64,000 nt of DNA from a bacterium (GTDB lineage Bacteria; JAJVIF01), in the NCBI GenBank assembly GCA_022072165.1, contig JAJVIF010000001.1, positions 1,143,353 to 1,207,352 of the forward strand, in the 5' to 3' direction. The first letter of the stretch is position 1, and every line of letters starts with the position of its first letter. The position numbers and the translations under genes were made by a program. Under the pieces are notes generated by a model. The model had not been told where the DNA came from. It was given only the letters and a program-made list of their open reading frames with translations, and did not search any database. Of this stretch, positions 1 through 64,000 are shown piece by piece.

Positions 1-1102
1 CCCAGGGCTCTGTCGGATGCTGCACCAAAGCGAGGTCGAGCCAGCGAACGGCTTCCTGCCAATTTTTCCGGGCTATCTCAATCAGCCCCAGTTCCCGCAA
101 CGCCTCGAACAGCGGTGGTTCCTGCTCCCCAAGGGGGCGGAGAATCTCATACGCCTCATCGAAGCGGCCCTGGGAGTACCGCACCTGCCCCCGTCCGAGG
201 GGGAAACGCATGTCCTCTGGCCACGAGGCTTCACCCTCCTCGAATCGCGCATAGGCCTGATCAAACTCCTGCAGATTCGCGAGCCCGATCGCGACCAGGT
301 GAAGGGAATCGGCTGATGGTGACGCCTGATGCCATTGCCGGAAGAGCTTCAGGGCTTCCTGCACGTTGCCTGCCTCGAAATGCAGCAGCCCCAGCTCCCG
401 GGTCAGCCCGGGATAGTCCGGACGTTGCCGGTGCGCCCAGCCCAGGACTTTCAGCGCGTCTTCGCCCCGCCCCAGGCGCTGGTAGTACCGCCCCGCCAGG
501 ATGTGGCTCCGGATGTCGTTGGGGTGCTCCTCCAGCCAGGACCGCAACCAGGTGGTGAAGATTTCATGCACCGCGACCCGCTCCGCTGGGATCCGTCCCA
601 TCACGGAGATGACGCCGGGCTCATAGCCTGTCGCACCGGGCGCGATGGCGTCCTGCAACCAGCTTTCTGCACCTTCGATATCCCCTGCCTGTATGGAGAG
701 CATCGCGAGACCCGCCAGGGCTGGTGCAAAGGACGCATCCTGCTTCAGCGCGGCTTCGTAGCGCTCCAGCGCGGCTTTGGCATCGCCCGCCACCAACGCT
801 TCATCGCCCCGACCCGCCAGCACCGTCGGATGAGTGGGAGCCAGCTGCTCCGCTGCTGTATAGGCCGCTGAAGCCCCCGCTGGATCATCGTGACGCAGGA
901 GATAGTCGCCCTGCGCTGCCAGCGCCGCTGCTTCTGCCGTAGGAAGGGGTCCCTGCTGCCGGGCAGCCGCAAGGAGGGCCGTGGCGGCATCGGGGTTGTC
1001 CTGCATCCAGGCCTGGGCTGCAGCGTCATAAGCCCCTGCCGCAGCCGTCCCTCGGGAACAGCCGGCAAGGAACATCAGGAGCAGGAGGCAGAGACGGATC
1101 AC
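1..1102 (-). CDS. TPR-repeat lipoprotein (3' end beyond window)
   Basis: The gene runs off the left edge; about 367 codons are visible. It starts at a GTG (1102-1100) that overlaps the gltX stop codon (GTGA), so it is translationally coupled to gltX. The N-terminus is a short hydrophobic signal ending in the lipobox LAGC (Leu-Ala-Gly-Cys), which predicts a lipid-anchored exported protein. The rest is an alpha-helical, alanine-rich chain of about 34-residue units with the A-x-x-x-Y-x-x-A-L pattern of tetratricopeptide repeats. Such proteins usually act as scaffolds; no catalytic motif is visible. No substrate or partner can be named. Confidence 0.75.
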   Translation of the reverse strand, partial: MIRLCLLLLMFLAGCSRGTAAAGAYDAAAQAWMQDNPDAATALLAAARQQGPLPTAEAAALAAQGDYLLRHDDPAGASAAYTAAEQLAPTHPTVLAGRGDEALVAGDAKAALERYEAALKQDASFAPALAGLAMLSIQAGDIEGAESWLQDAIAPGATGYEPGVISVMGRIPAERVAVHEIFTTWLRSWLEEHPNDIRSHILAGRYYQRLGRGEDALKVLGWAHRQRPDYPGLTRELGLLHFEAGNVQEALKLFRQWHQASPSADSLHLVAIGLANLQEFDQAYARFEEGEASWPEDMRFPLGRGQVRYSQGRFDEAYEILRPLGEQEPPLFEALRELGLIEIARKNWQEAVRWLDLALVQHPTEPW

Positions 1103-2574
1103 GGCTGGATGTCCAGACGGGCTCGCAATTCGATGGGATCCAGCAGGTGAATGACGATTTTGAGTTCAGGTCCCTGCGGCAAGCCCGTGAGCAACGCCCG
1201 AAGCGTGTGATAGACCACCGGGGCAGGAATCCCCTCCACCTCTTTCAGGCGTTTCTGCCACGACTTCAGGCGCTGCGCGACCTCTTCCACCGGAAGAGTG
1301 CCCCAATCCGGAATTTCTTCCTTCGCCTGCTGCCAGATTTTCATGGCGGCCGCCTCGACAGGGTCCCCAAGCAGAGCAAGAACCCGATCCGGCAGCGGGC
1401 GACGGGCAACAGCGCGATAGTCGCGCAGGGCTTCGCGCATGGTGCCGAAGCTCGGCTGCAGAGCCCGCAGGATGGTGTCGTAGCCGGGTCGTGGCGACCG
1501 CAGGGAGGGCGGGAGTGGTTTGTCAGGATGCCGGGCCAGGGCATAGGCGCGGAACGCCGCCAGGAGCCGGTCCGGTGTGGCGCGCCGCAAATGCTGGGCG
1601 TTGAACCAGTCGAGTTTTTCGCGCTGGAAATGGGCGGCCGAATGCGAGACGCGATCGAGGTCGTACAGCGGCACCAACTCAGGCAGCGTGAATACCTCCC
1701 CGGCTGCCACGTCCGCCGGACTCCAGCCCAGAAGCGCCAGGGCGTTGCCGATGGCTTCTGGCAGCAGCCCCTTGCGCTGATACCCCATCAGGGAGAAGGC
1801 CCCCTCCCGTTTCGACATCTTGGCTCCCCCACTCCCCAGCAGGAGCGGCAGATGCCCATACGCGGGGGAGTCATGCCCCAGGACCTCCTGGATCGCTATT
1901 TGTCGCGGCGTGTTACTCAGGTGGTCCTCCCCCCGCAGGACATGAGTGATGCCCATGGCGTGGTCATCGACCGCAGCGACGAAGTTGTAGGTCGGCGTGC
2001 CATCCGCCCGGACAATCACAAAATCCCCGAGGAGTTCCCCCTGGAACCGGATATCGCCCTTGATCAGGTCGTGAACGATCGTGTCGTGACCGTGGATATC
2101 GAACCGGATGGTCGCCGGCTCGCCCCGGTTCACCAGCGCTCGAGCCTCCGCTGGATCAAGCTGACGACACCGACGACTGTAGACATAGGGCACCCCCAGA
2201 CTGTTCGCCCGCCGTCGCTCTGTGGAAAGCATGGATTCCGAGCAGAAGCAGTAATACGCCTTGTTCAGATCGAAGAGAGTCGCGAGCGCTGCGTCGTAGA
2301 TGGCGCGACGCTCACTCTGGCGATAGGGACCATAGGAGCCGCCGATGTCGGAGCCTTCATCCCAGTCCAGACCGAGCCAGCGCAGGGCGGCGAACTGATC
2401 CGCTTCGTAATCGATGCGGCTCCGCTCCGCATCGGTGTCCTCGGTCCGGACCACAAACGCCCCGCCATGATGGCGGGCGAAGAGCCAGTTCACGATGGCG
2501 GTCCGGAGGTTCCCCAGATGCGGTTTACCGGTGGGACTGGGGGCAAAGCGGACCCGGACGGTGGGTGATGTCAT
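1099..2574 (-). CDS. gltX: Glutamyl-tRNA synthetase
   Basis: Class I synthetase that charges tRNA-Glu (or tRNA-Gln too, in organisms using the transamidation route) in the cytoplasm. It is 491 residues, normal for the family. The ATP-binding HIGH-type motif is at residues 12-22 (PSPTGKPHLGN) and the KMSKR loop at 252-256. Cysteines at 109-111 (CFC) and 136 fit the zinc-binding insertion of many bacterial GluRS. The C-terminal anticodon-binding region is helical. The start ATG follows a possible -10 (GATACT at 2594-2589) by 14 bases. It is divergent from the HEPN gene and overlaps the downstream lipoprotein by 4 bases. Confidence 0.96.
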   Translation of the reverse strand: MTSPTVRVRFAPSPTGKPHLGNLRTAIVNWLFARHHGGAFVVRTEDTDAERSRIDYEADQFAALRWLGLDWDEGSDIGGSYGPYRQSERRAIYDAALATLFDLNKAYYCFCSESMLSTERRRANSLGVPYVYSRRCRQLDPAEARALVNRGEPATIRFDIHGHDTIVHDLIKGDIRFQGELLGDFVIVRADGTPTYNFVAAVDDHAMGITHVLRGEDHLSNTPRQIAIQEVLGHDSPAYGHLPLLLGSGGAKMSKREGAFSLMGYQRKGLLPEAIGNALALLGWSPADVAAGEVFTLPELVPLYDLDRVSHSAAHFQREKLDWFNAQHLRRATPDRLLAAFRAYALARHPDKPLPPSLRSPRPGYDTILRALQPSFGTMREALRDYRAVARRPLPDRVLALLGDPVEAAAMKIWQQAKEEIPDWGTLPVEEVAQRLKSWQKRLKEVEGIPAPVVYHTLRALLTGLPQGPELKIVIHLLDPIELRARLDIQP

Positions 2575-2588
2575 AGGCTTCCGGGCTC

Positions 2589-2614
2589 AGTATCGCTGAT
2601 GCGTGTGGTATAAA
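2589..2614. promoter_or_regulatory. Divergent -10 elements for gltX and the HEPN gene
   Basis: On the minus strand GATACT (2594-2589) lies 14 bases before the gltX ATG. On the plus strand TATAAA (2609-2614) is preceded by TGG, an extended -10 form, and would serve the HEPN gene with a leader of about 200 bases. No convincing -35 is seen for either. Confidence 0.4.
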
Positions 2615-2775
2615 ACAGAGCGGGAAGTCGATCAGGCAATCGACGACTCACCGCGCTCACCGACCTTTCGCACAGTCACTGTTCTGCTGCGCTCTCCGGA
2701 TCGTCCTGGTTCCGGGTGCGCCCTGCGACCTGTCCGCTTTCCCGGACAGTTCGTGGTGGTCGCCGTACCCCGTCG

Positions 2776-2797
2776 CCCCGCCTGCCTGTGGGCGGGG
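2776..2797 (+). other. GC-rich hairpin in the leader of the HEPN gene
   Basis: A perfect 7 bp stem, CCCCGCC (2776-2782) and GGCGGGG (2791-2797), with an 8-base loop, sits 27 bases before the HEPN start codon. There is no T-tract, so it is not a typical terminator. It could stabilise or occlude the 5' end of the message. Confidence 0.4.
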
Positions 2798-2824
2798 AAG
2801 CCTAGCACAGGAGCGTGCGCTGTT

Positions 2825-3271
2825 ATGTCAGAGGAGCTGAATCCGCAGGAAGAAGCCGCGAAGTTGATTCGTCGCGCCCGGATCAAGGCCCGGGAAATCG
2901 AGACCAAAATCGAAGAGGCCGGGGGGGCTTACGACACCCTCATCTACGATGCCTACAACGCCATGTTCATGGCGGCCAGGGCAGCCCTCCACAACATGGG
3001 AGTCGAATGCAACTCCCATCGCACCGTGGTCTCCCACTACCGGCACGACATCATCGAGAAAAAACTCATCGACCCGAAATTTGAGAGTCACCTGAGCAAG
3101 ATTCAGACCTACTGGGAAGAAGAACAACAGGGGACCAAGCACGACATCGACGCCGATCGCGCAAAGCGGGTCGCCGGGGCCACCCTCGAGCTGGTGGATG
3201 CCCTGGCCGGACTCTCCGGGGCGAAACCGACCTCACTCACCGCGCAGCAGCGACAGCTCTACACCGGCTGA
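2825..3271 (+). CDS. HEPN-domain protein (UPF0332-like)
   Basis: Predicted 148-residue all-helical protein. The ATG at 2825 is chosen because a CAGGAG ribosome-binding site precedes it and similarity to the HEPN fold begins there; an in-frame extension upstream looks non-coding. The core Y-D-A-Y-N-A-M-F-M-A-A-R-A near residues 41-53 matches the HEPN/UPF0332 signature. An R-x4-H pair (Arg66, His71) agrees with the catalytic motif of HEPN ribonucleases. HEPN proteins often pair with an MNT nucleotidyltransferase as toxin-antitoxin systems, but no MNT gene is adjacent. Function is therefore open: solitary RNase, or nucleotide-binding accessory protein. It is a single-gene unit ending in a strong terminator. 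Confidence 0.8.
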   Translation: MSEELNPQEEAAKLIRRARIKAREIETKIEEAGGAYDTLIYDAYNAMFMAARAALHNMGVECNSHRTVVSHYRHDIIEKKLIDPKFESHLSKIQTYWEEEQQGTKHDIDADRAKRVAGATLELVDALAGLSGAKPTSLTAQQRQLYTG

Positions 3272-3308
3272 CACCTGCCTGCCACACTCCAGTCCGCTGA
3301 CTGGTACA

Positions 3309-3342
3309 GCGCCGCCCTCCCACACCGGGCGGCGCTCTTTTT
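3309..3342 (+). terminator. Rho-independent terminator after the HEPN gene
   Basis: The 9 bp stem GCGCCGCCC / GGGCGGCGC (3309-3317 and 3327-3335) with a 9-base loop is followed directly by TCTTTTT. This is a textbook intrinsic terminator and separates the HEPN gene from apt. Confidence 0.93.
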
Positions 3343-3374
3343 GTGCCACGTGCCGCAAGCCGGCTCGGCTCGCC

Positions 3375-3380
3375 TATACT
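3375..3380 (+). promoter_or_regulatory. -10 element of apt
   Basis: TATACT lies 35 bases before the apt ATG. It would give a leader of about 29 bases that contains the ribosome-binding site CTGGAGG. No good -35 is visible at the expected distance. Confidence 0.55.
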
Positions 3381-3415
3381 CCCTGCCCGGACTCACCCCC
3401 GTGCTGGAGGCCGGT

Positions 3416-3940
3416 ATGACCACCGCCATCGACCTGAACGACTACATCCGCAACATCCCTGATTTCCCCAAGCCGGGGATCATGTTCAAGGACATCACGC
3501 CGCTCCTGGCGAGTGCCCAGGCCCTGGATGCCGCCATCAGCCAGATGGAAGCGCACTTCCGCGACCAGAATGTCCACACCGTGGTCGGGATCGAGTCCCG
3601 GGGCTTTATCTTCGGAGCGCCCCTCGCCCTGCGCCTGGGGGCGAGCTTTGTCCCGGTCCGGAAACCCGGAAAGCTCCCCTACACCACCGAGCGGCTGGAG
3701 TACGCGCTGGAGTACGGCACCGACGCCCTGGAGATTCATGTCGATGCGGTGCTGCCGGGGAATCCAGTCGTCATCTGCGACGACCTGCTGGCGACTGGCG
3801 GGACGGTCCAGGCGACCAAGCAGCTCGTTGAGAAAATCGGCGGCAAAGTCATCGGCTGCTGCTTCCTGATCGAGCTCGGCTTCCTGAACGGTCGGGAAAA
3901 GCTGGGCGATACAGAAGTACTGAGTCTTATTCAGTACTAA
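3416..3940 (+). CDS. apt: Adenine phosphoribosyltransferase
   Basis: Cytoplasmic purine salvage enzyme making AMP and pyrophosphate from adenine and PRPP. It is 174 residues, the usual size. The N-terminal I-R-N-I-P-D-F-P-K-P-G segment (residues 11-21) is characteristic of APRT. The PRPP-binding loop VVICDDLLATGGT is at 118-130, with the two consecutive acidic residues that contact the ribose hydroxyls. The start is set by CTGGAGG seven bases upstream; frames further upstream are not conserved in character. It stands alone with its own -10 and lies after a terminator. Confidence 0.96.
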   Translation: MTTAIDLNDYIRNIPDFPKPGIMFKDITPLLASAQALDAAISQMEAHFRDQNVHTVVGIESRGFIFGAPLALRLGASFVPVRKPGKLPYTTERLEYALEYGTDALEIHVDAVLPGNPVVICDDLLATGGTVQATKQLVEKIGGKVIGCCFLIELGFLNGREKLGDTEVLSLIQY

Positions 3941-4004
3941 GTGTGCGAAAACGGTCCAGCCCGGTGACATTACATCGGCCCGCCATCCAGCCAGCCCCCG
4001 CCGG

Positions 4005-4031
4005 TTGAGTAAGATGGGTGAGCAATACGCT
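4005..4031 (+). promoter_or_regulatory. Possible promoter of gltA
   Basis: TTGAGT (4005-4010) and TACGCT (4026-4031) are separated by 15 bases, which is short for a housekeeping promoter. The leader would be about 60 bases, with GGAAGG just before the start codon. Confidence 0.35.
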
Positions 4032-4096
4032 GGCGCCACCCGGCGGCCAGAGCCCTGACCGACCATCAAGGTCGATTTGACTGCCCGGAAGGCACC

Positions 4097-5413
4097 ATGT
4101 CCCAAGACACGACCCTGCAGCAGGCCACCAACAGCGTCGCCACCGGCACGGATGCCGTCGAACTCACCGACCGGAGGACCGGCAAGCACTACACTTTCGC
4201 GGTGCAGGACGATGCCATTCAGGCGAAGGACCTGCTCCAGGTCCGCTCACCGCAGGGGCAGGGACTCTGCACCTACGATCCCGGCTTCCTCAACACGGCC
4301 TCCTGCAAAAGTCGCATCACCTTCATCGATGGTGATCAGGGGATTCTTGAGTACCGCGGCTACCCCATCGCGGAGCTGGCGGAACGGGTCAGCTTCCTCG
4401 AAGTCGCCTGGCTCCTTCTGGAAGGTGAACTCCCTTCTTCCGCGCAACTGGCGAGCTTCGAGCAGGAGATCGGGTACCACAGCCTGGTCCCGGATTTTGT
4501 GCAGGGGCTGATCAGCGCGTTCCCCCGCAACGCCCATCCGATGACCATGCTCATGAGCGCAGTCGCGGCGCTCGGCGTACAGTTCCCGGAATCAAAAGAG
4601 ATTCGCGATGCCGCCAATCGCCGGCAGCAAATTATTCGACTCATCGCCAAGATGCCGACCCTGGCTGCGATGATTGCGCGTCACAACGCGGGTCAGGATG
4701 CCGTTCTCCCCGATAACCAGCTCCCCTATGCGGCCAACTTCCTGCAGATGGTCTTCGGACAGTCCAATGGATCGTCGCTGGAACCGGCGGTGGTCCGGGC
4801 GATGGATGTCCTGTTGACCCTCCATGCCGATCATGAGCAGAACTGCTCCACCAACGCGGTTCGAGGCGTCGGGTCGTCGCTGGCGGATCCCTACACTGCG
4901 GTCGCGGCGGGCATCGGCGCTTTGTATGGTCCGGCTCACGGGGGCGCCAATGAAGCGGTCCTGGTGATGCTGAAGAAGATTGGCGATGTGTCGCAGGTCC
5001 CGGCGTTCATCGACTCCGTGAAGACGGGCCAGGGACGTCTGATGGGCTTCGGCCATCGGGTGTACAAGAACTACGATCCCCGGGCCCGCATCATCCGGGA
5101 GCTCGCCGAGCAGGTCTTCGCCGTCACCCAGCCGCATCCTCTGCTGCCGGTCGCGAAAGAGCTGGAGCGGATCGCCCTCGAAGATCAGTACTTCGTGAGC
5201 CGCAAGCTCTATCCGAACGTGGACTTCTACTCAGGACTGATCTATCAGGCGCTGGGCTTCCCCGTGGAGTTCTTCACGGTCCTCTTCGCGGTCGGCCGGA
5301 CACCGGGCTGGTGCGCCCAGTGGGATGAAGCGATGGGCGATCCGGACATGAAAATCGCACGCCCCAAGCAGATCTACCTCGGCCCCCGGACCCGGCATCT
5401 CCCGCCGCGGTAA
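4097..5413 (+). CDS. gltA: Citrate synthase
   Basis: Condenses oxaloacetate and acetyl-CoA to citrate, the entry step of the TCA cycle. It is 438 residues, within the type II hexameric range. The catalytic triad is present: His281 in GPAHGGAN, His320 in GFGHRVYKNYDPRA and Asp376 in NVDFYSG. His246 in LHADHEQNCS is the other conserved active-site histidine. The N-terminal part contains the strand-rich T-Y-D-P-G-F and D-G-D-Q-G-I-L-E-Y-R-G-Y segments typical of this class. The ATG at 4097 follows GGAAGG. It has no co-transcribed TCA neighbours. Confidence 0.97.
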   Translation: MSQDTTLQQATNSVATGTDAVELTDRRTGKHYTFAVQDDAIQAKDLLQVRSPQGQGLCTYDPGFLNTASCKSRITFIDGDQGILEYRGYPIAELAERVSFLEVAWLLLEGELPSSAQLASFEQEIGYHSLVPDFVQGLISAFPRNAHPMTMLMSAVAALGVQFPESKEIRDAANRRQQIIRLIAKMPTLAAMIARHNAGQDAVLPDNQLPYAANFLQMVFGQSNGSSLEPAVVRAMDVLLTLHADHEQNCSTNAVRGVGSSLADPYTAVAAGIGALYGPAHGGANEAVLVMLKKIGDVSQVPAFIDSVKTGQGRLMGFGHRVYKNYDPRARIIRELAEQVFAVTQPHPLLPVAKELERIALEDQYFVSRKLYPNVDFYSGLIYQALGFPVEFFTVLFAVGRTPGWCAQWDEAMGDPDMKIARPKQIYLGPRTRHLPPR

Positions 5414-5601
5414 GCCGTCAGATCGCAGTACTCCGGCGTTTCTCAGGCGCTTTTCAGACTCATTAAGTTTGATCCCGGCCGATTGCCCGACTCTAACATC
5501 GGGCCGTCGCTGCTTCTGTCGTTGCGGCTTCTGTGCACTTTGCCCTGCCCGAAGGAGTCACGTCTCATGGTTCTCTCCCGCTGGCCTGGAATTGCCGAGT
5601 C

Positions 5602-5607
5602 TACAAT
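5602..5607 (+). promoter_or_regulatory. -10 element, leaderless start of the PH-like gene
   Basis: TACAAT ends 7 bases before the ATG at 5615, so the transcript should begin at or next to the start codon. An upstream in-frame ATG (5567) has a good GAAGGAG, so an alternative longer product remains possible. Confidence 0.65.
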
Positions 5608-5614
5608 TGGCACT

Positions 5615-6004
5615 ATGCCGACCCCCAGCCACGCTGAAGAACCCATCCAGGATGACAAGTTCCCGACGGTAGGCGAAGCTGACGTTCCTGCTGAAGAATC
5701 CTTTTGGCCCAGGGTCTATCAGACCACACGACTCCGCTGGGGCCAGATGATTTTCCCGCAGCAGCTGCTTCTCGATGAATGGCATATCGTGACCCGCAAG
5801 CGGCACTTCCCCCTCTTCTGGATCACCCGCGAGGAATCGATTCCCTGGTCCAAGCTGGGGGCGGTGAAGCTGACCCGCGGACTCCTCTGGAGCACCGTCG
5901 AGATTGAGAATACCGGTGGGGTGAATCCCATCATCTTTCCCGGACTGAGCAACCGGCACGCGAACGAAGTTCGGCGCATCGTGGAGCAGCAGACATCGCG
6001 CTAA
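5615..6004 (+). CDS. Small bacterial-PH-like protein
   Basis: Predicted 129 residues from ATG 5615. An in-frame ATG at 5567 would add 16 residues and is preceded by GAAGGAG at 9 bases, so both starts may be used. The first 35 residues are acidic and probably disordered. The rest (about 40-125) is beta-rich with the pattern W-H-I-V-T-R-K-R, I-P-W-S-K-L-G-A-V-K and R-R-I-V-E-Q that recalls bPH-type domains, where a strand set is closed by a C-terminal helix. There is no signal peptide or membrane segment. It lies 24 bases before the prolidase gene, which has its own -10. Function is unknown. Confidence 0.65.
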   Translation: MPTPSHAEEPIQDDKFPTVGEADVPAEESFWPRVYQTTRLRWGQMIFPQQLLLDEWHIVTRKRHFPLFWITREESIPWSKLGAVKLTRGLLWSTVEIENTGGVNPIIFPGLSNRHANEVRRIVEQQTSR

Positions 6005-6016
6005 TCGCCGGTCCGG

Positions 6017-6022
6017 TACACT
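6017..6022 (+). promoter_or_regulatory. -10 element, leaderless start of the prolidase gene
   Basis: TACACT ends 6 bases before ATG 6029 and no Shine-Dalgarno lies between. It falls just after the stop of the preceding gene, so the two genes can be transcribed separately. Confidence 0.7.
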
Positions 6023-6028
6023 TACCGC

Positions 6029-7132
6029 ATGGCGACTGCTCTCTCTCACGACCTCGCAACTTATCTCCCCGCCCGTCTGGAGCGCTGCCGTGCTGCGATG
6101 GCAGCGCACGAGCTGGATGCCCTCCTGGTGACTGATCCGGCCAACCGGCGGTACCTCTCGGGCTTCACTGGCTCCGCCGGGATGCTGCTGATCACGCCCG
6201 AGTCCCAGTATCTGGCGACTGATTCCCGGTACTACACCCAGGCGGAACTCGAAACTCCCCTGTTTGAACTGGTGAAAGCCGGGTATGGCTATCTCAAAGG
6301 GCTCACAGAAACCCTCCCGCTTAATGGACTGCGACTCGGCATCGAAAAAGAGCATGTGACGCTCGCGGCCTTTGAGCAGATGCAGGAGGTCGCTGCGGAG
6401 TCGCACTGGACCCCGGTGTCACAGCTGGTGCAACGCTTGCGGGCCATCAAGGACCCCTACGAGCTGGAACTCCTCAAAACCGCCATCGCCCTCGGTGACG
6501 CGGCTATGGAAGCGGTGCTGGTCCACGCCCGTCCGGGAGTCACCGAAAACGAGCTCATCTCGCATTACCTGCGGATCGCCCGGGAAGTGGGAGCCGATGG
6601 CCCCAGCTACGAGCCGATTTTCGGCGCGGGTCCCAACGGCGCGATCATCCATCACCGGGGCAGCGACCGTCCCCTGGAAGCGGGCGATGTGCTGCTCATT
6701 GATGCCGGCGTGAAGTACCAGGGATACTGCTCCGACTGCACCCGGGTCTTTTGCATCGCCGAAGACAATCCCCGGCTGCGCGAAATCTACGAGATCGTGC
6801 TGAAGTCGCATGAGTACGGCTACGAGGTTACCGGGGCGGGAGTCGCCGCCAAAGAGGTCGACCTGCAAACTCGCCAGATTATCGAAGACGCGGGCTATGG
6901 TGAGTACTACGGCCATAGCTATGGTCACGGCATCGGCCTGGAAGTCCACGAGATTCCCCGGGTCTCCCGCCTGTCAGAGGATGTCCTGGAAGTGGGGATG
7001 CTCCATACAATTGAGCCGGGCATCTACCTGCCGGGAGTCGGCGGCATCCGGGTGGAAGACATCTGTGCCATCACGGACTCTGGTCCCGTACAACTCACCG
7101 GCATCAGCAAAGAGCTCCGGATTCTCGCCTAA
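6029..7132 (+). CDS. Xaa-Pro dipeptidase/aminopeptidase (M24 family)
   Basis: Cytoplasmic metallopeptidase that removes an N-terminal residue before proline. It has 367 residues: an N-terminal creatinase-type domain (L-V-T-D-P-A-N-R-R-Y-L-S-G-F-T-G) and a C-terminal pita-bread domain. The metal ligands are visible: Asp in LIDAGVKYQGYCSDCTR (two aspartates), His in SYGHGIGLEVHE, Glu in IEPGIY and the final Glu in GGIRVEDI. Size and motifs fit the YpdF/PepQ group better than the longer PepP. The stop overlaps the convergent glycosidase gene by 4 bases. Confidence 0.93.
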   Translation: MATALSHDLATYLPARLERCRAAMAAHELDALLVTDPANRRYLSGFTGSAGMLLITPESQYLATDSRYYTQAELETPLFELVKAGYGYLKGLTETLPLNGLRLGIEKEHVTLAAFEQMQEVAAESHWTPVSQLVQRLRAIKDPYELELLKTAIALGDAAMEAVLVHARPGVTENELISHYLRIAREVGADGPSYEPIFGAGPNGAIIHHRGSDRPLEAGDVLLIDAGVKYQGYCSDCTRVFCIAEDNPRLREIYEIVLKSHEYGYEVTGAGVAAKEVDLQTRQIIEDAGYGEYYGHSYGHGIGLEVHEIPRVSRLSEDVLEVGMLHTIEPGIYLPGVGGIRVEDICAITDSGPVQLTGISKELRILA

Positions 7133-8388
7133 CCCTGACCGGACCGAATCGCCTGCCACTGCTGGAAAATGCTGCCATCAAAGTAGGGCACCAGTGCCCC
7201 CTGACGACCGCTCCCTTCCACGATAACGAGGGCGGATCCCAACCGTCGCCCGTTGCAGCCGTAGCACAGCTCGCTGCCATCTTTGAGGCGCGCCCAGAGT
7301 CCGATGGACCCGCCACCATCGAGATTGAGTGCACTCTGACAGCCCAGGGTCACTGCACCATAGGCAGCTTCTTCCAGCGTGACAGGCTGCGGAAACTGGA
7401 TCAGCAGGAGTTCCCCACTGCGGGAAATCCCCACCACCGACCGGGTCGCTGATCCCAGGATGTCACGGCTGAACCCTTCCGGATTCCCCTCCTGACGTTG
7501 CACCTGTCCCTGCTGGACAATCAGCGGCCCCGCAGTCAGCAGATGGGTCGCTTGCTTCCAGTGAGGCGGCAACACGACCCCCTCATAAATCGCCTTGGCA
7601 TCCTTGGCCCGACGCAACGCCGGATGGGCGCTCTCGTTGAAACCGAGGACCGCCGGTCCCGTGGGGAGAGTCGGCCGATGCGGTGTACTGGAGGGCAGAT
7701 CGCGATTACTGATCACTACGCGCTTCGGCGCGCCGGACTCCTCAACCGGCGTCTCGGGCATCGGAGGGGCTCCGCCCAGACTCTGACTCCCACTACTGGC
7801 TGGAGCCAGCAGACGCCCATCCATCAGTCGCATCCCGCGTTGCGTACCGGACAGCGACACCTGACTCGCGCCCATCCACTGGTTGTACAGCACCACCGCA
7901 CCACTCTTCAGTGGCTGGTTGTATCCCCAAAGCCAGATCGGCTCGAAGTAATCATCGAAGGTTACAAACGCCTTCGCTTCCAGGGGGGCGATCTGGTACT
8001 GACCGCTCTTGAGGAGTCCGATCGCAGAGCGAGAACGGGTATCGAAAGAGGCAACCTGCCCGTTGATCACGATGGTTCCTATGGGAAAGCCGCCGGGGCC
8101 GAAGAAGCCACCATTGATTGCTGCCACAGCCCCTTGCTGGCGCGCGATGTCGCGGAGTGTCGCGGGCTGGCGTAACCCCTTTGCTGGCACCGCGGGCAGC
8201 AACTGCAGGGAGGCCGTGGTGGAACGACGAATCACGCGCACCGGAATCTGCCGTCCCTGAATACTCAGGGGCAGCGATTCCCAGGTCAGCCCGTTCGCCA
8301 ACTGCGGACTGGCGTTGGGCTCAGCAGTCACAGCTCCTGGAACGCAGAGGAGCAGGCAAGCCAGCAGCAGGAGGGGAGAACGTCGCAC
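7129..8388 (-). CDS. Exported phosphodiester glycosidase (NAGPA-domain) protein
   Basis: Predicted 419 residues from a GTG start. The N-terminus is a signal peptide (LLLLACLLLCVPGAVTA) with cleavage after Ala-x-Ala-like VTA. The conserved NAGPA features are present: AAINGGFF near residue 90 and ALNLDGGGS near 365. In this superfamily the aspartate-glycine-rich loop forms the active site of enzymes that hydrolyse or transfer N-acetylglucosamine-linked phosphodiesters; bacterial members act on the cell envelope. A proline-rich insertion (about 200-250) separates the halves. It is a single-gene unit, convergent with the prolidase gene. The exact substrate cannot be read from sequence. Confidence 0.85.
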   Translation of the reverse strand: MRRSPLLLLACLLLCVPGAVTAEPNASPQLANGLTWESLPLSIQGRQIPVRVIRRSTTASLQLLPAVPAKGLRQPATLRDIARQQGAVAAINGGFFGPGGFPIGTIVINGQVASFDTRSRSAIGLLKSGQYQIAPLEAKAFVTFDDYFEPIWLWGYNQPLKSGAVVLYNQWMGASQVSLSGTQRGMRLMDGRLLAPASSGSQSLGGAPPMPETPVEESGAPKRVVISNRDLPSSTPHRPTLPTGPAVLGFNESAHPALRRAKDAKAIYEGVVLPPHWKQATHLLTAGPLIVQQGQVQRQEGNPEGFSRDILGSATRSVVGISRSGELLLIQFPQPVTLEEAAYGAVTLGCQSALNLDGGGSIGLWARLKDGSELCYGCNGRRLGSALVIVEGSGRQGALVPYFDGSIFQQWQAIRSGQG

Positions 8389-8394
8389 AGGCTG

Positions 8395-8400
8395 ATTCTA
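8395..8400 (-). promoter_or_regulatory. -10 element, leaderless GTG start of the glycosidase gene
   Basis: TAGAAT ends 6 bases before the GTG at 8388. TTGGGG at 18 bases further upstream is a possible weak -35. No ribosome-binding site is present. Confidence 0.65.
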
Positions 8401-8424
8401 CGGGACGCTGTGAGATTCCCCCAA

Positions 8425-8457
8425 TAGCAAGCGCCACCGACAGGAAGTCGATGGCGC
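8425..8457 (-). terminator. Terminator after the SurA-like gene
   Basis: An 11 bp stem (8431-8441 with 8447-8457, one G-U wobble in RNA) with a 5-base loop. On the minus strand it is followed by a T-rich TTGCTATT. Confidence 0.75.
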
Positions 8458-8503
8458 GCTGGAGCTTCGGTGGATCGCTGGGGATCCTGGCAGCGTGGGA
8501 GAA

Positions 8504-10516
8504 CTACTCGGCAGGTGCGGGAGCATCCGCCGCCGGAGCTTCATCGGCAGGCGCATCCACCGCAGGAACGACATCAGCGGGATTGATTTCCATCGCTGGC
8601 GGCGCATCAGCCGGGGGTGCTTCGGGCTCAGGCGTCATCTCCGCCTGTGTCTCCGGCCGGCTCATCTCGAGCATCTTCTCGAGATCTTCCTGCTGCTTCT
8701 TTTCGAACTCTTCACGCTTCTTCTGAATGTCCGCGATCTTGGTCGCGACCGCGCTCAGGGCTTCATCCGCTTGCGTGACAAGATCCGCCTGCGTCTCCGG
8801 GTCGAAACCACCCTTCATGCTGGACAGCACCTGCTGCGCCCGCTGATGCACCTGCGCATCCATGCTCGCGTACTCGAGGCCTTCTTTCACCAGGCTCAGC
8901 GCTTCGGGATAGCGATCCTTTAACTCCAGCCGAACCACCATCTGTCCCAGGGCGATGGGAGTCCAGGGGCGCTGGGGGTCAAGCTTGTACGACTCTTCAT
9001 ATCGTGCCAGCGCGGCTTTCCGGTGTTTTTCAGCCGACGCGATCTCTTCTTCGGTCGGCTCCGGGAAGCTGGAAAAGGCATCGAGGTTGTTCTGATTCGC
9101 CGCGAAGAAGTCCTGCATCCGCTTGGTCTCAGCCATGTCCGGGATCAGGCTGTTGAGCTGTCCCAGGACATAGAGCATCCCGGCTTCCTCAAGATGCTGA
9201 GTCAGTACCAGACCCTCGCGCTCCTCTTCGTCAGTCACTTCCAGGAGTTCAGCGGCGTTTTCATCCCGCAGAACTTTTAGGGCCTCTTCCGCGGAGGCCA
9301 GCGCACCAGGGAGATCCTCCCGGACCATCCAGAGGAAGCCCGCCCGGGCTTCGGGATCGTTGACCTCAATCTGGGCCTCGTCCAGGAGCTTGTCGAAGTT
9401 GTCGGAAAACACCTGATCAGAGCTGCCGACCGGGATAAAAATCTGCCACAGGCTGGCCGTCTCATAGGCTTCCCGGATCTCTTCTTCCGTGGCATCGACC
9501 TTGATGTCGGCTTCCGCGTCGGCCTGGGCATCGGCGCGCTTCTTGTCAAGAATCTTCTGGCGGACCGAGTCCTTCTCGGCCTCGAACTCCGGTCCCTCTG
9601 CCCGACGGAACGTATCGAGCTTGATCAGGAAGTACCCGTTGCGGGTTTCGGAAAAGATAGGCTTGCTCAGGCTGCCAGGCGCGGTGTTTCGCAGGGTATC
9701 GGCGTACTCTTTGCCGTAGTCGTTGATCATCTGCGCCACGGAAATGAGATCGAGCCGTCCGCCGACCTCCTTGGTTTCGATGTCCGCTGACTCTTCCCGG
9801 GCGAGGGTGACAAAGTCGCTGCCATCCGCCACCTTGGCGCTCAGTTCTTCGACCTTCTTCCGCGCGTCTTCCTTGACCTGCTTTTCAGCCTGGTCCCGGA
9901 GCACGGTTTCGTACTCCTGCTGGATGATCTGCAGTTCCAGCATCTTGATGAAGTCGTCCATCGACAGCCCGGTCATGCGGGAGACGGCCATCGCGAACTG
10001 ATTCCGGCGCTTCTTCTCCTGGAGGTTGTCGCCGATTTTCTGCAGGATCGACCGGTCGGCCCCGACCACCATCGGCGGCAGCAACTGCGACTCTGCCAGC
10101 TTCAGTTGCTCGCGGACCTTTTCTTTCGAGGGGACGATGCCGTACTCCAGCGCTTTCTGCTCCAGTAGCTGCGAGGAAATCAGCGACGAGATCGCCTGCG
10201 CCTTCATCTGGAATTCCTGCATCGGATCCACCAGGGTGCCCGGCGGGCTCTGATTGCGGTAGTTGTCATGAATCCGACGGAACTGCCGCTCGAACTCCCG
10301 GCGCTCGATTTTCTCGCCTCCCACGACCGCCACCGCTTCCCCCTGCTTCGCGAAGAAGACATCCTGGGGATTCCGGCCTTTGCTGCCGCACTGGACCTGC
10401 CCGGTCTGCAGCCCGAAGAAGAGCGCGCCGACCATGACAACTGCCATGCCGCTGAAGAACCACTTGGCCTTCGTACGCGCCCATTCGAGTGCTGTGATCT
10501 GCTCGTGTTCGTTCAT
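8504..10516 (-). CDS. SurA/PpiD-like membrane-anchored peptidyl-prolyl isomerase
   Basis: Predicted 670 residues from the ATG at 10516, which follows GAGGAA; upstream frame extension is unlikely. One transmembrane segment (about residues 18-38) anchors it with the body outside. Next comes a SurA-N-like chaperone region containing the V-x-G-x-x-I-x-R-x-x-F pattern, then a parvulin-type rotamase domain (F-V-T-L-A-R-E-E-S, G-G-R-L-D, K-P-I-F-S-E, Y-F-L-I-K-L). The second half is helical with TPR-like units (R-Y-E-E-S-Y-K-L-D-P), and the last 60 residues are a Pro/Ala/acidic tail. Its likely role is folding of exported proteins. The fusion to TPR units is longer than usual SurA. Confidence 0.85.
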   Translation of the reverse strand: MNEHEQITALEWARTKAKWFFSGMAVVMVGALFFGLQTGQVQCGSKGRNPQDVFFAKQGEAVAVVGGEKIERREFERQFRRIHDNYRNQSPPGTLVDPMQEFQMKAQAISSLISSQLLEQKALEYGIVPSKEKVREQLKLAESQLLPPMVVGADRSILQKIGDNLQEKKRRNQFAMAVSRMTGLSMDDFIKMLELQIIQQEYETVLRDQAEKQVKEDARKKVEELSAKVADGSDFVTLAREESADIETKEVGGRLDLISVAQMINDYGKEYADTLRNTAPGSLSKPIFSETRNGYFLIKLDTFRRAEGPEFEAEKDSVRQKILDKKRADAQADAEADIKVDATEEEIREAYETASLWQIFIPVGSSDQVFSDNFDKLLDEAQIEVNDPEARAGFLWMVREDLPGALASAEEALKVLRDENAAELLEVTDEEEREGLVLTQHLEEAGMLYVLGQLNSLIPDMAETKRMQDFFAANQNNLDAFSSFPEPTEEEIASAEKHRKAALARYEESYKLDPQRPWTPIALGQMVVRLELKDRYPEALSLVKEGLEYASMDAQVHQRAQQVLSSMKGGFDPETQADLVTQADEALSAVATKIADIQKKREEFEKKQQEDLEKMLEMSRPETQAEMTPEPEAPPADAPPAMEINPADVVPAVDAPADEAPAADAPAPAE

Positions 10517-10560
10517 CGTTCCTCGCGAGTCGTCGCTGCTGCCCGGGCGGGCGTAGTGAG

Positions 10561-10626
10561 AGCCTCCCCTGAGAGGAGGCCCGGTGCCGAATGGGAAAGT
10601 GTACTGGCTTCCGCTACTCTGGGCAA
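10561..10626 (-). promoter_or_regulatory. Promoter and leader hairpin of the SurA-like gene
   Basis: TTGCCC (10626-10621), 17-base spacer, TACACT (10603-10598): a well-formed promoter inside the 3' end of rpiB. The leader of about 75 bases contains a 6 bp hairpin, GCCTCC / GGAGGC (10562-10580), ahead of the ribosome-binding site. Confidence 0.7.
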
Positions 10627-11090
10627 TCCGCCGTTGGTGCGGTGGAATGCGCCTGCTCGTACCGCGCCACCTGCTCCCGTCGACGGACAAACCGCTCCGC
10701 GCTGTTGGGCAGCCCCTTCATGAAGGCCTCGACAATCTGCAGGGCATACCAGGGAGCCAGAAAGTCTGCCGGCAGACAGAGGACATTCGCGCCGTTATGT
10801 TCCCTGGAAAGCCGCGCTAAGTCCGGATTCCATGCGGGCGCTGCGGCCACCCCCGGGACCTTATTCGCGGCGATGCAAACCCCCAGACCAGAACCACACA
10901 TCAATATCCCCAAATCGGCCTCGCCGTGAGCCACCGCTTCCCCTACAGCAAATGCAATCAGCGGGTGATCCGTCGGTTCGGAGTTGTGCGTCCCGAGGTC
11001 GAACACCTCATGCCCGGCTGCCTGCAGGTGCGCGGTCAGCATGGCCTTGAGGTCGTACCCCCGATGATCACTCCCCAGCGCGAGCCGCAT
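10614..11090 (-). CDS. rpiB: Ribose-5-phosphate isomerase B
   Basis: Interconverts ribose 5-phosphate and ribulose 5-phosphate in the pentose phosphate pathway. It has 158 residues from ATG 11090, which follows a GGAGGGTGGAG ribosome-binding stretch. Motifs of the RpiB/LacAB family are clear: GSDHRGYDLK at the N-terminus, the catalytic cysteine in MCGSGLGVCIAANK, and SREHNGANVLCLP with the conserved histidine and asparagine. The C-terminal R-x-x-R-R-x-Q-V-A-R-Y-E helix is typical. The other pentose-phosphate gene in the window, rpe, is far away at 52 kb. Confidence 0.95.
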   Translation of the reverse strand: MRLALGSDHRGYDLKAMLTAHLQAAGHEVFDLGTHNSEPTDHPLIAFAVGEAVAHGEADLGILMCGSGLGVCIAANKVPGVAAAPAWNPDLARLSREHNGANVLCLPADFLAPWYALQIVEAFMKGLPNSAERFVRRREQVARYEQAHSTAPTADCPE

Positions 11091-11110
11091 GTCTCCACCC
11101 TCCGCGAGGC

Positions 11111-11116
11111 ATTGTA
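11111..11116 (-). promoter_or_regulatory. -10 element of rpiB
   Basis: TACAAT lies 20 bases before the rpiB ATG and would give a short leader of about 13 bases that still holds the GGAGGG ribosome-binding site. Confidence 0.55.
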
Positions 11117-11149
11117 CGGTGCCGGTCCTCGTGGAGCCGTTAAGAAGAG

Positions 11150-11611
11150 TCAGGAGGCCGGCGGGAGGGGGCCGGGGAGATCGAGCGTGGGGTCGGGCCG
11201 CGGCCAGGCGACCAGGACGGACTGCACCAGACGGACACAGCACATCACCAGGCTGCCGCAGGCCAAGACAGCGATGAACACTCGCAGGGGCTGCATCGGG
11301 ATTTTCTGGGCGTTGCCGTTCCCTTTGGGGATGTGCAGCCCATCATGGGATCGCTTGGCGATTTCGATCTCTTTCGCCCGACCAGCGGTCAGCTTGTTCC
11401 CCATCTGATTAAGCGGTGCACCAGCGTCATCAACTCCACGGCGTTGCGCCACAAACCGACTGGAGGCATCGGCGAACGACGATGGAATCCGCGTGTAGTA
11501 CTCGGGGAGCGCCGCCAGCAGCACCAGACAAAGCAAAAAGCTGCCAAACGACACCCCCGCACTCCGCAGGTACGGGGTCGGATCGGAACGGCGTGGGCGA
11601 GCAGCAGTCAC
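11150..11611 (-). CDS. Two-pass membrane protein, unknown function
   Basis: Predicted 153 residues. GTG 11611 is preferred because GGAGGAGAGGTG lies just upstream; an earlier in-frame ATG (11677) would add a low-complexity stretch. There is one transmembrane helix near residues 16-36 (FGSFLLCLVLLAAL) and a second near 110-130 (VFIAVLACGSLVMCCV). Between them is a polar loop of about 70 residues, and the C-terminus is proline-rich. I recognise no family. It lies between pepA and rpiB on the same strand with 72 and 59 base gaps, so it may be part of a loose operon with pepA. Confidence 0.55.
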   Translation of the reverse strand: MTAARPRRSDPTPYLRSAGVSFGSFLLCLVLLAALPEYYTRIPSSFADASSRFVAQRRGVDDAGAPLNQMGNKLTAGRAKEIEIAKRSHDGLHIPKGNGNAQKIPMQPLRVFIAVLACGSLVMCCVRLVQSVLVAWPRPDPTLDLPGPLPPAS

Positions 11612-11683
11612 GCAGGCACCTCTCCTCCAGGAGTCCCGATCGGGTGCTCCTGATGTAGAGTCGCCCTCCGGACTCACCCTTCC

Positions 11684-13216
11684 TTAGGGTGATGCAATCT
11701 CCGCCGCCAGCGACCGGGCGAGGCCAATGAAAATCCGGGTCGCTGCCCCCGATGACCAGTCCCCATTGAGGCCGCTGGACTTGTCGAAATGGTCGATCGG
11801 CGCGATGTCCAGATGTGCCCAGCGGGTCGACTGCACAAAGTGATGCAGGAAGTACGCCCCGGCGATGGCGTCGCCGTAGGGGTCCATCTGCCCCACGTTG
11901 CTGACATCAGCACGGCTGCTCTTCGCAATCTCGTCGTACTCCTCGGTCATGGGGAGTCGCCAGTACGGCTCTCCGACCGCTTCACCGAGCGCCAGAATCT
12001 GGTCTGCCAGGGCGTCGTCTTTGGAGAGCACAGCCCCCCGCCCAGTCCCCAGGGCAGCGACCGCGGACCCGGTGAGAGTCGCGGCATCGACCATGATGGC
12101 CGGCTGATACCGCTGGACCGCAAAGGCCAGCGCATCCGCCAGCACCAGCCGCCCCTCGGCATCAGTGTGGCCGATTTCGACATAGCTCCCATCCAGGGCC
12201 TGATACACATCGCTGGGGCGCATCGCCTGGGGGCCGATCGCGTTTTCGGCGAGCGCACAGACCCCCATCACATTGACCGGGAGCTGCATCGTGGCAATGG
12301 CCTGCATTGCCCCCAGCACCGCCGCAGCGCCCATCATGTCCAGGTACATGTCCCGCATTCCCTTCCAGCCCTTCACATTCAGGCCGCCGGTGTCGAAGGT
12401 GATGCCTTTTCCGACCAGGACCAGGGGTGCCTGATCCGGCGCTCCTCCCCGATGCTCCAGCGCGACCAGCCGGGGCGGCGTGGCACTCGCCGACCCCACC
12501 GCCAGCAGGAGGCCTGCGCGGCCTCCGGGGAAATCTTCCATCCGGTCCAGGCGATGCTCGTCGTACACACTCACCTGGAGCCCCAGATCCTGCAGCTTCC
12601 TGGCCTGCTCGGCGAAAGCTTCAGGAAAGAGCACATTCGCCGGGCGGTTACCGAGATCCCGGGCGAGATGGAGCCCATCGCTGATCGCCTGCGCCGCCAG
12701 GAGTGCAGCAGCCAGCGACTCCTCTCCAGCGTCGGGATGCCGCAGCACAATGCTCGTCAACTCCACTGGGGCGGGTTCATCGGGGTCGGGAGTCTGAAAC
12801 TCTTTGTATTCATAGGTGGCCAGGGCGGCTTCGACAGAGACCAGTTCCAGCAGTGACGCCCCTTCGAGTCCCGGGAGCGTACACGCCCGCAGATTGAGGG
12901 CGATCTGCGCGGACTCCCGCTTCTTCACCTGGCTGATCAGATCACGCACCGCCAGACGCATTTTGCGGATGGTTAGTCCTTCGGGTTTGGGCAGCCCGTA
13001 CAGCCAGACCGCAGGTCCACCGGAGGGCCACCGGACCGGCTCAAGCTGCTTTGGCTTCAGCGGTTGCTCGGTGAGCTGGGCGCGCAACCAGTCGATGTCT
13101 GTCTGCGGGACATCCGGCAGCATCGCCTCGTAGCGGCATTCTGGTGTGCTGTGTGTGGGGAGGATCCGGACCACATCAGCGGGCCAGGTGTCGGTCAGGG
13201 AGAACTGCAGTGTCAT
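11684..13216 (-). CDS. pepA: Leucyl aminopeptidase (M17)
   Basis: Cytoplasmic zinc exopeptidase of 510 residues that releases N-terminal amino acids from peptides. The metal-binding and catalytic segments are intact: VGKGITFDTGGLNVKG (lysine and aspartate), DMMGAAAVLGA, and HTDAEGRLVLADAL. The usual Asn of NTDAEGR is His here; the metal-binding Asp and Glu and the catalytic Arg are kept. The N-terminal about 170 residues are the variable regulatory domain. It starts leaderless from its own -10. It follows the peptide-transporter genes on the same strand, which fits peptide use. Confidence 0.95.
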   Translation of the reverse strand: MTLQFSLTDTWPADVVRILPTHSTPECRYEAMLPDVPQTDIDWLRAQLTEQPLKPKQLEPVRWPSGGPAVWLYGLPKPEGLTIRKMRLAVRDLISQVKKRESAQIALNLRACTLPGLEGASLLELVSVEAALATYEYKEFQTPDPDEPAPVELTSIVLRHPDAGEESLAAALLAAQAISDGLHLARDLGNRPANVLFPEAFAEQARKLQDLGLQVSVYDEHRLDRMEDFPGGRAGLLLAVGSASATPPRLVALEHRGGAPDQAPLVLVGKGITFDTGGLNVKGWKGMRDMYLDMMGAAAVLGAMQAIATMQLPVNVMGVCALAENAIGPQAMRPSDVYQALDGSYVEIGHTDAEGRLVLADALAFAVQRYQPAIMVDAATLTGSAVAALGTGRGAVLSKDDALADQILALGEAVGEPYWRLPMTEEYDEIAKSSRADVSNVGQMDPYGDAIAGAYFLHHFVQSTRWAHLDIAPIDHFDKSSGLNGDWSSGAATRIFIGLARSLAAEIASP

Positions 13217-13223
13217 GCTGCCG

Positions 13224-13229
13224 ATTCTA
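13224..13229 (-). promoter_or_regulatory. -10 element, leaderless start of pepA
   Basis: TAGAAT ends 7 bases before ATG 13216 without any ribosome-binding site. It sits in the 24 bp gap after the dppC stop codon. Confidence 0.68.
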
Positions 13230-13240
13230 CGCCACGGGTG

Positions 13241-14350
13241 CTAGTTCATCTGCTTCAGTCGAGGGTCCAGCGCATCCCGCAGACCATCGCCGAGCAGATT
13301 GAAGCCAAGGACCGTAAACACGATACAGAGCCCCGGCAAGAGGCTGACCCACCAGGCGGTATCGATCGCGGACCGTCCTTCAGAAAGCATGTTGCCCCAG
13401 CTGGGAGCCGGCGCCTGAATCCCCAGGCCCAGGAACGACAGCCCCGCCTCCCCCAGGATATTCCCGGCGACTCCCAGAGTCGCGACCACGATGATCGGGG
13501 CCACGCTGTTCGGCATGATGTGCGTCGCGATGAGTCGGAAGTCGCTGGCTCCCTGCGCCCGTGCCGCCTGGATGAATTCGTTTTCCTTCACCGCCAGGAC
13601 CTGCCCCCGGACAATGCGGGCGATCGGGGTCCAGCCGGTGACGCCCAGCGCAATGAAGATGTTCCAGAGCCCCGGCTTCTCGATCGCTGCCAGGATGGCG
13701 ATCGCCAGGAGCAGGCTGGGGAAGGCGAAAAAGATGTCCGTGATCCGCATCAGGAAGTTGTCGATGCGCCCACCATAGAAACCGGCAGCCGCGCCGATCA
13801 GGACGCCGATCAGCAGGTTGATCAGCTCGGCCACGATGCCCACAATCAGCGAAATTTGTGCCCCGTAGATCAGGCGACTGAGCATGTCGCGACCCGCTTT
13901 ATCCGTGCCGAGGGGGAAGTAGTAGTTACCGTCGAGGGCCGGACGAGGTGCGCGGAACTCCTTGCGGGCTGCTTCCGGTAACTCCCGGTCGACATCTTCC
14001 TGCGTCAGCATGAAGGCCGGCGCATCGGGCTGGTAGACCGCCTTACTGGACCCGGGCACCTTTTGCCACCCAATCGGCGGCACCAGGTTGGCCTTTTTGT
14101 AAATGAGGTTTTCGTCATGGGGCGCCAGCCAGGGCGCAAAAATCGCCACGAAGCAGAGGATGCCAATGATGACCAGACCAAAGAGCGCGCTCCGCTTCCT
14201 GACGAGGCGCTTCATGATCTCCTTGAGCCCGAACACATTGCTGATGGCATGACCCTGCTCGACAATGTCGAGTTCCATCTGGCGGAATGGGTCATGCCCC
14301 AGTCCGGGGGTCAGCTCGTCCTTACCGGGATGCAGCGGGGCCGTGCTCAT
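13241..14350 (-). CDS. dppC: Oligopeptide/dipeptide ABC transporter permease (DppC/OppC type)
   Basis: Inner-membrane permease of 369 residues. A cytoplasmic N-terminal tail of about 50 residues leads to the first transmembrane helix (ALFGLVIIGILCFVAIFAPW, 55-74). A periplasmic loop of about 100 residues is followed by five further helices, as in DppC. The EAA loop that docks the ATPase is EFIQAARAQGASDFRLIATH. It lies 3 bases after dppB and is translationally linked to it. Together with dppB and the binding lipoprotein it forms a peptide importer. No ATPase gene is adjacent, so one must be supplied from elsewhere. Confidence 0.92.
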   Translation of the reverse strand: MSTAPLHPGKDELTPGLGHDPFRQMELDIVEQGHAISNVFGLKEIMKRLVRKRSALFGLVIIGILCFVAIFAPWLAPHDENLIYKKANLVPPIGWQKVPGSSKAVYQPDAPAFMLTQEDVDRELPEAARKEFRAPRPALDGNYYFPLGTDKAGRDMLSRLIYGAQISLIVGIVAELINLLIGVLIGAAAGFYGGRIDNFLMRITDIFFAFPSLLLAIAILAAIEKPGLWNIFIALGVTGWTPIARIVRGQVLAVKENEFIQAARAQGASDFRLIATHIMPNSVAPIIVVATLGVAGNILGEAGLSFLGLGIQAPAPSWGNMLSEGRSAIDTAWWVSLLPGLCIVFTVLGFNLLGDGLRDALDPRLKQMN

Positions 14351-14353
14351 GGG

Positions 14354-15325
14354 TTAGTCCTGCCGAATCCGCGGGTCGACCCAGGCGTAGAGGACATCCA
14401 CGACGAGGTTGACGAGCACAAAGTTCAGGGCGAAGAGCAGGGTCCCTCCCATCACGACCGGAAAGTCGCGCTGCAGGATGGCGAACACTATCTCCTGTCC
14501 CAGACCGGGCCAGGAAAAGACCGTTTCTGTGAGCACAGCCCCAGCCAGCAGTGAGGCGAAGTTGGTCCCCACTACCGTAATGATGGGGATCATGGCGTTC
14601 TTCAGTGCATGGCGCATCACGATGTGGGTGAAGTTGAGCCCCTTGGCCCTGGCGGTGCGGACGTAGTCGAGGTTAAGCACCTCAAGCATGGAGGACCGGG
14701 TCATGCGGGCGATGATCGCCATCGGGACGGTCGAGAGGGTGATGGCCGGCAGAATGATGTTTTGGTACCAGTAGACCAGCTTCAGTTCTTTCCCCATCCA
14801 GGGAATCGTGACCCAGTACGCCTTCCCGGTGCCAGTGGCTTCCACCCATCCAAGATTCACCGTAAAGACCAGATACAGCATGAGCCCCAGCCAGAAGACC
14901 GGCATGGAGACCCCAATGAGCGCCAGGCCCATACTGCTGTAGTCGATCCAGGTGTTGGGTTTCACTGCCGACAGGATGCCGGCTCCGACCCCCAGGATGA
15001 TGGCCAGGGTCATCGCAGCCACGGACAGGTGGACGGTCTTCCAGAAGGAGTTGTTGATGATCTCCCGGACTTCGCGCTTCTGGACATAGCTCCGGCCGAA
15101 GTCCCCCTTCAGGGAGTTGCCGGCGAAGATCAGGTACCGCTGCCAGGCGGGCTTATCGAGTCCGAGCTTCTTCTCCAGCTGCTGGCGGGCGACCGGGTCT
15201 TCCCGCTGCCCCATCATGACGCGGATGGGGTCCCCAGGGACCACCATCGTCAGGATAAAGGTGATGAGACTGATCCCGAACAGGACCGGGATCAGCTGCA
15301 GCAGCCGTCGAACGATGAACTGCAG
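14354..15325 (-). CDS. dppB: Oligopeptide/dipeptide ABC transporter permease (DppB/OppB type); start codon unclear
   Basis: The first ATG in frame (15247) would cut off the start of helix 1. The in-frame sequence upstream, LQFIVRRLLQLIPVLFGIS, matches the standard DppB N-terminus, so the protein must begin earlier. Between the upstream TGA (15346-15344) and ATG 15247 there is no ATG, GTG or TTG. I place the start at CTG 15325, where family proteins begin with M-x-x-x-I-x-R-R; ATC 15334 is another option. The rest is normal: six helices and an EAA loop (DYVRTARAKGLNFTHI). Either a rare start codon or a local sequence error explains this. Confidence 0.85.
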   Translation of the reverse strand: MQFIVRRLLQLIPVLFGISLITFILTMVVPGDPIRVMMGQREDPVARQQLEKKLGLDKPAWQRYLIFAGNSLKGDFGRSYVQKREVREIINNSFWKTVHLSVAAMTLAIILGVGAGILSAVKPNTWIDYSSMGLALIGVSMPVFWLGLMLYLVFTVNLGWVEATGTGKAYWVTIPWMGKELKLVYWYQNIILPAITLSTVPMAIIARMTRSSMLEVLNLDYVRTARAKGLNFTHIVMRHALKNAMIPIITVVGTNFASLLAGAVLTETVFSWPGLGQEIVFAILQRDFPVVMGGTLLFALNFVLVNLVVDVLYAWVDPRIRQD

Positions 15326-15427
15326 GACGTTGATGAGCGTGCCTCAGTCAGGCGATATGTACTGGCGGGAACTCAGGCCCCGGTCGCAGATGCTAGTGGA
15401 GAAACCCTCGCGGGGCTACCGGCCCGA

Positions 15428-17092
15428 TCAGGGCTGGACAAAGGAAACGGTCTCCAGGTCCACGCCCGGGATCTGGGGTGCCCGGTCGAGGCGGGTCAGA
15501 TGTAGCCCCTGCACATAGGGCTGCTTGAGGATCATGCACTTCCGGTTGAGCAGCAGGATCCAGGGGGCGTCGTCGTAGATGATCTGCTCGGCCTGCTGGT
15601 ACAGCGCCATCCGCTGCGCCTGATCCGCGATCACCTGGGCTTCTTCCACGAGCTTATCGACCTGGGGATTGCCGTAGAACGCCTGATTCCCCGCCGGTCC
15701 TTTGTTCTTGCTGTGAAACAGGACATAGAGGATGTTGTCCGGGTCGGGATAGTCCATAAGCCAGGTTGCCTGGCCGATGTGATGCTGTCCCTGATCCATG
15801 GCCTCCAGGAAGCTCCCCCAGTCCAGGGTCCGCAATTCAGTCTTGACACCCAGCTTCGCGAAGTCCCCCTGGACCGCCTGCATGATCTGGCTGTGGGTCT
15901 CATCGTTGTTGCACCAGAGCGTCATGCTCGGGAGCCCCTCACCGCCGGGATATCCAGCCTGCTTCAGCAGTTCAGCCGCTTTCTCGGGGTTATAGGGATA
16001 GGCTCCGTGGGGCGCGGTGTAGCCGGGGAAGTTGTTAGGCAGATAACTGGTACTGATCGTCCGGGTTTGTTTGAGCAGGGTGTTCGCGATGAACTCCTTG
16101 TCAACGGCGTAGTTAAGCGCCTGACGCAGGGTCGGGTTGCCCTTCAGTGGTTCCTTGTCGCAGTTAAAGGCGATGTTGTACATATCGAGGGTCGGCTTCT
16201 CGATCATCATCGCCGCCAGCTTGGGATCCGCCAGGACCCCCTCGATTTCTTCCGCCGGGATATCCGTATGTGTGTAGGTTCCCCGCTTGAAGCCCTCGAA
16301 GCGCTTTTTCGCTTCCTTCTCCACGACATACTTGATGCCCTTCAGTTTCGGAGCGCCCTGGAAGTAGTCCGGATAGGCTTCCAGCGTGACCCCTTCGGCC
16401 GGGTTGTAGGTCCCTTCAGCCATGCGGAACGGCCCGGTCCCAACAGGATTATTCGAGAACGCTTTCGCCATGTTCTCGGTCGCTTCCCTCGGAACTATCA
16501 CGGTGGTGCTCTGGGCGAGGTACCAGGGGAAAAGGGCGTTGGGGCGATCCAGCGTGATTTCGATGGTCAGCGGGTCGCGCACCACGATCCCCGACGCCGA
16601 TGGGGCCTTGCCGCTCATGACATCGGCCGCGCCCTTGATGGGGTCCAGGAAGAGCGTTTTGGGGGACTGGGTTTGCGGATTCAGCACCCGGTTGAAGCTG
16701 AACTCCACGTCATCAGCGGTCAGTTCCCGGCCATTGTGAAACTTCACGCCCGGCTGCAGGACAAAGGTATAAACGAGGCCTGCAGGATCCACGGTCCAGC
16801 TGGTCGCCAGCGCCGGGACCAGCTGCCCGTCGGGGTCAATTTTGACCAGCCCGTCAAAGAGCTGATTGATCACACCCGCCGAGAGGCTGTCGGTCACCAT
16901 CGCTGGATCCAGCGTCGGAATGATGTCGCCGACCGGGAAGGTGTACATCTCCGGCAACGACGTGGCCGGCGACGGGGTCTTGCCCGTCGAGCCTTCAGAC
17001 TTGCCATCCGGGGCCGGCGCGTTACCACCACAGCCGACTAACCAGAGTGCCGTCAGCAGTACCAGGGAGCGATGCAGGGGGACAGACCTCAT
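15428..17092 (-). CDS. Peptide-binding lipoprotein of the ABC transporter (SBP family 5)
   Basis: Predicted 554 residues, typical for OppA/DppA-like solute-binding proteins. The signal ends in the lipobox LVGC, followed by a Gly/Pro/Ser linker and then the binding domain from about residue 48. Family 5 features include L-x-x-x-L-A-T-S-W, F-x-L-x-x-G-V-K-F-H-N-G and D-V-x-F-S-F-x-R around residues 85-140. It would capture peptides outside the membrane and hand them to DppB/DppC. It is first in the minus-strand operon and has a perfect TATAAT plus GAGGAGGT ribosome-binding site. Specificity (peptide, nickel or other) cannot be read. Confidence 0.92.
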   Translation of the reverse strand: MRSVPLHRSLVLLTALWLVGCGGNAPAPDGKSEGSTGKTPSPATSLPEMYTFPVGDIIPTLDPAMVTDSLSAGVINQLFDGLVKIDPDGQLVPALATSWTVDPAGLVYTFVLQPGVKFHNGRELTADDVEFSFNRVLNPQTQSPKTLFLDPIKGAADVMSGKAPSASGIVVRDPLTIEITLDRPNALFPWYLAQSTTVIVPREATENMAKAFSNNPVGTGPFRMAEGTYNPAEGVTLEAYPDYFQGAPKLKGIKYVVEKEAKKRFEGFKRGTYTHTDIPAEEIEGVLADPKLAAMMIEKPTLDMYNIAFNCDKEPLKGNPTLRQALNYAVDKEFIANTLLKQTRTISTSYLPNNFPGYTAPHGAYPYNPEKAAELLKQAGYPGGEGLPSMTLWCNNDETHSQIMQAVQGDFAKLGVKTELRTLDWGSFLEAMDQGQHHIGQATWLMDYPDPDNILYVLFHSKNKGPAGNQAFYGNPQVDKLVEEAQVIADQAQRMALYQQAEQIIYDDAPWILLLNRKCMILKQPYVQGLHLTRLDRAPQIPGVDLETVSFVQP

Positions 17093-17119
17093 GGAGACCT
17101 CCTCGGGGATTGCAGGGCG

Positions 17120-17125
17120 ATTATA
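17120..17125 (-). promoter_or_regulatory. -10 element of the peptide-transporter operon
   Basis: Perfect TATAAT, 27 bases upstream of the start codon; the leader carries GAGGAGGT. The -35 region overlaps the end of the upstream gene and is weak. Confidence 0.65.
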
Positions 17126-17131
17126 GCGACG

Positions 17132-18766
17132 TCATTCAGCAGCGAACGCGGGGGGCTGCTGGACCAGTTGCCAGCCTCCCCCAGTCACCAGGACCGCTCC
17201 GACATATCCACTCACATCCAGACGCTGCAACAGCCCTTCGCTCCGCTCAGAAATCATCTCAGCCTGCGACTGCTGCGCCGGGTCCAGCGCCTGGAGTGCG
17301 CCATTGGTGACGATGAGCCAGTGGGTCTCTGCCGGGAAGGCCAGGAACCGGACTGTCCGGCCATCAGCCAGCCGCGTGCCGGGGAGGACCCAGGGCTCCA
17401 GCCGATGACGTTGCATCGTGAGGATGGGGTGGTCCGGTGGCGACGATGCCAGCAGCAGGTATTTGTCCCAGATCACCCGATGATTCGGCAGGTAGTACCC
17501 CGCCTGCTTGAAGCTGTCACTCAGGAGCACCAGCGTCTGCGACGAAGGTCCCGCCTTCGGGATGTCATCCACATGGACCACCATCGCCTGGTCGACCATT
17601 CGCAAAAGGGGCCAGCTCAGATCGGTCCGGGGGTCGCCGGTGGCAAAGCGCCAGAGCAGAATCGGTAGCATCAGCGCCAGAAACAGCGCCGCAATCAGGG
17701 GCTGTCGCTGCGTCACCCGGGTGCTACCACAGCCGATAACCAGCGCTACTGATGGGGCATAATCGAGAAAAATCCCCGTGAAGTTCACATGGACGATGAG
17801 GTAGAAGAGCACCCCCGGAAGCACCCACCAGCAGAGGAAACCGAGTGGAATCCGGCTGTCATCCGCGTTACTGACCGACGGCAGTCGCCGAGCCACCGGG
17901 ATCAGCGCCAGGACCACCACCACCGGGATCGGCAGCGCGAAGCCGAGCCAGAAGAAGTCGCGCATCGCCCGCCAGTTCGCGGCAAGCTCCTGCAGCGGTC
18001 CCGACTCGAAGCGTCCGAAGCGGGTCTCGTGCTTGACCCCTTCGGTCTGGATCGCCTGCAGCCATTCCCCCACTCCTCCGGATGCCTGCCAGACCGGGAC
18101 ATACGCCGCCAGCGATAGTCCTGTCAGTACTACGAGTGACAGGTGTTTTTGTCGACCCGGGAGTCCCCACCAGACCCAGGCCAACAGCGGGAGTCCCAGG
18201 ACCAGACTCGGGAGGCGATACGCTCCACCGATCGCGGCTATGACAAACGGCCACCACCAGCGCGGGTCCCCTTCCTGTCGGACGCGCCAGGCGGACCAGC
18301 CAAGCCACGCGAACCAACAGGCACCTGCGGGATAGCTCAGGGCGACCGACCCGTAGTAGAGCGTCAACGGACTCGCCAGCAGCAGGAGTGCCGCGACACC
18401 TCCCGCCAGCACGCCCCCCCAAGCCCGCCCGAGCAACCAGGTCGCCCAGGCCGCGCCCCCAAGCAGCAGCCAGTTCACCAGGAGATACCCGCGATTCGGC
18501 TCTCCGCCCATGATTTTCGTGCCGAGCCAGCCGGATACCACATACGCCGGGTAGCCCGGCGGATGGGGCTGGTGCAGCCGGACATCGAATTGCTCCAGCG
18601 CGAGGGCATACTGCGCGGAGTCCCATCGGGCGAGATATCGGGAGTGACACAGCCACTGGCCACACCACAGGAGGAGCCCAGCGACACCCATCGCCAGCAT
18701 GACCCGCTTCAGCAGCAGACCGTCAGATGGTGGTGTAGCCGCAGTCGGGGGAGACAAGGTCGCCAC
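17132..18766 (-). CDS. GT-C type membrane glycosyltransferase-like protein (DUF2723-like)
   Basis: Predicted 544 residues from a leaderless GTG. There are about 10-11 hydrophobic helices in the first 400 residues, and the C-terminal about 140 residues are soluble. The first periplasmic loop carries W-D-S-A-Q-Y followed by H-P-P-G-Y-P. This resembles the D-S/G-E-F and A-H-P-P-G-Y-P signature of DUF2723 / protein O-mannosyltransferase-like GT-C proteins, where an acidic residue in loop 1 is catalytic. The donor would be a lipid-linked sugar. It is divergent from crcB with only 20 bp between start codons and an overlapping -10. Acceptor unknown. Confidence 0.75.
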   Translation of the reverse strand: MATLSPPTAATPPSDGLLLKRVMLAMGVAGLLLWCGQWLCHSRYLARWDSAQYALALEQFDVRLHQPHPPGYPAYVVSGWLGTKIMGGEPNRGYLLVNWLLLGGAAWATWLLGRAWGGVLAGGVAALLLLASPLTLYYGSVALSYPAGACWFAWLGWSAWRVRQEGDPRWWWPFVIAAIGGAYRLPSLVLGLPLLAWVWWGLPGRQKHLSLVVLTGLSLAAYVPVWQASGGVGEWLQAIQTEGVKHETRFGRFESGPLQELAANWRAMRDFFWLGFALPIPVVVVLALIPVARRLPSVSNADDSRIPLGFLCWWVLPGVLFYLIVHVNFTGIFLDYAPSVALVIGCGSTRVTQRQPLIAALFLALMLPILLWRFATGDPRTDLSWPLLRMVDQAMVVHVDDIPKAGPSSQTLVLLSDSFKQAGYYLPNHRVIWDKYLLLASSPPDHPILTMQRHRLEPWVLPGTRLADGRTVRFLAFPAETHWLIVTNGALQALDPAQQSQAEMISERSEGLLQRLDVSGYVGAVLVTGGGWQLVQQPPAFAAE

Positions 18767-18773
18767 GGGGGAG

Positions 18774-18780
18774 TAGCATA
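18774..18780. promoter_or_regulatory. Shared bidirectional -10 for crcB and the GT-C gene
   Basis: The 7 bp TAGCATA reads TAGCAT on the plus strand (18774-18779), 7 bases before the crcB ATG. It reads TATGCT on the minus strand (18780-18775), 8 bases before the GTG of the GT-C gene. The two hexamers overlap by 5 bp, so both transcripts would be leaderless. On the plus strand GAGACA (18751-18756) at a 17-base spacing is a fair -35; the minus -35 is weak. Confidence 0.65.
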
Positions 18781-18786
18781 CGGCCC

Positions 18787-19185
18787 ATGCCAGCAGGAAG
18801 CGCCATCATGCACTGGATGCTCGTGGCGTGTGGCGGTGCGCTTGGCGCGGTCGCCCGGTATGCAGTCGCGCAATGGCTGCATCCGGACCGTCTCCCGCAG
18901 GCGATTCCCCTGGGGACCCTGGCCGTGAATGTCACCGGGTCAGCGCTCCTTGGCTGGCTCTTCGCGCAGCTCTTCACCGGGATGGAACAGGGGAAAGACC
19001 AGTCACTCTGGTTGCTGTGGGGTGTTGGATTCTGCGGCGCATTCACCACGATGTCGACGTTAAGCCTTGAGACACTGACCCTGATACAGCGCAACCATCC
19101 GACGCTCGCTTTGCTGAACTGGAGCCTGCAAACGCTGCTCTGTCTGGGCGCCGCCTGGGCCGGGTTACTCCTCGGGAAACGTTAG
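18787..19185 (+). CDS. crcB: Fluoride channel CrcB/Fluc
   Basis: Four-helix membrane protein of 132 residues; Fluc works as a dual-topology dimer that exports fluoride. Conserved features: GGALGAVARY near the N-terminus, GTLAVNVTGS in helix 2 (the pore asparagine), and GFCGAFTT in helix 3. The following S-T segment reads TTMSTL where most family members have TTFSTF, so both Phe-box positions are substituted. It starts 7 bases after its -10, so there is no room for a fluoride riboswitch. The 3' end overlaps the convergent dipeptidase gene by 21 bases. Confidence 0.93.
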   Translation: MPAGSAIMHWMLVACGGALGAVARYAVAQWLHPDRLPQAIPLGTLAVNVTGSALLGWLFAQLFTGMEQGKDQSLWLLWGVGFCGAFTTMSTLSLETLTLIQRNHPTLALLNWSLQTLLCLGAAWAGLLLGKR

Positions 19186-20238
19186 CCGACGATCCGCGTC
19201 CTGGGCAGTCGCAGGGAGCACCTGCCGCAGCACCCGGAGCCAGTTGCCTCCTAAAATCGCCTGGATGTCATCGTCGCGATACCCCCGACGCATCAGCGCG
19301 GCGGTGAGATTCGGCAGCGCTGCGACATCCTCCAGCCCGGTGATCGGAATCTCATACCCATCGAAATCACTGCCGATGCCGACATATCCGATTCCGGCAA
19401 TGCTGACAGCATGATCGATGTGGTCGCAGACATCTTCCACACTCAGGCGCAGCGACTTCGCATCGTCATGGGGTCGCATATGCTGCGCGATGAAATCGAT
19501 ACCGATAACCCCACCCGTCGCGGCGATACCCCGTAGAGTCTCATCGGAGCAATTGCGCGGAATGTCCATAAGCTGACGACAGAGTGAGTGCGAAGCGATG
19601 ACGGGCTGTGTGGCAGAAGAGAGGACTTCCTCGACCCCCGGGTCCGCCAGGTGGGCAATGTCGACGAGCATCCCCAGCTGGCGCATTCTGCGGACCACCC
19701 GCCAGCCCGCCTTCGTCAGGCCGCTGGGCTGTGGATTCCCGCAACCGGAGGCGAGTTCGCTGTCGTGATTGTGGGTCAGCCCCACGACCCGGACTCCCGC
19801 CCAATAGAACGCATCGAGGAGCGTGACATCGCCCTGCAATGGTGTGGCCCCTTCGATTGAGAAACAGAAGCCGAGCTTCCCGGACCCCGGTCCGATGCCA
19901 TCCAGATCAGCTACGGAAGCTACCTGTTGTAGCCGACCGCCGGAGCGCATGATGATCCGCTGCCCGGTCGCCAGGAGATCCTGGGCAAAGGCGGTCGCTT
20001 CCTGTCCATGGAACTTCGCAGGGGTCCAGAGCGAGGCAATCTGCAGACTGACACCCCCGGCGATGAAGCGGGGATAGTCGGTATGGCCGGATGACTGTCG
20101 CTCGAAAAAGTCATAGCCCTTGTCCATGACCTCGTAAAACGTGTCGGCGTGGCCATCAATGACCCAGGAGCGCCGATGCAGGGCCAGGGCCTCCTGTGAA
20201 GCATTCGGAAGCGATCCGGCAACTGTGTCAGGACTCAT
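19165..20238 (-). CDS. Membrane-dipeptidase-like zinc peptidase (M19)
   Basis: Predicted 357 residues of the renal dipeptidase family, binuclear zinc enzymes that split dipeptides. Zinc ligands are recognisable: H-A-D in VIDGHADTF, the Glu in SIEGATPL (the bridging position), His in GLTHNHDS and His in ASHSLCRQL. GIGSDFDGYE near the C-terminus carries the conserved Asp. There is no signal peptide, so it is likely cytoplasmic, as for many bacterial members. Its ATG overlaps the TGA of the upstream YHS-like gene (4 bases), so the two are co-translated. It could process peptides imported by the nearby transporter. Confidence 0.93.
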   Translation of the reverse strand: MSPDTVAGSLPNASQEALALHRRSWVIDGHADTFYEVMDKGYDFFERQSSGHTDYPRFIAGGVSLQIASLWTPAKFHGQEATAFAQDLLATGQRIIMRSGGRLQQVASVADLDGIGPGSGKLGFCFSIEGATPLQGDVTLLDAFYWAGVRVVGLTHNHDSELASGCGNPQPSGLTKAGWRVVRRMRQLGMLVDIAHLADPGVEEVLSSATQPVIASHSLCRQLMDIPRNCSDETLRGIAATGGVIGIDFIAQHMRPHDDAKSLRLSVEDVCDHIDHAVSIAGIGYVGIGSDFDGYEIPITGLEDVAALPNLTAALMRRGYRDDDIQAILGGNWLRVLRQVLPATAQDADRRLTFPEE

Positions 20239-20708
20239 GATGTCGGTCCCATCGTGGGTGGCGGCAGGGTGTCGATGTTTTCTTCCGTCACCAGATAGTC
20301 TTCCGGCACCCCGATGGTGTCCGGGTCGGTTTTCGCTTTACGCACAAATTCGATGATGCAGGGGGGACAGCAGAAGTAGTACAGCCGGCCGTTAATCTGC
20401 CAGGTCATGGTTCCCCGGGATCCGGTAATCGGGCAGCGGACATCCCCCTTTTTCGGTGCGGCATGGGTCGTGGCCTCATCTCCGAGCATGGTGCGGGCAT
20501 ACTTCTCAAACGGCGATACATTGCCATTCGCCTCGATGTCCGCCGCAGTGTAAATCCCACCAGGTGTCAGGACTTCCTGGGCCACCAGATCGATTCCCGA
20601 CTGCGGCGCAACTGGGGGGGGCGGCGGGGCAGGACTCAGGAAGAGGCCGATGCCAACTCCCATCCCAATCGCGAGGAGTCCCAGTCCGGCCAGGGGAAGT
20701 GGTTTCAC
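20235..20708 (-). CDS. Membrane-anchored YHS-like cysteine protein
   Basis: Predicted 157 residues from a leaderless GTG. One N-terminal hydrophobic helix (residues 4-26, LAGLGLLAIGMGVGIGLFL) is followed by a proline run, so the rest is probably outside the membrane. Near residues 92-121 lies CPITGS, then W-Q-I-N-G-R-L-Y-Y-F-C-C-P-P-C, which resembles YHS/TRASH-type metal-binding domains (CP-V-C-G ... Y-Y-F-C-C-x-x-C). Four cysteines could bind a metal ion. It is first in a two-gene unit with the dipeptidase. The metal and role are unknown. Confidence 0.72.
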   Translation of the reverse strand: MKPLPLAGLGLLAIGMGVGIGLFLSPAPPPPPVAPQSGIDLVAQEVLTPGGIYTAADIEANGNVSPFEKYARTMLGDEATTHAAPKKGDVRCPITGSRGTMTWQINGRLYYFCCPPCIIEFVRKAKTDPDTIGVPEDYLVTEENIDTLPPPTMGPTS

Positions 20709-20715
20709 GCGATCG

Positions 20716-20721
20716 ATGGTA
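20716..20721 (-). promoter_or_regulatory. -10 element, leaderless GTG start of the YHS-like gene
   Basis: TACCAT ends 7 bases before GTG 20708; no ribosome-binding site is present. It separates the YHS-like/dipeptidase pair from the helicase gene upstream. Confidence 0.58.
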
Positions 20722-20747
20722 CCAGCCGGACTCGCCTGCCAGCCCCT

Positions 20748-22298
20748 CTACTCAGTGAAGAGTTTTTCTTCGATGAGCTGCTCCTGCACCTGGCGTCCAC
20801 GGGGGTCGAAGCAGAAGAACTTGAAGTGCTTTTCGAACTCCAGGTCGACATACTTCCGCCCGGTGCGGTTTTTCTCAATGGTCGCCACCACCCACCGTTC
20901 GTACTCCAGGAGTTTCGAGGGGTTGTAGGCGACATTGTTCTTGGAAATGATCTTCGCCTTGTCGTTGAGGATCAGCGCGATGTCAGCTTCGTAGTCGATG
21001 GCTGAGCCGCCTCGCAGGTGATGCAGTCGCATACGCTTCGCCTTGAGCCCTTCACGGTCGGCGGCCACGATGCTGACAATCGGAATCTCCAGATTGAGGG
21101 CGATGTCCTTCAGCCCCTCAACAATCGTGGTGACCTTGTCCTCATCAGTAGCAGGCTCCGGGAAGACCGGGACCTTCTGGAGATAGTCCACGAAGACCAC
21201 CACATGGCCCCGTTCTTTCTTCAGGTTCTGAGCCATCCAACGGATCGACTGGAGGGTCGTCTTCATCGTGTTCCCTTTGAACAGGATCATCCGCGACTGG
21301 TACTGCTCGATTTTTTCCAGCACCAGCTTCCCCCGCTGGGAAGTCCGTAGCAGTTCAATGAACCCGACCCGCCCATCCCCAGCCTTTTTGATCCCTTCCA
21401 GGACATCCCGTTCCACCAGCCCCAGATCAAAGGGGGTCAGGCCGAAGGGATTCACCGATTCCATCGGGATCAGCCGCTTGAGCAGGTACTCCTCGTTGTG
21501 CTCGTAGCAAATGTAGAGGACCGTGGCCTCGCCATTGAAGGCGAGATTGCGGGCCATCTGGAGGCTCATGATGGTCTTCCCGACCCCCTGTGCCCCACCA
21601 ATAAGGATCAGTTCCCCCTGGGAGATGCCATTGATCGCCCGGTCGATGCTCTCAAAGCCCGTGGCATAGGTCCGGAAGCCACTGGTCGTCCCTTTCAGGG
21701 TCCGCTGGTGTATTCCTTCCATTACCTGCTGGACCGACATCGGCTCATCGAACCGGACGTTTTCCTGGATTTTTTCAAGATCCCATTTCAGGAGATTCAG
21801 GATCTGCTGCGGGTCGCGCTTCTGCTCCTGCAGCAGGTGCAAACAGGTCTCCAGCAACGTCCGGACCTTCCGGACTGTATGGAAATCGCGGAGGGACTGG
21901 ACCTTGGCCGGGAATTCTTCCACGGAGTCGATGCAGTCGTTCGCCAGTTGCTCCAGCCCGGCGATCCCCCCGAGCTGATGGAGCAGGTTGGCTTCCTGGA
22001 GGGCATTGGCGATGACTCCCAGGTCCATTTCCTGGATCTCGCTGTCCGCCAGCAGGTGAATCACCCGGACCATTTCACGGTAGGTGGAGGTGTAAAGGGG
22101 CAGCGCCGGACCGTAGTCCCGCAGGATTTCCGCGAAGTTGCGCGAGGGCGCTTTGAAAAAGAGCCCCAGGACCGCCGCTTCCATAGCGATTTGCGACCCC
22201 TCGGCGAGTCCCCGCAGAGCGGCGGCACCCGGGGCAGCACTGGCTGTCCGCTGCTGGGCATCGGAGAGAGCGTTAGCGAGAGACCGGACATCGGACAT
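20748..22298 (-). CDS. DnaB-type helicase, divergent
   Basis: Predicted 516-residue RecA-fold hexameric helicase. The N-terminal helical domain (about 30-185) is a weakly conserved DnaB-N. After a linker, the Walker A GGAQGVGKT is at 234-242, Walker B VVVFVDYLQ follows, and the H4-type loop LRGGSAIDYEADI is present. The linker segment R-T-Y-A-T-G-F-E-S-I-D-R aligns with the G-I-x-T-G-F-x-x-L-D of DnaB. It differs from standard DnaB in the absence of the N-terminal P-x-x-x-E-A-E and in several insertions. The start follows AAGGAG. It may be the replicative helicase or a second paralogue; no other dnaB is in the window. Confidence 0.8.
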   Translation of the reverse strand: MSDVRSLANALSDAQQRTASAAPGAAALRGLAEGSQIAMEAAVLGLFFKAPSRNFAEILRDYGPALPLYTSTYREMVRVIHLLADSEIQEMDLGVIANALQEANLLHQLGGIAGLEQLANDCIDSVEEFPAKVQSLRDFHTVRKVRTLLETCLHLLQEQKRDPQQILNLLKWDLEKIQENVRFDEPMSVQQVMEGIHQRTLKGTTSGFRTYATGFESIDRAINGISQGELILIGGAQGVGKTIMSLQMARNLAFNGEATVLYICYEHNEEYLLKRLIPMESVNPFGLTPFDLGLVERDVLEGIKKAGDGRVGFIELLRTSQRGKLVLEKIEQYQSRMILFKGNTMKTTLQSIRWMAQNLKKERGHVVVFVDYLQKVPVFPEPATDEDKVTTIVEGLKDIALNLEIPIVSIVAADREGLKAKRMRLHHLRGGSAIDYEADIALILNDKAKIISKNNVAYNPSKLLEYERWVVATIEKNRTGRKYVDLEFEKHFKFFCFDPRGRQVQEQLIEEKLFTE

Positions 22299-22385
22299 GG
22301 CGCACGGGGCTCCTTGGCGGAGAATGGACTCCCCTTAATGTCCTGCCCGCACTCTAAAAGAGACCTCCGCTGCTGTCCGGGGCAT

Positions 22386-22416
22386 AAAAAGCGCTCCCAG
22401 CCTGGGCCGGGAGCGC
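22386..22416 (-). terminator. Terminator after the cysteine-rich gene
   Basis: An 8 bp stem GCGCTCCC / GGGAGCGC (22391-22398 and 22409-22416), followed on the minus strand by TTTTTATG. Strong intrinsic terminator. Confidence 0.92.
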
Positions 22417-22444
22417 GCGGAAATGGTTCGAAACCAGGAGGCGA

Positions 22445-23098
22445 CTACATCACACCATCGGTGTCGGCTTCCGCCGGGTCGGCATCGGCATGGGCGGCTT
22501 CGTCGTCTGCCGGAGGCATGTGGAGCGCGACACAGGCCTCGCAGGCCAGCGACGAATTCATGCACTCATCGCAGTCCCCTCCAGAGGAGCAGATCTCGCA
22601 GGCCCGCATCATCTTGAGGTGGTCGGGGCAGACGATGTTCAGCATGCAGTCATCACACATGAACATTGCTCCCAGATGCTCCCCACACAGGGTGTGGTCG
22701 TCATCCTGACATGCCTCGCAACCTGCGACCGCCTCTTTGCAGACATCGCACATGTAGTGCGGGGCGCAGACATTGCAGGTCATCATGCCCTTGGCACAGT
22801 CCGCGCAGGGGATCATGGTCATCATGTTGGCCAGGCAGGCCTCACAGCCGTTGGCCATTTTGTCCTGCGCCCAGTTGCACATGTCACCAGCAGCACAGGC
22901 AGGGCACGAGGCCATGTGATCGGTGCATTCCTGGCAGTAGATCTGGGGGCCGCAGACTTCGCAGGTCAGCGCACGGGTCACACAGTGCATGCAGACCGCT
23001 GATTCCTCAGCGGAGGTCGCCCCGTGGTCACCAGCAAAGGCGGTGGCTGCAAAGCAGGTGATAAGCAGAAAGAGGGAAAGCGTTAACAGGCGAAACAT
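22445..23098 (-). CDS. Exported cysteine-rich CxxC-repeat protein, unknown family
   Basis: Predicted 217 residues from ATG 23098, which follows GAAGGAG; an earlier in-frame ATG lacks such a site. Residues 1-22 are a signal peptide ending AFA. The mature part has 29 cysteines in about 195 residues, mostly as CxxC pairs spaced 7-13 residues apart (CMHC, CEVC, CQEC, CPAC, CEAC, CADC, CNVC, CDVC, CEAC, CDDC, CEIC, CDEC, CEAC). None is followed by His in a CxxCH motif, so it is not a c-type cytochrome. Histidines and acidic residues are frequent, and the C-terminal tail is Asp/Ala-rich. The pattern suggests a chain of zinc-ribbon or B-box-like metal sites. It is monocistronic with a strong promoter and terminator. 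Confidence 0.85.
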   Translation of the reverse strand: MFRLLTLSLFLLITCFAATAFAGDHGATSAEESAVCMHCVTRALTCEVCGPQIYCQECTDHMASCPACAAGDMCNWAQDKMANGCEACLANMMTMIPCADCAKGMMTCNVCAPHYMCDVCKEAVAGCEACQDDDHTLCGEHLGAMFMCDDCMLNIVCPDHLKMMRACEICSSGGDCDECMNSSLACEACVALHMPPADDEAAHADADPAEADTDGVM

Positions 23099-23181
23099 AG
23101 TTCGCTCCTTCGTCGTAGGTTGCAGAGAGTGGCCCTGTGGCACTAGCGCCTGACTCGCCATAGGCTGTAGTCGGCTCGCAT

Positions 23182-23210
23182 AGCGTACCGCTACCTCCGC
23201 GGTATCTCAA
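23182..23210 (-). promoter_or_regulatory. Promoter of the cysteine-rich gene
   Basis: TTGAGA (23210-23205), exact 17-base spacer, TACGCT (23187-23182). The leader of about 75 bases ends in GAAGGAG before ATG 23098. It is one of the best sigma-70-type matches in the window. Confidence 0.75.
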
Positions 23211-23248
23211 ACGACCCGACGCTTTCCGTCCATCGACCGAGGTTTCGC

Positions 23249-23254
23249 TACACT
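23249..23254 (+). promoter_or_regulatory. -10 element of recD2, near-leaderless
   Basis: TACACT ends 11 bases before ATG 23266, so the leader would be only about 3-5 bases. No ribosome-binding site is present. Confidence 0.6.
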
Positions 23255-23265
23255 CCCTTCCTGCG

Positions 23266-25569
23266 ATGTCCCAGTACTCCCGTCTCCCGCTGGCTGGTCC
23301 TCCCCGTGGATTTGCCCCCGGACGTGAAGCCTCGCTGGACGGCACCATAGAGCGCATCACCTTTCAGAATGTCGATTCCGGCTTTGTTGTCGCCCGTTTC
23401 CGCGTCCAAAAAACCAACGAACTGGTGACCGTAGTCGGCTCGCTCTCGGGGGTCCAAAAAGGCGAAGACCTCCAGATTCATGGAGTCTGGAACGAGGACC
23501 CCCGCTTCGGGCCGCAGTTGCAGGTCCGACGCTTTGAGATCCAGCTCCCCACTAGCGGCGCGGGACTCCGGGACTACCTCACCACCTTCCACAACATCGG
23601 CCCCTCCCGGGCCAAATCGCTGGTCGAGGCGTTCGGGGAGGACCTGTCGCACGTCATCGATCACGAGCCGGAACGCCTCCGGGGAGTCAAGGGCATTACC
23701 CGGGCGATCGCGAAGAGCCTGAAGGAAGAGTGGACCGCCCGGGGCGCAGAGCGGCAGGTGATGGTCTTCTGCCAGTCCTTCGGTATCACGGCGAATCAGG
23801 CGCGTCGGATTTTCAAGACCTATGGCGACCGGGCTCTGCGGATTCTGACTATTGAGGGGAATCCCTACCAGCTGGCTGAAGATGTCTTCGGCATCGGCTT
23901 TCGGAAAGCGGATGAAATCGCGCTGAAACTCGGGATCCAGCCTGATGATCCGCGACGAGTCCAGGCGGCGTTGCGCTACACCCTGGTCCAGGGGGCGGAT
24001 GACGGTCACACCTACCTGCCGCTGGAGCGCCTGTTCCAGCAGGCCGCGACCGAGCTCCCGGAAGTCGACACGCAGCGACTCACCGAAGCCCTCGGGGATC
24101 TGCTGCATGAGCGACGCGTCATTGCTGATCCCCATCTGCTGCCTGCCCGGGAGCGCCCCGACCCCTCTCTGTTGCAGGCGGAGCAGCTGGAGTCCGCCTG
24201 TCCCATCTTTCTGCCCCAGCATTGGGACACCGAGCAAAAGCTGGTCCGGGAACTCAAGCGCCGTCTGGAGACACCGGCTGCCACCGCCCTGCCACCCGAC
24301 AGGGAGTCGCGGATGCAGCAGTACCGGGAGCGACAGGGGCTCGAACTCTCCGATGAACAGCTCACGGCAATCCGGGAGTCGCTGCTGGCTCCGGTCTTCC
24401 TCCTCACCGGCGGTCCGGGGACCGGCAAGTCCACCTGTCTCAAGCTCGCGGTTGATGTCCTGGAACACGAGCGGGCCCGGGTCGCCCTCGCCGCACCGAC
24501 CGGGCGGGCAGCGCGACGCCTGACCGAAACCACGGGGCGTCCGGCATCGACCCTGCACCGGCTCCTCGAGTTTCAGCCGGCTGCCGGGGGCTTCCAGCGC
24601 AATGCCGAGACGCCCCTGGAATGCGATGTTGTGATCGTCGATGAAGTCAGCATGCTCGATGCCCAGCTCGCCGCCGCGCTCTTCGCCGCCCTGCCAGCAG
24701 AGGCCCGCCTGATTCTTGTCGGCGACCCCGATCAGCTCCCGTCGGTGGGGGCCGGCAATGTCCTGGCGGACCTCATCGCCTCAGACACCGTGCCGCGAGT
24801 CCATCTCACCCGTATCTATCGTCAGGCACAGACCAGCCAGATCGTGGTGAACGCCCATCGCATCAATGCCGGCGAGATGCCGGACCTGGAGCCTCAGGCG
24901 GGGCAAAAGCGGGATTTTCGATTTTTCTCAGTCTCCAACGATAAGGACCTCGCCCCGCAGGAAGCCAAAGAGAAGCTGGTCCGGTATCTCACCGAGGTCC
25001 TGTCGCAACATGTCGATCTCATCCGGCAGGTACAGGTGCTCACCCCCATGCACCACGGACCAGTCGGTGCCCGGGCCCTGAATCCCCTGCTGCAACAGAC
25101 CCTGAATCCGGTAGCCACACCGCAGGATCTCCTCAGGCTGGGGGAACGGGAGTTTCGCCTGGGTGATCGCGTGATGCAGATGCGGAACAACTACGACAAG
25201 GATGTCTTCAACGGCGACATCGGCTTCGTCAGCCGCATCGACCGCGAAAAGCAGGAATGTGTCATCAACTTCGAGCAGCCGGTCACCTACACCAGCGGTG
25301 AGCTCGACGAAGTGCAGCTGGCCTATGCGATTACGGTCCACAAATCGCAGGGGAGCGAATTCCCCGTGGTGGTGATGCCCCTGGTGACGCAGCACTACAT
25401 GATGCTGCGACGCAATCTGCTCTACACCGCTATCACCCGGGCGCGGAAGCTGGTCATCCTCATCGGTCAGCGAAAGGCCCTTGGGATCGCTGTCCAGCGT
25501 GGCTATGCCGATGCGGATCGACGCTGCACCGGGCTTGCACCTCGCCTGCGACATGCCCTCGGGCTCTAG
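23266..25569 (+). CDS. recD2: RecD2-type SF1 DNA helicase
   Basis: 5'-3' helicase of 767 residues used in DNA repair in bacteria lacking RecBC. The N-terminal OB-like region (G-T-I-E-R-I-T-F-x-x-x-D-S-G-F-V-V) and tandem helix-hairpin-helix segments (HNIGPSRAKSLVEAFGED, GIGFRKADEIA) are typical of RecD2. The helicase core has Walker A LLTGGPGTGKST (near 380), VIVDEVSMLD (near 456) and GDPDQLPSVGAG. The C-terminal UvrD-like motif is LAYAITVHKSQGSEFPVVV, ending in YTAITRARK. Size and layout match the D. radiodurans-type RecD2. It has its own -10 and no repair neighbours. Confidence 0.95.
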   Translation: MSQYSRLPLAGPPRGFAPGREASLDGTIERITFQNVDSGFVVARFRVQKTNELVTVVGSLSGVQKGEDLQIHGVWNEDPRFGPQLQVRRFEIQLPTSGAGLRDYLTTFHNIGPSRAKSLVEAFGEDLSHVIDHEPERLRGVKGITRAIAKSLKEEWTARGAERQVMVFCQSFGITANQARRIFKTYGDRALRILTIEGNPYQLAEDVFGIGFRKADEIALKLGIQPDDPRRVQAALRYTLVQGADDGHTYLPLERLFQQAATELPEVDTQRLTEALGDLLHERRVIADPHLLPARERPDPSLLQAEQLESACPIFLPQHWDTEQKLVRELKRRLETPAATALPPDRESRMQQYRERQGLELSDEQLTAIRESLLAPVFLLTGGPGTGKSTCLKLAVDVLEHERARVALAAPTGRAARRLTETTGRPASTLHRLLEFQPAAGGFQRNAETPLECDVVIVDEVSMLDAQLAAALFAALPAEARLILVGDPDQLPSVGAGNVLADLIASDTVPRVHLTRIYRQAQTSQIVVNAHRINAGEMPDLEPQAGQKRDFRFFSVSNDKDLAPQEAKEKLVRYLTEVLSQHVDLIRQVQVLTPMHHGPVGARALNPLLQQTLNPVATPQDLLRLGEREFRLGDRVMQMRNNYDKDVFNGDIGFVSRIDREKQECVINFEQPVTYTSGELDEVQLAYAITVHKSQGSEFPVVVMPLVTQHYMMLRRNLLYTAITRARKLVILIGQRKALGIAVQRGYADADRRCTGLAPRLRHALGL

Positions 25570-25578
25570 CCCGACCGG

Positions 25579-25584
25579 TACACT
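25579..25584 (+). promoter_or_regulatory. -10 element, leaderless GTG start of the membrane protein
   Basis: TACACT ends 8 bases before GTG 25593, 10 bases after the recD2 stop codon. No ribosome-binding site. Confidence 0.65.
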
Positions 25585-25592
25585 CCACTCCT

Positions 25593-26672
25593 GTGCGAGC
25601 CCTTGCGGTGTATGCCCTGCTGGTCCTGCTGGCAGACTGGGCGCTCTTCAGTCGCTTTCTGGCGCTACCGCCAGGACGCCTCCTCGTGCGCCTGATCCTG
25701 ATCGTGATGTTGACCATGATGGTCGCCCAGGTAGGGTCGCTTGTTCAGTTCCTTTATGGCGACTGGCTGTTCATCAGTTCCTGGGGCACCCGGGACCTCT
25801 TTCTGGCGACCACGCTCATCAAGCTCCCCTTTGCCTGGGTCGCCCTCCCCCGGATGGAATTCACCAAGTTTTTTTCCCTCGCGACTCTGGGAAACCTGGC
25901 GGCGCTGCTCATTTTTACTCCCCTGCTCTGGCTCTATCCGGCGATCGTGGGGGTGCATCCCGACACCCTCCGCGACCTGGAGCGACAGGCGATCGATGGG
26001 GGCTTCGAAATCCGGGCCGCCATCGAAAAGTTCCGCATCAACCACGGCGGACAGGTGCCGGCATATGTCTTTGGAGGAGATGACGCGAGCTGGCGCGGCA
26101 TGAGCCATCGGGACCGCCTGCTGCAGGAAGGGCTGCTGGAAGCCTATCCCCGGAATCCCCTCCATCTGCACCGGGCATACATGCCCGGACGTCAGCGCTG
26201 GACCCTCCCTGGGCTGTTCCTCGGGCAGAAGGAAAAGGCGTTCGAGACGCTTCGGACGCAGTGGCTGCCCCGGGTGCGTCATTCGTCAGAACCCCGCTTC
26301 GGGCTCCAGGGGATCCGGATGGGGAATCAGCTCAGCGACCCCCGGGTCCCGGTGAGCCTCCTGCCACAAGCCCTGGCGCCGGATCAGCCGGTCCCCCTGC
26401 CGGGCAGCTTCCTCTATCGGGCCTTTGATCTGAACGATGACGGCCAGGTCGAGAGCTATGTGCTGATGGTCTTTGGTGCGGAGGGTTCTTCGGGGCTGGA
26501 TGTCTTTCGGCGATCCGCCACCGATGGGGATCTGGCGCTAATCGGGCCCACCGGGAGCTCACCTGACCAGTATCAGATCGCTACGGATGGCGTTCCGGAT
26601 GGCGTCATTTGGGTCACTTACGGCGGCCTGTTGTCGATTCCCGGACAGTCCTGGGGGTTCGACAGGCCATAG
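25593..26672 (+). CDS. Membrane protein with pilin-like extracellular head
   Basis: Predicted 359 residues from a leaderless GTG. Four hydrophobic helices (about 3-22, 30-55, 65-85 and 95-120) are followed by a soluble C-terminal half. Residues about 128-205 recall the head of type II secretion pseudopilins: a helix I-R-A-A-I-E-K-F-R-I-N-H-G-G-Q-V-P, then L-L-E-A-Y-P-R-N-P. A D-L-N-D-D-G-Q-V-E-S segment (about 290-300) resembles an EF-hand calcium loop. I know no family with this arrangement. It precedes a coiled-coil gene and the kinase locus on the same strand, with separate -10 elements. Confidence 0.7.
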   Translation: MRALAVYALLVLLADWALFSRFLALPPGRLLVRLILIVMLTMMVAQVGSLVQFLYGDWLFISSWGTRDLFLATTLIKLPFAWVALPRMEFTKFFSLATLGNLAALLIFTPLLWLYPAIVGVHPDTLRDLERQAIDGGFEIRAAIEKFRINHGGQVPAYVFGGDDASWRGMSHRDRLLQEGLLEAYPRNPLHLHRAYMPGRQRWTLPGLFLGQKEKAFETLRTQWLPRVRHSSEPRFGLQGIRMGNQLSDPRVPVSLLPQALAPDQPVPLPGSFLYRAFDLNDDGQVESYVLMVFGAEGSSGLDVFRRSATDGDLALIGPTGSSPDQYQIATDGVPDGVIWVTYGGLLSIPGQSWGFDRP

Positions 26673-26692
26673 AAGTGCTGACCGGTTTTGCG

Positions 26693-26698
26693 TATACT
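26693..26698 (+). promoter_or_regulatory. -10 element of the coiled-coil gene
   Basis: TATACT, 36 bases upstream of ATG 26735. Leader about 30 bases with only a weak GGGA ribosome-binding site. Confidence 0.5.
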
Positions 26699-26734
26699 TG
26701 TTTGACATCCGTCGACTTTCGACGGGACACGCCG

Positions 26735-27103
26735 ATGCTCAACCACTTCAACCAGCTCCTCCACCGACTCCGTCCGCAAGGCCAGCAGGCTGCGGCACGG
26801 GCGGCGTTGTTCGCGCAAGTCCAGCGTTTTCGCCAGGAGCGGAGCGATTTACTGGCTCGCATCGGCGAGGGAGTCGCCGTCTGGCATCGGGCCGGTGGCG
26901 AGAATGAGCGGCTGCTGACCGAGTCACTGCGCCAGGACTTGCGGCGTCTGGGCGAACTCGAAGATGCGATCCAGGCAGCCCTTCCTCTCCTGCAGGTCGA
27001 TGATGCCCAGCAGGTTGCCGATGAGTTCGCACCTCGCAGTTCGATGCTGGCCGACGCTGACGGCCACCCGCAGGTCATTCGCGCCGCTCCCAGCCAACCC
27101 TGA
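26735..27103 (+). CDS. Small coiled-coil protein, unknown
   Basis: Predicted 122 residues, nearly all helical, rich in Arg, Gln, Leu and Glu. The stretch from about 20 to 90 has heptad-like spacing of Leu/Ala (F-A-Q-V-Q-R-F-R-Q-E-R, L-R-Q-D-L-R-R-L-G-E-L). No signal peptide or membrane segment. ATG 26735 is preferred over an upstream in-frame ATG because the longer form would run through the promoter and the end of the previous gene. It lies 87 bases before the kinase gene. I recognise no family. Confidence 0.55.
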   Translation: MLNHFNQLLHRLRPQGQQAAARAALFAQVQRFRQERSDLLARIGEGVAVWHRAGGENERLLTESLRQDLRRLGELEDAIQAALPLLQVDDAQQVADEFAPRSSMLADADGHPQVIRAAPSQP

Positions 27104-27151
27104 TGCCGTTAGTCTCTCGCCCTGCTATTCCCCTGATTTCACTGGCACCCG

Positions 27152-27157
27152 TACAAT
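27152..27157 (+). promoter_or_regulatory. -10 element of the kinase gene
   Basis: TACAAT, 33 bases before ATG 27191. The leader holds GGAGG close to the start, so this is a conventional (not leaderless) unit. Confidence 0.55.
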
Positions 27158-27190
27158 CCACTGTCCCTCATCTGTCGCCCGGAGGCTGAC

Positions 27191-29509
27191 ATGCCCCGCT
27201 TTACACCCGTCGAGTTCCTGGGCCAGGGCGCGACCGGACAGGTCTGGAAGTCGCTGGACACCACGAACAACCAGCAAGTCGCGGTCAAGATGCCGGGTGG
27301 TGATGTCCCTGTCGGGGAGCTCGGGCGCTTTCAGGCAGCGTATGAAACCGAGGCCCTTATCCTGCGGGACCTCCAGCATCCGGGCATCCTGAAGCTCATC
27401 GAGATGGGACAGGACGAGGGACGTCCGTACATTGCCTATGAGTATCTGCAGGGTCAGAGTCTCCGGGCGCTCCTGGCCGCCGGGAAGAGTTTCGCGCCGG
27501 CTCAGAGCGGCATGTTGCTGGTGTCGCTGTTGGATGCGCTGGAGTACCTGCACAACGCTGGCATCGTCCATCGCGACCTGAATCCGAACAATGTCATGGT
27601 ACTGGCTGACCAGGTCGGCGGGATGCGACTCCTCGACTTCGGCGCAGCCGCCCGCATCGGGGCTGCTCCCGGTCCCCTGATCGGGACGCCACAGTACATG
27701 GCACCCGAGCAGCTGCAGGGGGGCGCACCGGACCCCCGGTCTGATCTCTTCAGCGTCGGCGTCATGTGCTACGAGCTCCTCACTGGCCGTCCCCCGTTCA
27801 TCGGGCATAGCTACCCGGAGCTGGTACAGCTGATCAGCGCGGGTCAGTTCTCACCGGCCCGGCAACTTCGGCCGGAACTGCCAGAAGCGGTCGAGACGTT
27901 CCTGAAAACCGCGATGGCCGTCGATCCGGCGCGGCGATATCAGACCGCCAGCGCGATGCGGGCGGTCCTGTTGCACGCCTTGTCTGGGGACGTGGAAGCA
28001 CCGCAAGCTCCTTCGATCGCAGCGATCACCGACGATTTCGAACGGCCGACGATGATATCGGGGACACCGGTACGCCTCGAAGGGGCTGCCCTGATAGCCC
28101 TCGATGGTCCCTTCAAGGGGCGTCAGTTCCCACTGTCGGGCGGCATCACGACCCTGGGGGGTCCCTACGCCGATGTAGACCTGTCGAAGGACCTCGGCAT
28201 CGCCGCCCAGCATTGCTGGATCATCCATGAGCAGGACCGTTTTCTGCTGCACGATGCCGATGACTCCGGCGGTACGCTGCTCAATGGACAGTCGATTAAA
28301 CGGGCACCCCTGCTGACCGGCGATCTCATTGGCATCGGGGAGTCGATTTTCCGCTTCCAGGATCCGCATCAGCCGCTCGGCGCAAATCGCCCTCCGGGAT
28401 CCGTGGAGTACGGCAAGCCTCTCCCCAGCGACCGACAGGCTGCGAAAGAGCAGGCTGCCCAGGCACGGATCGTTGCCTCCGCACAGCGACCAGCCAGTGA
28501 CATCGCGCTTTGGCTGATCCTGGTGCTGTTGCTGGTAATGATCGCTGGGGGCGCGTTCATTGGCACGATGGCGGTGGCCTCAGGCATCCGAACCGACATG
28601 AGCCTTCAGCTGACACCCCTGTGGGGGAAGGTCGAGCCGGTCCTCATGGCGCGCAGTCCCCAGGAGTTCTTCGCGCAGGCGGAAAAGCTCGATCCGGAAT
28701 CGCAACGCGGCTTTCTCATTACACTCTCGCCACGGTACCCGGGTTTCATGGGGTGGTTGCCACCGGTCCAAAAGGCCGCCGACGAAGCCGAGGTGATGAA
28801 GCGCTTTATGCTGGAGCTGCTGACCACGATCCAGGAAGCACAGCAGCAGACGGAACAGACCCAGTTCACCGCCCCGACGCTTTCACGCATCAACGCCGCG
28901 CGTCAGACTATCGAGCAGCAACAGCTCCAGCTGAACCCCTGGCCGTACAACCGTCAGACGGCCCTGGCGCGACTGACCAGGATGCTCGATTTTGGAGTCC
29001 AGCCAGCGGACCCGACGATGGTGGATCACCCGGTGCTTGCCGCGATGCTCCCATTCCGGGATGGCCTGTCGGCCTATGTCGCGGGGGACTGGGCCCGGGC
29101 TTTTAACAAGCTGGATGAAGCGCTGGTCGCGACCGATGTCTGGTACCGCAAGGCTCCACAGGTGGAGCTCGATGCCGCGCTCACCACTGAACTGCGCCCG
29201 GCCGGGGATGTGGCCCGGGTCATGATGGCAGTCTGCGAGATTCGGCAGGGACAGATCCGTGTACTCCAGCAGCCGACCGACAGCCTGACACCCGCCGATC
29301 TGGACACCATCCGGGGCTGGGTGCGTGATGCCGACGATCTGTTGCGCCGGGTAAAAGTCGAAGATGTCCAGCGGATACTCATCGGCTTCAGGGCCGGGTT
29401 CAGCGCAGGCTATGATCCCCGTACCCTGAACGATGAGATCGATGCGGTCAAGGATCGCATCGAGGAGTTGCGCAAGGCCGCCGCAACGCCAGTCTCACCA
29501 CCGCTGTAA
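27191..29509 (+). CDS. Transmembrane Ser/Thr kinase with FHA-like domain
   Basis: Predicted 772 residues. The N-terminal Hanks-type kinase has a glycine loop LGQGATGQVW (10-19), Lys33 in VAVKM, catalytic Asp129 in HRDLNPNN (Asn replaces the usual Lys of HRDLKPxN), DFG at 149-151 and APE at 171-173, so it should be active. Residues about 301-390 are FHA-like, but the usual G-R and S-x-x-H phospho-Thr-binding residues read G-G and A-A-Q-H. One transmembrane helix follows (about 438-460). The extracytoplasmic part of about 310 residues is helical with TPR-like features. It is directly followed by a pseudokinase gene, suggesting one signalling unit. Confidence 0.93.
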   Translation: MPRFTPVEFLGQGATGQVWKSLDTTNNQQVAVKMPGGDVPVGELGRFQAAYETEALILRDLQHPGILKLIEMGQDEGRPYIAYEYLQGQSLRALLAAGKSFAPAQSGMLLVSLLDALEYLHNAGIVHRDLNPNNVMVLADQVGGMRLLDFGAAARIGAAPGPLIGTPQYMAPEQLQGGAPDPRSDLFSVGVMCYELLTGRPPFIGHSYPELVQLISAGQFSPARQLRPELPEAVETFLKTAMAVDPARRYQTASAMRAVLLHALSGDVEAPQAPSIAAITDDFERPTMISGTPVRLEGAALIALDGPFKGRQFPLSGGITTLGGPYADVDLSKDLGIAAQHCWIIHEQDRFLLHDADDSGGTLLNGQSIKRAPLLTGDLIGIGESIFRFQDPHQPLGANRPPGSVEYGKPLPSDRQAAKEQAAQARIVASAQRPASDIALWLILVLLLVMIAGGAFIGTMAVASGIRTDMSLQLTPLWGKVEPVLMARSPQEFFAQAEKLDPESQRGFLITLSPRYPGFMGWLPPVQKAADEAEVMKRFMLELLTTIQEAQQQTEQTQFTAPTLSRINAARQTIEQQQLQLNPWPYNRQTALARLTRMLDFGVQPADPTMVDHPVLAAMLPFRDGLSAYVAGDWARAFNKLDEALVATDVWYRKAPQVELDAALTTELRPAGDVARVMMAVCEIRQGQIRVLQQPTDSLTPADLDTIRGWVRDADDLLRRVKVEDVQRILIGFRAGFSAGYDPRTLNDEIDAVKDRIEELRKAAATPVSPPL

Positions 29510-29588
29510 ACCAATTGCAGCGTTGCGAGGTCTCACAGGTCGAGGATGCGTCACGACGCTTCCCGATGCCGCATGGGAGCAGGCCACC

Positions 29589-32324
29589 GTGGCACCACCG
29601 TCGGATCCATTGCTGCTCGCCCTGGAGGACCGTCTCGCGGTCCTGATGCCCGGCCGCTTCCGGCTGACGGATGACGCGACGCCAACCCCCCTCGGACTGA
29701 CCCTGACTGGCCACGACACCCTGACCCAGCAGCCGATCACGATCCAGGTCCTCGACACCGCAAAACTTCTGCTCCAGCCCGCGACCATCCACCAGTCGCT
29801 CACCGCCCAGTGGACCATGACCGCCCGTCTGAGCGACCGCCTGCATCGCGCCGACGCGCCCTGGATGCCAGCGGTCATCCTGAACGATCCCTCGGGCACG
29901 CCACCGTTCCTGATCCAGGAGCAGGTGCCCGGACTCTCCCTGGCGGGAGTGATGGAGCGTCGGGGCACCGGGACACCACCACATCTGGCCCCCGGCGCGG
30001 TCCGTCCGCTGCTGACAGCAACCCTGGAACTCCTGGCCGGGATGCACGGACTGGGGCTGACGCTCCCCGGACTCCGGCCAGAATCGATCCTGACGACCGA
30101 TGCCACGCCGCGGGTAAGGGTGCTGACGCCATTGCCCGATCCGCTGGAAGCGGACCCCGCCAGGTGGCTTCCCCCGGAGGTCCTGGAAGGGGGACTCTGG
30201 ACCACTGCGGCCGACTGCTATCTCGCCGGAGCGGTCATCTATTGGGCACTGACCGGCTTCGCCCCCTTTGAAGCTGAACTTGCGGATGAGGGCTATATCC
30301 CTGAATCACAGGAGTATCGGGACCTGCGGCAACAGCGACGGGTCTACACCGCTTTGCCAGTCGCGCCCAGCGCCAGAGTTCACGGGGTCCCTACGGCTCT
30401 TGAGCGCGTACTGCTGAGTCTCCTGCAGCGGGACCCAGGACTGCGCCCAGAAGCTGCAGCTGCGTTGGAAAAGCTCTCCAATCGCACCGCCACCACACCC
30501 CTGACGGGACTCCTCAGTCGTTTCACTCCAAAAGAGCCGGATGCCGAGCCAACGCCAGAGGCTAATCCCGTAGTCGCTTCGGCGGTGCCGGTCACGTCTG
30601 ATGGCATCGACTTCGATGATCTTGCTGCGTCTGCCCCGGAAGTTTTCGCGGAATCGCCGACCGCTCCCCCCTGGACGGCGGAAGCTGAAGACTCCACCGA
30701 CGTTGTTCTGCCTGAGCCCCGATCAGCCGCCACCTGGCAACGTCCGGCCCTGATTGGCGGAGCAGTGCTGCTGCTGGCACTGACGCTCTGGGCGGTGAAT
30801 CGTCCGTCGCAGGTACAGGATCCCCACGCCGAGGACCGGACCCTGGCGCTCCTGAGTGACATCGGCACGGGACTGGTGCCGGTGCAGGTCGAGGAAGCTC
30901 CACCGAGCCAACCCCTCGACAAGCCACAGCCGGCGGCACCGAAGCAGAATCCGCAGCCGCCACAACCGGACCAGCCGACGGAACCGGCTCCCGCTACCAT
31001 GCCGCCGCCTGCACCTGAGTCTCCGTCGGCCCCGGCGGCGACACTGGTCCTTCCGCCGGAGGTCACGACACCGACCCCCGTGCCGGACCCAGCACCACCC
31101 ACAGAGGACCCGGTCCCCGCTCCGGCTCCAGAAGCCACGACCCCGGTCACGACTCCGGCACCAGCCGCCCCCACACCGGACCCAGATCCCGTGCCGTCCC
31201 GGGACCCCGCCCCTGCGGATCGGCCCTCCGGCCAGACGCATCTGTTCAATCTCGATGAGCCTTCACCGGCCACTGACAGCACGACTCCGGCGATGCTCCC
31301 GCTGCCAGGGCCTGGTCGGGATCCGGCACCACTCCTGGAGCAGCCTCAGACACCGTCGATGGCGAGCCCGAGTCCGCTACCGGGTACGTCCGGGACTCGT
31401 CAGTGGGGTTTCTCAGCGCATGAACGCCAGGTCTGGAGCGTCGATGTCTCCCCGGATGGCAAGACTGTCGCCAGTGGTGGACGTGATGAATACGCCGCGC
31501 TATGGGATCTGACATCGGGTCGCAAAAGGGGCCAGGTCACCAGTCCCGGCAAGGATCATGTTTCCTGGATCACGTCCGTGTCCTACAGCCGGGATGGTCG
31601 CTACCTCGCCACTGGCAGCGAAGATGCCCGGGTCAAAGTCTGGGACTTGCGGAATGGCAACGCCCTCGTCACTACCTTCCGGACACCCGGCGACAGTGTC
31701 GTGGTCCGGGCACTCGACTTCGATCCCACGTCCTCCCGGCTGTATGTCGGCTACGGCGATGGCAAGGGCATGATTCGGGTCCTGGACACCGCCACGGGCA
31801 AGGAAATCCCGACCAAGCTCCAGCATGGCGGAGCCCTGCAGGCCATGCAGATCAGCCCCGATGGCCGCCTCCTGGCGACCGGGGGACGGGATAACCGGGG
31901 CCGCCTCTGGAATCTGAAGACCGGTGAAATGATCGCGCTGCTCGAAGGACACAAAGGCTGGGTGCAGGCGATTGCGTTCAACGGCAAGGGGCAAGTGGCG
32001 ACCGGCTCCAGCGATGGCAGCATCCGACTCTGGAAGACCGATGGCTCGCTGGTCGCGACGCTTGCCGGGGCCCATACAGGCGGTGTCTATTCCCTCGCCT
32101 ATCGACAGAGCGATGGTCGACTCCTGGCGTCCGGCGGGGCAGATAACGCCATCCGGCTGTGGGATCACCTCGATGGTCGGAGTGTCGGACAACTCACGAA
32201 GCAGGGAGGCATTGTGACCTCCCTGGTCTTTGCTCCGGGTGGCAAGCAGCTGATTGCCTCGACCCTGCAGGACCCCTTTGGCGGGACTCCGGAGCCGAAC
32301 ATCCTCGTGTACCGCATCAACTGA
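29589..32324 (+). CDS. Pseudokinase-transmembrane-WD40 protein
   Basis: Predicted 911 residues from GTG 29589; an in-frame TTG at about 29533 is a less likely start. Residues about 30-295 have a kinase fold outline (L-P-P-E-V-L-E-G-G for APE, C-Y-L-A-G-A-V-I-Y-W-A-L-T-G for the F-helix, D-P-G-L-R-P at the end). The HRD motif, however, is replaced by LTLPGLRPE, DFG is absent and no VAIK lysine is seen, so it should not phosphorylate. A transmembrane helix lies at about 387-403, then a Pro-rich linker of about 200 residues, then seven WD40 repeats (about 620-911). The propeller would be outside. It probably works with the adjacent active kinase. Confidence 0.88.
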   Translation: MAPPSDPLLLALEDRLAVLMPGRFRLTDDATPTPLGLTLTGHDTLTQQPITIQVLDTAKLLLQPATIHQSLTAQWTMTARLSDRLHRADAPWMPAVILNDPSGTPPFLIQEQVPGLSLAGVMERRGTGTPPHLAPGAVRPLLTATLELLAGMHGLGLTLPGLRPESILTTDATPRVRVLTPLPDPLEADPARWLPPEVLEGGLWTTAADCYLAGAVIYWALTGFAPFEAELADEGYIPESQEYRDLRQQRRVYTALPVAPSARVHGVPTALERVLLSLLQRDPGLRPEAAAALEKLSNRTATTPLTGLLSRFTPKEPDAEPTPEANPVVASAVPVTSDGIDFDDLAASAPEVFAESPTAPPWTAEAEDSTDVVLPEPRSAATWQRPALIGGAVLLLALTLWAVNRPSQVQDPHAEDRTLALLSDIGTGLVPVQVEEAPPSQPLDKPQPAAPKQNPQPPQPDQPTEPAPATMPPPAPESPSAPAATLVLPPEVTTPTPVPDPAPPTEDPVPAPAPEATTPVTTPAPAAPTPDPDPVPSRDPAPADRPSGQTHLFNLDEPSPATDSTTPAMLPLPGPGRDPAPLLEQPQTPSMASPSPLPGTSGTRQWGFSAHERQVWSVDVSPDGKTVASGGRDEYAALWDLTSGRKRGQVTSPGKDHVSWITSVSYSRDGRYLATGSEDARVKVWDLRNGNALVTTFRTPGDSVVVRALDFDPTSSRLYVGYGDGKGMIRVLDTATGKEIPTKLQHGGALQAMQISPDGRLLATGGRDNRGRLWNLKTGEMIALLEGHKGWVQAIAFNGKGQVATGSSDGSIRLWKTDGSLVATLAGAHTGGVYSLAYRQSDGRLLASGGADNAIRLWDHLDGRSVGQLTKQGGIVTSLVFAPGGKQLIASTLQDPFGGTPEPNILVYRIN

Positions 32325-32326
32325 CG

Positions 32327-33070
32327 TTAGTGCGGACTGAGTTCTGCGGCTTCCTGGAGGCGCTCTTCGGGGATGTCGAGGAGAGTGATGAGATTTCGAC
32401 GCAGGTCCCGCTGAGCCGCCATCACACTCCTGTTCGCGTTGATGGAAATGAAGCCGTACTGCTCAGACATCCGTCGGTACTCCCCCGCGAGCGCCTTCTG
32501 ATACTGATTAAAGGACTCGAACATGTTCCGGCTGTAGCCGATGTCCATGCCCGACTCCCAGAAGTCCAGAGTGTCGCGTTTGAGGAAATTGCGCTCCATG
32601 AGATTCCGGGGATTCACCTTCAGATAGAAGACGGCATCGGGAATCAGGGCGGCGGAGTAGAGATCCCGGACCCAGTCTTTGTCGGTCCCCCGGACATAGT
32701 CGCGGGCCATAAGGGTGTAGATGTACCGGTCTGCCACGACGATCATCCCAGCCCGTAGCGAGGGGACGATGACGTTCTCCAGCTGATCGTAGAAATCGGT
32801 GGCATAGAAGAGACTCCGGGCGACCGGCAGGAGGATGTTCCCCTGCTGTGCGCGATCCAGTTCCTCGGCAATGAGGACCGAACGCTTGAGCCCGAAGGTC
32901 GCGGCAGCGTATCCCAGGCGCTCGAGCCAGTTCTGGATCAGAGAGACCTGAGTCGAGCGTCCGGAAGCATCCGCTCCCTCAATGACGATCAGGCGTCCCT
33001 CGAGCCTGTCGTAAGAGATGCCCGGAATCGACCGGCCGTAGCTCTGCTGATGTTGGGTGCTCTTTTTCAT
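32327..33070 (-). CDS. Thymidylate-kinase-like P-loop protein with altered Walker A
   Basis: Predicted 247 residues of the dTMP kinase fold. The Walker A reads IEGADASGRST: the invariant lysine is arginine, which usually impairs nucleotide binding or phosphoryl transfer. The DRY motif is kept (VADRYIYTLMARD) and the C-terminal helices align with its neighbour. It lies 12 bases downstream of the second TMK-like gene in the ppx operon, so it may be a regulatory partner of that protein. It is convergent with the WD40 gene, 2 bases apart. Confidence 0.8.
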   Translation of the reverse strand: MKKSTQHQQSYGRSIPGISYDRLEGRLIVIEGADASGRSTQVSLIQNWLERLGYAAATFGLKRSVLIAEELDRAQQGNILLPVARSLFYATDFYDQLENVIVPSLRAGMIVVADRYIYTLMARDYVRGTDKDWVRDLYSAALIPDAVFYLKVNPRNLMERNFLKRDTLDFWESGMDIGYSRNMFESFNQYQKALAGEYRRMSEQYGFISINANRSVMAAQRDLRRNLITLLDIPEERLQEAAELSPH

Positions 33071-33082
33071 GATCCGCGCCTC

Positions 33083-33802
33083 CTAATTCGATACCAGGCG
33101 ACGTCCGGCGGCCTGGCGCGACTTGAATTTTTCGAGGGGGATTCGCTTCCGGACAATCCGACGGACCTCTGGCTGCATCTCATCAACGGGCCGGTTGGAG
33201 TCGATGACCACGAAGTCCATTTCTTTGGCGAGTCGCTGGTACTCCTTGTGAATCATCCCCTGGAAGATTTTGAAGCTCTCGGTGGGATCAGGATGCAGTC
33301 CAAGATCCATGCCGGCCTCGAAGTACTTGAGTTCGGGACGTCCTTCCAGGATGCGTGACAGGGCGACTTCCAGCGGTGCGTTGAAAAAGAGGGTGATGTC
33401 CGGCATCACGGCGAAGTCATAGATTTCGCGTACCCACTCGCGGTCCATTCCCCGTGCGACATCCCGGGCCAGGGCGGTGAAGACATAGCGATCCGCCAGG
33501 ACCAGGTAGCCCGCCTGCAGCAGCGGCTTGATCTGGCGTTCGTAGCGATCCGCCAGATCGGTCGCGTGGATCAGACAGAAGGTCGTGGGGCTCAGTAAGT
33601 GGCGCTTCTTTGCCTTCTTCGTCGCTGACGAGACCAGAATGGAACTGTTCCATTCGGTAAAAAAGACCTTGGCACCGGACTGTTCCAGCCAGCGCTTCAG
33701 GAGATAGAGCTGGGTTGACTTACCCGACCCATCGACCCCTTCCACGGCGATGAGCTTGCCGGGATAGGGATTGGGATTGAGCCGGGGGAGTGCGGCACTC
33801 AT
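33083..33802 (-). CDS. Thymidylate-kinase-like protein
   Basis: Predicted 239 residues. Complete Walker A VEGVDGSGKSTQ near residues 20-31, then the DRY motif in LADRYVFTALARD, where typical dTMP kinases have D-R-Y-x-x-S-x-x-A-Y-Q. It may thus phosphorylate dTMP or another nucleotide. The ATG overlaps the ppx stop by 4 bases, so translation is coupled. Genes for TMK-fold proteins next to exopolyphosphatases suggest a link to phosphate or nucleotide balance (inference). A canonical tmk elsewhere cannot be excluded. Confidence 0.82.
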   Translation of the reverse strand: MSAALPRLNPNPYPGKLIAVEGVDGSGKSTQLYLLKRWLEQSGAKVFFTEWNSSILVSSATKKAKKRHLLSPTTFCLIHATDLADRYERQIKPLLQAGYLVLADRYVFTALARDVARGMDREWVREIYDFAVMPDITLFFNAPLEVALSRILEGRPELKYFEAGMDLGLHPDPTESFKIFQGMIHKEYQRLAKEMDFVVIDSNRPVDEMQPEVRRIVRKRIPLEKFKSRQAAGRRLVSN

Positions 33803-35475
33803 GAGGCAGGGGCCTCCGCAATCTGCAGGGTAAGTTGGGTAAAGAAGACGCGCCGGAAAATGCCGGCGCTCCGTTCCAGTGCCCAGCGTTCAATCTCGGC
33901 TCCATCGGGACCCGAGATCGTCAACTGGACCCCCTCCGGGGTGACGGCAGCGGACAGGCTGGAGACCACCCGGTTATGGGTGCGGTCGAGGGCGTCGGCC
34001 AGGCGCAGGAGAGCGCTGAGCTTCATGACCCGGACACGATCCGGAGGCGTCAGGGCAGCGAACTCGGGGTGCCGATCCGCCATCGGCTCCCCCTTGCGAT
34101 GAAATCTGCCGACCAGGGCCACGATTTCCTGATCCCGGGGTGCCAGCCCGTAGAAGTCAGCATGACGAATCAGGTAGTACGAGTGCAGATGGTGCTTCCC
34201 GTGATTCACCAGATGTCCGACATCGTGCAGGATGGCCGCTGCCAGGAGGAGCGAGCGATCATCGGCTGGCAACCGATGGATTTCTGTCAGGTCATCAAAG
34301 AGTCGACCAGCCATCCAGCTCACCTGCTCCGCATGACCCATGTCCGCCCGGAAGCGTTCAGCAATGTCATGCGCCATCTGAACGACTTGCTCTTCCTGGG
34401 TGGCGAGCACCTCCGGTGCCAGGTGGGGATCCACCATCTGCCAGAGGATGCCGTCGCGCACTCCAACCCCGGGCACCACCAGCTCGTCCTTCCCCGCGAC
34501 TTCCAGGGTCGTCAGGTAGAGATGCGCCGCTGGCTGAATGACATCGGCACGACGATCTGCCAGACCCAGGAGGGTGGTCCGTTGCCCGATCAGTAGGCCA
34601 TCGATGAGTTCGGTCATTTCCCGAAGCTTCTCCCGGGGGATCCGCTGAGTCTGCCGGTCTTCCCGGGTTTCCTCCCGGATCGCCTGGCCACCACTTTCCA
34701 CCAGTGCCGCAATCGCACCCGCGTTGCCACCGATGGCAACCACAGTGTCGACCGGATGCTGTTGCACAACCCGCTCAAGACGGTTCCGCATGAAGGCCAG
34801 GTGCGCCTGTATCAGGGCGGGATAGTCCCGTTCATCGGCCCGCTGATCGGCCAGGAACTGCAACATCCTGACTGTCCCGACCGAAAAGCCCTCTATAGCC
34901 ACAATGCGTCCATGGTCGACCAGTGAAACCTCAATCGAGCCCCCCCCGACATCAACAATCAGCAGCCGGTCGCCGGGTTGCTCCAGACTCCGGGTGACTG
35001 CCCGCACCACCAGCTCGGCTTCTTCGAGGGGGGTGATGATCTCAAGCTGAATCCCGGTTTCTTCGTAGAGCCGGTCGATGATGGCGAGGCTGTTCTGAGC
35101 CTCCCGCATGGCGCTGGTCGCGACACCCCGAATCCGGGCGACCGGATATGCCTCGAGAATGCTCTGGAAGCGCCGGAAGGCCAGGACGGTCTCTTCGAAA
35201 GTCTGCGGCCCAATGAGCTTGTCGCGGAACGCATCTGCCCCGAGCCGGACCGCCTCGCGGTGGTCCACCACCGGGATGAGCCCGCCGGTGCTGGTGACCC
35301 GGGCGATCCGCAGGCGCATGGCGTTGGAACCGACATCGATGCTGGCTACCAGCTGATTCGCCAGCGGATGGATTTTCTCATCGCGGACAGGCCGTGGCAC
35401 GCCCGGCAGGAGGGCTTGCTCGCCGTTCGCGGCGAGGCGGTCCTCCGGGAGCGTGTCAGGTCGGGGCGGCGTCAT
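33799..35475 (-). CDS. ppx: Exopolyphosphatase / (p)ppGpp phosphatase with HD domain
   Basis: Predicted 558 residues from ATG 35475, chosen because it lies 7 bases after a TACGAT -10; the in-frame ATG three codons earlier overlaps that -10. The N-terminal ASKHA-fold Ppx/GppA domain has ASIDVGSNAMRLRIA and IVDVGGGSIEVSLV phosphate-binding loops and the A-T-S-A-M-R segment. The C-terminal domain has the HD metal motif (AAILHDVGHLVNHGKHHLHS). The enzyme removes phosphate from polyphosphate chains or pppGpp. It is first in an operon with two TMK-like genes. Confidence 0.93.
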   Translation of the reverse strand: MTPPRPDTLPEDRLAANGEQALLPGVPRPVRDEKIHPLANQLVASIDVGSNAMRLRIARVTSTGGLIPVVDHREAVRLGADAFRDKLIGPQTFEETVLAFRRFQSILEAYPVARIRGVATSAMREAQNSLAIIDRLYEETGIQLEIITPLEEAELVVRAVTRSLEQPGDRLLIVDVGGGSIEVSLVDHGRIVAIEGFSVGTVRMLQFLADQRADERDYPALIQAHLAFMRNRLERVVQQHPVDTVVAIGGNAGAIAALVESGGQAIREETREDRQTQRIPREKLREMTELIDGLLIGQRTTLLGLADRRADVIQPAAHLYLTTLEVAGKDELVVPGVGVRDGILWQMVDPHLAPEVLATQEEQVVQMAHDIAERFRADMGHAEQVSWMAGRLFDDLTEIHRLPADDRSLLLAAAILHDVGHLVNHGKHHLHSYYLIRHADFYGLAPRDQEIVALVGRFHRKGEPMADRHPEFAALTPPDRVRVMKLSALLRLADALDRTHNRVVSSLSAAVTPEGVQLTISGPDGAEIERWALERSAGIFRRVFFTQLTLQIAEAPAS

Positions 35476-35482
35476 AAGAAGC

Positions 35483-35488
35483 ATCGTA
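35483..35488 (-). promoter_or_regulatory. -10 element, leaderless start of ppx
   Basis: TACGAT ends 7 bases before ATG 35475; no ribosome-binding site. It decides between two close in-frame ATGs. Confidence 0.65.
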
Positions 35489-35576
35489 CCGCGCCCATTC
35501 TGGATGGGGCGGGGCTTCCGCAGATAACGGGGAGGTTACATATCAGCGATTCTGCCCGGAAGCAGGGACCCTGAAT

Positions 35577-36098
35577 CTAATGTTTCGGCAGGTAGTACTC
35601 CAGGTACTTTCGCCAGCGCTCATCCAGCGCTTCCTGCGTCAGATAGGGATAGCTGTTTGGCAGGATGAAATGAGGCTGGGTGGGTCGCTTTTTCAGAGGC
35701 ATACCAGCCTGCTCGGCTGTTCGTCCCCCCTTGCGATTGTTGCAACGCTTACAGGCGGCCACCAGGTTCTCCCAGGTGTTCTGTCCACCGCGAGTCCGGG
35801 GGACCACATGGTCCACTGTCAGTTGCCGGTCAGCCACTCCGCAGTACTGACAGCACCAGCCATCCCGGGCAAAGATGGCGCGTCGGGAAAGCCTGACCGC
35901 CGCCCGGGGCTTGGTGATGTAGTAGCCGAGTCGAATGACCTTCGGGGCCTTCAACCTGGTGGTTGGACTCCCGATGAGCCCTTCATCCGCCTCGAGGACT
36001 TCGGCCTTTCCCAGGATGACCAACCCGATGGCTCGGCGCAGATTGGTGATGTTGAGGGGCTGGTAGTCCCCATTGAGGACCAGGACCTGCTGATTCAT
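35577..36098 (-). CDS. HNH endonuclease-family protein
   Basis: Predicted 173 residues, start preceded by GGAGGTG. The N-terminal part (N-G-D-Y-Q-P-L-N) is shared by a widespread family of small stand-alone HNH proteins. The nuclease motif is at about 82-122: CCQYCG (first zinc pair), LTVDHVVPRTRGG (catalytic Asp-His) and ACKRCNNRKGG (second zinc pair). It is not linked to any restriction or phage gene here. The biological substrate of this family is not established. Confidence 0.92.
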   Translation of the reverse strand: MNQQVLVLNGDYQPLNITNLRRAIGLVILGKAEVLEADEGLIGSPTTRLKAPKVIRLGYYITKPRAAVRLSRRAIFARDGWCCQYCGVADRQLTVDHVVPRTRGGQNTWENLVAACKRCNNRKGGRTAEQAGMPLKKRPTQPHFILPNSYPYLTQEALDERWRKYLEYYLPKH

Positions 36099-36143
36099 GC
36101 GACACCTCCCTGCGCGAGTCGAAAAGGGGCTTCCGAGCAGCGG

Positions 36144-36160
36144 GCTGGCATCGTGCCAGC
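36144..36160. repeat. Perfect inverted repeat in the HNH leader
   Basis: GCTGGCA-TCG-TGCCAGC, a 7 bp perfect palindrome with 3-base centre, 46 bases upstream of the HNH start. It may be an operator or RNA hairpin. The surrounding gap 36099-36283 also holds the HDOD promoter region (GATACT near 36232). Confidence 0.5.
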
Positions 36161-36283
36161 GACAAACCTGTCGGTATGGTTTATCACTGAAAAAATGCGG
36201 CTCCGCCGGGTACGAAGCCGGGAGGGCCTCCAGATACTAGAAATGTTCGCAGTTACTTCCAGCAGATCGCCGAGGTCTCTACC

Positions 36284-37135
36284 GTGCTCTCGCCCATCGC
36301 CCAGCACATCATGGAAATTCAGGAGTTGCCCACGCTTCCGCTGATTGTTACGAAAATCATTCAGACCACCAACGACCCCCGCTCCAGCGCCAGCGACCTC
36401 AACCAGCTCATCACAAACGACCAGGCGATTGCGGCGAAGGTGCTGAAGCTCGCCAACTCGGCATTCTACGGGTTGCCCGGGAAGGTTACCAGCCTGGGTC
36501 GGGCAGTCACGCTGCTGGGCTTTAACACCGTCCGGAGTCTGGCCCTCTCGGTCTCGGTGATCGAGGCCTTTGGTGGCGCGGGCCGCAACGGCGCGTTCGA
36601 CCGTCACAAGTTCTGGGAGCACTCGCTGGCGGTGGCGTCCTGCGCGAAGATTCTGGCCACCCGTTGCAACTTTGAGAACAAAGACGAAGCCCACATGGCG
36701 GGGCTGTTCCACGACATCGGCAAAATCATCCTCGACCAGTACTTCTTTGAGTACTTCGCCTCGGCTCAGCAGCTGGCCCGGGAAACCCCGATGCCCACGA
36801 CCGAGGCGGAAGCCGCCATCATGGGCGTCACCCATGCCGAGGTCGGCGCCATGATCGCGGAACGCTGGCAGTTCCCGACACACCTTGTGGAGGTCATTCG
36901 GCATCATCACGCGCCACAACCGCCAGTGGAGAATCCGACCCTCGAGCTGGTGTTCGTCTCCAATGTCCTCTGCCAGGAATGGCAGTTTGGTGACAGCGGT
37001 GAGCCCTCCCCGCCGCCGATGGCTGACTCGCTGCGCGCCAAATACCTGCCCAGCAAAACTGAGCAGGAGATCATCGAAGCGAAGCTCGAAGCTGAAGTCG
37101 AGAAGTCGGCGGAACTCTTGTCCCTCTTCCGCTAG
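36284..37135 (+). CDS. HDOD-domain signalling protein
   Basis: Predicted 283 residues from GTG 36284, which follows GAGGT at 7 bases. An HDOD domain fills about residues 8-215, with the L-P-x-L-P start, the D-Q-A-I-A-A-K-V-L-K-L-A-N-S-A-F-Y-G segment and an HD pair kept in GLFHDIGKIIL, plus R-H-H-H-A-P. HDOD proteins act in signalling, motility or cell-cycle control, often without known enzymatic activity. The C-terminal 60 residues are charged and helical. It is single and ends in a terminator. Confidence 0.9.
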   Translation: MLSPIAQHIMEIQELPTLPLIVTKIIQTTNDPRSSASDLNQLITNDQAIAAKVLKLANSAFYGLPGKVTSLGRAVTLLGFNTVRSLALSVSVIEAFGGAGRNGAFDRHKFWEHSLAVASCAKILATRCNFENKDEAHMAGLFHDIGKIILDQYFFEYFASAQQLARETPMPTTEAEAAIMGVTHAEVGAMIAERWQFPTHLVEVIRHHHAPQPPVENPTLELVFVSNVLCQEWQFGDSGEPSPPPMADSLRAKYLPSKTEQEIIEAKLEAEVEKSAELLSLFR

Positions 37136-37227
37136 TCCGTGCACGACGGACCCGGTGATGGATACAGCCCGGTCTCGCATCCCCTGGGAAGTCGAACACT
37201 ATTATCCGCGACACCGACGCCTTATGT

Positions 37228-37252
37228 AAACCCTCCCCCGGGAGGGTTTTTC
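37228..37252 (+). terminator. Terminator after the HDOD gene
   Basis: AAACCCTCC / GGAGGGTTT (9 bp stem, CCCG loop) followed by TTT: an intrinsic terminator about 93 bases after the stop codon. Confidence 0.9.
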
Positions 37253-37301
37253 CGTTGCCGCCCCTGGACCACCTTCCTTTTCCTTTCTCGCTGGGGACTG
37301 T

Positions 37302-37330
37302 CTGGCAATCTCTCCGACTCTGCGTACAAT
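37302..37330 (+). promoter_or_regulatory. Promoter of the Yip1-like gene
   Basis: CTGGCA (37302-37307), 17-base spacer, TACAAT (37325-37330). A leader of about 63 bases ends in GGGAGGA before GTG 37400. Confidence 0.65.
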
Positions 37331-37399
37331 GGGCCATCCCACGACCGGGGACGCCTGTGCGCCCGGCCGCCTGATTCGTCCCCGGGAGGATCCCACTCC

Positions 37400-38254
37400 G
37401 TGACAGCACTGTTCTGGTCCACGGTGGCTCAGACTGGCGCGACCGGCGCCCTGGACTCCATGATCAGCGGACTTAACATCTCCGCTCCCCAGCTGGCCAT
37501 CTTTACGCTGGTCTTCGCCGTTGTCGTGATCCTGCTGGTCCTGGGGGTGGAGTTCTGGTTCAACCTCTACGGTCTGCTGACAGCCCCCTCGGTCGCATCG
37601 AGCCGGATCATGGGGGAACAGCAAATCTTGCCGGCTCTCTTTGTGGTCCTCATGAGTGGGCTGATCACCGCGATCTTCTCCCTCATGATTATGACCACCC
37701 CGCAGTACATCGAGTCGCAGTCTGATCAGATCGGGCAGGCGCTGTCTGGCATCACTGAGATGTACGCCAGCATGGGTGTGCCGTATGTCTCGACGGCCTT
37801 CAACTTCAAGATTGATGACCCCGACCTTACGGTAATGAAGGCGCTCGGTTTCTTCCTCATGGTGCCGCTGACCTTCACGCTCTTTTGGTACGCCTGGGGT
37901 GTCGGTGTCCTGATCGCGGGCAAGCTCATCGGAATGCGTAATGCCGCCGGCGTGAACAATGCCGTCTGCGGACTCGCCTACCCGATTCTCCTCTCCCCCT
38001 TTATGTACTGGTCCTCCGCACAGGCGCAGATTTTCGGACACAGCGCTGCCTGGGGTCTCTATGGGGTCCTGGCCCTGATCCAGCTTCTCTGGCTCCTGAA
38101 CATCATGCGGGAGTTTTTCCGCGTGGGTTGGGTCCCGACCATCATCGGCCTGCTGCTGTCGCTGGTCGCTGGTGGTGTTGTTTTCGCCATCGCGTTCACC
38201 CTGCTGGCGATGTTCTATGGCATCCTGAAAGAGCAACTGCCGCAGTACGTCTAG
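37400..38254 (+). CDS. Yip1-like multi-pass membrane protein
   Basis: Predicted 284 residues from GTG 37400, set by GGGAGGA 9 bases upstream. About five to six hydrophobic helices: residues 30-55, 70-95, 150-175, 185-210, 225-245 and 250-275. The helical pattern with a polar N-terminal segment, a central extracellular loop and a Pro-containing G-L-A-Y-P-I-L-L-S helix resembles Yip1-family bacterial proteins. A similar protein lies at 47207-48064. It precedes a BON lipoprotein gene by 23 bases, probably in one operon. Role unknown. Confidence 0.65.
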   Translation: MTALFWSTVAQTGATGALDSMISGLNISAPQLAIFTLVFAVVVILLVLGVEFWFNLYGLLTAPSVASSRIMGEQQILPALFVVLMSGLITAIFSLMIMTTPQYIESQSDQIGQALSGITEMYASMGVPYVSTAFNFKIDDPDLTVMKALGFFLMVPLTFTLFWYAWGVGVLIAGKLIGMRNAAGVNNAVCGLAYPILLSPFMYWSSAQAQIFGHSAAWGLYGVLALIQLLWLLNIMREFFRVGWVPTIIGLLLSLVAGGVVFAIAFTLLAMFYGILKEQLPQYV

Positions 38255-38277
38255 GACTTCTCCAACGGAGGCCCCGC

Positions 38278-38676
38278 ATGTCGCATCTGCACCTGACTCT
38301 GCTGGTTGTCCTGAGCCTGAGCTTTCTGAATGCCTGCGTCGCAGGACAACAGGCGGCTCAGCAGGCCAATCAGAAGATCATCGAGAACACGGACATGGGC
38401 CTGGACAACATGACCAAGGCTCGCGATATGTCCGTGGAGAGTCAGATCAGCTCCGGCATCGCTTCTGATCCGGGGCTCGCCAATGTGAAGGACAAGGTCC
38501 AGGTGACAGTCAGCCATAACGTGGTGGTGGTCTCCGGACGTGTCAAGAGCGAGAAGCAGAAGCAGCGAATTGAGGAGATCGTGAAGAATGCGGTCTCCAC
38601 AGCGAGTGTGAAAGAGTACGAGCTCGCGCTGGAAATCGACAGCAGCATCGAGGACCTCCCCTTCGAGTGGGACTAG
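38278..38676 (+). CDS. BON-domain lipoprotein
   Basis: Predicted 132 residues, ATG after ACGGAGG. The signal ends in the lipobox LNAC, so it should be an outer-surface or periplasmic lipoprotein. Residues about 55-122 form a BON domain (V-E-S-Q-I-S-S-G-I-A, V-Q-V-T-V-S-H-N-V-V-V-V-S-G-R-V), known from OsmY and secretin-associated proteins and thought to bind phospholipid. The segment between the lipid anchor and the BON domain is helical. It is probably co-transcribed with the Yip1-like gene. Confidence 0.85.
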   Translation: MSHLHLTLLVVLSLSFLNACVAGQQAAQQANQKIIENTDMGLDNMTKARDMSVESQISSGIASDPGLANVKDKVQVTVSHNVVVVSGRVKSEKQKQRIEEIVKNAVSTASVKEYELALEIDSSIEDLPFEWD

Positions 38677-38747
38677 CGCTTCCCCTGCCACGCAGTTTTC
38701 CCGTCGTGATTCATCGCAGGCCTCAGGCAGCCGGGAGTTTTCTCCGG

Positions 38748-38753
38748 TAGGCT
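38748..38753 (+). promoter_or_regulatory. -10 element, leaderless GTG start of pgeF
   Basis: TAGGCT ends 7 bases before GTG 38761. The AGGGG between them is only 3 bases from the start, too close for a ribosome-binding site. A CCGGGAG/CTCCGG inverted repeat lies just upstream. Confidence 0.55.
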
Positions 38754-38760
38754 AGGGGTC

Positions 38761-39600
38761 GTGTATTTTCCGGACCTCCACTCACTGAGCCTGCCGACAG
38801 CGCGACTCTGGACCCCTCCCTGGCCAGCATTGCCTGGGTTGCTGGCGGGCTTCACGTCCCGGCAATGGCGACCGGGTCCCGATGCTCCATGGCAGGACGA
38901 CTGGAGCTTTCGCCGGCCCGATGACGACACTCCCCCACCGGGCCTGGCCCATCTGCGAGATGTTTTACAGATCCAGGAGCTCCCCGTGGTCGGGGAACAG
39001 CAGGTCCATGGGGTCGATATCCAGATGCAGTCAACTGCGTCACTCTCCCCAGGCTCTTTCACGCTGATTCCCGGCAATGACGGGATCCTTCTCACTGATC
39101 CGGGAGCGCTGGCGCTCGCGCAGTCGGCAGACTGCTGCATTGGACTCTTCATTGATCCGACACGACACCTCGCCGGGGTGTTTCACGCCGGCTGGCGCGG
39201 GGCAGTCCAGGGCCTCCCTTTGCGGATGGTCGAGACCTGCGCTGCAGAGTTCAGGGTGGATCCGCAAGACGTGTGGATTGCCCTGGGCCCCACGATCCAG
39301 CAGCCGAGTTTTCAGGTCGGCCCGGAGGTCCGGGATGCCTGTCTGAAATGGAACTCTCAACTCCCCTCCTTCGACCACGAGCGGCTCCTACAGCCAGATC
39401 CGGCGGCACCGGAACGCTGGCGGCTCGACCTGCCGGGATTCGTGGTCGCTCAGCTCCTGGCAGCTGGGGTCCTGCCAGAGCACCTGGCGGTGAGCCGGGT
39501 GGACACATTCAACTCACCAACGGAGTGTTTTTCCTATCGTCGGGAAGGCCCTGGGATGGGGCTACAGGTCGGATTTTGCGGCTGGCAGCGGGTGCGTTGA
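38761..39600 (+). CDS. pgeF: Laccase-domain (YfiH/PgeF) purine nucleoside/peptidoglycan-editing protein
   Basis: Predicted 279 residues from a leaderless GTG. The family core is present: QQVHG (metal-binding His), S-A-D-C-C-I-G-L (Cys) and VFHAGWRGAVQGL (His), which form the zinc site. Members cleave purine nucleosides (adenosine, inosine) by phosphorolysis or edit peptidoglycan intermediates. The N-terminal 90 residues are less conserved. The stop codon overlaps the -35 of the following efflux operon. Confidence 0.9.
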   Translation: MYFPDLHSLSLPTARLWTPPWPALPGLLAGFTSRQWRPGPDAPWQDDWSFRRPDDDTPPPGLAHLRDVLQIQELPVVGEQQVHGVDIQMQSTASLSPGSFTLIPGNDGILLTDPGALALAQSADCCIGLFIDPTRHLAGVFHAGWRGAVQGLPLRMVETCAAEFRVDPQDVWIALGPTIQQPSFQVGPEVRDACLKWNSQLPSFDHERLLQPDPAAPERWRLDLPGFVVAQLLAAGVLPEHLAVSRVDTFNSPTECFSYRREGPGMGLQVGFCGWQRVR

Positions 39601-39625
39601 CAATTCATTTGCATACAAATAGACT
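39597..39625 (+). promoter_or_regulatory. Promoter of the TolC/MacA-like efflux operon
   Basis: A perfect -35 TTGACA (39597-39602), 17-base spacer, TAGACT -10 (39620-39625). The leader of about 64 bases ends in GGGGAGG before ATG 39696. This is the strongest promoter match in the window. Confidence 0.85.
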
Positions 39626-39695
39626 CGCTTCGGCTGCAACGTTTCACCGGGTGGCACCGTCTGCAGAGCAGCCCAGAAGGGGAGGCACGCATTCC

Positions 39696-41207
39696 ATGCG
39701 TCGTGGCATTGTGATCAGCATTCTGAGCGGTATGGCCCTGCTTGCCTGTACGTCCGCTGCATTGGCCGGGGAAAACGTCACCCTTGAGACCTCCGAGATG
39801 GGACCCACCTGGTCCCTGACCGAGGCCATCGCATTCGCACAGCAGCACAACTACGGGCTGGCGGCCTCGAAGCTCGGACTCACCAGGGATGAGTGGAATG
39901 TCTACATCGCCCGGGGGATTTTCGACCGGACGCTCACCATGGGGCTAACCCACAGCGAACGCCAAAGCGAGGGCTCGTTCGGGAGCACCACCACAGGCGG
40001 CAGCGAAACATCCACCACCACCCTGCAGGCCAGCGCGGTGGTCCCGACCGATTCTGGCGGAAGCTGGTCGCTGACGTACAACACCCAGCGTGCGGAAGTC
40101 CGCTCCAGTGGCAGCAGCAGCACCAGTTCGAACGAGGGCTACAACTCCAGCATGAATCTGCGCTTTCGGCAGCCCCTGCTGGAAGGAGCAGGACGCACCC
40201 GGACCCGATCCCCCATTCGCCAGGCCGAGTTCGGCTATCAGATCACGGCTGAAAATCTACGCCAGGATTTCCTCTCGATAGAGCAGACAGTCACGAACCA
40301 GTACCTGGCCGCCCTCCGGGCGCAGCGACAGGTCGAGACCGCGAAACTCTCCCTGGAGGTCGCCAATGCGCTGTATCGCCAGGTGACCGCCCAGTTCGAA
40401 GCTGGGGTGTCGGCCCGCTTCGAGAAGACCAATGCGGAAGGTGGACTGGCAGCCCGCGAGGAAGCTCTGATTGTCGCGGAGCAGGGGGTTGCCAACGCCC
40501 TGGACGCCCTGCGTCAGACGCTGGGTCTCCCGCTCGATGCCCCCATCGCCCTCGACCCGCTGCCGGGACTCGCGCTGGACCTCCCGGACACCGTTGACGG
40601 CGCCTGGTCGATCGCCGCCTCCATGCGACCGGAAATGAGCATCCTGCGGATCCGGGAAGATCTCACCCGGCTGCAGCGGGATGACGCGAAGGATCGCCTC
40701 AGGAACAGCCTCGACTTCACCGCCACCGCCGGACTGGATGGCGCGGGCGATGACCTGGGGGAGTCCATCGAGGGGCTCGACAATTTTTCATGGACTGTCG
40801 GGCTGGAGTACACCATTCCGCTGGGGCGGGATCGCCGGGCGAAGGGACAGTACCAGCAGTCCAGCCTGAGTCTGGAACAGCTGAGCCTCCAGCGTCAGGA
40901 AACCGAATCACAGATTCAGACGGCGCTGTCGCAACTTTTGCGCGATGTGCAGGTCGCTGGTGAGCGACTCCGCATTACCGGTACGGGTGTCCGGGTGGCC
41001 GAGGAGCGTTTGCAGAACGAACGGGCACGCCTCGACCTGGGGCTGAGCACTACTACGCTGGTCCTTGATGTCGAAGAGGATCTCGCGCAGGCGCGTCGTG
41101 CCGCCATCGATGCCGAGCTGGATCTCCTTGCGAGCCAGGCCCGGCTCTTCAACACCCTGGGGCTGTCGCTGCTGGAATCGGCAATCGCCGGGTCGTCGGC
41201 TGAGTAA
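39696..41207 (+). CDS. TolC-family outer membrane efflux protein
   Basis: Predicted 503 residues from ATG 39696. A signal peptide ends near LAG (residue 23). Two repeats of the TolC type are visible: long amphipathic helices (S-I-E-Q-T-V-T-N-Q-Y-L-A-A-L-R and Q-I-Q-T-A-L-S-Q-L-L-R-D-V) and beta segments with alternating small and aromatic residues for the barrel. Ser/Thr-rich loops (about 85-150) would face outward. It should form a trimeric tunnel for the adjacent periplasmic adaptor and transporter. It is first in a six- or seven-gene operon. Confidence 0.9.
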   Translation: MRRGIVISILSGMALLACTSAALAGENVTLETSEMGPTWSLTEAIAFAQQHNYGLAASKLGLTRDEWNVYIARGIFDRTLTMGLTHSERQSEGSFGSTTTGGSETSTTTLQASAVVPTDSGGSWSLTYNTQRAEVRSSGSSSTSSNEGYNSSMNLRFRQPLLEGAGRTRTRSPIRQAEFGYQITAENLRQDFLSIEQTVTNQYLAALRAQRQVETAKLSLEVANALYRQVTAQFEAGVSARFEKTNAEGGLAAREEALIVAEQGVANALDALRQTLGLPLDAPIALDPLPGLALDLPDTVDGAWSIAASMRPEMSILRIREDLTRLQRDDAKDRLRNSLDFTATAGLDGAGDDLGESIEGLDNFSWTVGLEYTIPLGRDRRAKGQYQQSSLSLEQLSLQRQETESQIQTALSQLLRDVQVAGERLRITGTGVRVAEERLQNERARLDLGLSTTTLVLDVEEDLAQARRAAIDAELDLLASQARLFNTLGLSLLESAIAGSSAE

Positions 41208-41225
41208 CAAAGGAATCTCTGCATC

Positions 41226-42485
41226 ATGGATGCTCGACGGGCACTTCTGCCATTGATCCCCCTCGCGCTGCTGCTCCTGCTGGGAGCGCAGTGCGGCAAA
41301 CCCAAAACCACCTATAAAGCGGAAGACTACGCTCCGGCCGACCGGGGTGATCTGGCGCTCATCGTGAAATCGACCGGCACCATTGAGCCGAAAGACATCA
41401 CGCGCCTGAAGTCGGAGGCTTCGGGGAAAATCCTCTCCCTCAACGCCGAGCCGGGGCAGCGGGTGACCGCTGGCGAGGTGATCGCGGTGCTCGATCAGTG
41501 GCGCTCCGAGCTCCAGCGGGACCGCACACAGGTACAGGTGGCCCAGGCCTCCCACAACCTCGCCGAACTGAAGCGCGGGGCCTCGGTGCAGCAGATTCGC
41601 AACGCCGAAACCGCGGTGGAGCAGGCACTCCTGCAACTCGACCAGGCAGAGCGGGAAGCCGAGCGACTGCAGCGTCTGTATGACCAGGGATTCGCGGCAG
41701 AGCGGGACCTGGAGCAGGCTGATCGGGCAGTGGAATCGGCGCACATCTCACTGAATAAAGCCCGGAAGGACCTGGAGCAGGTCCGGTTACAGGGGAATCC
41801 GGATGCCATCCGGAGTGCCGAACTGGCGCTCCAGCAGGCGCAGGTGCTGTTGCGTGAAGCGAATCGCGAGCTGGGCAACGCCGCACTGGCGAGTCCGATC
41901 ACCGGCACCATCCTGGAAAAATTTGTCTCCGAAGGCGACACCGTCATCGGGACGAACAACAGTTTCGGCGAGGGCACGACCCTGGTCACCCTCGCGGATC
42001 TCGCGTCCGTCCAGGTCCGGACGAGTGTCGATGAGGTCGACATCGGGCGGGTCGCGATTGGTCAGCAAGCCGAGGTCACCGTCGATTCGTACCCCGGTGA
42101 AACCTTTGCCGGTACCGTGACCAACATCTATCCGCAGGGTGTCCCCTCGGCCGGCGTCACCAGCTTTATCGTCATCGTCGATGTGCCTAACGATGCCGGC
42201 AAGCTCCTTGCCAACATGACCGCAACTGTCAATATCACCGCCCAGACCGTCACCAACGTGGTGCTGGTCCCCTTCGAGAGTATCCGCTCTGATAAACAGG
42301 GGAATCCCGTGGTTTTTGTGCCGGGTGAGGAGTTCGCACCGAAGGAACGTAGCGTCCAGTTAGGCGCGACCGACTTCGCGAAGGTCGAGATCATCCGGGG
42401 CCTGGAAGCCGGTGAGCAGGTGATGGTGACCAACCTGCCGCAGGAAGCCAAAGTCGCGCTGAACGCCGGAGCGGAGTTCGACTAG
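41226..42485 (+). CDS. MacA/HlyD-type periplasmic adaptor protein
   Basis: Predicted 419 residues. One N-terminal hydrophobic segment (A-L-L-P-L-I-P-L-A-L-L-L-L-L-G) anchors it in the inner membrane. The lipoyl domain halves are G-K-I-L-S-L-N-A-E-P-G-Q-R-V and L-A-S-P-I-T-G-T-I-L-E-K-F-V-S-E-G-D, split by a long helical hairpin (about 100-220, Q-V-Q-V-A-Q-A-S-H-N-L). The beta-barrel domain follows (V-D-V-D-E-V-D-I-G-type region). It links the permeases below to TolC. Start after AAAGGA. Confidence 0.92.
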   Translation: MDARRALLPLIPLALLLLLGAQCGKPKTTYKAEDYAPADRGDLALIVKSTGTIEPKDITRLKSEASGKILSLNAEPGQRVTAGEVIAVLDQWRSELQRDRTQVQVAQASHNLAELKRGASVQQIRNAETAVEQALLQLDQAEREAERLQRLYDQGFAAERDLEQADRAVESAHISLNKARKDLEQVRLQGNPDAIRSAELALQQAQVLLREANRELGNAALASPITGTILEKFVSEGDTVIGTNNSFGEGTTLVTLADLASVQVRTSVDEVDIGRVAIGQQAEVTVDSYPGETFAGTVTNIYPQGVPSAGVTSFIVIVDVPNDAGKLLANMTATVNITAQTVTNVVLVPFESIRSDKQGNPVVFVPGEEFAPKERSVQLGATDFAKVEIIRGLEAGEQVMVTNLPQEAKVALNAGAEFD

Positions 42486-42503
42486 CTCCGGGGGAGCCAC
42501 GCC

Positions 42504-43751
42504 GTGATCACCCTCTATCTCAACGCCGCGCGGATCGCCTTTCGCAACCTGTTTGTGAACAAGGTGCGATCGGCCCTCACATTGCTGGGGATGTTCATCG
42601 GCGTGATGGCTGTGATCTCCATCGTCTCGCTGGGCGAAGGAATCAAGGCGTATTTCGCGAAGGAGATCGGCGAGCTCGGGGCAGACCGGATGTTCGTGGT
42701 CCCGCAGCCGCCACAACGCGAGGGGGTCAACCGGGCGCTGATTCAGTCCCGGCCATTCAAGGTGGAGCAGATTAAAGCTCTGGAGCGGTCAGCCACCACT
42801 ATCGCCGAAATCGAAGCCAGCCCCAACTTCGTCCAGGTTACCTTCAAGTACGGCACCAACTCTTTTCCGGGACAAGTGGCGGGCGGTTCCGAACGGTATC
42901 TCCCGCTGAACAACTATGTCATAGCGAAAGGGCGCAACATGACCCGGGGCGAAGCCCTGGCGAGCGAGCGCGTGATCATCCTGGGGAATGAGGTGGCGAA
43001 AGAGATCTTCCCCGCTTATGAGGACCCCATTGGCAAGACCATCCGCGTTAATGAGCAGCCCTTTGTGGTCATCGGCGTGCTCAACCGCAAAGGGGCGACC
43101 GGCGGTGCGCCACAAATCGACAAGCAGGGAGTGGCCCCTACCGGCGCGGTCCTGAGCCGCATTACCGGCAACGATGAGCTCTTCTGGATCGACATGCGGA
43201 TCAAGCCCGGGGTCGAGATGAAAGACGCGGAAGCAGAAGTGACCGCCCTGCTCCGGAAAATTCGCCGCATTCCCGATCCCACCAAAGATGACTTCCAGAT
43301 GATCTTCCCGACCACCTTCCTGGAGTTCGGGAACACCTTCATCAATGTGCTGGTGACGGTCTTCGGGGTCATCAGCGCGATCTCGTTGCTGGTAGGCGGT
43401 ATCGGCATCAGCAACATCATGCTGGTTGCTGTGACCGAACGGACCCGGGAGATTGGGCTGCGCAAAGCGCTGGGGGCACCGCCGAGCGCGATCCTGAGCC
43501 AGTTCCTCATCGAGGCAGTCGTCCTCACCCTGACCGGCGGACTCCTCGGCATGGCGGGGGGCTACCTGGCGTCTTTCGGGCTGGTCCCAATCCTCCGGCA
43601 GTTCCTGGCGGACCAGTTCAATCCTTCTATTCCGGTGGCGGTCTCGATCGCGACGCTGGCCATCACGGCACTCATTGGCATTGCGTTCGGCATGGTCCCC
43701 GCCATTCGGGCCTCGAAGCTCGACCCCATCGAAGCGTTGCGGTACGAGTGA
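42504..43751 (+). CDS. FtsX/MacB-type ABC permease 1
   Basis: Predicted 415 residues, GTG start after GGGGGAG. Helix 1 (about 20-45), a periplasmic MacB-PCD domain of about 220 residues, then three helices in the last 140 residues, with L-V-G-G-I-G-I-S-N-I-M-L-V-A-V and T-E-R-T-R-E-I-G-L-R-K-A-L-G-A just after helix 2, which faces the ATPase. No ATPase domain is fused. The stop overlaps the next gene (GTGATGATG). Confidence 0.93.
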   Translation: MITLYLNAARIAFRNLFVNKVRSALTLLGMFIGVMAVISIVSLGEGIKAYFAKEIGELGADRMFVVPQPPQREGVNRALIQSRPFKVEQIKALERSATTIAEIEASPNFVQVTFKYGTNSFPGQVAGGSERYLPLNNYVIAKGRNMTRGEALASERVIILGNEVAKEIFPAYEDPIGKTIRVNEQPFVVIGVLNRKGATGGAPQIDKQGVAPTGAVLSRITGNDELFWIDMRIKPGVEMKDAEAEVTALLRKIRRIPDPTKDDFQMIFPTTFLEFGNTFINVLVTVFGVISAISLLVGGIGISNIMLVAVTERTREIGLRKALGAPPSAILSQFLIEAVVLTLTGGLLGMAGGYLASFGLVPILRQFLADQFNPSIPVAVSIATLAITALIGIAFGMVPAIRASKLDPIEALRYE

Positions 43752-44995
43752 TGATGCTAACCACCCTTCCCATCGCGGTCCGGCTCGCCGTTCAGAATCT
43801 CTGGCTGAACCGGGCGCGTAGCATCCTCACGACCATGGGGGTGTTCATCGGCGTAGCCGCGGTGGTCTGCATCATCAGTCTGGGGGAAGGGGTGAAGTCG
43901 TATTTCACCCGGGAGCTGGCGAAGTACGGCAGCGACACCATCTATCTGGTCCCCTTCGCGCCGAAGGTGGAAGGCAAAATCCGCAGCCGGCGTCCGGTCC
44001 CCTTTGACAACGACACCACCGCCGCCCTGCAGCGCTACGCCACCACGGTCTATGAGATCCAGCCCGGCCTCCAGAAGAGTGGGGTCGCCAAGCGGAATGA
44101 AAACAACTACGCCTGTTCGCTCTACGGCGGCACGCAGGACCTGTTGCGGGCCAACAACCTGACCCTTCGGAGTGGCCGGAATCTGACCCCCCTGGACATC
44201 AACGGTCGGGAACGGGTTGCGATCCTGGGGCACAAGGTCCGCAAGGCCCTCTTCGCGGAGTTCGAGGACCCGGTCGGGCAGACGGTTCGGTTTAACGGCC
44301 TGCCGTTTCTGGTCATCGGGACCCTGGAAGAAAAGGGGCAACTGGGGCAGTCTGAGGATGTCGATGGCGCGATCTACGCGCCGTACACCACGGTCCAGAC
44401 CTACGTCAACGGCGACGACAAGGTGCTGTACTACTACATGAAGATGAAGCCGGGTGTTACCCGGGAGATGGTGCAGCTCGACCTGCAGCCAATCCTGCGG
44501 GCCCAGCGCAAAATCACCGACCCCACCAAAGACAACTACCAATTTCTGGTCCTGGATGACTTTCTGGAGTTCAGCAACAATTTCCTGAACGTCCTGGTGG
44601 CAGTATTCGGCGCAGTCGCGGCGATCGCCCTGCTGGTGGGGGGAGTTGGGCTGATGAACATCATGCTGGTGGCGGTCGCGGAGCGGACCCGGGAGATCGG
44701 CCTGCGCAAAGCGCTGGGTGCTCCGGACCAGGCGATTCTGATCCAGTTCCTGACTGAGGCGGTCATCCTCACTGGGAGCGGCGGAGTCGGTGGCCTGCTC
44801 GCCGGATATGGCCTCGGGGCCGCACTCACACCCTTTCTCGAGCAGGCCTTTGGCAAAGGAGTCCGTCCGGAAGTCCCCTGGCTCTACGCCATCATCATTG
44901 TGCTGATTACCTGTGCCATCGGCATCATCTTCGGGGTCTACCCGGCGGCGAAGGCCAGCAAGATGGACCCCATTCGCGCCCTTCGCTTCGATTAG
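43748..44995 (+). CDS. FtsX/MacB-type ABC permease 2
   Basis: Predicted 415 residues from GTG 43748 (ATG 43751 or 43754 also possible); it overlaps the previous stop by 4 bases, implying coupled translation. Same layout as permease 1: helix 1, periplasmic domain, three C-terminal helices, with LVGGVGLMNIMLVAVAERTR and G-L-R-K-A-L-G-A-P. The periplasmic domain differs most. Its tail carries F-G-V-Y-P-A-A-K-A-S-K-M-D-P. Confidence 0.92.
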   Translation: MMMLTTLPIAVRLAVQNLWLNRARSILTTMGVFIGVAAVVCIISLGEGVKSYFTRELAKYGSDTIYLVPFAPKVEGKIRSRRPVPFDNDTTAALQRYATTVYEIQPGLQKSGVAKRNENNYACSLYGGTQDLLRANNLTLRSGRNLTPLDINGRERVAILGHKVRKALFAEFEDPVGQTVRFNGLPFLVIGTLEEKGQLGQSEDVDGAIYAPYTTVQTYVNGDDKVLYYYMKMKPGVTREMVQLDLQPILRAQRKITDPTKDNYQFLVLDDFLEFSNNFLNVLVAVFGAVAAIALLVGGVGLMNIMLVAVAERTREIGLRKALGAPDQAILIQFLTEAVILTGSGGVGGLLAGYGLGAALTPFLEQAFGKGVRPEVPWLYAIIIVLITCAIGIIFGVYPAAKASKMDPIRALRFD

Positions 44996-45021
44996 CTTGA
45001 TCGCAACCGGGAGGTGTCACG

Positions 45022-46266
45022 GTGCGAATCGACCTGCTCTTCCGGACCGCCTTCCTCGAAGCCCATCACCACCTGACGCATCAGCGTGCCCGGAGTTGGC
45101 TCACGATTCTCGGCATCGCCGTCGGGGTTGGTGCGGTCATTGCGATTGTCGGACTGGGGGCCGGGACCGAACGCCTGTTCCGGCAGGAGATGCTCTCATT
45201 TGGAACCAACCTCGGATTTGTGCTGCCGTATGCCCCGCAGATTCCCGGTCGGCCCCGGAGTACCGAGGTAGTCCCCTTCACCTACCGGGAGCTGGAAGCG
45301 CTCCGACAGCACGCCACCACCCTGGCCTCAGTGGAGCCGCACAGCCGGATGCGTGGACTGGCGAAAGTCGGCGGACGTCAGTATCCCTGCCAGCTCATTG
45401 GCACCTCGGCCTCGGCTTTTCGTATGTATCGCTACACGACCGTGCGGGGTCGGTTTTTCGGGGAAGCGGATGTCGCCGCCGGCAGCAGTGTCGCGGTGCT
45501 GGGTCCGAAGGTCTATCAGCAATTGTTCGAGCCCTGGGAAGATCCGGTCGGCCAGCGCCTTCGTTTCAATGAGGTTTCGCTGACCATCATCGGAGTCGCG
45601 GGAGATGGCAGCTTCTCAACAGCGCTCGATGAAGATATGGCGGTCTTTATCCCCCACACCACCTACCGGTCCCGCTTTACCCACAAAGACGCCATCACCT
45701 ATCTGCAACTGGAACTGCGCCCGGGCGTCACACTGGAAGCAGCGCGACAGGATGTCAGCCGTGTTCTGCGACCGTTACGCAAAATCACCGATCCCTCCCG
45801 GGACAACTTTCAGGTGCTGGACATGGCTTTCATGCTCAGCTTCGTGGAAGACATCCTGCGAGCGATTACCCTGGTCTTCGCGGTGGTCGCCGGGATCGCG
45901 CTGGTGGTGGGAGGGGTCGGGCTCATGAATGTGCTGCTGGTCTCGGTGGCACAACGGACCCGGGAAATCGGACTCCGCAAAGCCGCCGGTGCAACCGACT
46001 TCTCGATCCTGCTCCAGTTCATGACCGAGGCCCTGATCCTCACCACGACCGGCGGCATCCTGGGGATCCTCCTGGGCTGGAGCGCCAGCCTCCTCATCAT
46101 CCCGCTGACGGAGCCGACCCTGAATGTGCCTCTGGTGCCGGTGTTGTCGTGGCAGGCTATCGGCATCGCCTGGTTGGTCATGACTGGGGTCGGGTTGGCT
46201 TTCGGAATCTATCCGGCCTGGAGTGCCGCGAAGCTCGACCCCATCACTGCCATACAGTCCGGCTAG
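45022..46266 (+). CDS. FtsX/MacB-type ABC permease 3
   Basis: Predicted 414 residues, GTG start after GGGAGGTG. Same topology as the two preceding permeases but more divergent: the segment before helix 2 (M-A-F-M-L-S-F-V-E-D-I-L-R) lacks the F-L-E-F-x-N-x-F motif of permeases 1 and 2. The ATPase-facing loop AQRTREIGLRKAAGATD is kept. It is probably an alternative partner for the shared ATPase. Confidence 0.91.
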   Translation: MRIDLLFRTAFLEAHHHLTHQRARSWLTILGIAVGVGAVIAIVGLGAGTERLFRQEMLSFGTNLGFVLPYAPQIPGRPRSTEVVPFTYRELEALRQHATTLASVEPHSRMRGLAKVGGRQYPCQLIGTSASAFRMYRYTTVRGRFFGEADVAAGSSVAVLGPKVYQQLFEPWEDPVGQRLRFNEVSLTIIGVAGDGSFSTALDEDMAVFIPHTTYRSRFTHKDAITYLQLELRPGVTLEAARQDVSRVLRPLRKITDPSRDNFQVLDMAFMLSFVEDILRAITLVFAVVAGIALVVGGVGLMNVLLVSVAQRTREIGLRKAAGATDFSILLQFMTEALILTTTGGILGILLGWSASLLIIPLTEPTLNVPLVPVLSWQAIGIAWLVMTGVGLAFGIYPAWSAAKLDPITAIQSG

Positions 46267-46275
46267 AAACCTGTG

Positions 46276-46281
46276 CATAAT
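46276..46281 (+). promoter_or_regulatory. Possible internal -10 before the ABC ATPase gene
   Basis: CATAAT in the 63-base gap after permease 3. No clear -35. It might raise ATPase output relative to the permeases; otherwise it is chance. Confidence 0.3.
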
Positions 46282-46329
46282 GGCTCTGAAGAGGCCCGGC
46301 GACTGACCTGAAGGAGTGACAGCAGCCCC

Positions 46330-47121
46330 ATGGCAACCCGTGAACATCCCCTGATCGAAGTCCGGGACCTCCACAAGGTCTTCAAAATGGGTGAGCATGA
46401 GGTCCGTGCCCTGAACGGTGTGAGCTTCCAGATTTTCGAAGGCGAGATGGTTGCCATCATGGGCCCCTCAGGATCGGGGAAGTCGACCCTCATGAACATC
46501 CTGGGCTGCCTGGATCGCCCCACCAACGGGGCCTATTTTCTGAATGAGCGGGAAGTGTCGAGCCTCGGTGCCAATGCCCTGGCCCGGGTCCGGAACAAGG
46601 AAATTGGGTTCGTCTTCCAGTCCTTCAATCTGCTGGCCCGCACCAGCGCCCTGGAGAATGTCGAACTCCCACTGATCTACGCCGGGACTCCACATCGACG
46701 GAAACGGGCCATGGGAGCCCTGGAACGTGTGGGGCTCGGGGACCGGGTGCATCACAAACCGAACGAGCTTTCCGGTGGGCAGCAGCAGCGGGTCGCTATC
46801 GCCCGGGCGATTGTCAATGAGCCGACCATGATCCTCGCCGACGAGCCGACCGGCAACCTCGACACCCGGAACTCCTACGAAATCATGATGCTTTTCCAGG
46901 AGCTCAACGAACAGGGACGCACCATCGTCATCGTGACTCACGAACCGGACATCGCGAAAATGTGCAAGCGGGTCCTGCACTTCCGTGATGGTCTGCTGGA
47001 TCAGGACTACCAGGTCACGAGCCGGGTCCGGGCCTCCGACGCCCTGGAAGAGTGGAAAGCGCAGCGGGCCGCGGCCGATGCTGCCCAGGCGGAGCGGCAA
47101 GCCCTTGGCTCGACGGCCTGA
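46330..47121 (+). CDS. ABC transporter ATPase (MacB/LolD type)
   Basis: Predicted 263 residues. Walker [11 protein letters not shown]-loop V-F-Q-S-F-N-L-L-A, signature [14 protein letters not shown], Walker [12 protein letters not shown] and switch His in [15 protein letters not shown] are all intact. This clade powers MacB/LolCDE/FtsEX-like mechanotransmission. A C-terminal tail of about 30 residues is Ala/Gln-rich. The site GAAGGAG is 13 bases before ATG. It is the only ATPase for three permeases here. Confidence 0.95.
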
Positions 47122-47206
47122 GTCAGACTCCTCACTTCCCGTACCTGAGGATCTCGGTCCCGCCACTGATCCTGCCCTGCATCCAGAGCGGGAAGAGGAA
47201 GACCAG

Positions 47207-48064
47207 TTGCTGCGCCCGGAGGCCGGCCCGGACCTTGCCTTCCAATGGGATGTCCCGGGTCGCCTGCGAAAAATCGGATTGCTGGTTACTCATCCCCGAC
47301 AACTGGCAGCCGAACTCGTCGGTGCGCCGGACATCTTTACGCCGCTGATGCTGCTGACGATAGTCGGGGTGGGCTATATGCTCGCCTTCGGTGCGCAGCT
47401 GCATCCGATCATCAAGGCTGACATCACCCAGGTCTATGACCAGATCCCCGCAGCGCAGCTTTCGGATATGCAGCGGGAAGGCCTGCCGGAAGCCACCGCC
47501 ACGATGGTGCTCTGGTCGGTCGCGGCGATTGGCATCAACCACATCCTGCTGTGCGGGGTCTACGCCCTGGGGGTCTACTGGGTCGCGCGTTTTCTCAGAC
47601 TCGGTCCGCTGGGATATCCCCACTGGCTGAGCCTCATGGCCTTCGCGTGGCTCCCTCGTCCTCTCTACACACTTGGCGTTGATCTCACGCTGCTGCTGAG
47701 CCGTCACTACGACAGCTGGAATGCCCTCAAGGCGGATGCGTCGCATTGGTATCCCGGACTCCATCTCCTCCTGCCCGCCGAACTCCCCTTCGACCAGTAT
47801 TGGGGACTGGCGACCTACTACCTGCTGGGACCGATTGATCTCTTCCTGCTCCTGGCACTGGGCTTCACCTGGGTCGCCCTTCCTGTCGGGCTCATCGCCC
47901 GTCAGCATCACATCCGCTTTGTCATCGCGATTGGCCTGCTGTTTGTTCTGGCCAGCGCTACGATCCAGCGGGCGAAGATGCCGCCGGAAGCGCTGCAGGC
48001 CCTCACTCTGGAAACACGCCAGATCCTGCAGGAGGGGGGCCAGCCCCCCTCCCCCGGCCGCTAG
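47207..48064 (+). CDS. Yip1-like membrane protein
   Basis: Predicted 285 residues from TTG 47207, chosen because GGAAGAGGAAG precedes it; ATG 47078 in the same frame would overlap the ATPase gene. A soluble N-terminal segment of about 30 residues is followed by about five hydrophobic helices (about 45-65, 100-130, 140-165, 200-220 and 230-250) with the Yip1-like H-P-R-Q-L-A-A-E-L-V-G-A-P-D-I-F-T-P-L start. Similar in type to 37400-38254. Probably the last gene of the exporter operon. Its 3' end overlaps the next gene by 4 bases. Confidence 0.65.
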   Translation: MLRPEAGPDLAFQWDVPGRLRKIGLLVTHPRQLAAELVGAPDIFTPLMLLTIVGVGYMLAFGAQLHPIIKADITQVYDQIPAAQLSDMQREGLPEATATMVLWSVAAIGINHILLCGVYALGVYWVARFLRLGPLGYPHWLSLMAFAWLPRPLYTLGVDLTLLLSRHYDSWNALKADASHWYPGLHLLLPAELPFDQYWGLATYYLLGPIDLFLLLALGFTWVALPVGLIARQHHIRFVIAIGLLFVLASATIQRAKMPPEALQALTLETRQILQEGGQPPSPGR

Positions 48065-48297
48065 AGATCGAGCGACATCAGCTTGTTGAAGAGATCATCG
48101 CCCTTGCGGTACTTCGCCAGCTTCGGCATGAGTGACTTTGTGCCCCACGCCGCGAAGCCAGCAGGGTCCGCATCGGGAAAAGCATTCGCCTCGACGAGTT
48201 CAGCATAGAGCTGCTGATACAACTCGGCGATCGCGTCTTCCCGTCCCCGGTCATACGCCTTCATCTCGCCCTGTGTTTCGAAGCTGAAGCCCTTCAT
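48061..48297 (-). CDS. Small helical protein, unknown
   Basis: Predicted 78 residues from ATG 48297, after GGGGAGGG; a longer in-frame form would include the promoter. It is charged, helical and lacks membrane segments, with Y-Q-Q-L-Y-A-E-L-V-E-A-N-A and a Lys/Leu-rich C-terminus (L-A-K-Y-R-K-G-D-D-L-F-N-K-L). It may be a regulator or structural peptide. Tail-to-tail with the Yip1-like gene. No family recognised. Confidence 0.55.
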   Translation of the reverse strand: MKGFSFETQGEMKAYDRGREDAIAELYQQLYAELVEANAFPDADPAGFAAWGTKSLMPKLAKYRKGDDLFNKLMSLDL

Positions 48298-48340
48298 GGG
48301 ACGCCCTCCCCCGGACCGGAGTGACAGACTGCTGCACCGC

Positions 48341-49588
48341 CTATTGTACGGCGGCACTCTCGCTTCGGAGGCGAGCTTCCAGTCGTGGCAGCTGCACGAT
48401 CAGCACCAGTGCCACGAGTCCGAGGCAGACCGCGGCGAGATGAAATGGCAGTGCTGGGGTTCCGTGGTCATAGAGCCAGGGTCCCAAGTGCGCGGCGGGG
48501 ACGGTCATCAGGCTGGTGGAACCCCACACTGCGCCAAAAGCGATCCCCAGTCGTTCTTTGGGAATGCTCCGGGAAATCAGCGACCGGGCCGCTGGCTCGA
48601 AGAGCCCTCCGATGAGCCCCCAGAGTGCGAAAGCCAGGATGAGCCCGGCGAGATGTCCGGTCAGGGGAAAGAGAAGAAACCCCAATGCCCCGGCGATCAG
48701 CGCAAGGAGCATCGTCCTCAGTTCGCCGATACGATCGCCGAGCCAGCCTCCCAAGAGCATAGCTGGCATGCCTACCAGTCCCGAGACAGTGAACAGGAGG
48801 CCACGCATTCCGGCGTCCAGACCCCGGACTTCCTGCAGGAAGAGGGCACGCAGGTTGAAGGTGAGGTTGATCTGGAAATCGAGGCCGATGTCGATCAACA
48901 GCACAATCCCGAAGATGCCACCGATCAAAACGGAAGCATACAGGGCCGACATGTCGCGCAGGAAAATGCGCCAGCGTGGACGGGTCAGCGGCAGCGATTC
49001 GAAGCTCGCCAAACGAGTCCGCAGCCAGGTCGCACCGACAAAAAGCACCACGTTGATCCCCATCGCCGCCTTCCAGCCGAACTGGTAAATGATCCAGCCT
49101 CCCAGCGATGGCCCCAGGACCGCGACGATCTGAAACACACTGCTGGTGAGGCCGAAGGTCCGCCCGCGGATCGCCTCGGGGGTCAGTCGGGTGATGGCGG
49201 CATTGGCTGATGGCCCCACGAAACCGCTGCCCAGATTCACCAGCAGATACGCCACCAGTGCAGAGAGCCAGTTCCAGGAGAGAAAGAGCCCCGTAGCCCC
49301 ACAAAGTCCGATGATGGAACCGACTCCCAGCCCCCGAAAGTGACCGATGGCATCGCTGATCCAGCCTCCCAGGATGCGGACCACGGATCCAAACAGTGCC
49401 GAGACAAAGAAGAAGATGCTGAGTTGCGGCAGGGTCGCCTTCATCTCTTCGGTAAGAAAAACTGCCAGCTGGTCATAGAACATCGAGCCCCCCAGGTTCG
49501 CCAGAATGAACGCGAGCGTGATCTGCCGGACCGGGGCCGGGATCGTGCTCCAGGTAACCCGTTCGGATCCGGCAGGGGAGGGCTCCAT
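48341..49588 (-). CDS. MFS transporter
   Basis: Predicted 415 residues with about 12 hydrophobic helices. The MFS loop 2-3 motif is degenerate (G-G-W-I-S-D-A-I-G-H-F-R) and repeated in the second half (GGWLGDRIGELR), the typical two-fold arrangement. The substrate is unknown; such proteins often export drugs or metabolites. ATG 49588 lies 11 bases after its -10. It is divergent from the GT-C gene at 49639. Confidence 0.9.
   Translation of the reverse strand: MEPSPAGSERVTWSTIPAPVRQITLAFILANLGGSMFYDQLAVFLTEEMKATLPQLSIFFFVSALFGSVVRILGGWISDAIGHFRGLGVGSIIGLCGATGLFLSWNWLSALVAYLLVNLGSGFVGPSANAAITRLTPEAIRGRTFGLTSSVFQIVAVLGPSLGGWIIYQFGWKAAMGINVVLFVGATWLRTRLASFESLPLTRPRWRIFLRDMSALYASVLIGGIFGIVLLIDIGLDFQINLTFNLRALFLQEVRGLDAGMRGLLFTVSGLVGMPAMLLGGWLGDRIGELRTMLLALIAGALGFLLFPLTGHLAGLILAFALWGLIGGLFEPAARSLISRSIPKERLGIAFGAVWGSTSLMTVPAAHLGPWLYDHGTPALPFHLAAVCLGLVALVLIVQLPRLEARLRSESAAVQ
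48343..48348 (-). promoter_or_regulatory. -10 element of the small helical protein gene
   Basis: TACAAT overlaps the last codons of the MFS gene; leader about 40 bases with GGGGAGGG. Confidence 0.5.
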
Positions 49589-49599
49589 GAGGACCGGTG

Positions 49600-49627
49600 A
49601 GTGTACCGCTCCGGAGGGGGGTACTAT
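49600..49627. promoter_or_regulatory. Divergent -10 elements, near-leaderless
   Basis: Minus strand TACACT (49605-49600) is 11 bases before the MFS ATG. Plus strand TACTAT (49622-49627) is 11 bases before ATG 49639. Both leaders would be about 3-5 bases. Confidence 0.55.
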
Positions 49628-49638
49628 CGGGCCACAGC

Positions 49639-51348
49639 ATGTGGCGCGCTCCTCTCCTTTGGGTCGGTCTGGTGATCGCCCTCCTGAGTATTGCCCTGGG
49701 TCCCTGGGTGCTCAATCGGGGACGCTTCCAGGTGACTCCCGACTCCTGGAGCTACCTCAACGCGGCCTGGCATGTCACGCAAGGACGTGGCCTGGTCCTC
49801 TCTCAGGTCGATGCCCGTCGCACCGCCAGCCCCGATGCCGTCCTGCTGCGCCCCCTGACGCAGTGGCCGCCGGTTTACCCCCTCTTCGCGACACTCCCCA
49901 TCGCTGCTGGACTCCCCCTGGATGTCGCGGGAGTCATCACCAACTACATCATGACCATCCTGGCGTTGGGCCTCGCCCTCTGGCTGATCCTGCGTCACGC
50001 CCCACCGCATTACGCCGCTGTCAGCGGGCTGCTGTTGGGAACCGCCCCAGCAATGGTGCCGATCGCGACCATGGCCTGGTCGGAAGGGAGTGCCCTCTGT
50101 TGCCTCATGGCGGCACATCTGCTGCTGGATGAAGCCCTCCGACGCAAGGAACTCGATGCGGAGGCGTGGCCCCCGGTCGACTGGCTGGCGCTGGTGGTCG
50201 TGCTGGGCTTCCTGAGCCGCTATGCCTTCGTACTGGTCCTGCCAGGCATCCTCCTGGGACTCTGGTGGGCGCTACCTGCGGCTGCAGCAGCGCGTCGTGC
50301 GGCGATCCTGCGATTCACTGGCGTGGTCGCGCTCGGAGTGGTCCCCTGGCTCCTGCGGAACTGGTGGCTGGCGGGGACCCTGGAGGGGAAAGAGCCGCGT
50401 CCGGGGATACGCGCCCTTCGGGATCACGCTGAAGAAATCCTCTGGCAGCTCTTTGGTCGGGATTTGCCGGGGAAGGGCTGGCTGGCGGCCCTCCTGCTCC
50501 TCTTCATGCTGGGACTCATCTTCAACGCGGCCTGGCCCCGCCTGATCGCCAGTGGACGGAGCCGGCGCGTCCTGCTGTTGCCCATCGCAGCACTGCTGGC
50601 AAGCGGCGCGCTGGCGTTCGCGGAGACCCATCGGCATTTCGACCCGGTCTCCTTCCGCTTCCTGGCACCGGTGACCTTGCTGCTTCTCGTGACGGGACTG
50701 ATCCTCGCGGCAGAGTTTCTGGAGCGTGGGAACCTGCCCCTCGCTTATCGCCAGTGGGGCTGGCTCCTGCCGCTACCCCTGCTGGCGCTCTCCTTTCGCG
50801 CCATTCCTGCGCAGCACCAACTCGTGGGTATTTGGGTGTTGCTCTGCGCCAGCGAGGCCCTCTGCCGGGTCGGGCCGGTGGTCAGGGAACGGGCCATCGG
50901 ATGGCTGGTGCTCGTGGCGATGCTCGGCTTTCATGTGAAGAGCGGGCAGGTCCCTTTCGTCATTCCCCAGCAGGCCCGCCACGGACACATCGCTGCCTGG
51001 ATGCGTCAGCATGTGCCGCCGGGGACGGTCTACGCCGGTACCCGGGCCGCGCGAGACCTGCTGCTGGAGGCCCCGGAGTATGTCCAGCTCATCGGGGTCA
51101 GTTCTACGGTGAATCGTCCGGAACTCTGGCTCGATGCGGACTCTCTGCAGAATCTCCAGCGCAGATACGGCCTGCAACTGCTGATTTTTCCGGGTCCCCC
51201 ATCACCCTCAAGCGCAGCTGCCTACGGCCCTTATCTGTCACAGCTGATGACCAAAAGCGATCTGCCATCCCACATGGGCGAAGCGATCGCCTTTGGGAAC
51301 TACCGCGTGGTCTGGCTCCCGCCCTTGCCAGACCAGATCAGGGACTAA
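49639..51348 (+). CDS. GT-C-like membrane glycosyltransferase
   Basis: Predicted 569 residues from ATG 49639; an in-frame ATG at 49597 would run through the promoter. About 11-12 hydrophobic helices; the first loop holds P-D-S-W-S-Y-L-N-A-A, an acidic motif typical of GT-C catalysis. The soluble C-terminal part is about 120 residues (from about 450). It would use a lipid-linked sugar donor to modify an envelope molecule. The acceptor is unknown. It is a separate transcript from cdsA. Confidence 0.75.
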   Translation: MWRAPLLWVGLVIALLSIALGPWVLNRGRFQVTPDSWSYLNAAWHVTQGRGLVLSQVDARRTASPDAVLLRPLTQWPPVYPLFATLPIAAGLPLDVAGVITNYIMTILALGLALWLILRHAPPHYAAVSGLLLGTAPAMVPIATMAWSEGSALCCLMAAHLLLDEALRRKELDAEAWPPVDWLALVVVLGFLSRYAFVLVLPGILLGLWWALPAAAAARRAAILRFTGVVALGVVPWLLRNWWLAGTLEGKEPRPGIRALRDHAEEILWQLFGRDLPGKGWLAALLLLFMLGLIFNAAWPRLIASGRSRRVLLLPIAALLASGALAFAETHRHFDPVSFRFLAPVTLLLLVTGLILAAEFLERGNLPLAYRQWGWLLPLPLLALSFRAIPAQHQLVGIWVLLCASEALCRVGPVVRERAIGWLVLVAMLGFHVKSGQVPFVIPQQARHGHIAAWMRQHVPPGTVYAGTRAARDLLLEAPEYVQLIGVSSTVNRPELWLDADSLQNLQRRYGLQLLIFPGPPSPSSAAAYGPYLSQLMTKSDLPSHMGEAIAFGNYRVVWLPPLPDQIRD

Positions 51349-51364
51349 TCCAGCAGAGGAGCGG

Positions 51365-51370
51365 TACACT
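51365..51370 (+). promoter_or_regulatory. -10 element, leaderless start of cdsA
   Basis: TACACT ends 8 bases before ATG 51379. An AGAGGAG lies too far upstream (17 bases) to serve. Confidence 0.65.
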
Positions 51371-51378
51371 CCGTTCCC

Positions 51379-52281
51379 ATGCTTCGCCTGGCGACCGGCA
51401 TACCGTTGGGCCTCCTGATGGTGCTCTTGTTTGGCTTTCCCCGGACCGGGACTCCACACCTGTTACTCATCTGCCTGCTACCTCTGAGCTGCCTGATGCT
51501 GGCGGAAGTGTTTCGCCTGCAGGGTCTGGTGACGAGCAACGGACGCCTGACTCGCGACGCGCTGGTCGGCTGCACTTTCGGGGGGCTCCTGTTGATCCTG
51601 GCGCATACCGGCCACTGGCTGCTGTTCCCGGCGTGGAGCGGACTGTTTCTGGTCGCGCTCATGCTGCCAGGACTCCGTCACTTCCCGCTCGACTCTCCTG
51701 TGTTGCGCGCCCCATCGATCATCTTCTTCTCCACGCTGTGGGTCGCGGGTGGACTGGCGGCGTGTTTCGGCCTGCGGGACCTGGGAGAAGCCTGGATGGA
51801 CCTGGCCTGGCTCCCGGCCATCGCGTTCAACCCCGTCTCGCTTCTGCCGGTCTTCGGTGCCTGGTGCTACGACTCCTGCGCCCTGGGAACTGGGGCGGCG
51901 ACAGGCACCCTGCCGATGGCTCCGCATATCTCGCCGAAGAAGAGCTGGGAGGGATTCGCTGGAGGACTCATGGGGGGAGCGGTCGGGATGATGGGCCTTA
52001 TCTGGATCACGGAACGATTCGCCGGCAACGCCTGGGTCGTGCCGGTCGGAGCCTGGCTTGTGGCAGCCATACTGGGGGCATTCTTCGGGGCCTGCTCGCA
52101 GTGCGGCGACCTGCTGGTCTCCTGCCTGAAGCGGGAAGCCCATGTCAAAGACTCCGCGCAGCTGATCCCCAGTCAGGGGGGGCTGATGGATAAAGGCGAT
52201 GGTTTCCTGCTCGTGAGCTCCTTCGCCCTCGGACTCCTCTATTGCTTCACGCTGCTGGCGCATCCCCGGTCCCCGTTATGA
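51379..52281 (+). CDS. cdsA: Phosphatidate cytidylyltransferase (CdsA), divergent signature
   Basis: Predicted 300 residues with about 7-8 membrane helices. Makes CDP-diacylglycerol for phospholipid synthesis. The family signature S-x-x-K-R-x4-K-D is present (SCLKREAHVKDSAQLIP), but the usual H-G-G-x-x-D-R reads Q-G-G-L-M-D-K. The aspartates thought to bind metal are kept, so activity is likely but specificity may differ. The Asp in GAWCYDSCALGTG corresponds to the D-T/D-S-x-A-Y-x-x-G motif. The stop overlaps the following rpe promoter. Confidence 0.88.
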   Translation: MLRLATGIPLGLLMVLLFGFPRTGTPHLLLICLLPLSCLMLAEVFRLQGLVTSNGRLTRDALVGCTFGGLLLILAHTGHWLLFPAWSGLFLVALMLPGLRHFPLDSPVLRAPSIIFFSTLWVAGGLAACFGLRDLGEAWMDLAWLPAIAFNPVSLLPVFGAWCYDSCALGTGAATGTLPMAPHISPKKSWEGFAGGLMGGAVGMMGLIWITERFAGNAWVVPVGAWLVAAILGAFFGACSQCGDLLVSCLKREAHVKDSAQLIPSQGGLMDKGDGFLLVSSFALGLLYCFTLLAHPRSPL

Positions 52282-52282
52282 T
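52277..52282 (+). promoter_or_regulatory. -10 element, leaderless start of rpe
   Basis: TATGAT covers the cdsA stop codon and ends 7 bases before ATG 52290. An ATGA overlap (52278) also allows coupling to cdsA. Confidence 0.5.
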
Positions 52283-52289
52283 GCCGGGT

Positions 52290-52985
52290 ATGTCCATGCT
52301 CCGACTGGCTCCGAGCTTGCTGGCTGCCGACCAGACCAATCTGCAGGCGGCAGTGGACGCCTGCGCAGCAGCAGGGATCCAGGTGCTCCATCTGGATGTC
52401 ATGGATGGGCACTATGTGCCGAATCTCACCTTCGGTCCGAAAGTCGCGGTGGACCTCGCCCGGTACATCACCGCCCGCGAGTATGAAATGCACCTCGATG
52501 TGCACCTGATGGTGACTGATCCCGATCGCTTTGTCCCCGCCTTTGCGGAAGCACGTCCGGCCTGGATCACGATTCACGCGGAAGCGCCGATACATCCGTT
52601 GCGGACGCTGCAGCTCATCCGGGATCACGGGTGCGGTGCCGGGATTTCGCTGAATCCTGGGACACCGCTGTCCGCGCTTGAAGAACTCCTCGACCTCACC
52701 GATCTCATCCTGCTGATGAGTGTGAACCCTGGATTCGCTGGCCAACGCTTCATCGAGTCGAGCCTGGACAAAATCGCCCGCTGTCGCACGTTGCTGGAGC
52801 ACCGTCAGTCATTGGCCATCCTCGAAGTCGATGGCGGCATCGGAGTCGCGAATCTGTCGCAGGTCGTGGCAGCAGGTGCCCGGATGCTGGTGGTCGGAAA
52901 CGCCGCGTTCGATGAGCGGGAAGGTCGGACCATGGCCGGGAATCTGGCGGCGTTGCAGGCCAGCCTGAGGCAGTGTCAGATTTGA
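52290..52985 (+). CDS. rpe: Ribulose-phosphate 3-epimerase
   Basis: Predicted 231 residues from ATG 52290. Converts ribulose 5-phosphate to xylulose 5-phosphate. TIM-barrel signatures: L-A-P-S-L-L-A-A-D, HLDVMDGHYVPN (metal His/Asp), M-H-L-D-V-H-L-M-V and LEVDGGIGVANL. Starts at 52278 and 52281 are in frame and possible by coupling; 52290 fits the -10. rpiB lies far off at 10.6 kb. Confidence 0.95.
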   Translation: MSMLRLAPSLLAADQTNLQAAVDACAAAGIQVLHLDVMDGHYVPNLTFGPKVAVDLARYITAREYEMHLDVHLMVTDPDRFVPAFAEARPAWITIHAEAPIHPLRTLQLIRDHGCGAGISLNPGTPLSALEELLDLTDLILLMSVNPGFAGQRFIESSLDKIARCRTLLEHRQSLAILEVDGGIGVANLSQVVAAGARMLVVGNAAFDEREGRTMAGNLAALQASLRQCQI

Positions 52986-53013
52986 TTTTCTGGCTGAGCT
53001 GGGAATAGTTCCC
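52982..53013 (+). promoter_or_regulatory. Possible promoter and inverted repeat before the cytochrome lipoprotein gene
   Basis: TTGATT (52982-52987) and AATAGT (53004-53009) are separated by 16 bases. They overlap GGGAA-TAG-TTCCC (53001-53013), which could instead be an operator or a weak hairpin after rpe. Confidence 0.35.
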
Positions 53014-53069
53014 GGGCTGCTTCGGTTGTACCTGACACTCTCACACCTTTGGTCTCAGGAGAGACTGTC

Positions 53070-54719
53070 ATGTACCGCTCCGCACTCTGGCTGCCAGCTC
53101 TGGCTGGCGCGCTCCTGCTGGCGAGTTGCAATCGCGACACCATCCCGTCCAGTCCATCCGCCGACTCCGCCGCATCGGCCCAGCTCGGCACCATCGCAGC
53201 TCCGGCGAACCTGGGCCTCTATCGCCTGACCGGAGACCTCGACACTCTGAGTTTTGAGTTCAGCCGAATCGACCGGTCAGTCCGGGCCCTCGGCGACAGC
53301 TTCGCTGTCGATATCACGACCCTCTCCGAGAGCACGCTGAAGTTCACGGGCATTGATCTCCCATCCCCCACAGTGCTGCGACTCTCCATGAGCTGGGAGC
53401 ATCCACTTCCGTCGACCGCCACTCGGCGCGACCTGTCGGTGTTTGATTTGCGGGCGCATGTCCTGACCAGCAATGCACAAAGCACCAGCTTCGCTGGAGC
53501 GGGTGGCATCGCCGCTCCGACCGGCGCGGCTGGCGTGAACGAAGCGCTGGTACTCGCGGACATCGATTTGCAGAACGCCGATGGCTGGTCGACCTGGGGC
53601 GATGAAGTGGTGGAGCCAGTCCTCGGGGCGCTGGCGCCTTCCTGCTATCCATTCGTGCTGATTCATCAGGATGATGCCCGGGGGCCGGTCGATCCGGTCA
53701 CTCCGGCGGGCTGGAATGTGGTGCCCCAGGCACCCGGAGCGTACCCGTTTGACCTTGACCTGGGGATCCAGACCGGCACGTCGCTGGACATCATGGTGGC
53801 CCTGGATGCCAGCTATGGTGCTTCGGCCATGAAGAGCATCCCCAATCCGAATCCAGGGAGTCGCCTGAATCCGCGCTATCTCAATCCGGAGTTCAATCAG
53901 AAAGAAGCCTGGCGCGTGAGCGCTGCTGTCAGCGGTCCGGTGGAGGGGGGCAACAGTGGTGACAGCACCACCCTGACCCTCGCCGTCCTGGATCACCAGA
54001 TCGGCCTTTCAGGTTCCGGGGCATTCAATGCCCTCACCGACCCCATCACCTCCATCCGGTACGACTCGGACCTCTCCAGCGCGACCGTCGCGATTCCTGG
54101 CGCACTGACGACCGCACTGACCGTGAATCGGGGGAGCTTCACCGGTGCCGGGACCCCCAGCGACCCGCTGACTGCAGCGGTCGTGCTGACTGGCGATCAG
54201 ATCACCGGAGCGCCGGACTCCTACCTGGGGGTCGTGGCGTTTGTCGACGAAATGCGGGCGATCGCGGGAGCCACCTCTCCGCTTCCGACCCTTGGTTATG
54301 ACCGGGCCAGCCAGATTCAAACCCGCTACGACTTCGCGAGCTACGCCCTCTTCGAGCTGGAAGTGGAACCCTTCGTGCCGCCCGTGGGGACCTGGACTGC
54401 GGTTCACGACATCATCATGAATGGCGACAGCGCCACTGGCGCTTCCGCTTGCATGATGTGTCACGCCAGCGGCTCAGGTGGGTTGTTCATGGACAGTAAC
54501 TCTCTGGCCACTTACAACAACCTGGTCAATGTCATGTCCAGCTGCGGCAACGACTACATCGAGCCGGGCAACCCGGCCCTCTCGTTCCTCTATGAGAAAG
54601 TCTCGCAGACCACCCCCTCCTGTGGACTACGGATGCCCCAGAATGGACCGCCTTACCTCAGTGCCGGTAAAATAGCGCTCATCCAGTCCTGGATTCTCTC
54701 CGGGGCTCCGAACAACTGA
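53070..54719 (+). CDS. Exported lipoprotein with C-terminal monohaem cytochrome domain
   Basis: Predicted 549 residues from ATG 53070, after CAGGAG. The lipobox LLASC predicts a lipid anchor. The bulk (about 45-440) is beta-rich with Ser/Thr and no recognised domain. The haem site CMMCH is at 461-465, followed by G-N-P-A-L-S-F-L-Y-E-K-V and a late M-P-Q-N-G-P-P-Y-L, the pattern of planctomycete-type c-type domains with a distal Met ligand. It faces a hexahaem cytochrome gene across a shared terminator. Likely an electron carrier at the cell surface. Confidence 0.85.
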   Translation: MYRSALWLPALAGALLLASCNRDTIPSSPSADSAASAQLGTIAAPANLGLYRLTGDLDTLSFEFSRIDRSVRALGDSFAVDITTLSESTLKFTGIDLPSPTVLRLSMSWEHPLPSTATRRDLSVFDLRAHVLTSNAQSTSFAGAGGIAAPTGAAGVNEALVLADIDLQNADGWSTWGDEVVEPVLGALAPSCYPFVLIHQDDARGPVDPVTPAGWNVVPQAPGAYPFDLDLGIQTGTSLDIMVALDASYGASAMKSIPNPNPGSRLNPRYLNPEFNQKEAWRVSAAVSGPVEGGNSGDSTTLTLAVLDHQIGLSGSGAFNALTDPITSIRYDSDLSSATVAIPGALTTALTVNRGSFTGAGTPSDPLTAAVVLTGDQITGAPDSYLGVVAFVDEMRAIAGATSPLPTLGYDRASQIQTRYDFASYALFELEVEPFVPPVGTWTAVHDIIMNGDSATGASACMMCHASGSGGLFMDSNSLATYNNLVNVMSSCGNDYIEPGNPALSFLYEKVSQTTPSCGLRMPQNGPPYLSAGKIALIQSWILSGAPNN

Positions 54720-54756
54720 GGCGCACTACCTGCCGCACCTCTCGCAGCCACTCCCC

Positions 54757-54799
54757 CGCCCCCAGGCAGCTTCGGCTACTGGGGGCGTGTTGTTGTTGG
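54757..54799 (+). terminator. Terminator between the convergent cytochrome genes
   Basis: A 9 bp stem CGCCCCCAG / CTGGGGGCG (54757-54765 and 54779-54787) followed by TGTTGTTGTTGG. The right arm of the hairpin overlaps the stop region of the cytochrome gene on the minus strand. Confidence 0.75.
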
Positions 54800-55603
54800 A
54801 GGAAAGCGATGATGCGGATCATGGCAGGTCGCACAATTGAGCTGACCCGCGACATCAGCGGGAAAGTACTGATGCAGTGCAGTTGATGCCACACCGGGAT
54901 GACAACTGGCGCAGAACTGCTCGAGTGTCGATGACGCTCCCACCAGGTCCGCATACGGAATCTGCAGCAACGTGGACTCCGGTCCGGCAAAGGGCGGCTC
55001 TGGAATGACGAGCACGGTTTCCAGCTCATCGCCCCGCATGAGGTCGCCCCGGGTCGCACCACGGAACGGCCGTAGGAGCCCGGGCACCGCGTGGTGCGGC
55101 TGATGACAGGTGACACAGGACAACCCAGCACCGGCATGGGGGCTGGTGTCCCAGACCCCGCTGGAGTCCCCGCCCTCCCACTGATGGCATTCCAGACAAA
55201 TCGCATCTGCCACTTCAGCCGTTGTACGCAATGGATGCAGGATGCCGTTCTGATTGCCCCCACCGACCGTATGGGCGCTCCCGGGGCCGTGGCACACCTC
55301 GCAGGCATGGTGCTGGACTGCCGCAAGCTCGCCGAAAGTCAGCAGCGACGCGTGGCTCGCCTGTCCCGGAGCGATTGGCAGCGCATGACACAACAGGCAG
55401 GCATCGGTCCCCAGGTAGTCCGGAGGTGGCCCCCCTTCCTGCCGGACCTGAGCGGTGAGGGCTGTCGCCGCAGGGACGCCATAAGGCGACGGATCACTGA
55501 TGCCCGGGGCGGACAGGGCGATGTCCGCCAGGCCGGTACTCCCCAGCAGGACCAGCAGCAGGAATCCCTGTGTGTCAGTCAGTCGGCAACGTTGGAGGCG
55601 CAT
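54776..55603 (-). CDS. Hexahaem c-type cytochrome
   Basis: Predicted 275 residues from leaderless ATG 55603. A signal segment (G-F-L-L-L-V-L-L-G-S-T-G) lies near residues 13-30. Six CxxCH motifs are present: CLLCH, CEVCH, CLECH, CVTCH, CASCH and CATCH, so six covalently bound haems are expected in the periplasm. Spacing resembles doubled-CXXCH cytochromes used in extracellular electron transfer or nitrite/tetrathionate-type reduction. No catalytic partner is adjacent. Opposite the cytochrome lipoprotein, suggesting a shared electron path (inference). Confidence 0.92.
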   Translation of the reverse strand: MRLQRCRLTDTQGFLLLVLLGSTGLADIALSAPGISDPSPYGVPAATALTAQVRQEGGPPPDYLGTDACLLCHALPIAPGQASHASLLTFGELAAVQHHACEVCHGPGSAHTVGGGNQNGILHPLRTTAEVADAICLECHQWEGGDSSGVWDTSPHAGAGLSCVTCHQPHHAVPGLLRPFRGATRGDLMRGDELETVLVIPEPPFAGPESTLLQIPYADLVGASSTLEQFCASCHPGVASTALHQYFPADVAGQLNCATCHDPHHRFPPTTTRPQ

Positions 55604-55610
55604 AGCACTC

Positions 55611-55616
55611 AGCGTA
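55611..55616 (-). promoter_or_regulatory. -10 element, leaderless start of the hexahaem cytochrome
   Basis: TACGCT ends 7 bases before ATG 55603; CTGGCA at 17 bases upstream (55639-55634) is a good -35. Confidence 0.7.
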
Positions 55617-55667
55617 CTGACTCTGAAGAATCGCTGCCAGTCGGTGACCTAAAGGAGCGCTCGCTCG

Positions 55668-57413
55668 TCAGGTCAGACGCAGACTTTCATCAGGTTCGAT
55701 GGGAGGCGCTTGTGGATCTACCCAGTCTTCACCAGCCGACCCACGACGGGGACTCAACGGTGCGACCGGCACCTCGCCCCGCAGCGCAATCGCCGCCGCC
55801 CGCAGGGTCTCCAGCGACACCTCAGCGTTGGGACTGACCACATCGCTCATCAGCGCGGTCGGAGGCGCGACCCCCCAGCGCCACAGCTGCTCCCAGTCAT
55901 CCGCCAGGAGTGGATAGGCGGGGGCATCTACTATCGCGCCGGTCGCCGGATCGATGGAGCGGGGGTCCTCGCCATACCACACCATTCTCGCGAGTCGGGG
56001 GAGCGCTTTGCGCAACCGCTCATCGCTCTGAAAGCGGCCAGATGCGGCGCGCTGCAGCCACGGATGGGCCGGATTGAGCTGATGGACCAGGTACCGCACG
56101 GACTCCCGGGGGGAGTAGTACAGGTCCCCCAATTTGCGCTCCCAGCCCTGGACCTCCGTGTCATCGTAGGCCGACAGACTCTTCGAGCGGGCGAGGAGCA
56201 GGACCAGTCGGATGCTCAGATCCCGCAGGACCGGGTCCATCTCCACCCAGTCGTCGCTGGTGATGTCCTTCACGATGTCATCGGCCCCGCTCCCCAGGAC
56301 TCCATCCGTAGCCAGCGATTCCAACAGCAGCTCGAGGACCTTCTTGCGCAAAACCGGCTCACCAGTGCCCCAGGCAGTGGCAAAAAACCCGGTGTCGCCG
56401 CCTTGCGGCATCCGCTGGATCGCATCCAGGATGCTGGTCCGCAGGTCGGGATGGGAGTCCCACAAAAATTGCAGGACCAGGTCTGCGATCCCTTGCGGGA
56501 CCGGCAGGTCGACACCGATGCTCCAGGCGAATTCACCTAACGCGGTGTGGCGAAAAGCCTCCCAGGCTTCTTCCTCTTGCGGCGGACCGGCTCCACGCAG
56601 CAGCGGCGTATAGATGGTCGCCCGGTAGAGATCATGGTCGTACATGACATCGATACCCCGGATCTGCGCCACCATCCGTCGCACAAACGGATCGTCATCA
56701 GTCTCCAGCTTCGCCAATACCGCATCGCGCTTTTCCCGGTCGAGATCTGGTCCCAGGCGGACAGTCCAGAAGGCCAGCGCTTTTGCTGCCCGCAACCGGA
56801 CATACTCATTGGGGTCATCAGCGAAGCGACGAATCATCGGCCACTCGACTCCGGTTCCCCAGCGTCCGAACGCTTCCGCCACAATAGCCCGGACTGTCCG
56901 CTCTTTGTCGGCGATGTACGGCACCAGGTCGGCCAGTTGTTCCGGACTCCCCAGACTCAGGATCGCAAACGCCGCCACTTCCCGTCGCTCCATCACCGGG
57001 TCGTCGACACGCTGGGCAGTCCACGCCAGCGCTTCTTTGCGCACTTCTGGCTCGAGGCCGGTCCAGAAAGGGGAGCCCTTCATATTCGTGATCAGCCATT
57101 GCGCGGTCGCAAGCGAAGTGTCATCAGACTTGAGCTGCGTGAGGAGCCCCTGCCCGAGACGATCCCCCAACACCGGATGCGCCATGAGCGTGTTGTAGGG
57201 GAGAGCGAGGAGGAGGGTCGCGGCTTCCTGTTGGAGGACCGTATCCGAAGCGGTCAGTCCAGCCAGCAACAGGCGACCCGCCTCAGTCTCTACACGGGCA
57301 GAACTCGCGGCAGCCTGCGAGGCGGGGGTCGGACGTCCCGGACAGCCCACCAGTCCTGGCAACAGGCCCAGGAGGAGTCCGAACAACAGCAGCCGGGACA
57401 TGCCATTCCGCAT
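55668..57413 (-). CDS. HEAT-repeat lipoprotein
   Basis: Predicted 581 residues. The signal ends in the lipobox LVGC. The body is helical with about ten HEAT-like units (e.g. E-R-R-E-V-A-A-F-A-I-L-S-L-G-S-P-E, V-R-L-R-A-A-K-A-L), a scaffold for protein contacts. A Pro-rich tail ends it. It starts immediately after the nadD stop (TAGATG), preceded by GGAGGAG, so it is co-transcribed with nadD and obgE. Partner unknown. Confidence 0.8.
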   Translation of the reverse strand: MRNGMSRLLLFGLLLGLLPGLVGCPGRPTPASQAAASSARVETEAGRLLLAGLTASDTVLQQEAATLLLALPYNTLMAHPVLGDRLGQGLLTQLKSDDTSLATAQWLITNMKGSPFWTGLEPEVRKEALAWTAQRVDDPVMERREVAAFAILSLGSPEQLADLVPYIADKERTVRAIVAEAFGRWGTGVEWPMIRRFADDPNEYVRLRAAKALAFWTVRLGPDLDREKRDAVLAKLETDDDPFVRRMVAQIRGIDVMYDHDLYRATIYTPLLRGAGPPQEEEAWEAFRHTALGEFAWSIGVDLPVPQGIADLVLQFLWDSHPDLRTSILDAIQRMPQGGDTGFFATAWGTGEPVLRKKVLELLLESLATDGVLGSGADDIVKDITSDDWVEMDPVLRDLSIRLVLLLARSKSLSAYDDTEVQGWERKLGDLYYSPRESVRYLVHQLNPAHPWLQRAASGRFQSDERLRKALPRLARMVWYGEDPRSIDPATGAIVDAPAYPLLADDWEQLWRWGVAPPTALMSDVVSPNAEVSLETLRAAAIALRGEVPVAPLSPRRGSAGEDWVDPQAPPIEPDESLRLT

Positions 57414-58043
57414 CTAGTTCTCCTCCGATTCGGTCACAGTCTGGAGCGCTGCCTTCCGGATCCCGTACAGGCCATGCTGTTCAATGTACTCCACCACCTG
57501 CGGCGTCACCTGAGCGCGCCAGCGATCGGAGCCTCCGGCGATCTGTTCCCGTATCTGCCGTGAACTGATGGGCATATCGAACGCCGGGAAGCGGATGACG
57601 CCCGGGAGATGGGGGAACGGATGGGTCGGACCGGGCTCTGTCTCCTCGCGGCCAAAAACCATGAATTGCACCCACTGCGGGAACTCCTCAATGGCTTTCC
57701 ATGTCCCCAGCGTGAGCCAGGTATCTTCTCCCATCATCAGAAACCATTCATGGGTCGGCCAGCGCTCACGCAACACCTGCAGGGAATCACAGGTGTAGCT
57801 CACGCCCCCCCGCTCCAGTTCCAGGGGCTCCAGTCGCATCTGCGATTCCCCTGCTATCGCCAGGGCTACCAGCGCGCGACGTTCGTCGCTGCCAGCGGTC
57901 ACCTGCCCCTGTTTGTGCGGCGGAATCGCGGCAGGCATCCACCAGACTGCATCGAGGCCCCACCCCAGTGCGGTGCGGGCCATAGCAAGGTGAGCGAGAT
58001 GCGGCGGGTCGAAGGAGCTGCCGAAAACTCCGATGCGACTCAT
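57414..58043 (-). CDS. nadD: Nicotinate-nucleotide adenylyltransferase
   Basis: Predicted 209 residues. Makes deamido-NAD from NaMN and ATP. The nucleotidyltransferase motif FGSSFDPPHLAHL replaces the usual G-G-T/S-F-D-P-x-H-x-G-H and keeps both histidines; the late S-S-R-Q-I-R-E matches S-S-T-x-I-R. ATG overlaps the obgE stop by 4 bases. The order obgE-nadD is common in bacteria. Confidence 0.94.
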   Translation of the reverse strand: MSRIGVFGSSFDPPHLAHLAMARTALGWGLDAVWWMPAAIPPHKQGQVTAGSDERRALVALAIAGESQMRLEPLELERGGVSYTCDSLQVLRERWPTHEWFLMMGEDTWLTLGTWKAIEEFPQWVQFMVFGREETEPGPTHPFPHLPGVIRFPAFDMPISSRQIREQIAGGSDRWRAQVTPQVVEYIEQHGLYGIRKAALQTVTESEEN

Positions 58044-59326
58044 GACGACTGGCGCGGGCGACGGGGTCCCTGGACGGGGATCACCTCGCCCCCCTCAATG
58101 GTGATGTAGCCCTCAGGGTCGTCATCATCTGCATCTTCGGACCCATCTCCGGCTGCCAGATCTTCTGGCAGCTGTCCGGGAATCTGTTCCCACCAGCGCT
58201 CGGACCGGGTCGTGTGGCGAATGTTCAGATGCGCTTCTGGCAGGGTATAGCGAATCTCCAGGTCAGCATGGGGATCGGGCTCCTGATCTTCCTGCTGCAC
58301 GAGCCGCAACAGGTCCAGCACCAGTTCTTCGAGCTGGTTCCCCTCCTGCGTGGAGGTGACATAGACCGTGGTGGGACAGCCGGTCGCGGCGATGAAGGCT
58401 TCACGGAGCGCTGCCGCCTCGTCGGGCGACTGCAGGACATCTGCTTTGTTGAGGACCGTCACACGAGGCCGATCAACAAGACCTTCGCCATAGGCCTGTA
58501 GCTCGGCCAGGATGATGTCGTACTCCTCCCGCATCCGGTCCAGCGCGGCGGAATCCGCTGGCGCGCCGGCGGGGATTTCAACCAGGTGACACAGAATTTT
58601 GGTCCGGGCGATGTGCCGGAGAAACTGGAGCCCCAGGCCCTTCCCCGCATGGGCCTCTTCGATGATTCCGGGGATGTCGGCCATGGTGAAACTGTGAAAA
58701 TCGCCGACCCGCACGAGTCCGATGCTGGGACGCAAAGTCGTAAACGGGTAGTTCGCAATGCGGGGCTTGGCGTTGGAGACCCGGTTGAGGAAGGTGCTTT
58801 TTCCGGCGTTGGGGAAGCCGACCAGTCCGACATCGGCCAGGAGCCGGAGCTCCAAATGCAACATCCGGTCTTCCCCGGGCTTACCGGGAGTGGCGTGGGT
58901 CGGGACCCGATTGGTCGCCGTGGCAAAGTGCTGATTCCCCAGCCCCCCCTCGCCGCCGATCGCGATCCGGACCTTCATCCCCTTGCGGGAGAGGTCGGCC
59001 ACCAGCTGGCCGGTTGCGACATCGGTCGCGATCGTCCCCGGCGGGACCAGGATCACCAGGTCCTTGCCAGCCTTGCCGGCACGGTTCTTTGACTGTCCAT
59101 CGCCGCCCCGCTCCGCCTGATAAAACCGGGTCCGCTGGAAATCTTCAAGAGTCACCAGGCCGGTGGCGACTTTGAGATAGACATCGCCGCCCTTGCCGCC
59201 ATCGCCACCGGCCGGGCCCCCCTTGGGGCGGTACTTTTCCCGCAGGAAGTTGACCATGCCATGCCCGCCGTCGCCGGCTTTGATCCGGATGGTGGCTTCA
59301 TCGATGAAAGGGCGGGGCGATGCCAT
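58040..59326 (-). CDS. obgE: GTPase ObgE/CgtA
   Basis: Predicted 428 residues. Ribosome-assembly GTPase. The N-terminal Obg fold is glycine-rich (GGDGGKGGDVYLK), then the G domain: GFPNAGKST (G1), F-T-T-L-R-P (G2), DIPGIIEEAHAGKGLG (G3) and NKAD (G4). The C-terminal part is acidic and shorter than the OCT domain. It follows rplU and rpmA, the classic order, but a terminator lies before it. The promoter in the 106-base gap is unclear (GATACC 11 bases from ATG). Confidence 0.95.
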   Translation of the reverse strand: MASPRPFIDEATIRIKAGDGGHGMVNFLREKYRPKGGPAGGDGGKGGDVYLKVATGLVTLEDFQRTRFYQAERGGDGQSKNRAGKAGKDLVILVPPGTIATDVATGQLVADLSRKGMKVRIAIGGEGGLGNQHFATATNRVPTHATPGKPGEDRMLHLELRLLADVGLVGFPNAGKSTFLNRVSNAKPRIANYPFTTLRPSIGLVRVGDFHSFTMADIPGIIEEAHAGKGLGLQFLRHIARTKILCHLVEIPAGAPADSAALDRMREEYDIILAELQAYGEGLVDRPRVTVLNKADVLQSPDEAAALREAFIAATGCPTTVYVTSTQEGNQLEELVLDLLRLVQQEDQEPDPHADLEIRYTLPEAHLNIRHTTRSERWWEQIPGQLPEDLAAGDGSEDADDDDPEGYITIEGGEVIPVQGPRRPRQSS

Positions 59327-59373
59327 AGTCTCTTCACGGTATCACGGGGATCGGGGATGCGAGAGGCGGGAGA

Positions 59374-59401
59374 AACGACGACTCCCGGCGGACCGGGAGT
59401 C
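59374..59401 (-). terminator. Terminator between rpmA and obgE
   Basis: A 9 bp stem GACTCCCGG / CCGGGAGTC (59380-59388 and 59393-59401) followed on the minus strand by GTCGTTTCT. It may only partly uncouple obgE from the ribosomal genes. Confidence 0.75.
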
Positions 59402-59432
59402 AGAGCGTCAGTGTCAGCGATGCGCGGGGGCG

Positions 59433-59696
59433 TTAGGCCGCCTCGGTCATCTCCACGGTGGCGAACTTGCCGTGCCGTCCCTTGTCAATGAAACGGACGA
59501 TGCCCGGCTGGAGCGCAAAGAGGGTGTGGTCCCGTCCCAAGCCGACATTCCGCCCCGGCTTGATGCGGGTGCCCCGTTGGCGCACGAGGATGTTGCCTGT
59601 CACGACTACAGTCCCATCGGAGGCTTTCACGCCCAGATACTTGGGCTTGGAGTCACGTCCGTTGGAACTGGAGCCTTGTCCTTTTTTATGAGCCAT
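59433..59696 (-). CDS. rpmA: 50S ribosomal protein L27
   Basis: Predicted 87 residues. The N-terminus [15 protein letters not shown] is characteristic and has no Firmicutes-type cleavable extension. It reaches the peptidyl-transferase centre. Located 21 bases after rplU in one operon. Confidence 0.97.
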
Positions 59697-59717
59697 AGCG
59701 GCCGGACCTCCTGGAAA

Positions 59718-60029
59718 CTAGGACTTAATGGATTCCACGAGCAGCCAGGTATACGGCTGGCGATGCCCGGTGATTTTGTGGACCTGCTTGCGACGCTTGT
59801 ACCGGATGCTCTTGACCTTGGAATGCTTCCCATGGTCCAGCACCTTCAGGGTGACAGTCGCACCGGGTACGGTGGGCTGGCCGATGGTGGTCGAATCGCC
59901 ATCCAGCACAGCCAGGACTTCCGGGGCCTGGAAGGAACTCTTGAGTTCCTGCTCCTGCAGCTCCGCAAAGAAGGTCTGGCCCTCGGCGACCAGGAGTTGT
60001 TTTCCGCCGATGCGGATCACCGCCTGCAT
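59718..60029 (-). CDS. rplU: 50S ribosomal protein L21
   Basis: Predicted 103 residues from ATG 60029, after AAGGGAG; the upstream extension in frame is not coding. Starts M-Q-A-V-I-R-I-G-G-K-Q, and holds the family's H-x-K-V-K-S-I-R-Y-K-R-R-K. Binds 23S rRNA. First gene of the rplU-rpmA operon with a structured leader. Confidence 0.97.
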   Translation of the reverse strand: MQAVIRIGGKQLLVAEGQTFFAELQEQELKSSFQAPEVLAVLDGDSTTIGQPTVPGATVTLKVLDHGKHSKVKSIRYKRRKQVHKITGHRQPYTWLLVESIKS

Positions 60030-60089
60030 GGCGTGGTTCTCCCTTGGCAAGCTCTCCGGCCGGGATGCGGCAGGAGTCGTTACAACAGA

Positions 60090-60152
60090 CTGCGGCCCGG
60101 ACAGGCCGCAGGGACAGAGGGGAAGTCTAGCACCCCCCGGACCTTCGCGCAA
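60090..60152 (-). promoter_or_regulatory. rplU promoter and leader hairpin
   Basis: TTGCGC (60152-60147), 17-base spacer, TAGACT (60129-60124). Near the predicted 5' end the leader has an 8 bp stem CTGCGGCC / GGCCGCAG with a 6-base loop (60090-60111). This could be an autoregulatory site comparable to known L21 leaders. Confidence 0.65.
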
Positions 60153-60158
60153 TGCCTC

Positions 60159-60187
60159 TTGCATCCCTTTGCCAGCCGTGGTACACA
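60159..60187 (+). promoter_or_regulatory. tRNA-Leu promoter
   Basis: TTGCAT (60159-60164), 17-base spacer, TACACA (60182-60187), 17 bases before the tRNA. Divergent from the rplU promoter. Confidence 0.5.
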
Positions 60188-60204
60188 GTCACTTCGCTGC
60201 CTGG

Positions 60205-60290
60205 GCCCAGGTGGTGAAATGGTATACACGCCAGGTTCAGGTCCTGGTGCTCGCAAGAGCGTGGAAGTTCGAATCTTCTCCTGGGCACCA
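60205..60290 (+). tRNA. tRNA-Leu (anticodon CAG)
   Basis: 86 bases with encoded CCA. The acceptor stem GCCCAGG pairs with CCTGGGC. The anticodon stem CCAGG / CCTGG encloses TTCAGGT, anticodon CAG, reading CUG. A long variable arm (GTGCTCGCAAGAGCG region) marks a class II tRNA, and the T-loop TTCGAAT is standard. Discriminator A fits leucine. Confidence 0.95.
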
Positions 60291-60299
60291 CTTACAGCA

Positions 60300-60329
60300 C
60301 CACCGCCCCCGGTCACCCGGGGGCGGTGG
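60300..60329. terminator. Strong hairpin between tRNA-Leu and the YceI gene
   Basis: An 11 bp stem CCACCGCCCCC / GGGGGCGGTGG, extendable by two inner pairs. No T-tract on either side, yet its position suits termination of both convergent units. Confidence 0.6.
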
Positions 60330-60356
60330 CATTACAGGTGCAGACTCTGGTTCCTG

Positions 60357-60959
60357 TTACACCCGGTCGAGTTCCAGGTCGATCTCGATGAAAACCTCGT
60401 CACCGATCGCCAGTTCCCCAATCCCCAGCATGCCGCCGTAGGTGAGGTTGAACTCCTTGCGGTTGATTTTGGTCTTGGCCGACGCCGACCGCTTGGTCAC
60501 GCCCCCAAATTCCTCGATGGTGACCGGCTCGGTGATGTCGAAGACTTCCAGCACCACTTCCTTGGTGACGCCAGCGATGGTCAGGTCCCCGACTGCTTTC
60601 AGGCTGTCGCCATCAAAGTCCTTGATCTGCTTCGAAACGAAGGTCAGGGTCGGGAACTTCTCGACATCGAGAAAATCGGCGGAGCGCAGGTGCTTATCCC
60701 GGCCCGCATTGTTGGTGTTGATGCTCTCGGCCTGGATGGTGATATCGATGACGGTCGCGTCGGGGTCAGCGGGATCAAACTTCACGGTCCCGGCCACTTT
60801 TTCAAATGAGCCACGGGTCCAACTCAGGCCGCCGTGACGTACCTTGAATGACACATCGACATGGTTGCTGTCTACCTTGTATTCAGCAGCCTGCGCGAGC
60901 CCCATGAGGGCAGTGAGCAGCAGGGTCAGCAGACCCCCGCGAAGCAGTGAGCGATGCAT
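60357..60959 (-). CDS. YceI-like periplasmic lipocalin-fold protein
   Basis: Predicted 200 residues from ATG 60959, after AGGAGGAAG. A signal peptide ends at AQA. The YceI beta-barrel pattern is complete: Y-K-V-D-S-N-H-V-D-V-S-F-K-V-R-H, G-T-V-K-F-D, H-L-R-S-A-D-F-L-D-V-E-K-F-P-T-L-T-F and G-D-L-T-I-A-G-V-T-K. Members bind polyisoprenoids such as ubiquinone precursors. Single gene. Confidence 0.94.
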   Translation of the reverse strand: MHRSLLRGGLLTLLLTALMGLAQAAEYKVDSNHVDVSFKVRHGGLSWTRGSFEKVAGTVKFDPADPDATVIDITIQAESINTNNAGRDKHLRSADFLDVEKFPTLTFVSKQIKDFDGDSLKAVGDLTIAGVTKEVVLEVFDITEPVTIEEFGGVTKRSASAKTKINRKEFNLTYGGMLGIGELAIGDEVFIEIDLELDRV

Positions 60960-61075
60960 ACCGATTCTTCCTCCTGTGATCCTGTCGGTCGTCGTGAGTA
61001 GTTGCGGAATAGGAGCGCGGTTGGCGCTATCCGGTTGAACACCGCTTAGAGCGATATTCTTTCCATGGGCTTCAA

Positions 61076-61103
61076 AGTATCTAAAAGACCCCATGTGCCG
61101 CAA
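61076..61103 (-). promoter_or_regulatory. Promoter of the YceI gene
   Basis: TTGCGG (61103-61098), 16-base spacer, GATACT (61081-61076). Leader about 110 bases with AGGAGG. Confidence 0.5.
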
Positions 61104-61154
61104 GGGGGGCTGCCCAGGCACATGGCACAACACCGCTTTCTAACGATGGTTTCC

Positions 61155-62087
61155 CTATTGATAGTGAGTTCCCTGGTACTCGCCAGCGTAGATGGCGGGC
61201 CGCTCGCGCGATGCATCCTGCTGCCCCTGGGTCCATTCCTCCGCACTCAGGGTCGCCCGACGCCCGTCATCAAAGCGGACCACCACCAGCCCGGACAGGG
61301 GGAGGTGCTGCGTTACTTCGCACGGCACCCCGCCAATCTCCTTCCGGCTCCCCAGGACCGGCAGTTGCTTCACCAGGTCGTCATAGACTTCGACTTCATA
61401 GCGCAGGCAGCACTTCAGCCGACCACAGACACCGCTGGTTTTGCCGGGGTCCAGCGGCAGATTTTGCAGCCGGGCCATCTTCACAGCGACCGTGGGAAAG
61501 AGGTCGAGGTGCTGGTGACAGCAGAGTTCCCGTCCACAGGTCCCCATGCCGCTGTAGATCGCGGCCTCGTCCCGCACCCCGATCTGATGCAGCTCGATAC
61601 GGCACTTGAAGATGGTCGCCAGATCCCGGACCAGGATCCGGAAGTCCACCCGGTGCTCCGCCGAGAAGTGAAACGTGATTTTCCCCCTGTCGAATCGCCA
61701 GTCCGCTCCCAGGATCTTCATCGGCAACTGGTGCTCCGCCACCCGTTGTCGACAGGTGGTCAGGGCGCTGCTCTCTTCGGATCGCAGGCTCCCGATCACC
61801 TCCCAGTCGGCATCGGTAACATTCCGTTCATACCGCCCAAAGACTTCGTCCCATTCCTCGCGCGTGAGGTCCCCCAGGGTAAGTCGCGCCGCGACTATCC
61901 CCCACTCCAGCCCCGCTTCTTCGTTCTTCCAGATGATGAGTTCCCGGACCTGTACCGGGTCCGCACCGCCGAGGATCATCCATTTCTCGCGCAACATCCC
62001 GGTCTGGACCACCAGAATCGGGGTGGTCGGGGGGCTCCCGGCCGGGACCTGCGGTTGCCGCAGCTTGCGGAGTGATCCTTTGGGCAT
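61155..62087 (-). CDS. ricT: PSP1-domain protein RicT (YaaT)
   Basis: Predicted 310 residues, leaderless ATG 62087. PSP1 domain from about residue 70. The cysteine signature G-M-G-T-C-G-R-E-L-C-C and S-G-V-C-G-R-L-K-C-C is intact; in B. subtilis RicT these residues help hold iron-sulfur clusters in the RicAFT complex that promotes RNase Y cleavage. No ricA or ricF is adjacent. It follows holB as in Firmicutes. Confidence 0.93.
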   Translation of the reverse strand: MPKGSLRKLRQPQVPAGSPPTTPILVVQTGMLREKWMILGGADPVQVRELIIWKNEEAGLEWGIVAARLTLGDLTREEWDEVFGRYERNVTDADWEVIGSLRSEESSALTTCRQRVAEHQLPMKILGADWRFDRGKITFHFSAEHRVDFRILVRDLATIFKCRIELHQIGVRDEAAIYSGMGTCGRELCCHQHLDLFPTVAVKMARLQNLPLDPGKTSGVCGRLKCCLRYEVEVYDDLVKQLPVLGSRKEIGGVPCEVTQHLPLSGLVVVRFDDGRRATLSAEEWTQGQQDASRERPAIYAGEYQGTHYQ

Positions 62088-62095
62088 CAGAACGC

Positions 62096-62101
62096 ATTGT
62101 A
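62096..62101 (-). promoter_or_regulatory. -10 element, leaderless start of ricT
   Basis: TACAAT ends 8 bases before ATG 62087; no ribosome-binding site. It lies in the gap after holB. Confidence 0.68.
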
Positions 62102-62130
62102 GACGCCGAACAGTCTGCCGGATGGGTGGC

Positions 62131-63258
62131 TTAACGTTGCGGAAGGACCTCGCCGCATGCGAACCCGAAGCTCTCCATCACGAGCCCTTCCAGCACCAGC
62201 GACCAGTTGGCGTTGTATCCCATCCGGAGTGGAGCCCGGCGCAGCGCGGTAAGGACGGGGACCAGAGCCGGGGTCCGAAGGTCGGGCTCGGTGTGCCAGG
62301 CCGCCAGCGCCAGCCGGGCTACTGCCCGCAGGAACGCCTCCTGTCGGACTCCCGCTGGGGGAGCATCGTCTGCCGGATGAAAATTGACATAGGCCGGGAG
62401 GTCCGATGCCTCACGCCGCCAGCGTTCCAGATCCCGCAAGTCACCACCGATGGGCATCAGCTCCACTTCGGCGAGGCTTTCCCATTGCTGAAACAGTGCT
62501 TCCAGGCCGGCCACCAGGGCGTAAAACGAGGATTCCCGGGCTACGCTCATTTGTCGTAACCAGTGTAGCCAGGCCTCACGAAACGCACGATGCCCCGGCA
62601 GCAGGGCGAAGCGGACAACATCCCCGACTCGTCCACCGAGACTGGGGGCGAGCGCGGCGATCGCCGCCTGATCCTCCGCAGGAAGCCAGCGCGAGAGTGC
62701 TTCCAGAATTGCGGTCGGCGTACTTTCCCGGCAGGGGACCGGAAGGGTCCTTGAGCGAATGGTCGGCAGCAGAGATTCCGGTGAAGAGGTCAGCAGCAGG
62801 AACTGCCCCCAGGGAGGTGGTTCTTCCAGGGTCTTGAGCAGGAGGTTCGCGACGGTCGGATTGAACTGTTCGGCCTGATCGAGAATGACGATCTTGCGTG
62901 CCCCCCGCTGCGGCGAGGTTTGCATCCGCTCCAGCAGCTCCCGGGCTTCTTCGGCCAGCAGCTCCCGTGGACGTGAAAACACCATGACATCCGGATGAGT
63001 TCCAATGCGAATCAGATGCGCATCCGACGCCGCCGGATCATAGGTCAGCCCGTCCGACTCCTCGCCAAAGAGTCCCGGTCCGGCAGCTCCGGGGGCCAGC
63101 AGGGTCCGGGCGTAGACCAGCGCCAGCGCGAGCTTCCCAATCCCGGCAGGGCCATGCAGCAGCAGGGCGTGATGCCCGGAATCATTGGCCGCCGCACGCG
63201 CCAGGTACTCCCGGGGCAGTTCAAGTCCGACAATGGTGGGAAACGGGAGTGCTGTCAT
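62131..63258 (-). CDS. holB: DNA polymerase III delta' subunit
   Basis: Predicted 375 residues. Clamp-loader AAA+ subunit. P-loop HGPAGIGKLA (Leu replaces Thr/Ser after the Lys, tolerated in delta' which does not hydrolyse ATP), then I-V-I-L-D-Q-A-E-Q-F-N-P-T-V-A-N-L-L-L-K-T-L-E-E-P-P and S-R-T sensor-like segment. ATG overlaps the yaaR stop by 4 bases. Confidence 0.92.
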   Translation of the reverse strand: MTALPFPTIVGLELPREYLARAAANDSGHHALLLHGPAGIGKLALALVYARTLLAPGAAGPGLFGEESDGLTYDPAASDAHLIRIGTHPDVMVFSRPRELLAEEARELLERMQTSPQRGARKIVILDQAEQFNPTVANLLLKTLEEPPPWGQFLLLTSSPESLLPTIRSRTLPVPCRESTPTAILEALSRWLPAEDQAAIAALAPSLGGRVGDVVRFALLPGHRAFREAWLHWLRQMSVARESSFYALVAGLEALFQQWESLAEVELMPIGGDLRDLERWRREASDLPAYVNFHPADDAPPAGVRQEAFLRAVARLALAAWHTEPDLRTPALVPVLTALRRAPLRMGYNANWSLVLEGLVMESFGFACGEVLPQR

Positions 63259-63713
63259 GCGACCAGGTCCAGGAGCATCCCGCGAATCTCATCGAGGAGG
63301 GAGAGCAACTGCAACTGCGACCCTTCCTGCCGGATGAACTGGCCAGAGAGGTCCTCCAGCCGGCTATCGATGGTCCGGACCAGCAGCACCAGGTCATGCT
63401 CCGCCTGGGGATCAAAGACCGCCAGGCGACGTCGCTTGTGGGACTTCTTCAGGAACTCTTCCAAAAACTCCCGGATTGCCTGCTTGTACCCAATGAGGGT
63501 CTCCGGGGTCCCCTGCTGACCGAAACGACGGGAGGCCTCTTCGATCCGCTCCAGATGCTCCCGCCAGACCGGTTCCGGAGCCTCCTGTGACTGCGTGGCC
63601 TTTTCGAAGGCGGACGCGAAGCCGGAATCGCCGACACGGGAAGCCTTCGCCGGCGATTGAGCTCCCGGCTGCAGACCACTCTGCTGGGCTTTGCGGAGGG
63701 CATCGAAGTCCAT
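63255..63713 (-). CDS. yaaR: YaaR family protein (DUF327)
   Basis: Predicted 152 residues from leaderless ATG 63713; an in-frame upstream ATG would read through the promoter. The family core is present from about residue 45: W-R-E-H-L-E-R-I-E-E-A-S, T-L-I-G-Y-K-Q-A-I-R-E-F-L-E-E-F and L-V-L-L-V-R-T-I-D-S-R-L-E-D-L. Order yaaR-holB-ricT is as in Firmicutes. Function unknown. Confidence 0.88.
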   Translation of the reverse strand: MDFDALRKAQQSGLQPGAQSPAKASRVGDSGFASAFEKATQSQEAPEPVWREHLERIEEASRRFGQQGTPETLIGYKQAIREFLEEFLKKSHKRRRLAVFDPQAEHDLVLLVRTIDSRLEDLSGQFIRQEGSQLQLLSLLDEIRGMLLDLVA

Positions 63714-63720
63714 CGCCCCG

Positions 63721-63726
63721 ATTGTA
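63721..63726 (-). promoter_or_regulatory. -10 element, leaderless start of yaaR
   Basis: TACAAT ends 7 bases before ATG 63713; it also sets the operon yaaR-holB. Confidence 0.68.
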
Positions 63727-63771
63727 CCGGCCTGCAGCGCTCCAGCGTCCGGGGCTACATCTCGGAGCAGC

Positions 63772-63798
63772 AAAAGCGCCACCGTACCCGGTGGCGCT
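63772..63798 (-). terminator. Terminator after the gene at the right edge
   Basis: A 10 bp perfect stem AGCGCCACCG / CGGTGGCGCT with 4-base loop (63775-63798), followed on the minus strand by TTTG. Confidence 0.85.
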
Positions 63799-63830
63799 GT
63801 GTGAAATCTCGTGATCGAGTCGGCGCGGGA

Positions 63831-64000
63831 CTAGATGTCCTTCGCCTCGAACACTTTCTTGCTCCGCATGTCACTGGCCATGTCGCCAAAGATGTTGGAG
63901 AAGAGGTCCCGGATCGACGCGCTCGAGTTACTGGCGAAGGTCGACTTGGCCACAAAGCGCTGTTGCTCGCCGGTGTTCTTCCAGTTGAACTTCCCGCCAG
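63831..64000 (-). CDS. 3' end of an unknown gene
   Basis: Only the last about 56 codons are in the window. They end in S-I-R-D-L-F-S-N-I-F-G-D-M and K-K-V-F-E-A-K-D-I, with many Ser, Asn and Lys. No family can be named. The terminator above closes it. Confidence 0.6.
   Translation of the reverse strand, partial: GGKFNWKNTGEQQRFVAKSTFASNSSASIRDLFSNIFGDMASDMRSKKVFEAKDI

Follow-up and report, generated by a model that had tools for sequence, protein, structure and literature searches.

Two genes diverge from a very short spacer in the window considered here, by which we mean the whole stretch of 64,000 nucleotides of bacterial DNA that was analysed. A preliminary description of this DNA had proposed that one near-palindromic -10 element between crcB on the plus strand and a membrane protein gene on the minus strand drives both genes, and that both messages are leaderless. 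The locus raises the question of whether such an element could be read in both directions and, if so, from which start codons the two messages would be translated.

The spacer and its symmetric heptamer

The furthest upstream start codons that the two frames allow, GTG on the minus strand at 18766 and ATG on the plus strand at 18787, are separated by a spacer of 20 bp (18767-18786) that reads GGGGGAGTAGCATACGGCCC. It contains the near-palindrome TAGCATA, which has the symmetric form TANNNTA (Table 1). The plus-strand hexamer ends 7 nt before the ATG, the minus-strand hexamer ends 8 nt before the GTG, and the two overlap by 5 bp. The coordinates, hexamer positions and overlap given in the preliminary description were all confirmed from the sequence. 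When both strands were checked, no complete TANNNT other than those in TAGCATA turned up close to either start. The two start codons are merely the most upstream ATG, GTG or TTG of their frames and nothing in the sequence demonstrates their use, so that the leaderless state of the messages is a possibility and not an observation. If ATG 18808 (plus) and ATG 18700 (minus) are both used instead, the starts sit 107 bp apart.

Promoters that fire in both directions from a symmetric -10 are known from many bacteria and were reportedly described by Warman et al. in 2021. At such promoters 18 bp is the commonest distance between the two RNA starts (PMC12825309, PMC10268837), and in the published model only a single polymerase binds at any time (PMC12825309). 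The RNA starts predicted from TAGCATA, 18786 on the plus strand and 18768 on the minus strand, are exactly 18 bp apart, and A-11 of each hexamer pairs with T-7 of the other, the arrangement that defines 18-bp bidirectional promoters. The earlier statement that symmetric -10s are known from divergent promoters is borne out by the recognised TANNNTA form and by this predicted distance. TAGCATA thus resembles the described promoters (PMC10268837; PMC12825309) in its TANNNTA, in its 18-bp distance (predicted here) and in that one polymerase binding event would exclude the other. It differs from them in being predicted from the sequence and in that start codons may sit at, or within ∼20-70 nt of, both RNA starts.

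Table 1. Positions of the features at the divergent junction, numbered from the first letter of the window.
Feature	Positions	Strand	Remarks
Candidate shared -10, TAGCATA	18774-18780	both	hexamers TAGCAT 18774-18779 (+) and TATGCT 18780-18775 (-)
GAGACA	18751-18756	+	matches TTGACA at 4 of 6 positions; lies 17 bp before TAGCAT
GT-C / O-mannosyltransferase-like membrane protein	17132-18766	-	GTG start; alternative ATG 18700
Alternative minus-strand start codon, ATG	18698-18700	-	posterior 0.74 from coding statistics and start-codon use
crcB, fluoride channel (Fluc), most likely frame	18808-19185	+	posterior 0.73-0.80; TIGR00494, N-terminal register, PF02537
AGGAAG, Shine-Dalgarno-like	18795-18800	+	7 nt before ATG 18808
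ATG, proposed leaderless crcB start	18787-18789	+	posterior 0.08-0.09 as leaderless

Leaderless genes in the host genome

We sampled 2.4 of the 3.26 Mb of the host genome and called genes from coding statistics, leaving upstream signals unused; gene starts are those of our own caller, and the EM posteriors given below take no account of homology. Tabulation of upstream motifs showed that Shine-Dalgarno (SD) cores dominate, while TANNNT ending at -7 to -10, with a peak at -8, was about tenfold over background. When a mixture model of starts and signals was fitted by EM in the 2.4 Mb, 62% of genes came out as SD-led, 25% as TANNNT-led and 13% as neither, with spacers of 6-9 nt (peak 7) in the TANNNT-led class. 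TANNNT shortly upstream of the start is an established signature of leaderless genes (PMC3160421). The signal found here, TANNNT ∼12 bp upstream of ∼25% of starts, is that of the TA-led genes of Zheng et al. 2011, and the same as in Actinobacteria and Deinococcus (PMC3160421). Leaderless starts are consequently not odd in this genome, where about a quarter of the genes are leaderless. One such candidate in the window is the minus-strand gene at 20235-20708, which starts with GTG, matches a TRASH domain weakly and shows a strong leaderless signal with a spacer of 7 and a posterior of 0.99. Leaderless usage across the phylum was also considered, and the TANNNT peak was absent in small samples, of ∼110 genes each, from two class relatives of lower GC than the host, G001 (49%) and G002 (45%).

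Alignment of the leaderless promoters of the host genome (370 leaderless genes) revealed zero -35 information and only a GG just before the hexamer; the -10 of these promoters can be written as (G)GTAYAMT, followed by C. It had been considered unusual that the -35 regions would lie inside the opposite gene, but this is not odd here, since a -35 signal is missing from the leaderless promoters of the host. For the same reason we dropped GAGACA as the -35 of a plus-strand promoter, and its resemblance to a -35 is probably meaningless.

Start codons of the two divergent genes

Identification of the plus-strand gene as a true crcB held up against family profiles: its product matches PF02537 with 97.7 bits and the NCBIfam model TIGR00494 with 84.9 bits, above the cut-off of 80.45. 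The EM posteriors for its start were 0.73 for ATG 18808, 0.15 for ATG 18817 and 0.08 for ATG 18787, and with half the data 0.80, 0.07 and 0.09, respectively. NCBIfam CrcB models align nearly one-to-one with the 18808 form from its first residues, and Ec2-type Fluc chains have an N-terminus about as short, while a start at 18787 would add seven residues that are present in almost no family member. Scans of further contigs returned three CrcB matches (46-47%), which span only residues 29-125 or 36-123 and leave the N-terminus and the spacer uncovered. From posterior and N-terminal register alike, ATG 18808 with its own Shine-Dalgarno appears to explain crcB better than a leaderless start at 18787. 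Unlike the TA-led genes (PMC3160421), crcB has a better SD-led start (0.73 versus 0.08, with the N-terminal register in agreement), and its membership of that class is not clear.

The minus-strand protein itself had no match among Pfam and NCBIfam profiles, nor in a scan of further genome contigs. Relatives 31-33% identical were found in three other genomes of its class, and the GT-C label given to it previously is reasonable because the relative in G002 matches PF11028 (TMEM260-like) and PF13231 (PMT_2). Two lines of evidence disagree about its start. The start model favours ATG 18700 (posterior 0.74, mostly without a convincing upstream signal) over GTG 18766 (0.09 as leaderless), whereas homologue N-termini favour a position upstream of 18700: the 18700 form begins straight at the first membrane helix, the relatives carry a basic N-terminal tail before that helix, and the GTG 18766 form provides KR immediately ahead of it. 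The minus-strand gene may be leaderless from GTG 18766 or may begin at ATG 18700.

These results bear directly on the proposal of a double-leaderless pair, in which one common -10 would give rise to a crcB message beginning at ATG 18787 and a membrane protein message beginning at GTG 18766. The distances of 7 and 8 nt fall within the range of the leaderless class and close to its peak, no -35 is required in this genome, and the basic tail of the relatives favours the GTG for the minus-strand gene. Set against this are the low posteriors of both starts (0.08 and 0.09), the N-terminal register of the CrcB family and the scarcity of such pairs, since divergent pairs with starts no more than 30 bp apart make up only 3 of the 266 in the genome. 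The complete motif of start codon, TANNNTA and start codon (CAY-N6-10-TANNNTA-N5-9-RTG) is likewise not in excess over chance, with 13 occurrences in the 2.4 Mb of the host genome and 16 in order-1 Markov sequence. We consider this reading very improbable. It is probably a mistake to see both messages as leaderless, since 21 bases downstream of ATG 18787 crcB has a better start that is preceded by a ribosome-binding site of its own.

The suggestion that the junction ties fluoride export to a glycosyltransferase gene found no support. crcB was not detected in three distant class relatives of the host, and a fluoride riboswitch, sought in the window and in the genome, gave nothing above the cut-off. 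A DNA search of 40 relatives returned a match only in the organism's own genome.

Symmetric sites and divergent junctions

In the leaderless -10 model of the genome TAGCAT scored 4.7 bits on the plus strand and TATGCT 5.8 bits on the minus strand, values reached by 1.3% and 0.6% of internal starts, respectively, and both hexamers fell in the bottom 12-15% of leaderless genes by -10 score. Such weak scores, together with a complete motif no commoner than in Markov sequence, would fit a heptamer that is no promoter at all, the genes then starting at 18808 and 18700 and their promoters being other weak elements. We regard this as unlikely, given that no other complete TANNNT lies within reach and that strict symmetric sites, defined as TANNNTA scoring at least 4.5 on both strands, reach about 25 times the genome-wide density in divergent gaps (0.259 per kb, or 11 sites, in divergent intergenic DNA versus 0.010 per kb). 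Expressed as a share of strict TANNNT sites, they account for 11/402 at divergent junctions, 5/569 at co-directional junctions (p=0.038) and 4/1641 in coding DNA (p=1e-5), which is ∼3-fold enrichment in divergent over co-directional gaps.

At a looser score cut, coupling at 18 bp was 8.2% in divergent junctions versus 7.0% in coding DNA. We therefore rejected the 18-bp peak of opposed -10s as a sign of selection for symmetry, as the coding and co-directional controls show similar loose coupling, which would be expected if most of it came from the symmetry inherent in the -10 motif. The enrichment of strict TANNNTA sites was all that we retained, and as evidence that TAGCATA is a promoter this enrichment is modest. 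The same self-symmetry, which alone provides 18-bp partners for ∼7% of -10 matches even in coding DNA, makes it conceivable that TAGCATA acts one way and serves one gene, most likely the minus-strand gene with its stronger hexamer, and that its symmetry is incidental. crcB would then be transcribed from another site, such as CATACT at 18607-18612 within its neighbour, which scores 7.3 bits but lies ∼195 bp upstream and misses the first T. This is a credible alternative which we nonetheless doubt, as the ∼3-fold excess of strict symmetric sites in divergent over co-directional gaps also counts against it.

Somewhat more likely than every rival is a reading in which an ordinary 18-bp bidirectional sigma70 promoter has TAGCATA as its common -10, crcB is translated from 18808 and the minus-strand gene from GTG 18766 or ATG 18700. 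We favour this tentatively: the symmetry and the positions are observed, while from them we infer transcription and the use of the start codons. RNA polymerase would bind the heptamer in one orientation at a time and start RNA near 18786/18787 on the plus strand or 18768/18767 on the minus strand. The message of crcB would have a leader of ∼21-22 nt that includes AGGAAG and be translated from ATG 18808, and the minus-strand transcript would either be leaderless from GTG 18766 or have a leader of ∼67 nt to ATG 18700. Counting against a bidirectional promoter are the weak hexamers, the loose-coupling control and the distance to crcB, since 28 nt between the end of a -10 and an SD-led start is at the short edge of the range in this genome. 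The likelihoods we attach to these readings are judgements combining the results and not computed values.

A parallel with mixed layout occurs elsewhere in the genome, at C1:1617576-1617633, where a symmetric TATGCTA, with hexamers scoring 7.8 on both strands, lies in a 58-bp gap, 9 nt before a leaderless start, and the opposite predicted RNA start is 37 nt before an SD-led start. It is a stronger candidate for a bidirectional promoter of the mixed type, serving one leaderless and one SD-led gene.

At 19 of the 266 divergent junctions each gene had a -10 at leaderless spacing and the starts lay no more than 60 bp apart, versus 0-3 junctions in controls with one or both spacing windows shifted. 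One of the 19 is the crcB junction itself, through the low-posterior pairing of GTG 18766 with ATG 18817, leaving 18 that are independent of it. Other divergent leaderless junctions are better instances of double-leaderless pairing than crcB. At C1:630567/630591 (FolD and an unassigned protein, gap 23 bp) and C1:703331/703360 (gamma-glutamyltransferase and YbeY, gap 28 bp) both genes are apparently leaderless and the hexamers share a TA dinucleotide, which corresponds to the 23-bp geometry. At C1:737407/737445, pabA (GTG) and pabB (ATG) are separated by a 37-bp spacer with TANNNT 8 nt before each start, and the N-terminus of PabA confirms its GTG start to within two residues; this pair is a candidate for two genes that encode subunits of the same enzyme and are each read from a leaderless promoter facing the other.

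It may be, although we put this forward with reserve, that this deep-lineage bacterium, represented with its relatives by four genomes, systematically sets divergent leaderless genes opposite each other across spacers of no more than 60 bp, a few with overlapping -10s and the crcB junction being the tightest at 20 bp. If so, the entire intergenic region would consist of two start codons and one or two promoters that have a -10 only. If both messages at crcB were leaderless, two promoters and two start codons would fit into its 20-bp spacer, close to the minimum for gene spacing, and a single substitution would affect the two transcripts alone. The wider result is more useful: a little-known lineage in which ∼25% of genes are leaderless, with -10-only promoters and closely spaced divergent pairs, offers many cleaner cases, such as pabA/pabB, for testing competition at facing promoters.
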